Part shown: positions 1-38,169 of the stretch, in pieces
Layout: the number at the start of each line of letters is the position of its first letter
Position numbering within the stretch: the first letter of the stretch is position 1
Position numbers and translations under genes: made by a program
Notes under the pieces: generated by a model
What the model was told of the DNA's origin: nothing
The model's database searches: none
What the model saw: only the letters and a program-made list of their open reading frames with translations
NCBI GenBank assembly: GCA_016935975.1
Contig: JAFGPX010000110.1
Location: forward strand, 1-38,169
DNA from: Deltaproteobacteria bacterium
GTDB lineage: Bacteria > Myxococcota_A > Polyangia > Fen-1088
DNA: 38,169 nt
Direction: 5' to 3'

Positions 1-812
1 GGCCCGACCGCCTTGCCCCAGTGCACTTGCAGGCTGTATTCGCCAGGCAGCTCACGGGCGCCTTCGACGGACAGAAGCGTTACCTCCAGGTCGTACTCCC
101 CTTCGCCCACCGAGCGAAACACCGTGTTCTCGCCGTTGACGTGCGGCGCCTCCTTGCCCTGCAAGGTCAGCCGGTAGGACAGAAACGCGGTCGCGGGGAG
201 CACGAAGGCCCGCACCGTGATCTCTCGCTCCGCGGGCAGCGTGACCCGGTGCCTTCCGATGATTCCTGGCTTGCCCCCGAACGCGCCGAGCGCGCACTGG
301 CCGGGCAGAAGCGGCGTCGCACCCCCGGCCGTCGCGGGTGCTGGCAGTGCCATCTCCCGCCGCTCGACCAGGCGCAGCCGCTCGACCTTGGTGCACGGGC
401 TCTCGTAGTCCGCGCCGGGCGTCCGGCAGTCGCCCGCCCACAGGTCGGCCGAATAGCGCCCGAGCACCGCCTTGCCCGGAACAGTCACGGCCCGCCATGC
501 GGTCTCGGGCGCCGCGCGCGTGGGCCGCACCGCATGGACGTAGGTCTTCTCCCGGTCGGTCCACGTCAGCTCGCACGCGGCCTCGGGCAATAGCTCGCTC
601 GCGGTCACCGCCGCAAGCTCAGCCTTGCGTTTGGGATCGTCGAGCGCGGCCGCCAGGCTCATGGCGACATCGTTGGCCAGCCCGAACGCGGGGCCGGCGG
701 TCCGCTGGTTGTGCTCCTCGAGCCACAAACGAAATCGAGGTACCAGGACCAGCGCCGTCAGCCAGCCGCCGAGCACCCAGACGGCCAGGAGAATGACCCG
801 GCGCCGGCTCAT
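1..812 (-). CDS. Membrane-anchored hypothetical protein (C-terminus beyond left edge)
   Basis: The frame is open from an ATG at 812-810 to the left edge, giving about 270 residues of an unfinished protein. It starts MSRRRVILLAVW and has one hydrophobic stretch at about residues 5-25, so it is probably a signal anchor or signal peptide followed by an extracytoplasmic, beta-rich, Cys-containing domain. Its ATG overlaps the TGA of the upstream OmpA-domain gene (ATGA at 812-809), which suggests translational coupling and a shared role at the envelope. I do not recognise a family. The last visible residues (GEYSLQVHWG) look like a beta-sandwich strand. Function unknown; the gene itself is well supported by coupling and coding character. 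Confidence 0.75.
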   Translation of the reverse strand, partial: MSRRRVILLAVWVLGGWLTALVLVPRFRLWLEEHNQRTAGPAFGLANDVAMSLAAALDDPKRKAELAAVTASELLPEAACELTWTDREKTYVHAVRPTRAAPETAWRAVTVPGKAVLGRYSADLWAGDCRTPGADYESPCTKVERLRLVERREMALPAPATAGGATPLLPGQCALGAFGGKPGIIGRHRVTLPAEREITVRAFVLPATAFLSYRLTLQGKEAPHVNGENTVFRSVGEGEYDLEVTLLSVEGARELPGEYSLQVHWGKAVG

Positions 813-3175
813 CCCGCCGGCTCCTCCGGGTCGGGTGGGCTCCCGGCCTCCCCCGCCTCCTCCTTCTCTCCCTCCGAGGGTGCCGCTGGTTCGCACTCGT
901 GCAGCTCGCCCAGCCGGCCGCGGGTGTCCCCGCCGATCTCCCCCGTCACCTCCAGACCCTCGACGTCGCTCTGCAAATAGCGGAGCGCCTCGCGCAGCTC
1001 CTCGGTCATCTCGTCGGTCGGCTCGCCCGCCAAGTAGTCCAGGTTCGAAAGCCGCATCGCAGCCCCGCGCGGCGTGGCGGCCGAGATCACGGTTCCGATG
1101 TCTATCCGCCAGCGCTCCCTGTCCTCGGGATAGTCGTCGCTCGGCCACACCTCGACGTAGCCCCGCGCGCCCGCGGGCGGCGAGTCGACGACGACGAAGC
1201 CCTGGTCGTCCGTGGTGCCGCGGATCTCGGGATGGCCTTCCAGGCAGAAGGCGAACGGCCGCTTGGCATAGGGCACGAGGTCAAAGTCGCAGAGGCGCAC
1301 GCGGAAACCCTCGCCGCCCATGTCGATCTCGTAGTCCCGCGCCACCCGCCGCCGCCATTCCAGGTACACCTCGTCGCCTTTCGCGGCCTGGCTGGCCCGC
1401 TTCGAGGACTCGCCGTCGGCCAGGCCAGGCACCGCGGGCAGAATGCCGAACGGCTTGGCGAAGAAGAGCACTTCGACCCGCCGGTCGAATGGCCGCTCCT
1501 CGGCGCCCTCCTCCCCCTCCGCGCTCTCTCCTCCTTCGCTTGCGAGCGGGAAGTACTCGCCGCAACCATAGGTCACGACGCGGACGTCCTCGGCCAGGGT
1601 GGTGCCGTCCAGGTTCATGTAGTCGGCGACGAGCTGCCGCCGCGTCTTGGGCCCCAGGACGCCGTCGACCTTCAGCTCTTCCCATGCCTCGGGCCTGGTG
1701 CGCTCGCGCTCTTCCTGGCACGCATCGGCGGTCGCGCCGTTGTGCCATTTCTGGTAGGCGGCCACGTGGCTGCCCGCGCCGAATTCCGCGTCGGGCACCA
1801 GGGCGTCGATCATCAGGAGATCCTCGTGCTCGCCCCAGCGCTTGCTCTCGCGCACGGACTCGTCGTACCAGCCGAGCCAGGCGTCGACCTCGTCGCGCAG
1901 AAACGCCTTCATGGCGTCGGCCCGGTCGGCCGACAGCTCCAGATTGAGATCTTCCGAACCCGCGGTGTCGGCGTGCCCCACGATCAGCACTTCGGAATCG
2001 GGGTGATGGCCGTAGATCTCTACCAGTCGCCGCAAGCTGGCGGCCGCGCTCGGCAAGAGGAAACACTTGTTCGTGTCGAAGTACATGCCGTGCAGCCGGG
2101 CCTGCGCCACCGGCGGCCGCAACATGAAGGTGTGCTTCTTCTCGGCCTCGAGCACGAGCGCGGGCAGCTTGCCCTCCTTGAACAGGACCTCGACCAGGCT
2201 CTGTTCCTTCTCCTTCCAAGAGTCGTCGGCGTCGCCCCGGATCTTCTGCCAGCGCCGCTTGAGATCCTCGACGACGTCCCCGATCGCCTCCTCCGCGAAG
2301 GACAGCCAGGCCTTGCGGTCACCTTTGCACTCACCCTTGCGGGCGAAGTCCGCCCCCGAAAACGCCATGTCGACCTTGGGATCGCCGCCGTGCTCGAAGT
2401 CGCCGGCAAAGCCCGTCACCGGCTCGCCGCGTTCGTCGACGAAACGAGCGAAGAACTGCAAGGGCTTGTCCGTTTCCATGGCGGCCCGCAGCTGCGACGG
2501 CGTCATGGCCGCCGGCGGAGCCGAGGCCACGGCCCGGGGCGCGGCCATCCTCCGCAGCAGCACCAGGCCCTTCGGCGCAAGCGGCGGCCGCCAATCGGGC
2601 GCGAGCTGGTCGCGCGCCCGACCAAGCAACGCGGCCAGACCGCCGCCAGCTTGCCCAGCCAGCACGCCCAACACCCGCAGCGCTTCGTCGCGGCGCACGA
2701 CTTCGTAGCTGTCTCGGTCGGCAACGCCGGCCAAGTCTGGCCCCGCGACCAGCTTGTACTGGCGGCTGCCCTCACTCAGCCGTCCTCGCGTCTCACGCTC
2801 GATCTCCGATACCAAGCGCCGCGCCGCCTGCGAGGCGTCCTCCTGGTCGGTGCCGGCCACGCGGCTCTGCGCAACAGCCACGAGGCCGCCGCGTCGAATG
2901 GCCCGTTCGATCAGCAGGGCCAAGTCTTCGTCCGAGAATCGAGTCGAATAGGGGCTCGCCAGGCTCGCCTGCGCCGCGAACCTGCGGATCTCCCAGCTCA
3001 TCTCCCGCCGAGCGCGCTCGAAATCCCAGAGCGCCAGCGTGACGTCGGCCAGATCGAAGCCGCCGAACCTCGTCAAGCGGAGCGCGTCGAGCGCGTGAAC
3101 CACGACGACGCGCCGGTCATCGCCCCCGTCCACCGAGCGGGAACCCAACGAAAGATGAGGACAGTCGAGGTCCAT
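809..3175 (-). CDS. OmpA-domain protein with peptidoglycan-binding-like segments
   Basis: The predicted protein has 788 residues from the ATG at 3175; an in-frame TTG six codons upstream (3193) is possible. No signal peptide or membrane segment is visible. The first 350 residues are unrecognised and partly helical. An OmpA-like peptidoglycan-associating domain starts near residue 360 (MYFDTNKCFLLP) and carries the GHADTAGSEDLN and LSADRADAMKAF motifs near 397-422. Its closing motif (RVVTYGCGEYFP, then RPFDRRVEVLFF) comes only near 540-570. Between them lies a segment with a PG_binding_1-like signature (VDGVLGPKTRRQL) near 505. A second such region (LSNLDYLAGEP to VTGEIGGDTRGRL) lies near 709-785. 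Probable role: binding peptidoglycan, or part of a secreted or injected structure; the lack of a signal peptide leaves this open. It is coupled to the next gene by an ATGA overlap. Confidence 0.85.
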   Translation of the reverse strand: MDLDCPHLSLGSRSVDGGDDRRVVVVHALDALRLTRFGGFDLADVTLALWDFERARREMSWEIRRFAAQASLASPYSTRFSDEDLALLIERAIRRGGLVAVAQSRVAGTDQEDASQAARRLVSEIERETRGRLSEGSRQYKLVAGPDLAGVADRDSYEVVRRDEALRVLGVLAGQAGGGLAALLGRARDQLAPDWRPPLAPKGLVLLRRMAAPRAVASAPPAAMTPSQLRAAMETDKPLQFFARFVDERGEPVTGFAGDFEHGGDPKVDMAFSGADFARKGECKGDRKAWLSFAEEAIGDVVEDLKRRWQKIRGDADDSWKEKEQSLVEVLFKEGKLPALVLEAEKKHTFMLRPPVAQARLHGMYFDTNKCFLLPSAAASLRRLVEIYGHHPDSEVLIVGHADTAGSEDLNLELSADRADAMKAFLRDEVDAWLGWYDESVRESKRWGEHEDLLMIDALVPDAEFGAGSHVAAYQKWHNGATADACQEERERTRPEAWEELKVDGVLGPKTRRQLVADYMNLDGTTLAEDVRVVTYGCGEYFPLASEGGESAEGEEGAEERPFDRRVEVLFFAKPFGILPAVPGLADGESSKRASQAAKGDEVYLEWRRRVARDYEIDMGGEGFRVRLCDFDLVPYAKRPFAFCLEGHPEIRGTTDDQGFVVVDSPPAGARGYVEVWPSDDYPEDRERWRIDIGTVISAATPRGAAMRLSNLDYLAGEPTDEMTEELREALRYLQSDVEGLEVTGEIGGDTRGRLGELHECEPAAPSEGEKEEAGEAGSPPDPEEPAG

Positions 3176-3261
3176 GGTTGGCCTGCAGAGCAAGCAGGCT
3201 TCGCCGAGACTCTAGTCGGCGACACGGGAGGGTCAAGCCCTCCCATGCTCCGTCACACGAA

Positions 3262-3657
3262 CTAGCGACGACCAGCCGAACGCGCGACCACCTGAAGCGG
3301 CCGAGCAACAGGAGTCTCGGCAGAACCGAAGGCGAATGCCGTCTGGCTTCGATGACAGAGGGAACGAGTGGGACTCCCCTTCCGCCAGCTGCCACCCAGG
3401 TTGAGGACGAAGGAACCGTCGCCGCGCGTGACCCGCCGAATCTCAGGAACAAATCCTAGCAGCCAGTCTACATACTCGTCCTGATCCACGTTGCCATATG
3501 CTTTCTTGAAATGGAGCGCATACGGCGGCGAAGTCAGGACGAGCGAGACAGATTCATCCGGCAGGGATCGCAACAGGTCGAGCGCATCCCCACAGTACGC
3601 AGCGCCAATGTCCGTGGAAAAGGCCGGCTCGCGTCCGCGGAGTCTTCCCGCGTCCAC
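3262..3657 (-). pseudogene. Truncated site-specific DNA methyltransferase remnant
   Basis: The minus frame resembles the N-terminal third of beta-type amino-methyltransferases (N4-cytosine or N6-adenine class): FSTDIGAAYCGDALDLL, then catalytic motif IV TSPPYALHFKKAYGN (SPPY at 3531-3520), then GSFVLNLGGSWRKGSPTRSL. Similarity stops at about 3358, and some 31 unrelated residues follow before the stop. The part of the family that holds the later motifs and the SAM-binding region is missing, so this should be inactive. The only in-frame start close to the domain is a GTG at 3657. A GGAGG at 3684-3680 instead precedes ATG codons at 3668 and 3665, which are out of frame with the domain, suggesting an additional frameshift. 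No partner restriction gene is seen. I infer a dead restriction-modification or orphan methylase relic. Confidence 0.7.
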
Positions 3658-3694
3658 ACGGGCATCATGGTGGCAACGACCTCCAAGTCTAGAG

Positions 3695-3723
3695 ACTATA
3701 AGTCGTATCCGCGCACGCAGCAA
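3695..3723 (-). promoter_or_regulatory. Sigma-70-like promoter of the methyltransferase remnant
   Basis: On the minus strand TTGCTG (3723-3718) is followed after 17 bases by TATAGT (3700-3695), a 5/6 match to the -10 consensus. The predicted start is near 3688, just upstream of GGAGG at 3684-3680. In a very GC-rich region this AT-rich box stands out. Inferred from sequence only. Confidence 0.35.
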
Positions 3724-3822
3724 TCACTCGCCGCGGCTGCGGCGCGATCAAGGCCAGATCCTGGGATGCCACATCCTGTCCCATCGCCTGGAGGTAGTAT
3801 TGCTTGCTCGCGATCGGTTTCC

Positions 3823-5490
3823 CTATCGTCCCGCCATCCTCCGCAAGTAGCCGCAGACCTCGTGGCACAGCCACTCGCCCGGCCGGCACCGTGTCTCGCG
3901 CAGGTCCGCCGCCGCCACGGCTTGGTCCAGCTTGCCCTGGGTGATCAGGTACTTCTGCTCGACCGCGAAGGCGTCGAGGTTGTCGGGATCCAGCCGGCGC
4001 GCGGCTTCGAGCGGGCGCAGGAACCGCTCCTCGGAGAAGCGCTGCCAGCCACCGTCCTCGTCGGCACACGATTCCAGCATTGCGTCCTTGAAGTGGTCCA
4101 CCGCCCGGTGGCGTAGGCGCTCGGTCGGAGAAACCGCGAATGTCCCGGCTACCAAGGCAAGGCCCGCGGCAGCGACTCCGAGCGCGGGGCCGCGCCAACG
4201 GCCCTCACGTGCCGCCGCGTATCCCAGCCCCAACGCGCGAACCGCGAAGGGCACGAGGAAGGGCACGCACAGGGCGCGATAGCGGCTGGCGTTGAAGAAG
4301 ACCGCCTCGGCGAAGACCGCCGCCAGCCACGGCAGCAAGAGCAGCCAGGCCAGCCGCCGGTCGAGGCCGCGCACGCCAACGAGCGCGAGCACCAGCAACA
4401 CGGAGAACGGGACGAAGGGGATCCGCCAGACCAGCACCGAAGCCCGCAGCGTTTCGAAGTTCGTGTTGCGCGGGATCTCGTAGCTCGACATGTGCCGCCA
4501 GGCCTTCTCGAGCACGCCCACGAACGCCTGCCACGGATGCGCGCGGACGAAAGACATCGTCGCGGCCATGAAAGCCTCGTTTGGCGAGGTCTTTCCCGTG
4601 CGCGTCCTGAGCCCACGCACCAGAAGATCTCCGGGGCTGCCGCGGTCCACGAGACGTATGTTCCAGTAGCCCTGAATGCCAAGCCGGTAGTCCGGAAACG
4701 GGTTGTTGCCCCAGAAGAGATTCTCTCCAGCGGAATCGGCAATCGCCACCCAGCGACCCGATACGGCACGGTTGTGCCAGATGACCGGGGCCACGACATA
4801 GGCGAGCGGAACCAGGAGCGCCACGAGCGCCTTCTTGCGCCCCTTCGCAATCCACCCGACGAGCAGGATCGCGATGCCGGCGACCACCACGAACAGGCTC
4901 GGTCGGGCCAGGAGCATCAACCCGGCCGCGCTTCCCGGCAGAAGCCAGCGCACGAGCCGACCCTGGCGCGCCCACAGGACCAGGAACAACGTCGCCGAAA
5001 GCAGAACGAAGGCGAGCGTCGAGTCCTCGAACGCGACGTCATAGAACATGAGAACCGGGTGGACCGCGAGCACGGCCAACGTGACCAGCCCCACGGTTCG
5101 CCCGAAGACGCGCTCGACCGAGAAGAAGAGAAACAGGTACGCGAGCGCCGCGAGCAAGGCCTGGAACCCGGCCGCCATCATGCGATCGAAATGCACGGCC
5201 CGAAAGAGCCCGACGAAGTAGTAGGAGGCCAGCGGCGGGCGATAGTAGGCCCGCTCGGCCCACGACCGGTGCAGCGACGACGCCCAGGTGCCGGGATCGG
5301 CCTGTTGGATGTACTGGTTCGCGTCCTGGCTCAGCTCCAGCTTGGAGTGCTGCCACACGGACGGGTGCTGCTCGTCGAAGCGCTGCCAGTGCGCGGCCGC
5401 GCCGGCCAGGCGCAGGACCAGGCCGGCAAGCAGCAATCCCACGACCGGGGCGTAGCCACGAAACCGTCTTGGCTGGACGCTTCTGGACAC
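3823..5490 (-). CDS. GT-C family glycosyltransferase, ArnT/PMT_2-like membrane protein
   Basis: The predicted protein has 555 residues and about ten or more hydrophobic segments (e.g. GYAPVVGLLLAGLVLRLAG near the N-terminus). The layout matches the family-39/ArnT-like GT-C transferases, which move a sugar from a polyprenyl-phosphate donor to an acceptor on the outer face of the inner membrane. The first extracytoplasmic loop is acidic and contains LSQDANQYIQQ, where such enzymes place a catalytic Asp. Residues about 470-555 form a soluble tail with a TPR-like helix pair (AARRLDPDNLDAF). The GTG start at 5490 lies 12 bases past the stop of the histidine kinase gene, so the two are probably co-transcribed. 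Donor and acceptor cannot be read from the sequence. The family is reasonably sure; the substrate is unknown. Confidence 0.85.
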   Translation of the reverse strand: MSRSVQPRRFRGYAPVVGLLLAGLVLRLAGAAAHWQRFDEQHPSVWQHSKLELSQDANQYIQQADPGTWASSLHRSWAERAYYRPPLASYYFVGLFRAVHFDRMMAAGFQALLAALAYLFLFFSVERVFGRTVGLVTLAVLAVHPVLMFYDVAFEDSTLAFVLLSATLFLVLWARQGRLVRWLLPGSAAGLMLLARPSLFVVVAGIAILLVGWIAKGRKKALVALLVPLAYVVAPVIWHNRAVSGRWVAIADSAGENLFWGNNPFPDYRLGIQGYWNIRLVDRGSPGDLLVRGLRTRTGKTSPNEAFMAATMSFVRAHPWQAFVGVLEKAWRHMSSYEIPRNTNFETLRASVLVWRIPFVPFSVLLVLALVGVRGLDRRLAWLLLLPWLAAVFAEAVFFNASRYRALCVPFLVPFAVRALGLGYAAAREGRWRGPALGVAAAGLALVAGTFAVSPTERLRHRAVDHFKDAMLESCADEDGGWQRFSEERFLRPLEAARRLDPDNLDAFAVEQKYLITQGKLDQAVAAADLRETRCRPGEWLCHEVCGYLRRMAGR

Positions 5491-5502
5491 GGGCCGAATC
5501 TA

Positions 5503-7032
5503 TCACGAGCACCGCCACGCCCCCTCTCCCCGCGGCAACGTCAGCACGAACTTGGCGCCCTGGCCTTCCACGAAGGGGGCGATCTCCAGGGTGCCACCGA
5601 AGCTCTCGACGATCGAACGGCTCACGGACAAGCCTAGGCCCGTGCCTTGGCCGACGACCTTGGTGGTGAAGAACGGGTCGAAGATCTTGCGCTGGTTCTC
5701 GGGCGTGACGCCCGGGCCTTCGTCGGCGATGGTGAGCACGACCTTGCCCTCCGCCTCCTCGCAGGTGACCACGATGGTGCCCTTGCCAGCCATGGCGTCC
5801 GCCGCGTTGAGCAGGAGATTGACCAGCACCTGCGCCAGGCGGCCCGGCGAAACCAGAACCCGCGGCCACGATTCCCCACCGGCAAGCACCAGACGCACGT
5901 CACGGAATCGGCTTTGCGGCGCGAGCAAGGCCTGCGCGGACTGCACCACGCGCCGGGCATCGGTGGCCACCGGCTCCTCGTGGCTGGGGCGCGAGAACTC
6001 GAGCAGCTCGCGGATGATGCGGTGGATGCGCTGGGTTTCGGCCTTGACACGATCGAGCGTGTCCTGGCGCTCCGCCGGCGGCAGCTCGCCCTTGCCGGCG
6101 GCGTCGGCGCGCAGAATGTCGATATATCCCAAGATGGCGGCCAGGGGGTTGCCGATCTCGTGCGCCACCCCGGCGGCCAGCTGCCCGACCGAGGCCAGCT
6201 TCTCGGTGCGAATGATCTGCTCGCGCTGCACCGCCAGCGACACGGTCATCTGGTTGAAGGCCGACGCGAGCGCGGCGAATTCCTTGGGTCCGTCCTCGGG
6301 GATGCGCGGCTCGAGATCGCCGGCCGCCATCGCGGCAGTAGCCCGCCGCAGCTGCCCCAGAGGCCGCACCACGAGCTGCGTGAGCACGAAAAGCCCGAGC
6401 CCCAGCACCAGCAGCGCGTCCGCAATGGCCAGCAGCAGGAGCACCCAGCCCGAGCGCCGCAGCACCGCCTGGGTCGGCTCCGCGGCGGCGATGGTGACGC
6501 GCACGGCGCCACTTAACTGCCCGGCCACCTCGATGGGGGCATAGGCCAGAAGCTCGGTCTCACGGCCGTGCGGTTCCTGCCGGTAGTTGACCACGGGTGG
6601 TCCGCCCGCAAGCGCCGTGCTCAGCACGATGGCATCGCGATCCCCATCTCTGCGCGGCGGCCACGATGCGATCTCACCACGATCCATGTCCAACACCGAC
6701 AGGCCGATGGCGCCCGTGCTCTCGTGAAGGGAGCGCAATACAGAACGCAGGCTGGCCCGCTTGTCGGCCGCTGTGCCCTGGCCATGCGACGCCCAATCCG
6801 CCGCCACCGACCGCGACACGGAAGCGGCCAAGGTCGCGGCCATGGCCTCGCGCTGCACGCGCAGGCTGTCGCCGGCGGCCCACAGCGCAATGTACCCGGT
6901 GGTGAGGATGGCGACCAACGTCACCGCGGTCATGCCGAGCATGATCTGCACGCGCAAGCCCGGCCGGGCCCGCTTCTTCGTTGTCCCCGAGGTCGGCGTC
7001 GCGCTGTCCACCCTCGATTGCCACGATAACAC
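5503..7032 (-). CDS. Two-component sensor histidine kinase (HAMP, HisKA, HATPase)
   Basis: The predicted protein has about 509 residues from a GTG at 7032; a second in-frame GTG lies seven codons later. There is a transmembrane helix near 29-50, a periplasmic sensor region to about 195, a second helix near 196-218, and a HAMP linker. The HisKA dimerisation domain carries the phospho-acceptor His291 in VAHEIGNPLAAILGY. The C-terminal ATPase has an N box (NLLLNAADAM), G1 (DEGPGV) and G2 (GTGLGLSV). All catalytic motifs are intact, so it should autophosphorylate. No response regulator lies next to it, so it is an orphan at this locus. The downstream GT-C glycosyltransferase is only 12 bases away and probably in the same operon. 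The signal sensed is unknown. Confidence 0.93.
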   Translation of the reverse strand: MLSWQSRVDSATPTSGTTKKRARPGLRVQIMLGMTAVTLVAILTTGYIALWAAGDSLRVQREAMAATLAASVSRSVAADWASHGQGTAADKRASLRSVLRSLHESTGAIGLSVLDMDRGEIASWPPRRDGDRDAIVLSTALAGGPPVVNYRQEPHGRETELLAYAPIEVAGQLSGAVRVTIAAAEPTQAVLRRSGWVLLLLAIADALLVLGLGLFVLTQLVVRPLGQLRRATAAMAAGDLEPRIPEDGPKEFAALASAFNQMTVSLAVQREQIIRTEKLASVGQLAAGVAHEIGNPLAAILGYIDILRADAAGKGELPPAERQDTLDRVKAETQRIHRIIRELLEFSRPSHEEPVATDARRVVQSAQALLAPQSRFRDVRLVLAGGESWPRVLVSPGRLAQVLVNLLLNAADAMAGKGTIVVTCEEAEGKVVLTIADEGPGVTPENQRKIFDPFFTTKVVGQGTGLGLSVSRSIVESFGGTLEIAPFVEGQGAKFVLTLPRGEGAWRCS

Positions 7033-7185
7033 CTGCCACCACCCGGAAGCGACCCCTTGCCGATCGCGCCGGGAGAGCCGGGCTCAGGTCCGCGTGGCCA
7101 GCGCGCTCCCTTCGGGGACCAGGGCCTACCCACCCAACCCCCGCCCCACGAGCGGCAGGCGCGCGCCCACCCCGGGAAACCTTGC

Positions 7186-7202
7186 GAACCCTTTGAGGGT
7201 TC
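7186..7202. repeat. Perfect 7-bp inverted repeat, operator-like
   Basis: GAACCCT, TTG, AGGGTTC forms a perfect inverted repeat about 17-33 bases upstream of the extended -10 element before xseB, in the divergent region between the histidine kinase and xseB. It could be a regulator site or a small hairpin. No regulator is identified. Confidence 0.35.
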
Positions 7203-7218
7203 CCATTGCGATGTACGC

Positions 7219-7227
7219 TGCTACAAT
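7219..7227 (+). promoter_or_regulatory. Extended -10 promoter element before xseB
   Basis: TGCTACAAT fits an extended -10 box (TG, one base, then a 5/6 match to TATAAT). No convincing -35 lies 17 bases upstream. The predicted start, near 7234, is only a few bases before the xseB ATG at 7237, so the mRNA would be almost leaderless. No Shine-Dalgarno is visible, which fits. Confidence 0.35.
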
Positions 7228-7236
7228 CCGGCCGCT

Positions 7237-7509
7237 ATGGGGACCAAGCCTGCGGCCGAGCCGGCCGAACCCGCGCGTTTCGACAACATCCTCTCGCGGC
7301 TGCGCGCCCTCGTCGAGCGCCTGGAAAGCGGCAATCTGCCGCTGGAAGACGGCCTGCGCTGCTTCGAGGAGGGCATGCAACTGTGCCGCCAGGGCGCAGC
7401 CGTGCTGGACAAGGCCGAGAAGCGGGTCGAGGTGCTGCTCGCCAAGTCCGACGGCAGCAGCAGCACGCAACCGCTCGACGAACCGGGGGGGGACGAAGAC
7501 CGCAGATGA
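7237..7509 (+). CDS. xseB: Exodeoxyribonuclease VII small subunit
   Basis: The predicted protein has 90 residues. It carries the short helical XseB pattern, FDNILSRLRALVERLESG followed by LPLEDGLRCFEEGMQLCR, the stretch by which small subunits coil on the large subunit XseA. Exonuclease VII degrades single-stranded DNA from both ends in the cytoplasm. Length is near the family norm (about 80), with a short Gly/Ser/Asp tail. The ATG at 7237 fits the domain boundary. Its TGA overlaps the ispA ATG (ATGA at 7506-7509), the widespread xseB-ispA arrangement. xseA is not in the window. Confidence 0.93.
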   Translation: MGTKPAAEPAEPARFDNILSRLRALVERLESGNLPLEDGLRCFEEGMQLCRQGAAVLDKAEKRVEVLLAKSDGSSSTQPLDEPGGDEDRR

Positions 7510-8345
7510 GCACCTTCGACCTCGCGTCCTACCTGGCCACGAAACGGGCCGAGGTAGACGCGCTTCTCGATGCGCGCCTACCCCAGCCGGCCGACGATCC
7601 CGGCCGTCTGGTCGAGGCCATGCGCTACTCGCTGCTCGCGCCCGGCAAACGCCTGCGCCCCATCCTGGCACTGGCCGCGGCCGAGGCGGCCGGCGCCACC
7701 GCGGGCGAGCCCGAGCGCATCGCCGCCGCTGCCGTCGAGTTGGTGCACTGCTATTCGCTCATTCATGACGATCTCCCCGCCATGGATGACGACGACTTCC
7801 GGCGCGGCCGCCCCACCAGCCACAAGGCCTTCGGCGAGGCGACGGCCATTCTGGCCGGCGATGCCTTGCTCACGCTGGCCTTCGAGTGGTTGACCGACGC
7901 GGCCATGCTCTCGCCTGCCCCCGCCCGCTACGTGTTGGCCGTCCGCGCACTAGCGCGGGGCGCGGGCTGCGCGGGCATGGTGCGCGGCCAGGCCCGCGAC
8001 ATCCTGCCCCAGCCTCTCGAGACGCTGGGGGCCATCGAGCAATTGCACGCCGAAAAGACCGGCGGTCTGTTCCGCGCCGCCATGGAGATCGGCGCGGCCG
8101 TGGCCGGCGCCTCGGCCGCGGCCAGCGATGCGCTGGCGCGCTTCGGCCTTTGCTACGGCATCGCATTCCAACATGCCGACGATCGGGACGACGGCGAGCA
8201 TGCGGCTTTCGCGACCCGCGCCCGAACCCGAATTCACGAACTCGTGACGGAAGCCCTCGCCGCCGTGCAGTCTTTCGGCGAGGCCGCCGCGCCGCTTTGC
8301 GCGCTGGCACAACGACTCGACGCTGCCAGCGCGTCGCCTGGATGA
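7506..8345 (+). CDS. ispA: Farnesyl/geranyl diphosphate synthase (short polyprenyl synthase)
   Basis: The predicted protein has 279 residues. Family signatures present are GKRLRP, the first aspartate-rich motif in IHDDLPAMDDDDFRRGRPT near residue 88, and a second aspartate motif in GIAFQHADDRDDGE. It should condense isopentenyl and dimethylallyl diphosphates into C15 or C20 prenyl diphosphates in the cytoplasm. The part after the second motif is shorter than in E. coli IspA, and the usual Gly-Lys segment that contacts pyrophosphate is not evident, so kinetics or product length may differ. It is translationally coupled to xseB upstream and to a diguanylate cyclase downstream, both by ATGA. The usual downstream neighbour dxs is absent. 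Confidence 0.92.
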   Translation: MSTFDLASYLATKRAEVDALLDARLPQPADDPGRLVEAMRYSLLAPGKRLRPILALAAAEAAGATAGEPERIAAAAVELVHCYSLIHDDLPAMDDDDFRRGRPTSHKAFGEATAILAGDALLTLAFEWLTDAAMLSPAPARYVLAVRALARGAGCAGMVRGQARDILPQPLETLGAIEQLHAEKTGGLFRAAMEIGAAVAGASAAASDALARFGLCYGIAFQHADDRDDGEHAAFATRARTRIHELVTEALAAVQSFGEAAAPLCALAQRLDAASASPG

Positions 8346-9268
8346 TACGATCAAGTACGGTGAAGATAGACTGGGACGACATCACGCGGGTCCAGAAGGA
8401 TCCGCCTGCGCCGGTCAAGGCTCGCACGAGCCGTGACCAGGCGTACCTCATCGTCTTGGCCGGCAGCGCGATGGGCGAGATGTACAAGCTGGCCCGCAAC
8501 CCCACCGTGATCGGCCGCGGCCAGGACGCCGACGTGCGCATCATCGACGAGGGCGTGTCGCGCGAGCACTGTGAAATCGCCATCGCGGGCGAGAGCATGG
8601 TGCTACGCGACCTCGGCTCGACCAACGGCACCTTCTGCCAGGGCGCGCGCATCGACCGGCACGTTCTGGAAGACGGCGACAAGATCCTGGTCGGCTCGAG
8701 CACGGTGCTGAAATTCACCTACCACGACAGCCTCGACGAGATCTTCCAGAGGCAGATGTACGAGTCCGCGCTGCGTGACGATCTGACGAAGACCTTCAAC
8801 AAGAAGTACTTCACCGACCGCTTGGAGAGCGAACATGCCTTCGCCATGCGCACCAAGACGCCGTTGTCGCTCATAGTCTTCGATCTCGACCATTTCAAGG
8901 AGGTCAATGACACGCACGGGCACCCGGCCGGAGACGAGATCCTCGCGGGGGTCGCCCGCGTCATCTCGACGTTGATCCGGGCCGAAGACGTCTTCGCGCG
9001 CGTGGGCGGTGAAGAATTCGGCGTGATCTGCCGATCTACCGACAGCGCCCAAGCCCAAGCCGTGGCCGAGCGCATGCGGTTGACCGTGGCAAACCACAAG
9101 TTCCAAGTCGAAGGCAAGACCATTCCCATCGCGATCAGCGCCGGGACGGCATCCATCCCGGACCCGCACATCGTCGATCCCCAGGCGCTCGTCGCGGCAG
9201 CCGACCAGGCCCTCTACGAGGCCAAGCGCACGGGCCGCAACCGCGTCTGCGTGTGGCGGGCTCCATGA
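8342..9268 (+). CDS. FHA-domain diguanylate cyclase (GGDEF)
   Basis: The predicted protein has 308 residues and no membrane segment. An FHA phosphothreonine-binding domain lies at about residues 45-120 (VIGRGQDADVRI, VSREHCEI, LRDLGSTNGTF). A GGDEF domain at about 140-300 has the active motif VGGEEF and an intact inhibitory I-site (RAED five residues before it). It should make cyclic di-GMP from GTP, be feedback-inhibited, and be steered by binding a phosphothreonine partner. The same domain order is known in predatory deltaproteobacteria such as Bdellovibrio (DgcB). The ATG at 8342 overlaps the ispA stop. No Ser/Thr kinase lies nearby to suggest the FHA partner. Confidence 0.93.
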   Translation: MIRSSTVKIDWDDITRVQKDPPAPVKARTSRDQAYLIVLAGSAMGEMYKLARNPTVIGRGQDADVRIIDEGVSREHCEIAIAGESMVLRDLGSTNGTFCQGARIDRHVLEDGDKILVGSSTVLKFTYHDSLDEIFQRQMYESALRDDLTKTFNKKYFTDRLESEHAFAMRTKTPLSLIVFDLDHFKEVNDTHGHPAGDEILAGVARVISTLIRAEDVFARVGGEEFGVICRSTDSAQAQAVAERMRLTVANHKFQVEGKTIPIAISAGTASIPDPHIVDPQALVAAADQALYEAKRTGRNRVCVWRAP

Positions 9269-9305
9269 GCGACACGACAGGCGACCGCTGGAAAGGAGAG
9301 GTCAC

Positions 9306-9596
9306 GTGGAATCGATAAGATCCGTCATCGCCGCCGTCGATGGCCAGGTCATCTTCTTCATGATCCTGGCCCTGATTCCCAACCTCTTCCTCATACTGTG
9401 GGCCATGGCGCGGCTATCGCGCGACGTACGCCTGCTCAGGGCCAAGCTCGACATGACGGAAAACGACATCAACCTGCTCGATCAGAGCATCAGCAGCCTG
9501 ACGACCGAGTTTCAGGCCATTCGCAAGATCGAGACGCAACCCGGCACCGGCGGCGGCAAGACGCCTCCCGCCAAAGCGGCCGGCCTCGCGGAGTAG
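9306..9596 (+). CDS. Small membrane protein with coiled coil
   Basis: The predicted protein has 96 residues from a GTG at 9306, preceded by a strong AAGGAGAGG ribosome-binding site. One transmembrane helix lies at about residues 12-34 (FFMILALIPNLFLILWAM), followed by a short heptad-like stretch to about residue 75 and a Gly/Lys/Ala tail. No family is recognised. It follows the diguanylate cyclase on the same strand by 37 bases and could be part of that operon, perhaps as a membrane tether. That role is inference only. Confidence 0.7.
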   Translation: MESIRSVIAAVDGQVIFFMILALIPNLFLILWAMARLSRDVRLLRAKLDMTENDINLLDQSISSLTTEFQAIRKIETQPGTGGGKTPPAKAAGLAE

Positions 9597-9632
9597 CCGC
9601 TTAGTCGCCGCTCAAAGACAACTCTAGCAGGT

Positions 9633-9732
9633 GCGCGGCCGATCCATCCCGGCTGGCTGCGTCGCTCGTTGCTCACATACCGACGGGTATGCTCGCTCCT
9701 CGCTCCTTGCCATCCGGGCGCCTCGGCCGCGC
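9633..9732. repeat. 100-bp imperfect palindromic intergenic element
   Basis: Perfect 10-bp ends (GCGCGGCCGA at 9633-9642 and its complement at 9723-9732) bracket a second pair matching 9 of 10 (9648-9657 with 9709-9718). A central hairpin follows: CATACC, GACG, GGTATG at 9676-9691. All three pairs share one centre near 9683. It sits between two same-strand genes and carries CGCTCGTTGCTC-type runs, which give it the look of a dispersed REP- or MITE-like repeat. Only one copy lies in this window. Confidence 0.55.
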
Positions 9733-9806
9733 TCTTTGCACAAGCTATCTTTTCGCGGCTCCTTACTTGCGCGGCACCGCGCCCATTCGTAGTCTCGGCG
9801 GTGCTC

Positions 9807-12272
9807 ATGAGGCGCGCCTTTGCATTTGCCCTCCTGGTCCTGTTGCCGTGGCCACGCCCCTCGCTCGCCAGCGAGGGCATCGTTTCCGAAGAAGAAGAGG
9901 AGGAGGAATCGGGCGCGTCAGCGGAAGACGCTCCGCCGGCGAAGTCGGTGCCCGTGCCCTTCGACACAAAGTGGATCGAGCCCTGCTTCCCGTCCGGGCC
10001 GCAGAAGGCCGCCGTCGCGCGTTTCCGCAGCCGTGACTTCGCCGGCGCGGCCAAGGATCTCGGCCGCGTGCTGGCCAGGCTGCCCAAGAGCGCGCCCGAG
10101 CGCAACCCCTTGCGCCTGCTGCTCGCGCTCGCGCTCATGAACCAGCAGTCCTGGCAAGCCGCCGGCGAGATCTTCGAGGATCTCTGGTCGACGTACCCGC
10201 TGCTCGCGCCCTATCATGCCTACCACGCGGCTCGCTGCCGCCTGCGCGACGGCGACAGCGACGGCGCCTTCACCTGGCTGTCCCGTGTCCCATCGGGCAG
10301 CGTGATCGAACCCGACGCCGCGATGGTCAAGGTCGACGCCTTCGTGGCAACCAAGCGATGGGAGGATGTGGAAGCCGAGGTCGACACCTTCCTTGGCCGT
10401 TTTCCCAAGGGCCCGCGCCGCGCCGAGGCCATGTTTCTACGCGCCGAAGCGCTGCGGGAGCTGGGCCGCCCGCCTGCGGAAACCGCGGCCGCCTACCGCA
10501 AGGTGTGGGCCGAGTCGAAGGCGGAGACCTGGGCCGCGCGCGCCAACGAGAGACTGGAGACCTTGGCCCGGACCGTCCCACCCGAGCAGGCGAGCGCCCT
10601 CGTCACGCGCAGCATCGACGAGCAGCTCGCCCGCGGCATGATCCTCTACGACAGCTACCGAAACGCGGATGCCGAGGCCGTCTTCGCCGCTGCCCTGGCC
10701 ACGCCCGCCGTCGACAAGGCCACGCTGTGCAAGCTGCGCTTTCATCTGGCGCAATCGGTGTGGAAGCAGCGCCAGCGCCAGCGCGCGGCGCCGCTGTTCG
10801 ATCTCGCCATCGCCGACTGCCGCGCGGCCGACGACAAGAACCTCACGGTACGCTCGCTCTACCAGGGGGCGCGCTCCTACGCCACGGCCGGCGACAAGGA
10901 GAAGGCGCTGGCGCTCTACGCGCAGATCGAAAACGACTTCGCCAGGCATCGCCTGGCCGACGACGCGCGTCTGCGCGCGGCCGAGGTGTTCACCGGCTCC
11001 GGCAAGGAGGAGGAAGCCGCAAGACTGCTCGACGACCTCGCCGAAACCTACCCCAAGGGCGACATGGGTCCCGAGTCCCTGTGGCGGCTGGCCTTCGAGA
11101 GCTGGCGTGACCGCGCCTACGACAAGACGTTGGCCCGACTCGACGAGATACTGCGGCGCTACCCGCGCGAGGACATCTGGTACGCGGCGGGCCGCGCGCT
11201 CTACTGGAAAGCCCGGGTTCTGGAGAAAAAAGCGGAGCGCAAGAGGGCTCGCGCATCCTACGAGCGCGCCGTGCGCGAGTACCCGCTGTCGGTGTACACG
11301 CTCTTCTCGCTGGAGCGCATGCGCCGGTCCTTTCCCGAGGCCAGGACCAGCCTCATGCGCGAGCTGCGCAAGCGCATGGGCGACCTCGACAAGAAGTCGC
11401 CTTGGGATTTCGGAAAGCAGGCCGTGTTCGGCGAGCCCGGTTTCAGGCGGGCGGTGGAATTCGCGCGCCTTGGCCTGGGCAGCGAAGCGCGCCGCGAGCT
11501 TGGCAAGCTCGGCCTGCGCGCGGGCGGCGCCAAGAACGACGCGCTGCCGGCCAGGGGCCGCGAGGACGTGTACTGGATCACCGCCATCCTGCTCGATGCC
11601 AGCGGTCAGTGGCACGCCTCGCATTCCATCCCCCGCCGTACCTTGACCGGCTTCCGCCGCGACTACCCCAACGGGGGCCGACACGAGGCCGAATGGCGGC
11701 TCGCCTATCCCAAGGCCTTCCCCGACGAGGTGGCCAAGCACAGCCGAGCCAACGGCGTGCCCGAAGCCCTGCAATGGGCCATCATGCGCGAAGAAAGCTC
11801 TTTCTATCCGCGCGCCGAATCCTTCGCCAACGCCCTGGGCCTGACGCAGATGATGACCCGGACGGCGGGGCGCTTCGCGCCATGGCCGGTCACGCGCGAG
11901 GCGCTTTTCGATCCGGACAAGAACCTCGAGGTCGGCTCGAAGTTCCTCGCCTTCCTGCTCGCGCGCTACGGCGGCCAGGTGCCGCTGGTCATCAGCGGCT
12001 ACAACGCCGGCGAGGGCGCCGTGGATCGTTGGCTGCGCGAACGCGGCAACCTGGAGCTCGACGAGTTCATCGAGAGCATCCCCTACGACGAAACCCGCGG
12101 CTACACGAAACGCGTGCTGTCCAGCTTCCTCGCTTACAGCTGGCTCTACCAGCCCAAAAAGCCCGTGCCGCCGCTCGGCTTCGCCCTCAAGAAACCGGCG
12201 TCCGGCGACAAGAGCGGCAACAAGGCCAAGGTGGGCAAGAGCCGCAAGCAGGTTCCGCCGAAGAAGAAGTAG
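9807..12272 (+). CDS. Soluble lytic murein transglycosylase with TPR-like solenoid
   Basis: The predicted protein has 821 residues. The ATG at 9807 is preferred over an upstream in-frame ATG because it begins a signal peptide (MRRAFAFALLVLLPWP, then SLASEG). Residues about 50-620 form a helical TPR/superhelix region, as in Slt70. The SLT domain follows: WAIMREESSFYPRAES with catalytic Glu663, GLTQMM near 675-685, and ISGYNAGEGAVDRWL. It cleaves the MurNAc-GlcNAc bond of peptidoglycan in the periplasm with 1,6-anhydro ring formation. A Glu-rich patch follows the signal, and the C-terminus is Lys-rich. It converges on dnaJ with only 4 bases between the two stops. Confidence 0.93.
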   Translation: MRRAFAFALLVLLPWPRPSLASEGIVSEEEEEEESGASAEDAPPAKSVPVPFDTKWIEPCFPSGPQKAAVARFRSRDFAGAAKDLGRVLARLPKSAPERNPLRLLLALALMNQQSWQAAGEIFEDLWSTYPLLAPYHAYHAARCRLRDGDSDGAFTWLSRVPSGSVIEPDAAMVKVDAFVATKRWEDVEAEVDTFLGRFPKGPRRAEAMFLRAEALRELGRPPAETAAAYRKVWAESKAETWAARANERLETLARTVPPEQASALVTRSIDEQLARGMILYDSYRNADAEAVFAAALATPAVDKATLCKLRFHLAQSVWKQRQRQRAAPLFDLAIADCRAADDKNLTVRSLYQGARSYATAGDKEKALALYAQIENDFARHRLADDARLRAAEVFTGSGKEEEAARLLDDLAETYPKGDMGPESLWRLAFESWRDRAYDKTLARLDEILRRYPREDIWYAAGRALYWKARVLEKKAERKRARASYERAVREYPLSVYTLFSLERMRRSFPEARTSLMRELRKRMGDLDKKSPWDFGKQAVFGEPGFRRAVEFARLGLGSEARRELGKLGLRAGGAKNDALPARGREDVYWITAILLDASGQWHASHSIPRRTLTGFRRDYPNGGRHEAEWRLAYPKAFPDEVAKHSRANGVPEALQWAIMREESSFYPRAESFANALGLTQMMTRTAGRFAPWPVTREALFDPDKNLEVGSKFLAFLLARYGGQVPLVISGYNAGEGAVDRWLRERGNLELDEFIESIPYDETRGYTKRVLSSFLAYSWLYQPKKPVPPLGFALKKPASGDKSGNKAKVGKSRKQVPPKKK

Positions 12273-12282
12273 CCGCCTACTT
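12267..12282. terminator. Short stem-loop across convergent stop codons
   Basis: AAGTAG, a CCGC loop and CTACTT form a 6-bp stem covering the stop codons of both the transglycosylase and dnaJ. It has no adjacent T-run, so it is at best a weak bidirectional terminator. Confidence 0.25.
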
Positions 12283-13398
12283 GCGTTTCCTGCGCCAGAA
12301 TCCGCCACGTTCGCCAGGCGGCTCGACATGATCGCCACCCGCGGCGGCGAAACCGCGCAGGGCCTGTTCCTGCTCGGGGGAGAGCGACCTCGGCACCACC
12401 AGGCGCAGATGCACGATGAGATCGCCGGCACCACGACCCTGCAGACGGGGCAACCCCTTGCCGCGCAGGTTGACGGTATCGCCGGGCTGCGTGCCCGGCG
12501 GCACGCTGACCTCGATGTCGCCGCCGATGGTGGGCGCCGTCACCGTCGCTCCCAGGGCCGCCTGCGGAAAAGACAGCGGCACCACGGTGTGTAGGTCGGC
12601 GCCGTCGCGCTCGAAGCGCGGGTCGGCCGCGATATGAAGGTTGACGTAAAGGTTCCCCGGTTGCCCGCCCCCCGGCGCGGCTTCCCCCCGTCCGCTCAAG
12701 CGGAGGGTCGCTCCGTCCTCGACGCCCGCCGGGATGCTCACCTGCAGGCTTTCCTCGGAGGTGACCAGCCCGCTGCCCTTGCACGCCTCGCAGGGTTTGC
12801 GCACGATCGTGCCCTCGCCGCGGCAGATGGGGCAGGTGGTCTGTATCATCAGGAAACCCTGCTGGTGCATCACCTGGCCGCGGCCACCGCACTGCTGGCA
12901 GCGCTCGCGCCCGCTGCCAGCAGCCGCGCCCGAGCCTCCGCATGCTTTGCAGGTGATCCGCCGGCGAATCTTGACTTGCTTGTCCGCCCCTTGGGCCACC
13001 TCGGCCAGGGTCAGGTCGACGCCCGTCCTGAGATCCGCCCCACGCGCCGGGCCACGCCTGCCGCCAAAGCCCCCAAAGCCGCCGAACCCGCCGAACATGT
13101 CGCCGAAGATGTCGCCGAAGGCGGAGAAGATGTCCCCAACGTTGGCGAAACCGCCGCCAAACCCGCTGCCCCGCGGGCCGTCGTGCCCGAAACGGTCGTA
13201 GAGTCCGCGCTTCTCCGGATCCGAAAGGACTTGGTACGCCTCCGACGCCTCCTTGAAGCGCCGCTCCGCGTCGGCGTCGCCGGGATTGCGATCGGGGTGC
13301 AACTCGAGCGCCAGCTTGCGATAGACACGCTTCAGCTCGGACGCGTCGGCATCGCGCCCGACGCCCAGGATCTCGTAGTAGTCTCGTTTGTCGCTCAC
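12277..13398 (-). CDS. dnaJ: Chaperone DnaJ (Hsp40)
   Basis: The predicted protein has 373 residues, the normal size for class A DnaJ. The J domain (YYEILGVGRDADASELKR) contains the HPD triad in ELHPDRNPGD near residue 35, which stimulates DnaK ATPase. A Gly/Phe-rich linker follows at about 75-115. Four CxxCxGxG zinc motifs are complete (CKACGGSG, CQQCGGRG, CPICRGEG, CEACKGSG). The C-terminal substrate-binding beta domains run from about 225 to 345. The start is a GTG at 13398 with no strong ribosome-binding site. No dnaK or grpE is nearby. It is divergent from the Nudix gene, 83 bases away. Confidence 0.96.
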   Translation of the reverse strand: MSDKRDYYEILGVGRDADASELKRVYRKLALELHPDRNPGDADAERRFKEASEAYQVLSDPEKRGLYDRFGHDGPRGSGFGGGFANVGDIFSAFGDIFGDMFGGFGGFGGFGGRRGPARGADLRTGVDLTLAEVAQGADKQVKIRRRITCKACGGSGAAAGSGRERCQQCGGRGQVMHQQGFLMIQTTCPICRGEGTIVRKPCEACKGSGLVTSEESLQVSIPAGVEDGATLRLSGRGEAAPGGGQPGNLYVNLHIAADPRFERDGADLHTVVPLSFPQAALGATVTAPTIGGDIEVSVPPGTQPGDTVNLRGKGLPRLQGRGAGDLIVHLRLVVPRSLSPEQEQALRGFAAAGGDHVEPPGERGGFWRRKRK

Positions 13399-13446
13399 GG
13401 CAGAGGGACCGTAGGGTACCCCAAAACCCGCCGGCTTCCACCCCGC

Positions 13447-13475
13447 TTGCAGCCCCCTGCCCGATCTTCAATACT
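13447..13475 (+). promoter_or_regulatory. Weak sigma-70-like promoter before the Nudix gene
   Basis: TTGCAG and AATACT are separated by 17 bases. The predicted start, about 7 bases downstream, coincides with the GTG at 13482, and no ribosome-binding site is visible, so a leaderless message is possible. Both boxes are only partial matches. Confidence 0.2.
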
Positions 13476-13481
13476 GCGTCC

Positions 13482-14051
13482 GTGTCATCGAAGCTCCCCG
13501 ACGATCCCCTCCCCTGGGAGTGCCTCGACCAGCGCTACCTCTTTCGGCGACCACCCTGGCTGGTCCTGCGTCATCAGCGCTTCCGTCTGCCTTCCGGCCG
13601 CGAGATCCCCGACTACTGGATCTCCGAGTTTCCGCCCTGGGTGAACGTGGTTGCCGTGACCGGCAACGACGAACTCGTCCTCGTGCGCCAGTACCGCCCC
13701 GGCCTCGGCGCCGTCCACTACGAGCTTCCCGCCGGCGTGGTCGATGCCGGCGAAGATGGCGAAACCGCGGCCCGGCGCGAGCTACGCGAAGAAACCGGGT
13801 TCGGCGGCGGCCGCTGGTCTTTGCTCACACGGCTCTCGGCCAATCCCGCCTTGCAGGACAACCTGACGACGACCTACCTCGCGGAGGGCGTCGCGCGCCT
13901 CGGAGGACCAGCCCCGGAAGTGACCGAAGACCTGCGCGTTCACCTGGTCAAGGTGGGCGACGCGGACCGCCTCATCCAAGAGGGCGAGATTGTCCAGGCT
14001 CTGCACGTGGCCCCGCTCTTGCGCTACCTGATGGCCCGCGCCAACGGATAG
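13482..14051 (+). CDS. Nudix hydrolase, ADP-ribose pyrophosphatase-like
   Basis: The predicted protein has 189 residues. A complete Nudix box lies at about residues 85-107 (GVVDAGEDGETAARRELREE, then TGF), supplying the Glu residues that bind Mg. The preceding VRQYRPGLGAVHYELPAGV is typical of the ADP-ribose/ADP-sugar pyrophosphatase subgroup, which hydrolyses ADP-ribose to AMP and ribose 5-phosphate in the cytoplasm. The start is a GTG at 13482. It is divergent from dnaJ and its stop lies one base from that of the PfkB kinase on the other strand. Substrate is inferred from subgroup resemblance only. Confidence 0.92.
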   Translation: MSSKLPDDPLPWECLDQRYLFRRPPWLVLRHQRFRLPSGREIPDYWISEFPPWVNVVAVTGNDELVLVRQYRPGLGAVHYELPAGVVDAGEDGETAARRELREETGFGGGRWSLLTRLSANPALQDNLTTTYLAEGVARLGGPAPEVTEDLRVHLVKVGDADRLIQEGEIVQALHVAPLLRYLMARANG

Positions 14052-14052
14052 G

Positions 14053-15018
14053 TCAGAAGCGCGGCACCTCGAAGCGCAGCAGCTCGGCGTAGGCAGCGAG
14101 ACGTGCGCGAATCTGCGCCTGGTCCAATGTGCGGAAGCGATCGAGACTGAAGTCCTCCACGCAGAACGAAGCCAACACCGTGCCCGCCACGACGGCCGAG
14201 CGCACGGAGCGCGGCGAGGTGTCGCCAGCGCCCGCCAGGCAGCCCATGAAACCGCCCGCGAAGGAGTCACCCGCGCCCGTGGGATCGACCACGCCGTCCA
14301 GGGGGAAGGCCGGCGCCGCGAACACGTCGCCGCCCTGGAAAAGCAGCGCCCCGGCATCGCCGCGCTTGATGACCACGGCCTTCGGGCCCATCGCAGCGAT
14401 GACCTTGGCGGCCGCCGGCAGGCTGGCACAGCCCGAGAGCTGACGCGCCTCTTCGTCGTTGAGCAGCAGCATGTCCACGCGCGCAAGCACGCGCAGCAAT
14501 TCGACGCGCTTGCCCCCGATCCAGAAATTCATGGTGTCGCAAGCGGAAAAACGCGGCCTCCGCACCTGTTCGAGAACGCCGAGCTGCAGGACGGGGTCGA
14601 TGTTGGCCAGGAAAACGAAAGGCGACTCCGTCCACGCGGGCGGCAGCTTTGGACGGAAGGTTTCGAAAACGTTGAGCTGCGTGTCGAGCGTGGTACGCGT
14701 GTTGAAATCCGCGGCGTAGCGGCCAGCCCAGCGAAACGTGCGGCCGGGAACGCGCTCGAGCCCGGCCAGGTCGACGCCCCGGCGGCGCAGGAAGTCCTCG
14801 TGGGCGGTCGGGAAGTCGTTGCCCACCACCCCGACCAGGCGCGTGGGGGAAAAGAACGAGGCCGCGCAACACGAGAAGCACGCGGCTCCGCCCAAGATGT
14901 CCTCGCGACGCTCGCGGTTGGTTTCGACGGTGTCGAGGGCGACCGACCCCACCACGAGCAAGGGGCTTGCCGCAGCCTTTTCCGCTTGCGCCTGCATCAT
15001 GGCTTCTTCTGCTACCAC
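14053..15018 (-). CDS. PfkB-family carbohydrate/nucleoside kinase
   Basis: The predicted protein has 321 residues from GTG 15018; tandem ATGs at 15000 and 14997 are good alternatives, with AGAAGAAG just before them. It is a ribokinase-fold enzyme. The N-terminal LLVVGSVALDTVET and LGGAACFSCCAASFF match the substrate-side Gly motif. The second PfkB signature is VDPTGAGDSFAGGFMG near residue 250, containing the catalytic Asp and the anion hole. It phosphorylates a sugar or nucleoside with ATP. The acceptor cannot be told, and the Cys-rich CFSCCAAS is unusual at this position. It is followed on the same strand, upstream in transcription, by the CAP-domain gene. Confidence 0.9.
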   Translation of the reverse strand: MVAEEAMMQAQAEKAAASPLLVVGSVALDTVETNRERREDILGGAACFSCCAASFFSPTRLVGVVGNDFPTAHEDFLRRRGVDLAGLERVPGRTFRWAGRYAADFNTRTTLDTQLNVFETFRPKLPPAWTESPFVFLANIDPVLQLGVLEQVRRPRFSACDTMNFWIGGKRVELLRVLARVDMLLLNDEEARQLSGCASLPAAAKVIAAMGPKAVVIKRGDAGALLFQGGDVFAAPAFPLDGVVDPTGAGDSFAGGFMGCLAGAGDTSPRSVRSAVVAGTVLASFCVEDFSLDRFRTLDQAQIRARLAAYAELLRFEVPRF

Positions 15019-15035
15019 GAATGCCGATGCAAGGG

Positions 15036-16376
15036 CTACTTGTCCCAGCCTGCGAATATTTGCGTGAAGTAGAGGGGCACGGTCCCCCCTTCGTCGCGGC
15101 CGATGGCCACGCCGACACCGACATGGGTGACGTCGCGATTCAAGATATTGTCGCGATGGGCGGGACTGCCCATGAAGGCCCGCTCGGCATCGCCGGCCGA
15201 CGCAGCGCTGCCCACGTTCTCCGCGAGCACGGTCGGCGGAGGGGCGATTCCGGCCTTGCGAACCCGATCGACGGCGCTGCCGGTGCGGGGGGAGATATGC
15301 GCCACCTCGCCGTGGTCGGCCATCTCTTGGCTGTAGCGCCGCGCGACCGCCGCCAGGCGCGCATCGCGCTGCAGGAGGGGGAGCCCGTGTGCTCTTCTGT
15401 CCCGATCCAGCAGCTCGAGCAGATGCCGCTCGACGAGAGCCGCATCCATGGTGGTCGCGGCCGCTACGGCGAGGGCGAAGGTCAAAGGCGGAGCCACGCC
15501 GCAGTAGACGGGGAAGTTGGCGAGCACCCTGGGGCCGCGTTCATCCTGTGCGTTGATCTCGACTTGATAGACCCCGGCGTCGGGGCCGCAAGCGAGCTCG
15601 GCCGAGAAGGCCTCGCGCCGCACCTTGGTCGCGGGCCGCTTCACCGCGCCTTGGGGTGGGGTCACCAGGACCTCGGGCGCGCGAACCGTCCCCTGGATAC
15701 GCCCAGCAATGGTAGCGTGCGCACCCACGCCATGCACACGCGGCACCGGATTGAGATCCAGGCTCTTCTCCTGGAAGACGATGGCCATGCTCCACTGCCC
15801 GGGCGTGCGCTCGACCCCGATGCCAGCCCGTCGCCAGTCGGACGAAGCGGAGGCGACGGCCAACTGCGATTCCAGGTCGGCCAGCGCCGTGGCCTCCGCG
15901 CCGTTGTCACCTCGCAGGAGGAAGAGACTGGGCTCCGGTTCGACGACGCCGTAGTGCCAGAGCAGAAAGGCCACGGCCTCCGGGTCCGGCGCCCGTCGTC
16001 CTGCCGTCACCCGGACGATGTCGAGGGCCACGCGATCGAGTCGCCCGTCTCGCACCACGGGCGCCTGCCCGCGTTTCCTGCGGCCGCCCTCGATCCGTGC
16101 GGCGACCTGCGCTGTCAAGGTCTCGCCGGCCACCGCCGCCTCGGCCTCTGTCGCATAGAACGCGGCCGCCGGACCGGAAGGCGAGAGCACCGAAGGTAGC
16201 GCGGTGGCTGTTCGGCCGGCGCCCCCCTTCTGCGCGCCGGCGCAGGAGAAGAACTCACCACAGAGAACACAGAGAAGGCAGAGCCGAACCGGGAGAGAAA
16301 GGGCTCGGATCGGAATCCCAGAAGGCCTCTGCCTCCGGCCTCTGTGTTCTCGGCGTTCTCTGTGGTGCGTACCCAT
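15036..16376 (-). CDS. CAP/SCP-domain exported protein
   Basis: The predicted protein has 446 residues from the ATG at 16376. The C-terminal 130 residues form a CAP (SCP/PR-1) domain: LLELLDRDRRAHGLPLL, HGEVAHISPRTGSAVDRV, AENVGSAASAGDAERAFM, SPAHRDNILN and THVGVGVAIGRD. Bacterial CAP proteins are secreted or lipidated and mostly of unknown activity. The middle region is unrecognised. The N-terminus is odd: a very basic stretch, then LPVRLCLLCVLCGEFFSC, a lipoprotein-signal-like segment ending at Cys45. That signal segment, and the basic stretch before it, are encoded by an inverted repeat (16256-16367) that looks like a dispersed element. No good ribosome-binding site precedes the ATG, so the start is uncertain. 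Confidence 0.85.
   Translation of the reverse strand: MGTHHRERREHRGRRQRPSGIPIRALSLPVRLCLLCVLCGEFFSCAGAQKGGAGRTATALPSVLSPSGPAAAFYATEAEAAVAGETLTAQVAARIEGGRRKRGQAPVVRDGRLDRVALDIVRVTAGRRAPDPEAVAFLLWHYGVVEPEPSLFLLRGDNGAEATALADLESQLAVASASSDWRRAGIGVERTPGQWSMAIVFQEKSLDLNPVPRVHGVGAHATIAGRIQGTVRAPEVLVTPPQGAVKRPATKVRREAFSAELACGPDAGVYQVEINAQDERGPRVLANFPVYCGVAPPLTFALAVAAATTMDAALVERHLLELLDRDRRAHGLPLLQRDARLAAVARRYSQEMADHGEVAHISPRTGSAVDRVRKAGIAPPPTVLAENVGSAASAGDAERAFMGSPAHRDNILNRDVTHVGVGVAIGRDEGGTVPLYFTQIFAGWDK
16256..16367. repeat. Dispersed CACCACAGAGAACAC-type inverted repeat
   Basis: The left end CACCACAGAGAACACAGAG at 16256 is mirrored by CTCTGTGTTCTCGGCG...TTCTCTGTGGTG ending at 16367. The arms are about 30 bases and differ by a short insertion. 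The ACCACAGAGA(C)ACAGAG motif recurs in many environmental bacterial genomes as a dispersed repeat (from memory, not searched). Here it overlaps the predicted start and signal peptide of the CAP-domain gene. Confidence 0.6.
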
Positions 16377-16420
16377 CCTCGCTCGCCTCGCAGAAAGGCC
16401 CTTATCCTAGCCCGGCGATC

Positions 16421-16456
16421 GAAAAAGGCCGCCGGGCAATCTCGCCGGGCGGCCTT
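16421..16456 (-). terminator. Rho-independent terminator of the CBM9 lipoprotein gene
   Basis: On the minus strand a 13-bp stem (AAGGCCGCCCGGC paired with GCCCGGCGGCCTT, 12 of 13 matched, 6-base loop) is followed directly by TTTTTC. It lies 24 bases beyond the stop of the CBM9-like gene. This is the clearest intrinsic terminator in the window. Confidence 0.8.
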
Positions 16457-16479
16457 CTTCGCGCCTTGGACGAAAGACG

Positions 16480-18030
16480 CTACTTCCCTTCTTCCTCCTT
16501 GGCAGGCGCCCGCGCCGTCGGCTTCTTCTCGCTCTTTTCCGCCTTGGCCGCCTTCTCTTCCTTGGCCGCCTCGCCCTTGGCTTCCTTGGCACCCTTCCGC
16601 TCGCCCTTCTTGGCCTCCTTGTCCTCCTTGGCCGCCTCGCCCTTGGCTTCCTTGCCCTTCTTGGCTTCCTTGGCACCCTTCTGCTCGCCCTTCTTGGCCT
16701 CCTTGTCCTCCTTGGCCGCCTTCTCGTCGACCACCGGCTTGGGCGGCGGCACTTCGCCCTTCTCGTTGCCGAACACGATCTCGCCGAAGCGGGCGAGCTT
16801 GTGGAAGTCGCCCTCGAGCGGCGGGCTCCAGCCGGCCGCGAGTTGGCCTTTGTCCTTGGGCGTGTCCATGCGGTACATGTTCAGACGCCACACATCGCCA
16901 ACCGCCGGGGGTACTTTCACGCCCGGCTTGTCCAAGCCGTTGACGTCGGCGAGCGGCAGAGCGAGCTCGACGGTCCAGCCCTTGTCCTGGTCCTCGCGCT
17001 TGTTCAGCGTGCCGTCGACCTTCACTGCGGCCTTGACCTTGGAGTTCCAGTCAAACTGCTTTCGCTTGGCGTCGATGCTGTCCTCGTACTTGCGCACCGT
17101 CGGCAGGTAGGTGTCGAAGACGGTGCCATTCGGCGCCACCTGCAACTCGATGTAGGTCTTCCCGTTGCCGTCGGCGTCGATCATGATTTCGACCGCTTCC
17201 TGGGTCCACAACTTGTCGTCGCGCTTGCCGAGCGTGGACCACACGTCAGTGTCCGCGTTCTCGAACGCGACGTAGAGATTCCTGTTGTCCCACAGGAGCC
17301 TCGCCTCGGTGGCGATAGACGCTGGATTGCCGGTGACGGTATCGACGAACGGCCCGGTCGAGGGCGCGTCCTTCCACTGCGCCTCGTCGAGCTTGCCGTC
17401 GATCCTTGGCGGCTTCTTCGTCTTCGCGACGACGTAGCGCTTGACCGGCAGCGGCGCCTTCACGTTCATGGGAACAGCGCCGCAGAACACGCGGTTGTTG
17501 TCGTGGGCGCCGGACTTCACGGGCAGGCGTTCCGCCCCCTTGTACAGACCCGCGTAGACTTCGAGGTGATCGTAGTTCCAGCCCGCCGGGATGCGGAAGC
17601 TGTGCTGGTCGCGAATGATCTGTCCCGCCTTCCACTTGGCGGCCGGGTACTTGCCGCTCACCGGAGTGTGGTCCACGTTGGCGAAATTCTGTTTGTTCGT
17701 TCCGCTTATGTGCGTGAACACCTTCCAGCCATCGCCGGGCGGCGTGACAACCTTCCAGTAGTGAGTCAGCTTGACGTCCTTCCCCGCCTCCACCTGGCTC
17801 GGAGTGACGTCCATACCGATGTACACCACCTTGCCGTCTAGGTCCGCGTTGACCGCGTACTGGGGGGTCGGGGCGGCCGAGAGGATGTTCTTGGCGACGA
17901 ACTCCTCGTCCTCCCTGGTGAGCTTGTCCTCGCCTTGTTCGACACAGGCGGCGACGAGGCAGACAAGCGTTGCGGCACAAAGCCATCCGACAGGGCGCTT
18001 GCTCGAAACACTGACATAGACTCGCGACAT
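16480..18030 (-). CDS. CBM9/DOMON-like lipoprotein with Lys/Ala/Glu tail
   Basis: The predicted protein has 516 residues from the ATG at 18030, chosen because it begins a lipoprotein signal (MSRVYVSVSSKRPVGWLCAA) with lipobox LVAAC at Cys29 and an AAGGG upstream. Residues about 60-200 are an unrecognised beta domain. Residues about 210-405 match the family-9-like carbohydrate-binding fold: PPRIDGKLDEAQWKDAP, DNRNLYVAFENADTD, EAVEIMIDADGNGKTYIEL and GWTVELALPL. Such domains bind glycans or occur with cytochromes. The last 75 residues are almost only Lys, Ala, Glu and Gly in near-repeats (KEDKEAKKGE, KGAKEAKGEAA), resembling a histone-H1 tail or a wall-spanning linker. No heme motif is seen. 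A strong terminator follows. Glycan or envelope binding is inference. Confidence 0.87.
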   Translation of the reverse strand: MSRVYVSVSSKRPVGWLCAATLVCLVAACVEQGEDKLTREDEEFVAKNILSAAPTPQYAVNADLDGKVVYIGMDVTPSQVEAGKDVKLTHYWKVVTPPGDGWKVFTHISGTNKQNFANVDHTPVSGKYPAAKWKAGQIIRDQHSFRIPAGWNYDHLEVYAGLYKGAERLPVKSGAHDNNRVFCGAVPMNVKAPLPVKRYVVAKTKKPPRIDGKLDEAQWKDAPSTGPFVDTVTGNPASIATEARLLWDNRNLYVAFENADTDVWSTLGKRDDKLWTQEAVEIMIDADGNGKTYIELQVAPNGTVFDTYLPTVRKYEDSIDAKRKQFDWNSKVKAAVKVDGTLNKREDQDKGWTVELALPLADVNGLDKPGVKVPPAVGDVWRLNMYRMDTPKDKGQLAAGWSPPLEGDFHKLARFGEIVFGNEKGEVPPPKPVVDEKAAKEDKEAKKGEQKGAKEAKKGKEAKGEAAKEDKEAKKGERKGAKEAKGEAAKEEKAAKAEKSEKKPTARAPAKEEEGK

Positions 18031-18088
18031 GGATGATTTCCCTTTCCCGGCCGCCCCTTGCTGACGCTGCTGGCAGCCGGCGACGGCG

Positions 18089-18117
18089 TTTCTACTCAAG
18101 CCTGCGAGGATTTGCAA
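18089..18117 (-). promoter_or_regulatory. Sigma-70-like promoter for the CBM9 lipoprotein gene
   Basis: Minus strand TTGCAA (18117-18112), a 17-base spacer and TAGAAA (18094-18089), each matching consensus at 4 of 6. A leader of about 50 bases to the ATG at 18030 would result. Spacing is ideal, but the boxes are moderate. Confidence 0.3.
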
Positions 18118-18219
18118 ACCATAGTGATGGGTACCCGCAAGGGCTCCGCTCTGCACTCGGCAGCCGCCGGAGGCCAGCCACCCCGCGCCGCGCGCGGCCT
18201 GGCCGAACCCGCCCCGAGG

Positions 18220-18468
18220 CTAGCGCGTTCGCTGGGCGATTACGCGCACTCGCGGTGCTTCGCCAATCTCGTTGATCAGCACCGGTGCGCCCTCGGCGAG
18301 ATCGCCTTCGCCGAAGGCGTTCGCCGCGGCTTTGAGCGCGAGGTCGAGGGAGTTGTGAACCCCGACCAACCTCCGCCCGCACACCACGGCGAATTTGCCG
18401 CTGTGCTCGTCCAGAAGCTCTTGCTTGCAGCTGTCGAAATACGCCGTCTCTTCGGTTGCGGGAAGCAT
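18220..18468 (-). CDS. Small conserved hypothetical protein, DUF5678-like
   Basis: The predicted protein has 82 residues from the ATG at 18468. The core ELLDEHSGKFAVVCGRRLVG followed by SLDLALKAA resembles the DUF5678 pattern (a short alpha/beta domain in which a protein 'keeps' or displays a value and a helix follows). It is probably cytoplasmic, with no signal or membrane segment. It stands alone between the CBM9 lipoprotein and a membrane protein, on the same strand as both. No function is known to me. The resemblance and the coding bias make it a likely real gene. Confidence 0.75.
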   Translation of the reverse strand: MLPATEETAYFDSCKQELLDEHSGKFAVVCGRRLVGVHNSLDLALKAAANAFGEGDLAEGAPVLINEIGEAPRVRVIAQRTR

Positions 18469-18559
18469 GCCCTAGATTCGGGCATCGCGAGCTCGCCGTC
18501 AAAAAAACCATCCTTGCCCCACGCCATGAGCAACCGGCGCGCGGCAACAGGCACGGCCG

Positions 18560-19327
18560 CTATAGCTTGCCGAGACCCGCCAACGGATCGTTGTCGAGTC
18601 TCTTCTTCCGGGCGATGGTGGGGACATCGGCGGACTTGGGAGCGGCTGGCTCCGCCCGGGCACGACGGGCGGCCCGCCCCGAGGACCTGCTGCGCACGGA
18701 GCGCGCGGCGAGCTTCGGAGCGGGCTTTTCCGGTTTGCTCTCGACCACCGGCGCGCTGGGAGGGGCCACCGCCGGCACGGCCGCCAGCGCCGCCTTGAGC
18801 TTGTCCTCGCACTGGCGAAGGTTGTTGCGCGACTGGGCCTCTGCCTTGGCCGCCAGCCCGACAGCCTGGAGACGCTCCTCCTCAATCCGCTTGATTGCTG
18901 CGTCCTTGGCCGCAAGGAGGAGTTGGGTGTCGCTCTGCAGCTTCATGTACCCGACACCGCCCGCGCCCAAGAGCAGCGCGGTCACGAACACCGCAGCCTT
19001 GTAGGAGGTCTTGGTCTGGATCACCGGAGGCGCAACTGGCGCCATTCCATAGGCCGACGGCCCGCCAGCGAAATCCCCCATGCCCGCAAATCCGGCAGGG
19101 CGGCTAGCCGCGGGTACCGACGCAAGCGGGACCTGACGCGACGGAGCCAGCGACGGCACGAGCGTCGGCGGCGGCGTCATCTGGTCGGACGCCGGATCGA
19201 CTGCCAACGCCGCTGCACGACCTGCACCGACCACTGCCCGCGATTGGGTCTGCCGGGTGATCCTCTCATGCTTAAGCTTCCGCAGTTCATTGAGCGACGT
19301 GACTACGGAATCCTCGTTTTCCATCAT
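18560..19327 (-). CDS. Single-pass membrane hypothetical protein
   Basis: The predicted protein has 255 residues beginning with two ATGs (19327 and 19324), preceded by AAGGAGAA at good spacing. The cytoplasmic start, ENEDSVVTSLNELRKLKHER, resembles the short N-terminal tag of many myxobacterial membrane proteins (from memory). A Pro/Ala-rich linker leads to one transmembrane helix at about residues 110-130 (AAVFVTALLLGAGGVGYM). A coiled coil follows at about 135-180 (LAAKDAAIKRIEEERLQAVG), then an Ala/Pro/Arg-rich tail ending NDPLAGLGKL. No enzymatic domain is seen. The C-terminal region could lie outside the membrane. Function unknown. Confidence 0.8.
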   Translation of the reverse strand: MMENEDSVVTSLNELRKLKHERITRQTQSRAVVGAGRAAALAVDPASDQMTPPPTLVPSLAPSRQVPLASVPAASRPAGFAGMGDFAGGPSAYGMAPVAPPVIQTKTSYKAAVFVTALLLGAGGVGYMKLQSDTQLLLAAKDAAIKRIEEERLQAVGLAAKAEAQSRNNLRQCEDKLKAALAAVPAVAPPSAPVVESKPEKPAPKLAARSVRSRSSGRAARRARAEPAAPKSADVPTIARKKRLDNDPLAGLGKL

Positions 19328-19507
19328 GCGCCATTCTCCTTCGCGCGAAATCGTCGGAACTCGAGTCGTTGCCAGGATCTTCTTCTAAGCTCTGGACCCG
19401 TGTCGGCGGGAAGACGCGAGTCGTACACCCACCGCGCCGAGCCTGCACATACGCACACCTTACCATCGAATCCCTCAGACTCCAGCCCGGAAAAACCGCC
19501 GCGACGT

Positions 19508-20722
19508 CTATTTTGCGGACCGAGCCAATGGAAACAGACCGCGCCACAGGCCGAGCCAGGCGGGCAGGCAGAACGCAATGATGGGCCAGTTGTCCTGGTT
19601 CATGCCCGGAAGCAGCTTGCAGACCATCCCGGCCGCTGCGAACACGGCCAGCGAGAGTGCGATGGCGCATGCCCTGCGCGTAGCGCGGGGCCACCCCAGG
19701 GCCACGCCGATGCCATAGCCGAAGAGCACGACGGCCCACGGGCCGAGCTGCAGGATGTTGGCATTGGCGAAAGCGGCGCGGTGGTTGGTGAAGGCCCACA
19801 AGCACACCATGACCAGCCCCAAGAAGCCGAAGCTCGCACCCGTTGCAGAAGTGGCGGTCCCGAGAACGACTCTGGCCGCGGCACTGCGCCTGGCCAGGCG
19901 GCCGAGCAGCAGCATCGACCCGCCGAACGCAACGCCAAGCAGCAGGAAGTAGACGCTCCAGTCGGGAGGCACGGCGGGCTTTTCGGGGCGCACAGCACGA
20001 TGCAGGACGGCTTCGGACTTCACGAGTGGCTTCTCCCCGCTGTCGGCCGGCACGCGCGCCGCACGCAACAAGTCGGCGAGCCTATCGGGCAGAAACGCCT
20101 CTTCCCAGCGAGTGATGGGCACGTCGGCACCGCGTCCCAGGCCGAGGTAGAGCCCCACGTATTCGGGCCACAGGTCAGCCACCATGCGCAACGCGTGGCC
20201 CCGAAAGGTCAGGGCCGCGGCCCCCTGACCCGCTTGGCGCACCCGGCCACCAACCGCGCGATCCACGGCATCCCTCACTCTGGTGGAGCAGTTGTCGTAG
20301 AAGTAGTCGTACAGGTATTCGCGGTTCTCCGGCCGCGCATTCACGCGCAGGGCCTGCCACAGCGCCGATTTCTGTGCCGCAGTCAGCTCCAGATCCTGCG
20401 CTAGGATCGAGCGGTTGGCCGCCGCGTATGACGCCACGGTTTCCTCGAAAGTGGACACGGACAGCCAGTAGTAGAAATTGCCACGCAAGAACTTCGGTAT
20501 CAGAGCCGGGGAATCGAAGGCGAAGGTGCCGAAGTTGTAGACCCACCCTTTTCCCTGCTTGGGTTTCACGAGAAGGGCGTTGTGCCCGAACTTGAAGAAG
20601 GGATGATCCCCCGGGCCGAAGGTGAGCGCCGAGACCGTCAGCTCGTCGCCGGGCTCGGCGCGCGCGGCGCGCTCCCCGGTCGCGAAAGAGAGCAAGGCGA
20701 GCAGGCTTGCGAGCCGGCGCAT
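19508..20722 (-). CDS. DUF4105/Lnb-type membrane protein with periplasmic Cys-His domain
   Basis: The predicted protein has 404 residues; the ATG at 20722 begins a signal peptide (MRRLASLLALLSFATGERAA). Residues about 20-285 match the DUF4105 domain, now called the Lnb N-terminal periplasmic domain: SALTFGPGDHPFFKFGHNAL with His47, VYNFGTFAF, and YFYDNCSTRVRDAVD with Cys145. The Cys-His pair recalls the NlpC/P60 fold and the catalytic pair of Lnb, a lipoprotein N-acyltransferase of Gram-positive bacteria. About five membrane helices follow from about residue 285. Role in lipoprotein maturation is inference from the family; substrate here is unknown. It lies 17 bases past the glutaminyl cyclase gene on the same strand. 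Confidence 0.85.
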   Translation of the reverse strand: MRRLASLLALLSFATGERAARAEPGDELTVSALTFGPGDHPFFKFGHNALLVKPKQGKGWVYNFGTFAFDSPALIPKFLRGNFYYWLSVSTFEETVASYAAANRSILAQDLELTAAQKSALWQALRVNARPENREYLYDYFYDNCSTRVRDAVDRAVGGRVRQAGQGAAALTFRGHALRMVADLWPEYVGLYLGLGRGADVPITRWEEAFLPDRLADLLRAARVPADSGEKPLVKSEAVLHRAVRPEKPAVPPDWSVYFLLLGVAFGGSMLLLGRLARRSAAARVVLGTATSATGASFGFLGLVMVCLWAFTNHRAAFANANILQLGPWAVVLFGYGIGVALGWPRATRRACAIALSLAVFAAAGMVCKLLPGMNQDNWPIIAFCLPAWLGLWRGLFPLARSAK

Positions 20723-20739
20723 GCGCGGTTTTCGCGTTC

Positions 20740-21576
20740 TCACTTGCCTGCCGCCTTGGCCACGACAACGATCTCCACTTCGAAGAGACGGGGCCACAGT
20801 TTTCCCGTGACGAGCAGATGCCCGGTGCCCGGCATCTCGGCGATGCCATTGAGGACGTCGGCCCGGGCGGCCTCCGTGGGATCGAGCAAGCCCGAGGCTT
20901 CGATCCATCCCGTCACTTCGCCGGTCCGGGCGTCGATGCGGGCGATGTGATGGTCTTGCCAGACGTTGGCGTAGACGACGTGATCCGTGCACTCGAGCTC
21001 GTTCAGGTTGGAAAGCGGCTTTCCGGCCAGCCTGACCCTGATCTCGCCCTCCTTGGCGAAGGTCAGGGGATTCCGCCGGGTCAGTCGGTCGCTTCCGTCG
21101 CTCATGAGCAGATGGCGGCCGTCGAAGCAGAGCCCCCAGCCCTCACCATCGTAGGCAAGCTCCGCCTGTTTCTTCAACGTCGACAGATCCCACACCAGAA
21201 CCTTGTGGTTCTTCCACGTCAGTTGAAACAGGCGCTGGCCGACACGGGCAAGGCCCTCGCCGAAGAGCTCCGGCGGCAACCGCGCCTGCTGCTCCACCTG
21301 GCCACTCGCCAGATCCACGCGTCGCAACGACGAACGCGCGTACAGGCCCGTACTCTCGTAGACCTTCCCGTCGAGGAACAGCAGCCCCTGCGTGAACGCC
21401 GAGGGATCGTGGGGATAGGTGCGCACCACGCGAAGGCGCAGGGCCTGAGGAGACGTCGGTCCCCGCCCGGCCGACTTGGCGCACACGCTCGCAGCGGCCG
21501 TCGAGAGAAGGACGGCAGCAACGGGCAAGCCACGCGTGACGGCGCGGCGGGATTGCGGCGACATGGACTGCATCAT
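20740..21576 (-). CDS. Glutaminyl-peptide cyclotransferase (beta-propeller type)
   Basis: The predicted protein has 278 residues from the ATG at 21576; other in-frame ATGs lie at 21573 and 21564. An export signal is likely (SRRAVTRGLPVAAVLLST), with a loosely twin-arginine-like pair. The body has the plant/bacterial glutamine-cyclotransferase pattern: TYPHDPSAFTQGLLF, YESTGLY, LFGEGLARVG, YDGEGWGLCFDG, LNELECTDHVVYANVW, GWIEASGLL, DVLNGIA. The enzyme converts N-terminal Gln (or Glu) of exported peptides to pyroglutamate, blocking aminopeptidases. It sits 20 bases after aat and 17 before the Lnb-type gene, so the three are probably one operon. Confidence 0.9.
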   Translation of the reverse strand: MMQSMSPQSRRAVTRGLPVAAVLLSTAAASVCAKSAGRGPTSPQALRLRVVRTYPHDPSAFTQGLLFLDGKVYESTGLYARSSLRRVDLASGQVEQQARLPPELFGEGLARVGQRLFQLTWKNHKVLVWDLSTLKKQAELAYDGEGWGLCFDGRHLLMSDGSDRLTRRNPLTFAKEGEIRVRLAGKPLSNLNELECTDHVVYANVWQDHHIARIDARTGEVTGWIEASGLLDPTEAARADVLNGIAEMPGTGHLLVTGKLWPRLFEVEIVVVAKAAGK

Positions 21577-21596
21577 AGCCGACGTGGCCCGCTGGA

Positions 21597-22265
21597 TCAG
21601 AAGCGAACCCGAAGCGCGAGCGCCTCGCGCAGCCGACGCAGAAACTCGACGCGAGGGATTTCCCGCGCCCCCAGGTTCGCCAGGTGTGGGTTCATCACCT
21701 GCGCGTCGAGAAGCCCAAACCCGCGCGCGCGCAAGTGCGAGACAAGATGCGCGAGTGCCGCTTTCGAGGCGTCGTCGCGCCGATGAAACATGGATTCGCC
21801 GCCGAAGAAGCCACCCAGCGCAACCCCGTAGAGGCCCCCCACCGGCTCGTCTCCCTCGTAGACCTCGACACTGTGGGCCTCGCCTCGCCGGTGAAGCTCG
21901 CAGTACGACGAAACGAAGTCCTCGGTGATCCAAGTCGCCGGCCGGTCAGGCGTCGGTTCCGCGCAGCGCCTGATGGTGCCTTCGAAGTCACGGTCGAGAT
22001 GGAAGGTCCAGCCTGCCTTGCGAATGCGCTTGCGAAGGCTACGGGGTTGCTGGAACGAGCCAAGCTCGAAGATGGCTCGAGGATCCGGACACCACCAGGT
22101 AATGAGGGGGTCGGAGGACCAGGGGAAAACCCCCATGCGGTACGCCTCTTCCAACACATCGGGATGAAGCGTTCCCCCGACAGTGACCAGTCCGTCGTCT
22201 GCGGTTAGGCGCTTGCGTCGCATCTCGTCAAGAAGCGCGGTTTTCGAACGTGGGGGTCTAGGCAT
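21597..22265 (-). CDS. aat: Leucyl/phenylalanyl-tRNA-protein transferase
   Basis: The predicted protein has 222 residues. The ATG at 22265 is chosen because AAGGA lies about 7 bases upstream; an upstream TTG (22283) is less likely. Family motifs are EAYRMGVFPW, WWCPDPRAIF, ITEDFVSSYCELHRRG, GGLYGVALGGFFGGESMF and the C-terminal NPHLANLGAREIPRVEF. The enzyme transfers Leu or Phe from aminoacyl-tRNA to proteins starting with Arg or Lys, marking them for ClpAP (N-degron pathway), in the cytoplasm. clpS and clpA, frequent neighbours elsewhere, are not here. Downstream are the glutaminyl cyclase and Lnb-type genes. Confidence 0.95.
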   Translation of the reverse strand: MPRPPRSKTALLDEMRRKRLTADDGLVTVGGTLHPDVLEEAYRMGVFPWSSDPLITWWCPDPRAIFELGSFQQPRSLRKRIRKAGWTFHLDRDFEGTIRRCAEPTPDRPATWITEDFVSSYCELHRRGEAHSVEVYEGDEPVGGLYGVALGGFFGGESMFHRRDDASKAALAHLVSHLRARGFGLLDAQVMNPHLANLGAREIPRVEFLRRLREALALRVRF

Positions 22266-22284
22266 CTCGTCCTTGTAATACAAC

Positions 22285-22301
22285 GCGCCATGGTCTGGCG
22301 C
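22285..22301. repeat. Inverted repeat upstream of aat
   Basis: GCGCCA, TGGTC, TGGCGC is a perfect 6-bp inverted repeat 20 bases upstream of the aat ATG in the divergent intergenic region. It is operator- or hairpin-like; nothing identifies a regulator. Confidence 0.25.
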
Positions 22302-22414
22302 ATAACCCCAATAAGAAATGCGGGGCCAAACGAGAAAGTTTTCGACTTCCGTTACGTCTTAGGTAGTATGCCGCACCGAAGCGGTCTAGCAGCGAACAAC
22401 CCAGGAGAGAAGAA

Positions 22415-22810
22415 ATGACAAAGAAGTTAGCAGCAATAGTCTACGTATTTTCACTCGCAGCATTCGGCTGCGGCAGCGACAGCGGCACCCCGAAGAAGGA
22501 CGCCGGCAAGGATGCTCCCGTCGGTACCGACACGATGGTCATCCCGGACGTTCCCATCCAGCCCGATGCCCCGATCAAACCCGAAGTAGGTGCCGACAAG
22601 CCGATGACGCCCGACCTGGTGCCGGCGGTCGATATGACTCCCAAGGTTGATGTCGAGATCCGGATCGACAGCGTGACCACCCCAGTCGACGGTGGCGAAG
22701 ACGCGACCATTACTCCACCCATCGACGGCGGCGCTGTCGACGCCGAGGCGTCCGAGGCCGGCGCGGCCGTGGACGCTGGCACGCCGGTAGACGCCGAGTC
22801 CGCTGGCTAG
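22415..22810 (+). CDS. Asp/Pro-rich lipoprotein
   Basis: The predicted protein has 131 residues from an ATG with AGGAGAG upstream. The start MTKKLAAIVYVFSLAAFGC is a lipoprotein signal ending at Cys19. The mature part is a disordered, acidic run of Asp, Pro, Val, Ala and Gly with PD and DA repeats and no visible fold. Such acidic tails are typical of lipoproteins in Polyangia-like genomes (from memory). The first 15 codons use AT-rich triplets compared with the rest. It may serve as a surface linker or an anchor fragment. It is followed by a 34-bp palindrome. Function unknown. Confidence 0.8.
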   Translation: MTKKLAAIVYVFSLAAFGCGSDSGTPKKDAGKDAPVGTDTMVIPDVPIQPDAPIKPEVGADKPMTPDLVPAVDMTPKVDVEIRIDSVTTPVDGGEDATITPPIDGGAVDAEASEAGAAVDAGTPVDAESAG

Positions 22811-22839
22811 CAGCCCTCGCTCATTCTTGCCACATGACC

Positions 22840-22873
22840 AACAAGGCGGATTCCCATGGGAATCCGCCTTGTT
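22840..22873. terminator. 34-bp perfect palindrome after the Asp-rich lipoprotein gene
   Basis: Two 17-base arms (AACAAGGCGGATTCCCA and its exact complement) meet at CCCATGGG with no loop. It starts 30 bases past the lipoprotein stop and is followed by CGTTG, with a T-run (GGTTTTTG) some 10 bases later. Position fits a transcription terminator. The perfect dyad could also bind a protein. Confidence 0.55.
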
Positions 22874-23025
22874 CGTTGAGAGACGGTTTTTGTCGCTGTC
22901 GCCCCGCAGTTTGCGTCGGGGAAAGACAAAATCTGTCCTGCGCGCCCGGGCAGGGCGCCGGCCGTGGGGCGGCTTTCCTCAATTGTTACCGAAGATTTGC
23001 CCTGCCGACGAGATGGAAGGTATGC

Positions 23026-23041
23026 TGGCACGCAGGCTGCA
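23026..23041 (+). promoter_or_regulatory. Sigma-54 promoter of the pilin-like gene
   Basis: TGGCACGCAGGCTGCA matches the sigma-54 consensus TGGCACGNNNNTTGCA with one mismatch. The GG and GC doublets (23027-23028 and 23039-23040) have the correct 12-base phasing. The start of transcription would be near 23052, just before the GGGGG ribosome-binding site at 23054-23058. Sigma-54 with PilR-type activators commonly drives pilA genes. Confidence 0.7.
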
Positions 23042-23063
23042 CGCTCGAAAATAGGGGGTAACC

Positions 23064-23612
23064 ATGCGCAAACGAAGGGCCTACGGTTTCACTCTGGTAG
23101 AGCTGATGATCGTTGTCGGCATCATCGGGATCCTCGCGGCCATCGCGATACCTGCTTTCACGCGATACGTCAGGAGATCCCGAACGGCCGAGGCACCTGG
23201 TCATCTCAACAAGTTGTGGGCAGGCTCGGTGTCCTACTTCATGACGGACTTCAGCGATACCGGTGGCGAGGGAATACCTCTGCCGAGGCAGTTCCCCGGG
23301 CCGGTCGGCAAATGGGAGCAGTCGGAGGTTAAGTGCTGCTTGATGGTCGGTGGGCGTTGTCCGGGGGGAAGCTCGGTATGGGCCACCGACGGGGTTTGGC
23401 TGGGGCTCAAGTTCGCGGTTCCGGATCCGCATTCCTACATCCCAGGCTACACCGGAGAAAACACGGGACAGGCCGCAAGGTTCACTGCCGGTGCCTTCGG
23501 CAACCTGGACTGTGACGGAGTTGTGGCCAAGTTCATGCGCGACGGATTCGTCACGCCGACAGGTGACGTCGCGGGACAAACGCAGCCCTTCATCGAGAAC
23601 GAGATGGAATAG
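23064..23612 (+). CDS. Type IV prepilin-like protein
   Basis: The predicted protein has 182 residues. The N-terminus [20 protein letters not shown] is a class III (type IV) prepilin leader: cleavage by PilD after the Gly, N-methylation of the Phe, and Glu at mature position 5. A hydrophobic helix then runs to about residue 32. The globular part has four Cys (two adjacent in [10 protein letters not shown], one in GGRCPG, one in NLDCDG), probably disulfide-bonded. [10 protein letters not shown] resembles the calcium- or loop-type end of pilins in this group. The ATG at 23064 has GGGGG six bases upstream. No other pilus assembly genes lie in the window, so assembly must use machinery elsewhere. 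It may be a major or minor pilin. Confidence 0.92.
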
Positions 23613-23697
23613 GCGCCGCGACGCTCGCCCTCCTTCCGCCGTCGGCTTGCGTCCCGGTAAGGGCCGAGGTATCTGACGCGGGCAAGCGGTGGAGTCC

Positions 23698-24564
23698 ATG
23701 GCTACTGATCCCCCCGTTACCGCAACCCTGCTCGTCAACTGCCGCGACCGGACTGGTCTCGTTGCCGCCCTCTCGACCTTCGTCTTTTCCCACGGGGGCA
23801 ACATCCTGGATGCCGACCAGCACGCCGAGCGTGACAGCGGCGAGTTCTTCATGCGGCTCGAGTGGGATCTCGCAGGCTTCGCTCTCGGCCGAGATGCCAT
23901 CCGAGCGGACATCGACGGCCTGGCCCGGCGTTTCGACCTCCACTGGGAGCTGACTTTCTCGGACCACGTCCCGCGCGTCGTGGTATTCGCGACCAGGGCG
24001 TCACATTGCCTGTACGACCTCCTGCTCTGCCAACAGATCGGCGACCTGGGGGGAGCCATCGTCGGCGTCATCTCGAACCATCCCGTCCTCGCCGACGTGT
24101 GCCAGCACTTCGACGTCCCCTTCACGGTCATCCCCGTGGACCGCAACGACAAGCGCAAAGCCGAGCAGGAGCAACTAGCCTTGCTCGAGTCCCTCGAAAC
24201 CGATGTCGTGGTACTTGCCCGCTACATGCAAATCCTGTCCCCGGAGTTCGTGGCGCGGTGGCCCAACCGCATCATCAACATCCACCACTCCTTCCTGCCT
24301 GCCTTCGCCGGGGCCCGCCCCTACCACCAAGCCAAGGAACGTGGCGTGAAGGTCATCGGCGCCACCGCACACTACGTCACCGCCGAGCTGGACCAGGGGC
24401 CCATCATCGAGCAGAACGTCCGCCGCGTCTCGCACCGGGACGAGGTCGAGGATCTGATGCGCGCGGGCCGCGATCTGGAGCGCGAAGTCCTCACCCGAGC
24501 CGTGCGGCTGCACCTGCAACGCAGGGTGCTCGTATCCGGCAACCGAACCATCGTTTTCGGCTGA
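23698..24564 (+). CDS. purU: Formyltetrahydrofolate deformylase
   Basis: The predicted protein has 288 residues. The ATG at 23698 with GGTGGAG upstream is preferred to an in-frame GTG at 23689. An N-terminal ACT domain (LVNCRDRTGLVAALSTFVF) occupies about residues 8-85. It is followed by a formyltransferase-like catalytic domain with IINIHHSFLPAFAGARPY and IGATAHYVTAELDQGPII, giving the Asn, His and Asp of the active site. It hydrolyses 10-formyl-THF to THF and formate, supplying formate for purine synthesis and balancing one-carbon units. No purT or glycine-cleavage genes are adjacent. Size and motifs are standard. Confidence 0.95.
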   Translation: MATDPPVTATLLVNCRDRTGLVAALSTFVFSHGGNILDADQHAERDSGEFFMRLEWDLAGFALGRDAIRADIDGLARRFDLHWELTFSDHVPRVVVFATRASHCLYDLLLCQQIGDLGGAIVGVISNHPVLADVCQHFDVPFTVIPVDRNDKRKAEQEQLALLESLETDVVVLARYMQILSPEFVARWPNRIINIHHSFLPAFAGARPYHQAKERGVKVIGATAHYVTAELDQGPIIEQNVRRVSHRDEVEDLMRAGRDLEREVLTRAVRLHLQRRVLVSGNRTIVFG

Positions 24565-24580
24565 TTCGGTCATCCCGCTG

Positions 24581-24610
24581 TTGACTGGCGCGTGCGGGCG
24601 GCGGAAAATT
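24581..24610 (+). promoter_or_regulatory. Possible sigma-70 promoter before the secreted protein gene
   Basis: TTGACT, a 5/6 match to the -35 box, is followed after 18 bases by AAAATT. The -10 match is weak (3/6). It lies 50-80 bases before the ATG at 24661. Confidence 0.25.
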
Positions 24611-24660
24611 CGCCACGTTGCGATTGCCCCTGACTGCCCACTTGGTGGAAGGAGACGACG

Positions 24661-25185
24661 ATGAGAATCCTGATGGTCGGACTGGCGCTACTCGTTGCCA
24701 CGAATGCGAATCCCCTCTTCGCCAAGGGCGGCGGGCGTGACAAGGGGAAGAAGCCGGCGGCCGCCGCGGCCGACCCCAACGCGGTGGTTGCCAAGGCCCA
24801 CGGCGGCAAGGTGTGGATCATCACCGGATCGGCTCCCAGCACCGAGGGCGAGGATCTCTCCAAGTGGCTGTCCAACCACAAGCCGGCTGCCGAGGTGACC
24901 AAGAAGCCAACCGAGGAGCGTTGGCCGATCACCATCCTGGCCGTGTTCAAGAAGCGGCCGCTCAAGGGGCCAATAACGCTCCAATTCGTCGACAAGAAGG
25001 AGCCGGGCGTCCTGGTGGGCGAGGATTCCTCACAGACTTCCGGGGGCCCGTTGGTGTTCCAGGAGCCCTACGACATCGACGCCAACATCGGTTTCAACAA
25101 GGGGCATACCTACATCGTCAAGGTGGGCCAGCTCATCAAGAAGAGGTTCGTCACCTACGCCACCGGCGAGGTGACCCTCAAGTAG
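24661..25185 (+). CDS. Secreted hypothetical protein
   Basis: The predicted protein has 174 residues from an ATG with GGAAGGAG upstream. A signal peptide (MRILMVGLALLVATNANPLF, then a cut after FA) is followed by a basic Gly/Lys patch and an acidic-basic beta-rich domain of about 120 residues containing GKVWIITGSAPSTEGEDLSK and a C-terminal FVTYATGEVTLK. It has no Cys and no recognised family. It is probably periplasmic. The rlmD-type gene follows on the same strand within about 30 bases. Confidence 0.75.
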   Translation: MRILMVGLALLVATNANPLFAKGGGRDKGKKPAAAAADPNAVVAKAHGGKVWIITGSAPSTEGEDLSKWLSNHKPAAEVTKKPTEERWPITILAVFKKRPLKGPITLQFVDKKEPGVLVGEDSSQTSGGPLVFQEPYDIDANIGFNKGHTYIVKVGQLIKKRFVTYATGEVTLK

Positions 25186-25214
25186 AGTCGGCGTCGGCCC
25201 GCGCCCCGCGCGAA

Positions 25215-26630
25215 TTGACTTCCACGAAAGCAGGTGGCACGCATCCGCACCCCGGCGACGAGTTGAGCGTCACCGTGGAGCGATTGGCCTACGGTGGCGT
25301 AGGCGTCGCCCGCTTCCATGGTCTGACCGTCTTCGTGCGCGACAGCGTGCCGGGCGAGAGGGTGCGCGCGCGCGTCCGGAGGGTGTTTCGCCGACACGTC
25401 GAAGCCGAGCCGATCGCCATCGAAAGCCCCTCGCCCCACCGGGTTCCGCCCCGCTGCCGCCATGTCGGCGATGCCTGCGGGGGCTGCACTTGGCAGCACG
25501 TCTCCTATGCCGCGCAGCTCGCAGCCAAAGCCGATGCCGTGCGTGACAGCCTGGAGCGGCTCGGGGGCTTGCGCGACCTCCCCCTCCTGCCGATCCTGCC
25601 CGCGCCGGATGAGTTCCACTACCGCAACAAGATGGAGTTCGCCTTTCATCCCGACGGCATCCTGGGGCTCCATCCCCGCGAAGCCTGGTACGAAATCATT
25701 CCCCTGCGCGAGTGTCTCCTGGCCCCGCCGTTGATGATGTCGATCGTGCAGGCAGCCCGCCGGTTCGTCGAGGTGCACGGCATCTCCCTCTACCATCCCC
25801 GTACCCGGCAGGGGCTGCTGCGCGATCTCTGCGTCCGGCACGGCCGCGGCACGGGCGAGGTCTTGCTCGGCCTCGTGACCAGCCCCGGCGCCTTCCCGGA
25901 GGCGGAGGCCATGGCCGCCCACTTGGCCGACGTCGATCCTTGCATCAAGGGCGTCGTGCGCAGCATCCGGCGCGCACCCGACGGGGCGGCCCCGCCCAGC
26001 GAGACGCAATTGCTGCACGGCCGCGACCACATCACGGAAGTCGTCGCCGACCTGCGTTTCCGCATTCGCGTCGACACCTTCTTTCAGACGAACTCGGCGC
26101 AAGCCGAGCGTCTGGTCGAGGTGGTCATGGGCCTGGCCGGGGACGTCGCGGGCGCGCAGGTCGTGGACGTCTACTCGGGCGTCGGTCTGTTCAGTCTGGC
26201 CCTGGCCGCCGCGGGAGCGCACGTGCTCGGCGTGGAGGTGGTCGGCACCGCGGTCGAGGACGCGCGCCGCAACGCCGCCCAGAACGGCCTTGCCACACTG
26301 ACCTTCCACGCGGGCGACGCGCGCAAGGTGCTGGCCGAGGTCCTGCCCGCCGGGCTCGGGCCGAAGGTGCTGCTCCTCGATCCGCCGCGGGCGGGCGCCG
26401 GCGGCAAGGTCATGCGCCGCGTGGCGCGCGCCGGCCCAGAGCGCATCCTCTACGTCTCATGCAACCCCACCACCTTGGCGCGCGACCTCGTCGAGCTGCG
26501 CCCCTTCGGCTACCGCATCACCGCAGTCCAACCCCTCGATCTCTTCCCCCAGACCTACCACGTCGAGACGGTCGTGGCGCTGGAGCGCGGGACCGCGCCG
26601 ACGACCGACACGGAAAAGAGCACCTCGTGA
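25215..26630 (+). CDS. rlmD: 23S rRNA (uracil-5-)-methyltransferase, RlmD/RumA type
   Basis: The predicted protein has about 471 residues from a TTG at 25215; another TTG at 25266 is possible, and neither has a clear ribosome-binding site. An N-terminal TRAM domain (SVTVERLAYGGVGVARFHGL) is followed by iron-sulfur cysteines (CRHVGDACGGCTWQ, then Cys in LRECLLAPP). The SAM-binding motif is VVDVYSGVGLFSLALA, the catalytic Cys is in YVSCNPTTLARDL, and the general base Glu is in HVETVVAL. It methylates C5 of a uracil in 23S rRNA (U1939 in E. coli for RlmD). A tRNA or U747 target (TrmA, RlmC) is possible. pgm follows 53 bases downstream. Confidence 0.9.
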   Translation: MTSTKAGGTHPHPGDELSVTVERLAYGGVGVARFHGLTVFVRDSVPGERVRARVRRVFRRHVEAEPIAIESPSPHRVPPRCRHVGDACGGCTWQHVSYAAQLAAKADAVRDSLERLGGLRDLPLLPILPAPDEFHYRNKMEFAFHPDGILGLHPREAWYEIIPLRECLLAPPLMMSIVQAARRFVEVHGISLYHPRTRQGLLRDLCVRHGRGTGEVLLGLVTSPGAFPEAEAMAAHLADVDPCIKGVVRSIRRAPDGAAPPSETQLLHGRDHITEVVADLRFRIRVDTFFQTNSAQAERLVEVVMGLAGDVAGAQVVDVYSGVGLFSLALAAAGAHVLGVEVVGTAVEDARRNAAQNGLATLTFHAGDARKVLAEVLPAGLGPKVLLLDPPRAGAGGKVMRRVARAGPERILYVSCNPTTLARDLVELRPFGYRITAVQPLDLFPQTYHVETVVALERGTAPTTDTEKSTS

Positions 26631-26683
26631 TCGCCGATCCCCCGCACCCCGGTTCGTGTAACCTGCAAAACGAAGGAGAGCTG

Positions 26684-28336
26684 ATGCTGCACGAACTTGC
26701 CGGCCAACCCGCGCCCTCCCACATCCTCGTGGACGTCGGTCGCTTGACCGACGCCTACTTCGCCAGGCAGCCCGACGTGAGCACCCCCGCGCAACTCGTC
26801 AGCTTCGGCACCAGCGGCCATCGCGGCTCGTCCCTGCTGGGTTCGTTCAATGAGGCCCACATCCTCGCCATCACGCAGGCCATCTGCAAATACCGCGGGC
26901 AACAGGGTATCGACGGACCGCTCTTTCTGGGAAAGGACACCCATGCGCTGTCCTCGCCCGCCGAACGCACCGTGCTGGAGGTGCTGGCCGCCAACTCGGT
27001 GGTGACCGTCATGCAACGCGAAGATGGTTTCACGCCCACGCCGGCCGTCTCGCACGCCATCCTGACCGCCAACCGCGGCAAACGGTCGGGACTCGCCGAC
27101 GGCATCGTTGTGACGCCGTCGCACAACCCGCCACCCGACGGTGGCATCAAGTACAACCCGCCCCACGGAGGGCCGGCCGACAACCGGGTGACGGACTGGA
27201 TACAGGAGCGCGCGAACCGGCTTCTGCGTGACGGCACCAAGGGGGTGCGCCGCTTGCCCTACGCGGCCGCGCGCAACGCGGCCACCACTCGGCAAGAGGA
27301 TCTCGTGGGGCCGTACGTCGCGGATCTGGCCAGTGTCGTAGACATGGATCTCATCCGCCAGGCCAGGATTCGCTGCGGCGTCGACCCCTTGGGCGGAGCC
27401 TCGCTCGCCTACTGGCAGGCCATCGCGGAGCGCTGGCGGCTGGATCTGGAGGTCGTCAACCAGACCGTGGACCCGCGCTTCGCCTTCATGACCGTGGACC
27501 GCGACGGCGAGATTCGCATGGACTGCTCGAGTCCGTACGCCATGGCGAAGCTGGTCGAGCTGCGCGGTTCCTACCAGGTCGCCTTCGGCAACGATCCGGA
27601 CTCCGATCGCCACGGCATCGTCGTCCCGGGCGCCGGCCTGCTCAACCCCAACCACTATCTCGCCGTGGCCATCCGCTACCTCTTTGCCCGCCGGACGAAC
27701 TGGCCGAAGAACGCCGCCGTCGGCAAGACCCTGGTGTCGAGCGCCATCATCGACCGAGTGGTCGCAGAGCTCGGACGCGGTCTCCGCGAAGTGCCCGTCG
27801 GGTTCAAGTGGTTCGTCGACGACCTGCTCGATGGCACGATAGGCTTCGGCGGCGAGGAGAGCGCCGGGGCCAGCTTCCTGCGCCAAGACGGCAACGTGTG
27901 GACCACGGACAAAGATGGCATTCTCCTGGCACTGCTGGCGGCCGAGATCACCGCGGCTACCGACAAGGATCCTGGACAACACTACGCCGAGATCACCGCC
28001 GCGCACGGCAGCCCGCTCTACACCCGCATCGACCGGCCCGCGACGCCGGCAGAGAAGAAGAAGCTCAAGCAGCTCTCGCCAGCTCAGGTCAGAAGCTCCT
28101 CGCTGGCCGGCGAGCCCATCACCGCCATCCTGACCAAGGCCCCCGGCAACGGCGAGCCCATCGGCGGCCTCAAGGTGGTAGCCGAAAGCGGCTGGTTCGC
28201 GGCGAGGCCGTCGGGCACGGAGAGCGTCTACAAGCTCTACGCCGAGAGCTTCGGCGGGAAAGCCCATCTCGACCAGATCGTTTCCGAGGCGAGCGGCATC
28301 GTGGCCACCGCGCTGGCCGGGCCCGAGCCGAAGTAG
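26684..28336 (+). CDS. pgm: Phosphoglucomutase (alpha-D-glucose type)
   Basis: The predicted protein has 550 residues from the ATG at 26684, preceded by AAGGAGAG at 26673-26680. The active-site Ser146 lies in VTPSHNPPPDGGIKYNPPHG, the same position as the phosphoserine of E. coli Pgm. The metal-binding loop is GNDPDSDRHG, the sugar-binding loop contains GEESAGASF, and the C-terminal phosphate site is RPSGTE. It interconverts glucose 1-phosphate and glucose 6-phosphate, linking central metabolism to nucleotide-sugar and glycan synthesis. It fits a region rich in envelope and glycosyltransferase genes, but no direct operon link is shown. Confidence 0.97.
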   Translation: MLHELAGQPAPSHILVDVGRLTDAYFARQPDVSTPAQLVSFGTSGHRGSSLLGSFNEAHILAITQAICKYRGQQGIDGPLFLGKDTHALSSPAERTVLEVLAANSVVTVMQREDGFTPTPAVSHAILTANRGKRSGLADGIVVTPSHNPPPDGGIKYNPPHGGPADNRVTDWIQERANRLLRDGTKGVRRLPYAAARNAATTRQEDLVGPYVADLASVVDMDLIRQARIRCGVDPLGGASLAYWQAIAERWRLDLEVVNQTVDPRFAFMTVDRDGEIRMDCSSPYAMAKLVELRGSYQVAFGNDPDSDRHGIVVPGAGLLNPNHYLAVAIRYLFARRTNWPKNAAVGKTLVSSAIIDRVVAELGRGLREVPVGFKWFVDDLLDGTIGFGGEESAGASFLRQDGNVWTTDKDGILLALLAAEITAATDKDPGQHYAEITAAHGSPLYTRIDRPATPAEKKKLKQLSPAQVRSSSLAGEPITAILTKAPGNGEPIGGLKVVAESGWFAARPSGTESVYKLYAESFGGKAHLDQIVSEASGIVATALAGPEPK

Positions 28337-28405
28337 CCCGGGCAGCTCCGGTTGCCATCACCTTTTTGCCTGCCTGTGCAATGGGGAATAAGGTTGCAGG
28401 GATCG

Positions 28406-30508
28406 ATGAAGTCCGCCGCACTCCCCCTCACCCTTGCCCTGCTGCCCCTGCTGGGCAGCCACGGCTGCCACCACAGCCCCCCGTCACCGCCGTCGTCGGT
28501 GCCCACCCGGACCCTGCCGACGGCCGCACCGGCGTCCGGCATTTCGACCGCGACGACGACCGCGCGGCCGACGGGGGCGGCACCCGCGACCGCGCCGGCC
28601 ACCACGCCCCAACCCGCGCTTTCCGACACCGATGCCATCGTCATCCACGACGGCAAGGAAAACCGCATCGACGCCGAGGCCGCCCGCCGGTCGGGCTACA
28701 CCATCATCGACTTCAGCGACGACTGGACGCCCTTCATTTTCGCCCCCCACAAGGGCCCGGACGGCACGGTCATGAACAACCGCTACCGGCGCGTGTTCCT
28801 GGGCCTGGCCAACGACACCCTGGACGAGGACGGCGAGCCGCTGCCTTCGGGCGAGAAGAACTACCTCGAGCTCTACGGCATCCCGCCCTCGATGAATGTG
28901 CTGCGCGCGCGCTTTCTTGCCGACGAGCAGCAAACCTGCCACGCCACCATCAGTCTGGAGGTTCTGGAAGAGGTCGAGACCATCGCCTACATCGCACCTC
29001 AGAAGCTCAAGGCCGCGGAACGGAAGACGGCCCACCTGCGGCGCGAGCTCGAGCAGGCGCGCGCCAAGCTCAAGGTCGCGAGCTACGCCGACCTGGCCGA
29101 GAAGGCTCCGAGCCTCGCTGCCAAGGTGAAGGCGTACGAGCGCCGTGTCGCGGAGAAGGCCGCCATGACCGAGGCCGAGAAGCGGCTGGCGTGCGAGGGG
29201 ATGTTCCAGAAGAAGCCACGCCACGCGCCCGGCGTCTACGACGACGCCATGCGCCTGGCGGTAAAGCGCTTCCAGCAGAAGAACATGATCTACGAGTCCC
29301 ATTATCTACGCGCCAAGACCATGGACGCGCTGGCTCGACCACCACTGGCCAACGATCACCTGGCCTTCATGCGTGTGCTGCGCGAGCGCGTGGTGGACGC
29401 CGCCGGCGTGGTCGAGGACGGCAGCGTCGCGGGCAAAGCGGGCGCTCCGAGCTACACGGCAAAGTCGGGCAAGGCGAGGCAGGTGCGCAATCTGGTCGAC
29501 GAGTTGACCGCGGCCGCGGCCGAACAGCTGGGACTCGCCACACAGGAGGGCTCGCTGGCCTTCTTCAAGCGGCACAAGGCGGCCGACTTCAAGAAGATGC
29601 GCGTGGCGGTGCGCCTACCGACGCTGCCCGAGTACTACGGCCCCGACATGGATCTGTCCATCGTCATCGACCGCGGCGACGTGTGGTACGACCTGCCCTG
29701 GGACGACCAAGGTGTGCGCCACCCGCAACCGCGCCGACGCTACCCCAGCTTCCACCTCTACCTGAAGTACGACAACCAACGCATCCCCCTGGTGCGCTGG
29801 CGGACCACCATCGGCGGTTGGCGAGCCGAGCAGGCCTCCGACGGCTACGAGTACTTCCGCTACAAGGGCTCCGACGTCGGCTCGCGCGTCATCCGCAACA
29901 TCGTCGCGGGGCCGGTGTGGATCGCGCCGGAGTCGACGCCGATCCGTTCGTTGCTCAAGATGAAGGACGTGCGCGGGAGGTGGCAGCGCGTGGTCAACTA
30001 CGACGAACTGGGCCCCGGCTACCTCTCGGCCTACGGGTTGGTGGCGGGCTACTTCGTCTCCCCCGGCCGCGGTGGCAGGCCCGACTGGGACAACGGCATC
30101 CGCGCCCATGGCTCGTCGAACTACCTGTCGATCTACAGCTCCGAGGGCTACTCGCACGGCTGTCACCGCCTGCCCAACCACCTGGCCATCCGCCTGTACT
30201 CGTTCATCCTGCGTCACCGGCCCATGACCGTGCTCGGCGACCAGGGCATGGGCTTCGCCCGCCAGTTCCTGGCCAAGAACGACGTCTACGAGATCCGCCT
30301 GCCCTCGCGCGGCTACTCCTATCTGCTCGAGCCGCCGCTGCCCGTCGAGGTGCTCGTGGGCGACATCCGGGGCACGCTCAAGACGCCGGTCACGACCTAC
30401 GTCCCGAAGCCGGGCATCGACTACCCTGGGCCGCCGCCGCCCGTGCGTGCCTCGGATGAAGACAAGGAGAGCAAAGGAGCCGCGCCACGATCGGAGGCCG
30501 AAGAATGA
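28406..30508 (+). CDS. L,D-transpeptidase (YkuD) family lipoprotein or exported protein
   Basis: The predicted protein has 700 residues. The ATG at 28406, with AGGG upstream, begins an export signal (MKSAALPLTLALLPLL) ending at a Cys in SHGCHHS that resembles a weak lipobox. A Pro/Thr/Ala linker runs to about residue 75. The middle region includes a coiled-coil segment (AERKTAHLRRELEQARAKLK) and a peptidoglycan-binding-like helix pair (DDAMRLAVKRFQQKNM) near 285-305. The YkuD catalytic motif is RAHGSSNYLSIYSSEGYSHG with His568, ending in Cys586 (SHGCHRL). These enzymes form 3-3 cross-links or attach proteins to peptidoglycan in the periplasm. It is coupled to the next gene by an ATGA overlap. 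Confidence 0.9.
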   Translation: MKSAALPLTLALLPLLGSHGCHHSPPSPPSSVPTRTLPTAAPASGISTATTTARPTGAAPATAPATTPQPALSDTDAIVIHDGKENRIDAEAARRSGYTIIDFSDDWTPFIFAPHKGPDGTVMNNRYRRVFLGLANDTLDEDGEPLPSGEKNYLELYGIPPSMNVLRARFLADEQQTCHATISLEVLEEVETIAYIAPQKLKAAERKTAHLRRELEQARAKLKVASYADLAEKAPSLAAKVKAYERRVAEKAAMTEAEKRLACEGMFQKKPRHAPGVYDDAMRLAVKRFQQKNMIYESHYLRAKTMDALARPPLANDHLAFMRVLRERVVDAAGVVEDGSVAGKAGAPSYTAKSGKARQVRNLVDELTAAAAEQLGLATQEGSLAFFKRHKAADFKKMRVAVRLPTLPEYYGPDMDLSIVIDRGDVWYDLPWDDQGVRHPQPRRRYPSFHLYLKYDNQRIPLVRWRTTIGGWRAEQASDGYEYFRYKGSDVGSRVIRNIVAGPVWIAPESTPIRSLLKMKDVRGRWQRVVNYDELGPGYLSAYGLVAGYFVSPGRGGRPDWDNGIRAHGSSNYLSIYSSEGYSHGCHRLPNHLAIRLYSFILRHRPMTVLGDQGMGFARQFLAKNDVYEIRLPSRGYSYLLEPPLPVEVLVGDIRGTLKTPVTTYVPKPGIDYPGPPPPVRASDEDKESKGAAPRSEAEE

Positions 30509-30984
30509 GAAAGCGCAAGAAGCAAGCGGCCTGGTCCGCCGGGCGCCAACTCGCCGTCGCGGCAGCCTGCGCCGTGGGGCTCGCCTCGCTGGCCGGCTGG
30601 GCCGCGAGCAGAGGCAAACTGTCGGCCGCGAAAGCCGACGACACGAAGAGCGTTCCCCAGGACGCCGGAGCACCCACAACCAAGCCCGACACCGTGCGCA
30701 TCCTCATCCACACGGTCCCGCCGCGCAAAGCGCGGGTCAAATGGGGGCCGAAAACCCTGGGCACCATCCCGGCGCCACGCCCGCTGGTGGTGGAACGGCC
30801 GCGCGACAGCGGCCCGCTCGACCTGGTGATTCGCGCCGCCGGCTATCTGCCGGTCCACACGCGTGCCTACACCTTCACGGACTCGCGGGTGGCCGTGAAG
30901 CTGACGCCGCCTTCGGAGAAGAACAAGCTCTTCGGCTATCGCGAAGAGCCGCCAACCCCCGACGGCGGCGTGCCCGGACCCTAG
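30505..30984 (+). CDS. Membrane-anchored PEGA-like protein
   Basis: The predicted protein has 159 residues. Its ATG overlaps the TGA of the L,D-transpeptidase gene (30505-30508), so the two are co-translated. A basic cytoplasmic start (MRKRKKQAAWSAGRQ) and one membrane helix at about residues 16-35 precede a region (RILIHTVPPRKARVKWGPKT, then PLDLVIRAAGYLPVHTRAYT) with the beta-hairpin pattern of PEGA domains, which are found on surface proteins of myxobacteria. A short acidic/Pro tail ends the protein. Role alongside the transpeptidase is inferred from the coupling only. Confidence 0.8.
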   Translation: MRKRKKQAAWSAGRQLAVAAACAVGLASLAGWAASRGKLSAAKADDTKSVPQDAGAPTTKPDTVRILIHTVPPRKARVKWGPKTLGTIPAPRPLVVERPRDSGPLDLVIRAAGYLPVHTRAYTFTDSRVAVKLTPPSEKNKLFGYREEPPTPDGGVPGP

Positions 30985-31278
30985 CTACGGCTCGTCGGGT
31001 AATTGCGAGCCGCCCGCAGGGCCGGCCCGCGGGTCGCGGTTGGCGTGAGCGAGGGCGAGGGCGAGTTCGTGGGCGTTTCGCGGCAGACGCGGGCCGCGGG
31101 CCGCGCACGCTCACGTTCGCGCGAGCCACCCACGCGCCCCGCGCTCCGAACACGCTCACGCTACCGCTGCCGGGCACGCTGGTCGGCTGGCCCTGACCCC
31201 GAAGCCCTCTCGCCCATGGGCGCCCGCGTCGTGGGCATGGCGGCCAGGCGGTCGAGCATCCGAATTCCCCGACACGCT
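30985..31278. other. GC-rich non-coding region between convergent genes
   Basis: These 294 bases lie between the PEGA-like gene and the stop of the TMTC-like gene. A hairpin with 7-bp arms (CGGCTCG, 11-base loop, CGAGCCG at 30988-31012) sits right after the plus-strand stop and may terminate it, though no T-run follows. The rest is low-complexity GC sequence with GCGAGGGCGAGGGCGAG and repeated ACGCTCACG-type words. I see no gene in it. Confidence 0.5.
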
Positions 31279-33216
31279 CTACCTGTGCCCATCGTCCGCC
31301 CGTGCGCCCGGGCGGGCGCCCAGGACGTTCTCCAGGTTGTGCCGGGCCCGCTCGTGACTCGGCTTGAGCCGTAGCGCCTCCTGGAACTCCGCGACGGCTT
31401 CGCCGCGGCGGCCTTGCTCGACGAGAACGAGTCCCAGGTTGTTGTGGGCATCGGGATTGCCTGGCGCAAGCACCAGGGATTTGCGGAAGGCGGCGCCGGC
31501 CGCCTCCAGATCCCCCAGCATGGCGTGCGCCATGCCCAAGTTGTAGTACGCCGGCGCATTCGCGCGATCGATGGCCAGCGCGCGCTCGAAACGCGCGATG
31601 GCCTCTGGGATTCGCCCCTTGCGGCCCAGCACCGTCCCAATGCCCAAGTGAGCGTCCGCCAGCCCGGGGTCGATGCCGAGTGCCCTCTCGTATGCGGCGA
31701 TGGCTTCGTCGAAGCGCCCCTTCTTGTCGAGAGCCGTGCCGAGCTGGTAGTGCGACTCCGCGGCGCCCGGGTTCTGCCCAAGCGCGGCCTCGAGGTGCGC
31801 GATGGCCTGGTCGACCTTGCCTTGGCGTTTGCACACCACCCCAAGCGCGGCGAGCGCCGCATACGAACCCGGAGCCGCCGCCAGGCTGAGCCGCAATTCC
31901 CGGTAGGCCTCGTCGAGCTTCCCCTTCTCGTTCAGGGCCAGGCCCAGCTTGTAGTGGGAAGTGCCCGAGCCGCCGGTTACCGCAACCGCACGCCGAAAAA
32001 GGGTTTCGCCGTCCCGCCAATGGCCGATCTCTCGATAGGTGAAAAGGGCATAGCCCAGCGTCGAGCCTGCCGCCAGCACCGCCAGGCCCCGAGCCAGGCG
32101 CCGCCGCTCGCCGGCCAGCTCGACGAGCCCCCAGGTCGCGAGCAGCACTAGACCGAGCATCGGCAGGTACATGTAGCGGTCGGCCATGGTCTGCTGGCCC
32201 ACCTGCACGATGCCGATGACCGGCACCAGCATGCCGACGAACCAGAGCCAGCCGACGAGCAAATAGGGTCGCCGCCCTCGGCGCGCCACGACCGCAACCG
32301 TAACGGCCAGCAGGAACAGGCTGGAGCCAATCACCTCCGCCGGCGACCAGCCGCCCCGAAACGGATAGAGCACCGCCAGATCCGCGGGCCAGAGCAGCTT
32401 GCTCGCGTAGCGAGCGTAGGAAACCACCAGGTTCTGCGCGCGATCCCCGACCGGCAGTTGCACGAGGTCGGCCATGCCGCCGCCGGCCCGCTGCACGCAG
32501 AAGGTGACGATCGCGGAGGCGATTGACAGAAGCAAGAAGGGCACCTTCTCGAGCAACAGCCTGCGGACGCCCATGGTCTGCCACCGCAGGAGCGGCCAGT
32601 AGTCGAGCAGCAGCAGGACAGCCGGGAGCGTGACGAGCATGGGCTTGGCCAGAAGGCCCAGGGCGAACCAAAGCAGGGACAGTCCGTAGCTCAGCTTGCG
32701 CCGGCCGCCTGCGTGTCTCGCGTAGCCGGCGTAGGCCCAAAGCGACAGCAGAAAGAAGAGCGCGCAAAGGACGTCCTTGCGCTCCGCGACCCACGCGACC
32801 GACTGCACGTGCAACGGGTGCAGCCCGAAGATGGCGGCTACGACCAGGGCCCGCCCCATCGCCCCGGTCAAGCGCAGCAACAGCGCGAAGACCAGCAGCG
32901 CGTTGCCAACATGCAGGACCACGCTGGTCAGGTGATGCCCCCAGGGCCGCAGTCCGTAGAGCTGGTAGTCCAGCATGTGCGATAGCCAGGTCAGGGGATG
33001 CCAGTTGCTGGCCATGGAGCTCGAGAACGCCCATGCGACGCCCGCCGGTCCGAGCCCCTGTCGCAGGTGCACGTTCTCGGTGACGTAGACGTCGTCGTCG
33101 TAGTTGACGAAGCCGTTGCCGACCGCCGCGGCAAAGGTCGCGGACACTGCCAGCGCCAGCAACAAGGCGGCAAGCAGCGCCTTGCCGGTGCGGGACGCGG
33201 CAGGAGGCTCGGCCAT
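31279..33216 (-). CDS. TMTC-like GT-C glycosyltransferase with C-terminal TPRs
   Basis: The predicted protein has 645 residues from the ATG at 33216. About ten or more membrane helices occupy the first 390 residues, with the acidic loop GFVNYDDDVYVTEN near residue 36 and the family motif WVAERKDVLCALFFLLSL. This resembles the TMTC/DUF1736 group of GT-C proteins, which in eukaryotes O-mannosylate proteins using dolichyl-phosphate mannose. From about residue 405 six TPR units follow (e.g. HYKLGLALNEKGKLDEAYRE, AYYNLGMAHAMLGDLEAAGA), a likely acceptor-binding platform outside the membrane. Transfer of a sugar to protein is inferred from the family. It lies 12 bases past the stop of the sulfatase-like gene. 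Confidence 0.88.
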   Translation of the reverse strand: MAEPPAASRTGKALLAALLLALAVSATFAAAVGNGFVNYDDDVYVTENVHLRQGLGPAGVAWAFSSSMASNWHPLTWLSHMLDYQLYGLRPWGHHLTSVVLHVGNALLVFALLLRLTGAMGRALVVAAIFGLHPLHVQSVAWVAERKDVLCALFFLLSLWAYAGYARHAGGRRKLSYGLSLLWFALGLLAKPMLVTLPAVLLLLDYWPLLRWQTMGVRRLLLEKVPFLLLSIASAIVTFCVQRAGGGMADLVQLPVGDRAQNLVVSYARYASKLLWPADLAVLYPFRGGWSPAEVIGSSLFLLAVTVAVVARRGRRPYLLVGWLWFVGMLVPVIGIVQVGQQTMADRYMYLPMLGLVLLATWGLVELAGERRRLARGLAVLAAGSTLGYALFTYREIGHWRDGETLFRRAVAVTGGSGTSHYKLGLALNEKGKLDEAYRELRLSLAAAPGSYAALAALGVVCKRQGKVDQAIAHLEAALGQNPGAAESHYQLGTALDKKGRFDEAIAAYERALGIDPGLADAHLGIGTVLGRKGRIPEAIARFERALAIDRANAPAYYNLGMAHAMLGDLEAAGAAFRKSLVLAPGNPDAHNNLGLVLVEQGRRGEAVAEFQEALRLKPSHERARHNLENVLGARPGARADDGHR

Positions 33217-33228
33217 CGTGGCCGCAGC

Positions 33229-35943
33229 CTACCTCCGACCGGGGCGGCCGGCCAAGGCCGCACGCACCGCCGCCACAACCGACTCTTCCCTCTCGCGCGC
33301 GAGCGCCCGGCGCAGGCTCTGTACGGCCCGCGCCCCACCGACGCGACCCAGGCCCCGCGCCGCCTCCTCGCGCACCGACACGTATTCGTCGTGTTCGAGA
33401 CAGGCGCCAAGCGGTCCCACCACCGCGGAGGTCCCGATCGCGGCCAGCGCCTTGACGGTTTCGGACCGAGTGACCACGAAAGGAAGGTGCGCGACGAGCG
33501 GCTCCACCCCGCGCGCGTCTCCGAGTCGCCCCAGCGCCTCGATGGCCCGCCTGCACAGGACAAGGTCCGTTCCGCAGGAGTCGAGGACGGCGGCCAGCAC
33601 GCCGAGGCCGGTGGCGTCCTTTTTCTCCGCCAGCGCCAACGCGGCATAGGCGGGCAGCTTGGCCGTCGCCGCGCCCGCGGGCGCCACGGCGAGCGAACGC
33701 ACTTCGTCCTGCACTTCGCTCGCGCCCAGCCGCAACGCCGCCACGGCAGCCCACGCGCGAACCTCGCCGTCGTCGGTTCCGCCATGTGCCGCGAGCAATG
33801 CCGTCTTGGTTTCGGGCCGCGGCGGCAAGGCGGTGACGAGCACGGCGGCGGCCTCGCGTCGGGCCGCCAGCGCCGCGGTCCCCAGCAGGGACTCGGCCAG
33901 CATCAGAGCCGCGCCCGCGTCGCCGAGCCGTCCCCGCTCGATGGCCCGCCCCAACTCGCCGCCCGCGTCCGCGGCCCCCAGGAGCCTGGCTTCGTAGCGT
34001 GTCTGCTGGGCCAGCCATTCGTCGATACGCCGCCGCAGAACCGCAACCCGGTCTGCGCGCCGGTCCGCCAGATCCTGCCGCTCGCCGGGATCCGCGCCGA
34101 GGTCGAAGTAGCTGCAGTAGTCCTTGCGCATGTTGCAGATCAGCTTCTCCCTTCCCAGCGCCACCATGCGCAGGTCTTCGACCTCGGCGAAGGCCGGGGG
34201 CAGCCTCGCCTCCGGGGCCGGCGTCGAGGAAAGCCACGGCCCCAGGTTCGTGCCGCGCATGCGCAGCGGCACGGGTATGTCCAGAAGACCCAGGATCGTC
34301 GCCGGGATATCGATGACTTCCACCGGTCCGGAAACCACGTGCGGCCGCAGGCCGGGAAACGCCACGACGAGCGGCACGCGCACCTGCTCCTCGAAAAGCG
34401 TGGTGCCATGGTAGCGGCCACCATGCTCGCCGAACTCCTCGCCGTGATCCGCCGCCACGATGACGATCGCGCCCGGCCGTTTGGCCCGCAGCAAGGCAAG
34501 GACCTTGCCCACGACCTCGTCCGCATAGGCGATCTCGCCGTCGTAGCGGTCGACATCGCGCTCGCCGAAGTCGAATTCCGGGTGGCGCTCGTAGGGCTCG
34601 TGCGGCTCGAACAGGTGCAACCACAGGAAGAGCTTCCGCGGATTCTCCGCGCGCAAGAAGTCCTCGATCTGGCGCACGCGCTCCTCGGCGTCCAGAAACT
34701 CGTACTTCACGTACTCGAAATCGAAGTTGCCCGCCTCGAAGGCCTTCATCTTGTGCGCGTCGATGTAGAACACGGCGGGTGGGAAGAAGGCCGCGGTCTT
34801 CCAGCCATAGCGCCGCAAGATCGCGGCCACCGTCTCGTGCGTGTCCGACGGCGCCAGGCGAACCAGCGTCGCGTAGTACTTGCCGACCATCAGCGACGCG
34901 ATGGCGAACGAGGTGTGCGGCGCCTGCGTGTAGGCGCGCTCGAAGCGCACGCCGGTCGCCGCCAGGGCGTCGATGTGCGGGGTGGTCGGGCGGCCGTAGC
35001 CGTAGCAACCCACGTGGTCGGCGCGCACGGCGTCCACGGTGATGAGCACCACGTCGGCGCCCGGGAGGCGGGGCCCCGCGGGCAGAGGCGGCAGCGTGTG
35101 GGCGGCGGCCGTGACGTAGGCCCGCGGCGCCGGGTGAGCACGTTCCCGGAAAAGCCCCAAGAACAGGCTCGCCAGATGGGTCTTCTCGAAGACGAAGTAG
35201 CGCAAGCTTTGGCTGTGCGCCAGCGCGGGCCGTTCGACCAGGACGCCGATCGTCAGCGCCGCGGCTGCGGCCGCCGCGAAGAACCACGACCAACGCTTGC
35301 CGAGCCCGCGCCGCCGGGTGCCGAGCAACAAGCGAACGGACAGAACGCACAGGACCAACTGCAGCAGGGTCAGGGACAGGTGAAACCAGGGATAGAGCCG
35401 CGGCAGCACATGGCGATTGGCCCAGCCCACCGCCAGGGCGGCAAGGACGCCGGCAATCCCGGCGACGAGCGGCAACCGCCGTCCCGCCCCGTCTTCCCGG
35501 CCGGCGCCTTCCACCTGCTCGACGCGCGGGAGCCAGGATCTCCACAGGGCCACCGCCGCCCAGATGAACGCCGCTCCGAGCAGGACGAGCAACACGGACA
35601 GCAGCCCGTGCGCCGGAATGCGCGACGCTTGCGGCCCCCGGAACAGAGCGAAGGCGTCGTGGACCAGAAGCGGCGAGGCCAGGAGCAATGCCGCCGCGTG
35701 CGCGCCGGACAACCAGCGCGACTCGCCGAGCAGTCGATCGAGACCGAGGCTCGATCCGAAGAAGACCAGGGCCAGCGCCGAACCGGCGGCCGCCCCCAGC
35801 CCGACCTCGATGGCCAACAGGTGCAGGCAGCCAGCCGAGCCCATCACCTTGGCCGCGCCGGCGAGAGTCGGCACGGCATCGAGCACGCCCGCGAGCACGC
35901 CGCCCACAAGGCCCGCGAAGAGCGCCCGGCGTCCGCGTTCCAT
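33229..35943 (-). CDS. Sulfatase/alkaline phosphatase-fold membrane protein with HEAT repeats
   Basis: The predicted protein has 904 residues; the ATG at 35943 lies two bases past the recG TGA. About six or seven hydrophobic segments fill residues 1-250. The PF00884 sulfatase-type domain follows (about 300-640) with metal ligands in DVVLITVDAVRADHVGCYG and AADHGEEFGEHGGRYHG. The nucleophile position reads APHTSFAIASLMVGKYY: Thr344 stands where FGly-sulfatases have C/S-x-P-x-R, and the Pro and Arg are missing. A Thr nucleophile is typical of LtaS- and EptA-type phosphotransferases, so phosphatase or phosphotransferase activity is more likely than sulfatase. About 200 C-terminal residues are HEAT repeats (SVREEAARGLGRVGGARAVQ). 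Translationally linked to recG upstream and the TMTC-like gene downstream. Confidence 0.87.
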   Translation of the reverse strand: MERGRRALFAGLVGGVLAGVLDAVPTLAGAAKVMGSAGCLHLLAIEVGLGAAAGSALALVFFGSSLGLDRLLGESRWLSGAHAAALLLASPLLVHDAFALFRGPQASRIPAHGLLSVLLVLLGAAFIWAAVALWRSWLPRVEQVEGAGREDGAGRRLPLVAGIAGVLAALAVGWANRHVLPRLYPWFHLSLTLLQLVLCVLSVRLLLGTRRRGLGKRWSWFFAAAAAAALTIGVLVERPALAHSQSLRYFVFEKTHLASLFLGLFRERAHPAPRAYVTAAAHTLPPLPAGPRLPGADVVLITVDAVRADHVGCYGYGRPTTPHIDALAATGVRFERAYTQAPHTSFAIASLMVGKYYATLVRLAPSDTHETVAAILRRYGWKTAAFFPPAVFYIDAHKMKAFEAGNFDFEYVKYEFLDAEERVRQIEDFLRAENPRKLFLWLHLFEPHEPYERHPEFDFGERDVDRYDGEIAYADEVVGKVLALLRAKRPGAIVIVAADHGEEFGEHGGRYHGTTLFEEQVRVPLVVAFPGLRPHVVSGPVEVIDIPATILGLLDIPVPLRMRGTNLGPWLSSTPAPEARLPPAFAEVEDLRMVALGREKLICNMRKDYCSYFDLGADPGERQDLADRRADRVAVLRRRIDEWLAQQTRYEARLLGAADAGGELGRAIERGRLGDAGAALMLAESLLGTAALAARREAAAVLVTALPPRPETKTALLAAHGGTDDGEVRAWAAVAALRLGASEVQDEVRSLAVAPAGAATAKLPAYAALALAEKKDATGLGVLAAVLDSCGTDLVLCRRAIEALGRLGDARGVEPLVAHLPFVVTRSETVKALAAIGTSAVVGPLGACLEHDEYVSVREEAARGLGRVGGARAVQSLRRALAREREESVVAAVRAALAGRPGRR

Positions 35944-35945
35944 CG

Positions 35946-38168
35946 TCAGCCGGCCTCCTCGGCGATGGGCCGTGCCCGACACAAACGTTCCCGTACCGCG
36001 CGCGCCAGCGCGGCATGCTCGGGGAGCGCCAACTCCGGATCGGCGTCCAGGACCGCGCGTGCTTCCGCGCGTGCGAGCTCGAGCAGACCGAGGTACGCGC
36101 TCAGGTCGGCAAAACGCAGCTCGGGCGCCCCCGCCTGGCGCGTGCCCTGCAAGTCACCGGCGCCGCGACACCTGAGATCCTCCTCGGCGATGCGAAAACC
36201 GTCCGAGGTGGCGGCCACCACCGCGAGCCGGGACAGCGCGTCGGGGGCGAACGACGACGTCAGCAGGTAGCATGTCGCCTGCTCCTGACCCCGCCCCACC
36301 CGGCCGCGCAGCTGGTGCAACTGCGCCAGCCCGAAACGGTCGGCGTCCTCGATGATCATGATCTGCGCGGACGGCACGTCGACCCCCACCTCGACGACCG
36401 TCGTCGCAACCAGCACGTCGACGGCGCCGTCGCGAAAAGCGTTCGCGACCTGCCGTTGCTTCTCGACCGCAAGCTGGCCGTGCAAGACCGCAACCCGCGC
36501 CGGCGCCAGACTCGCGCGCAGGCCGCGTCCCAGCGCCACCGCCGAGGCGCCCTGGCGCCCGCCGTCGCCGTCCACGATGGCAGGACAGATCACGAACCCC
36601 TGGCCCCCCTTCGTCACCACCTCCTTGAGCGCGCCGTAGGCCGCTTGCCGCTCTTCCGCCCCCCGGCAGATCCGTGTGTCGACCGGCTTGCGCCCCGGCG
36701 GCAGGGCATCGAGGGTGACGATGTCGAGATCGCCGTACAAGCTGAGGGCCAGAGTGCGTGGGATGGGGGTGGCGGAGAGCACGAGGAGGTGCGGGACGAT
36801 GCCCTCTGGCGCGGCGCTTTGCCAGCTGTTTTCGTCCTCCCCCAACCGACGCAACCTGGCCCGCTGACGCACGCCGAATCGGTGCTGCTCGTCCACGACG
36901 CATAGGCCCAGGCACGCCAGCCGCAAGCGGTCTTCGAGCAGCGCGTGCGTGCCGACCAGCAAGTCGACGGCGCCTGCCTCGGCCGCCGCCAGAACGCGAC
37001 GTCGCTCCGCAGGCAGAAGCCCCGCGTGCAGCAACCCCAGGCGCAGTCCGGCGCGCTCCGCCCACGGGCCCAGGGTACGCTGGTGCTGCTCGGCCAACAC
37101 CGTCGTGGGCGCCATGAGCAGCGTTTGTCCCCGCGCCCGTGCCACGTGCACGGCCGCGGCGAAAGCGACCGCGGTCTTGCCGCTGCCGACATCTCCCTGC
37201 AGCAAGCATTGCATCGGCGCGCCTCCCGCCATGGCGTCGAGAACAGCCGCCATGGCCCGGTTCTGGGCAGGCGTGGGAACGAAAGGCAGCGCGGCCCGCA
37301 CGCGGCCGAGACTCTGCCCGCTATCGACGCCACAAACCAGCGCCGGTTGCCCGCGCACGCGCGCCCGCTCCCGCGCGAGTCCGACTTGCAGGACCAACAG
37401 CTCCTCGAGGGCGAGCCGCCGCTGCGCCGGCGACGTTCCAGCCGCCAGCGCCGCGAGATCCGTCTCGGTCACGCTAGGCGGCGGCCGGTGCACGAAGGAC
37501 AGCGCTTCGGCGATCCCAGGCAGGCCAAGCCGCGCGCGCAGGCTCTCGGGCAGGATCTCAGGCAGCTTGCACCCGACCGCGTCCAACGCGGCGGTCGCCA
37601 GCTTCTCGATGGTTCGACCGGGCACCTTCGGCACGAGGGAGTAGCGCGGCCGGATGCCGGCGCCGGCCGATTCCGTCAGGAGCGCCGTCACGTTTCTCGG
37701 ATGGACGAGCTCCGCCTCGCCACCCTTGCCGCGGCGCAGGCTGCCGGCCAGAGCGACCTCGGTGCCTCGCGCGTACGTCTTGGCCATCCCGACATTGGGC
37801 CGGAACCAACGCGCCCGCAACGTGACGCCACCGTCCGCGAGGTGCACGTCGAGCAGGCGGCGAAAGAACCTGTGCACGCGCACGACCGTCCCGCGCACGA
37901 CGACGGACGTGCCGGACGGCAAGGCGCCGATCTCGGCGAGCCCATAGACACGCCGGTAGTCCTCGTAGGCACGGGGAAAGAAGTAGAGCAGATCGCGAAC
38001 GCGGCAAACCCCACGCTCGGCCATGCGCGCGGTCGTGACGGGCCCGCCGCCCGGCAACCTGTCGATGCCATCGTCCAGCCCAGCGTGCGCCGCGGCCAGG
38101 GCCGGACGCCGACTTGACCTACTTGAAGGTGAACTTGAGCTGGTAGTCGCAGATCGAATAGACGTCAC
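35946..38168 (-). CDS. recG: ATP-dependent DNA helicase RecG
   Basis: Up to 740 residues; the end at 35946 is firm. The N-terminal wedge domain (DLLYFFPRAYEDYRRVYGLA) lies in full, followed by the helicase core: Walker A GDVGSGKTAVAF, DExH-type VVDEQHRFG, LSATPIPRTLALSLYGDLDI, and the motif VI QLRGRVGRG. RecG remodels stalled forks and Holliday junctions in the cytoplasm. The start is unclear: the longest form uses a GTG at 38168 and overlaps the previous gene's last 50 bases, while a TTG within the wedge start (CGACAGGTTGCCG) or an atypical start may be used instead. It is probably about 690-740 residues, near the family norm of about 690. Confidence 0.93.
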   Translation of the reverse strand: MTSIRSATTSSSSPSSRSSRRPALAAAHAGLDDGIDRLPGGGPVTTARMAERGVCRVRDLLYFFPRAYEDYRRVYGLAEIGALPSGTSVVVRGTVVRVHRFFRRLLDVHLADGGVTLRARWFRPNVGMAKTYARGTEVALAGSLRRGKGGEAELVHPRNVTALLTESAGAGIRPRYSLVPKVPGRTIEKLATAALDAVGCKLPEILPESLRARLGLPGIAEALSFVHRPPPSVTETDLAALAAGTSPAQRRLALEELLVLQVGLARERARVRGQPALVCGVDSGQSLGRVRAALPFVPTPAQNRAMAAVLDAMAGGAPMQCLLQGDVGSGKTAVAFAAAVHVARARGQTLLMAPTTVLAEQHQRTLGPWAERAGLRLGLLHAGLLPAERRRVLAAAEAGAVDLLVGTHALLEDRLRLACLGLCVVDEQHRFGVRQRARLRRLGEDENSWQSAAPEGIVPHLLVLSATPIPRTLALSLYGDLDIVTLDALPPGRKPVDTRICRGAEERQAAYGALKEVVTKGGQGFVICPAIVDGDGGRQGASAVALGRGLRASLAPARVAVLHGQLAVEKQRQVANAFRDGAVDVLVATTVVEVGVDVPSAQIMIIEDADRFGLAQLHQLRGRVGRGQEQATCYLLTSSFAPDALSRLAVVAATSDGFRIAEEDLRCRGAGDLQGTRQAGAPELRFADLSAYLGLLELARAEARAVLDADPELALPEHAALARAVRERLCRARPIAEEAG

Positions 38169-38169
38169 C
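38119..38169 (-). CDS. C-terminal fragment of an upstream gene (N-terminus beyond right edge)
   Basis: The minus frame entering from the right edge encodes GDVYSICDYQLKFTFK before a TAG at 38121-38119. The residue pattern (YQLKFTFK, stop) looks like a beta-strand end of an exported protein rather than random sequence. Too short to identify; it precedes recG on the same strand. Confidence 0.45.
   Translation of the reverse strand, partial: GDVYSICDYQLKFTFK

Follow-up and report, generated by a model that had tools for sequence, protein, structure and literature searches.

A gene at positions 19508-20722 of the 38,169-nucleotide stretch of DNA analysed here (the window) encodes a DUF4105 protein which, in the reading that we lean towards, is an Lnb-type lipoprotein N-acyltransferase that replaces Lnt and is paired with a glutaminyl cyclase (QC) capping other exported proteins, with the adjoining aat gene being incidental. 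The minus strand carries all three genes in a row, aat at 21597-22265, QC at 20740-21576 and DUF4105 at 19508-20722, with intergenic gaps of 20 bp between aat and QC (21577-21596) and 17 bp between QC and DUF4105 (20723-20739). Each is a full-length member of a named family, with catalytic residues intact where checked, and the family assignments and gene order given in a first-pass annotation of the sequence were confirmed by profile matches and ORF positions. A promoter and terminator search of 19200-22500 yielded nothing informative.

The DUF4105 product is a predicted membrane protein of 404 aa, consisting of a signal sequence, a periplasmic His-Cys domain and putative C-terminal membrane helices. 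It passed the Pfam domain Lnb_N (PF13387) with 73.2 bits against a gathering score of 22.2. Since it scored 160.9 bits over residues 11-337 against the NCBIfam Lnb equivalog NF051878, below the 550-bit cut-off, and 19.1 bits against the Lnb transmembrane model PF25221, below the required 25.2, we classify it as Lnb-like or Lnb-type and not as a certified Lnb. In an AlphaFold model (pLDDT 94), long hydrophobic C-terminal helices (residues 256-400, window 19523-19957) come after a mixed alpha/beta domain. From alignments, the putative catalytic pair of a predicted permuted NlpC/P60-type domain (20288-20584) is His47 (20582-20584) and Cys145 (20288-20290), both of which are invariant in alignments of 21 and of 28 relatives; the latter alignment also revealed H314, N320 and Q376 as invariant residues in the helical region. 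No close solved structure was found by sequence search, nor any by fold in the PDB at E <= 0.001, where the comparison returned picornavirus 2A proteins at E about 2 (prob 0.47-0.57, TMt about 0.5).

Experiments have shown DUF4105 to be the lipoprotein N-acyltransferase of Bacteroides, named Lnb; in three genomic contexts its displacement by Lnt, and hence a role common to both, was predicted (PMC12994826). The Bacteroides protein used for comparison here exceeds the Lnb equivalog cut-off with 667 bits, and has H47, C145, H314 and N320 in common with the window protein, as well as the signal sequence, the periplasmic His-Cys domain and the putative C-terminal membrane helices. Presence in genomes without Lnt is another trait in common with Lnb. 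The two proteins differ in that identity is only about 27%, in the low equivalog score of the window protein, and in their surroundings: the Myxococcota gene adjoins QC, whereas the genes flanking DUF4105 in Bacteroides finegoldii are not found beside it. We know of no biochemistry on members of the DUF4105 branch to which the window protein belongs.

The QC (278 aa, 20740-21576) is of the plant type, i.e. type I with a beta-propeller, and carries an N-terminal signal sequence. It matched PF05096 over the full length of the profile (positions 6-249 of 249; 314 bits, E 7e-94) and, in the PDB, the entries 3mbr (E 1e-63), 3nol, 3nok and papaya 2faw, the closest being solved bacterial QCs. The papaya active-site residues Q24, E69, N155 and K225, taken from PMC5837995 (where the first position is Q/E24), align with Q63 (21388-21390), E107 (21256-21258), N192 (21001-21003) and K259 (20800-20802), so that all four are kept within 20800-21390. 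Full-length PF05096 and these four residues are thus common to the window QC and known type I QCs (3MBR, 3NOK, 2FAW); what sets it apart is the adjoining Lnb-type gene and the signal sequence. In sister genera the latter bears a canonical lipobox (LAAC, LVAC, LSAC or LGGC), while in the genus of the window it ends (21470-21576) in a non-canonical ASVC with V at -1. Judging from these motifs, lipidation of QC has apparently been lost in this genus, signal peptidase I cleavage being more likely than the lipoprotein route, and in the sister genera QC would itself be among the lipoprotein clients.

In 18 genomes of the Myxococcota family of the window, which is uncultured, DUF4105 was found in every one, all its proteins forming one clade, and QC in 12. 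In each of these 12, representing four genera, QC is situated directly upstream of DUF4105 and in the same direction, counting one genome (G192) whose QC is split over two contig ends. Since no QC-bearing genome of the family lacks it, the adjacency is more than chance, and constitutes a real but family-limited pair, which may trace to a single event. Where QC is lacking (six members), DUF4105 occupies other places, in most cases close to genes for an rsmB-like methyltransferase and aminopeptidase P. Among the QC-bearing genomes, G194 additionally has a second, unlinked QC gene (L083; G194:C1:109778-110491), closer to QCs from another family within the class, and both G194 and G198 have two predicted lipoprotein genes beside or upstream of the pair (L089:3891-7150, L093:1202-4461), for which there was no Pfam match over the cut-off.

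A neutral origin of the pairing, with an Lnb-type DUF4105 and an ordinary QC whose adjacency is an inherited accident kept without functional reason, is a serious if still tentative alternative, and draws its strength from the wider surveys. Out of 191 genomes of the phylum, all with a completeness of 85% or more, DUF4105 was present in 85 and QC in 25 (about 20 of them strong matches). Among the matches listed, and by contig, any two of aat, QC and DUF4105 were found within 10 kb of each other in the window genome only; many of the assemblies are fragmented, making single negatives weak, although the overall picture stands. QC and DUF4105 were both present but unlinked in six genomes (G066, G057, G156, G121, G160 and G218). 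A wider scan covered one genome per species for 84,980 species, from which the best 80 of 515 DUF4105 loci were analysed, distributed over Myxococcota, Gemmatimonadota, Planctomycetota, Nitrospirota and Gammaproteobacteria. QC lay beside DUF4105 in six of these 80, all from the family of the window, and neither QC nor aat was found in flanks of up to 10 kb a side in any of the 74 loci outside it. What argues against mere inheritance is the persistence of the pair in the two most diverged genera of the family, represented by G198 and G194 (DUF4105 identities to the window protein of 55% and 46%, respectively), where it is the sole survivor of nine local gene pairs, all other neighboring pairs tested being broken, and its retention in two different flanking settings.

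The proposal that DUF4105 stands in for Lnt draws on a second line of evidence, i.e. the distribution of Lnt itself. Searching the window genome by family and by stretches gave no LNT_N match and no Lnt-level match to TIGR00546, although at 94% completeness the lack could be due to an assembly gap. Nine of the 11 QC-bearing relatives within the family also lack Lnt. Over the 191 genomes of the phylum, DUF4105 occurs in 22 of 23 Lnt-negative genomes (three of the 23 counted as such because they were missing from the positives listed) vs 63 of 168 Lnt-positive ones (Fisher p 5e-8), an association which weakens to p 0.03 when one large Lnt-less family is left out. Another observation concerns f18, a family of the phylum (G008, G013, G018, G023 and others) that is Lnt-less except for G146; its genomes each carry between one and four DUF4105 genes, and some of these lie in open frames about 1000 aa long.

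Within the family of the window, its own type of Lnt (genera g137, g139 and g140; 56-90% mutual identity) was found only in QC-lacking genomes, namely in five out of six. A clean rule by which QC is present where Lnt is absent was nevertheless rejected, as it is broken by G191 and G192, two QC-bearing genomes of the window's own genus. These carry a divergent Lnt (195 and 186 bits; L103:1248-2411 and L104:5219-6394), 86% identical between the two and 30-36% identical to the other Lnts of the family, which seems to have been acquired separately or to be an old paralogue. With this divergent Lnt present, DUF4105 is not the only enzyme in every genome. QC and Lnt also co-occur elsewhere in the phylum. 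Furthermore, the QC-bearing genera largely cluster together, and the pattern of QC-bearing, Lnt-lacking genomes may therefore represent one or two events and not independent functional evidence.

In Escherichia coli, lnt occupies the slot after corC in the gene order miaB-phoH-ybeY-corC. The same cluster contains DUF4105 in the Rhodanobacteraceae genera Dyella, Luteibacter and Rhodanobacter, and likewise in a related MAG (L179, L180, L201, L203-L205; about 10001-11200), and in the three named genera it is located directly after corC. These proteins belong to the same branch as that of the window, at 34-38% identity, and have the same full-length architecture. Searches of four genomes from Luteibacter and Rhodanobacter gave no Lnt-level match, and that of the Dyella genome a single one below threshold, at 88 bits. 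DUF4105 abuts a genuine lnt in a Longimicrobiales MAG (L184:9908-12705), within an rpmE-prfA-prmC neighborhood, which in some other Gemmatimonadota contains DUF4105 without an adjacent lnt. DUF4105 has both its proposed reaction and its genomic niche in common with Lnt, whose fold is that of the CN-hydrolase family and unrelated to DUF4105. Since no Lnt was detected and the lnt operon slot is occupied by DUF4105 in relatives, the Lnb-type role already suggested by the first-pass annotation is independently supported, and stands.

A stronger version of the pairing, in which QC and the Lnb-type acyltransferase form a two-gene unit that caps the N-termini of both classes of exported proteins (lipoproteins and the products of signal peptidase I), and whose formation accompanied the loss of the family's ancestral Lnt, strikes us as unlikely. 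Somewhat more doubtful again is that DUF4105, instead of being a lipoprotein N-acyltransferase, is some other permuted NlpC/P60 enzyme, e.g. a peptidase, a phospholipase or a transferase for another substrate. The score below the Lnb equivalog cut-off and the lack of a close solved structure in the searches would fit such an enzyme, as would the breadth of the superfamily, which takes in LRAT-like and antibacterial-effector members (PMC12994826). On the other hand, the complementarity with Lnt, the lnt operon slot taken by relatives of the same architecture, and the conserved residues in common with the Bacteroides Lnb all point to lipoprotein acylation.

The third gene, aat (21597-22265), encodes a leucyl/phenylalanyl-tRNA-protein transferase of 222 aa, as evidenced by matches to PF03588 (213 bits), to the equivalog TIGR00667 (185.8 bits, cut-off 143.55) and to the solved Aat structures 2z3k, 2dps and 2cxa (E about 1e-43). 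Aat works in the cytosol with ClpS as an enzyme of the N-degron machinery, the proteins it tags being destined for ClpS/ClpAP decay. A ClpS gene is present in the window genome, on another contig than aat. With 166 of the 191 genomes carrying it, aat is widespread in the phylum; it is linked to QC and DUF4105 only in the genus of the window and in the sister genus g141. There the flanking genes (pilin-like, formyltransferase, trmA-like and CBM9) are equally conserved, and the link is thus plain synteny; in the genera g138 and g142, aat is not beside the pair. We therefore judge aat to be ordinary here, a neighbor with no part in the pair.

That all three genes jointly serve protein N-terminal processing as a single functional set, as the first-pass annotation had it, is very improbable in spite of the in-line arrangement with gaps of 17-20 bp and the order kept in two genera: the compartments differ and the outcomes are opposite, with aat leading to cytosolic decay while QC and DUF4105 act on exported proteins, and where aat is linked the entire neighborhood is conserved to the same degree. 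Linkage of the three beyond close relatives, the lack of which had been named beforehand as a ground for giving up that claim, was found neither in the 191 genomes, among the matches listed, nor in the 74 outside loci from the best 80 of 515. The single set is accordingly rejected as far as the cytosolic aat is concerned, with its unlinked ClpS and synteny-based linkage, and is reduced to the QC-DUF4105 pair, seen across four genera and two settings but limited to one family.

Under the preferred reading of an Lnt-replacing DUF4105 paired with QC, we infer both acyl transfer in the window organism and a functional reason for the pairing. DUF4105 would be situated in the inner membrane facing the periplasm, where a papain-like site made up of His47 and Cys145 would take an acyl chain from a phospholipid to form a thioester on the cysteine. 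The chain would then be passed on to a lipoprotein, at the free amino group on its N-terminal cysteine, which is the job otherwise done by Lnt. QC would be a separate exported enzyme, converting exposed N-terminal glutamine to pyroglutamate on a minority of signal peptidase I substrates. A plausible reason for the pairing is that each enzyme would mask the free alpha-amino group on proteins just exported.

Bacteroidetes likewise combine a periplasmic QC with an Lnb-type enzyme. In these bacteria, QC caps most signal peptidase I products and glutamine is found at +1 of about 71% of the substrates (PMC5837995, PMC10653852). In our family, +1 glutamine amounted to 0-15% of predicted substrates, as counted with a crude home-made signal-peptide scorer, run without a positive control on about 0.3-0.5 Mb from each of four genomes. 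The QC-bearing genomes had 3 of 32 (9%; the window genome, G000), at most 1 of 30 (3%; G206) and 5 of 33 (15%; G194), vs 3 of 43 (7%) in the QC-lacking G196. With these figures showing no excess of +1 glutamine in the four genomes, at least by the crude scorer, a Bacteroidetes-like Q-rule is unsupported and was rejected for this family; QC substrates probably make up a minority of the exported proteins.

The enzyme families involved were already known and the finding is modest, its more useful part being the added evidence that this branch of DUF4105 replaces Lnt. Replacement of the often essential Lnt by an Lnb-type enzyme would thereby extend to a Myxococcota family, with same-branch relatives in Gemmatimonadota and Rhodanobacteraceae. 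The Rhodanobacteraceae locus offers cultured hosts, e.g. Luteibacter, for direct functional study of DUF4105, and the analysis tells the conserved QC-Lnb pair apart from aat, an incidental neighbor. Lastly, a short Asp/Pro/Ala-rich predicted lipoprotein, with a lipobox before CGSDSG, is encoded at 22415-22810 of the window; its gene is divergent from aat and adjoins it genus-wide.
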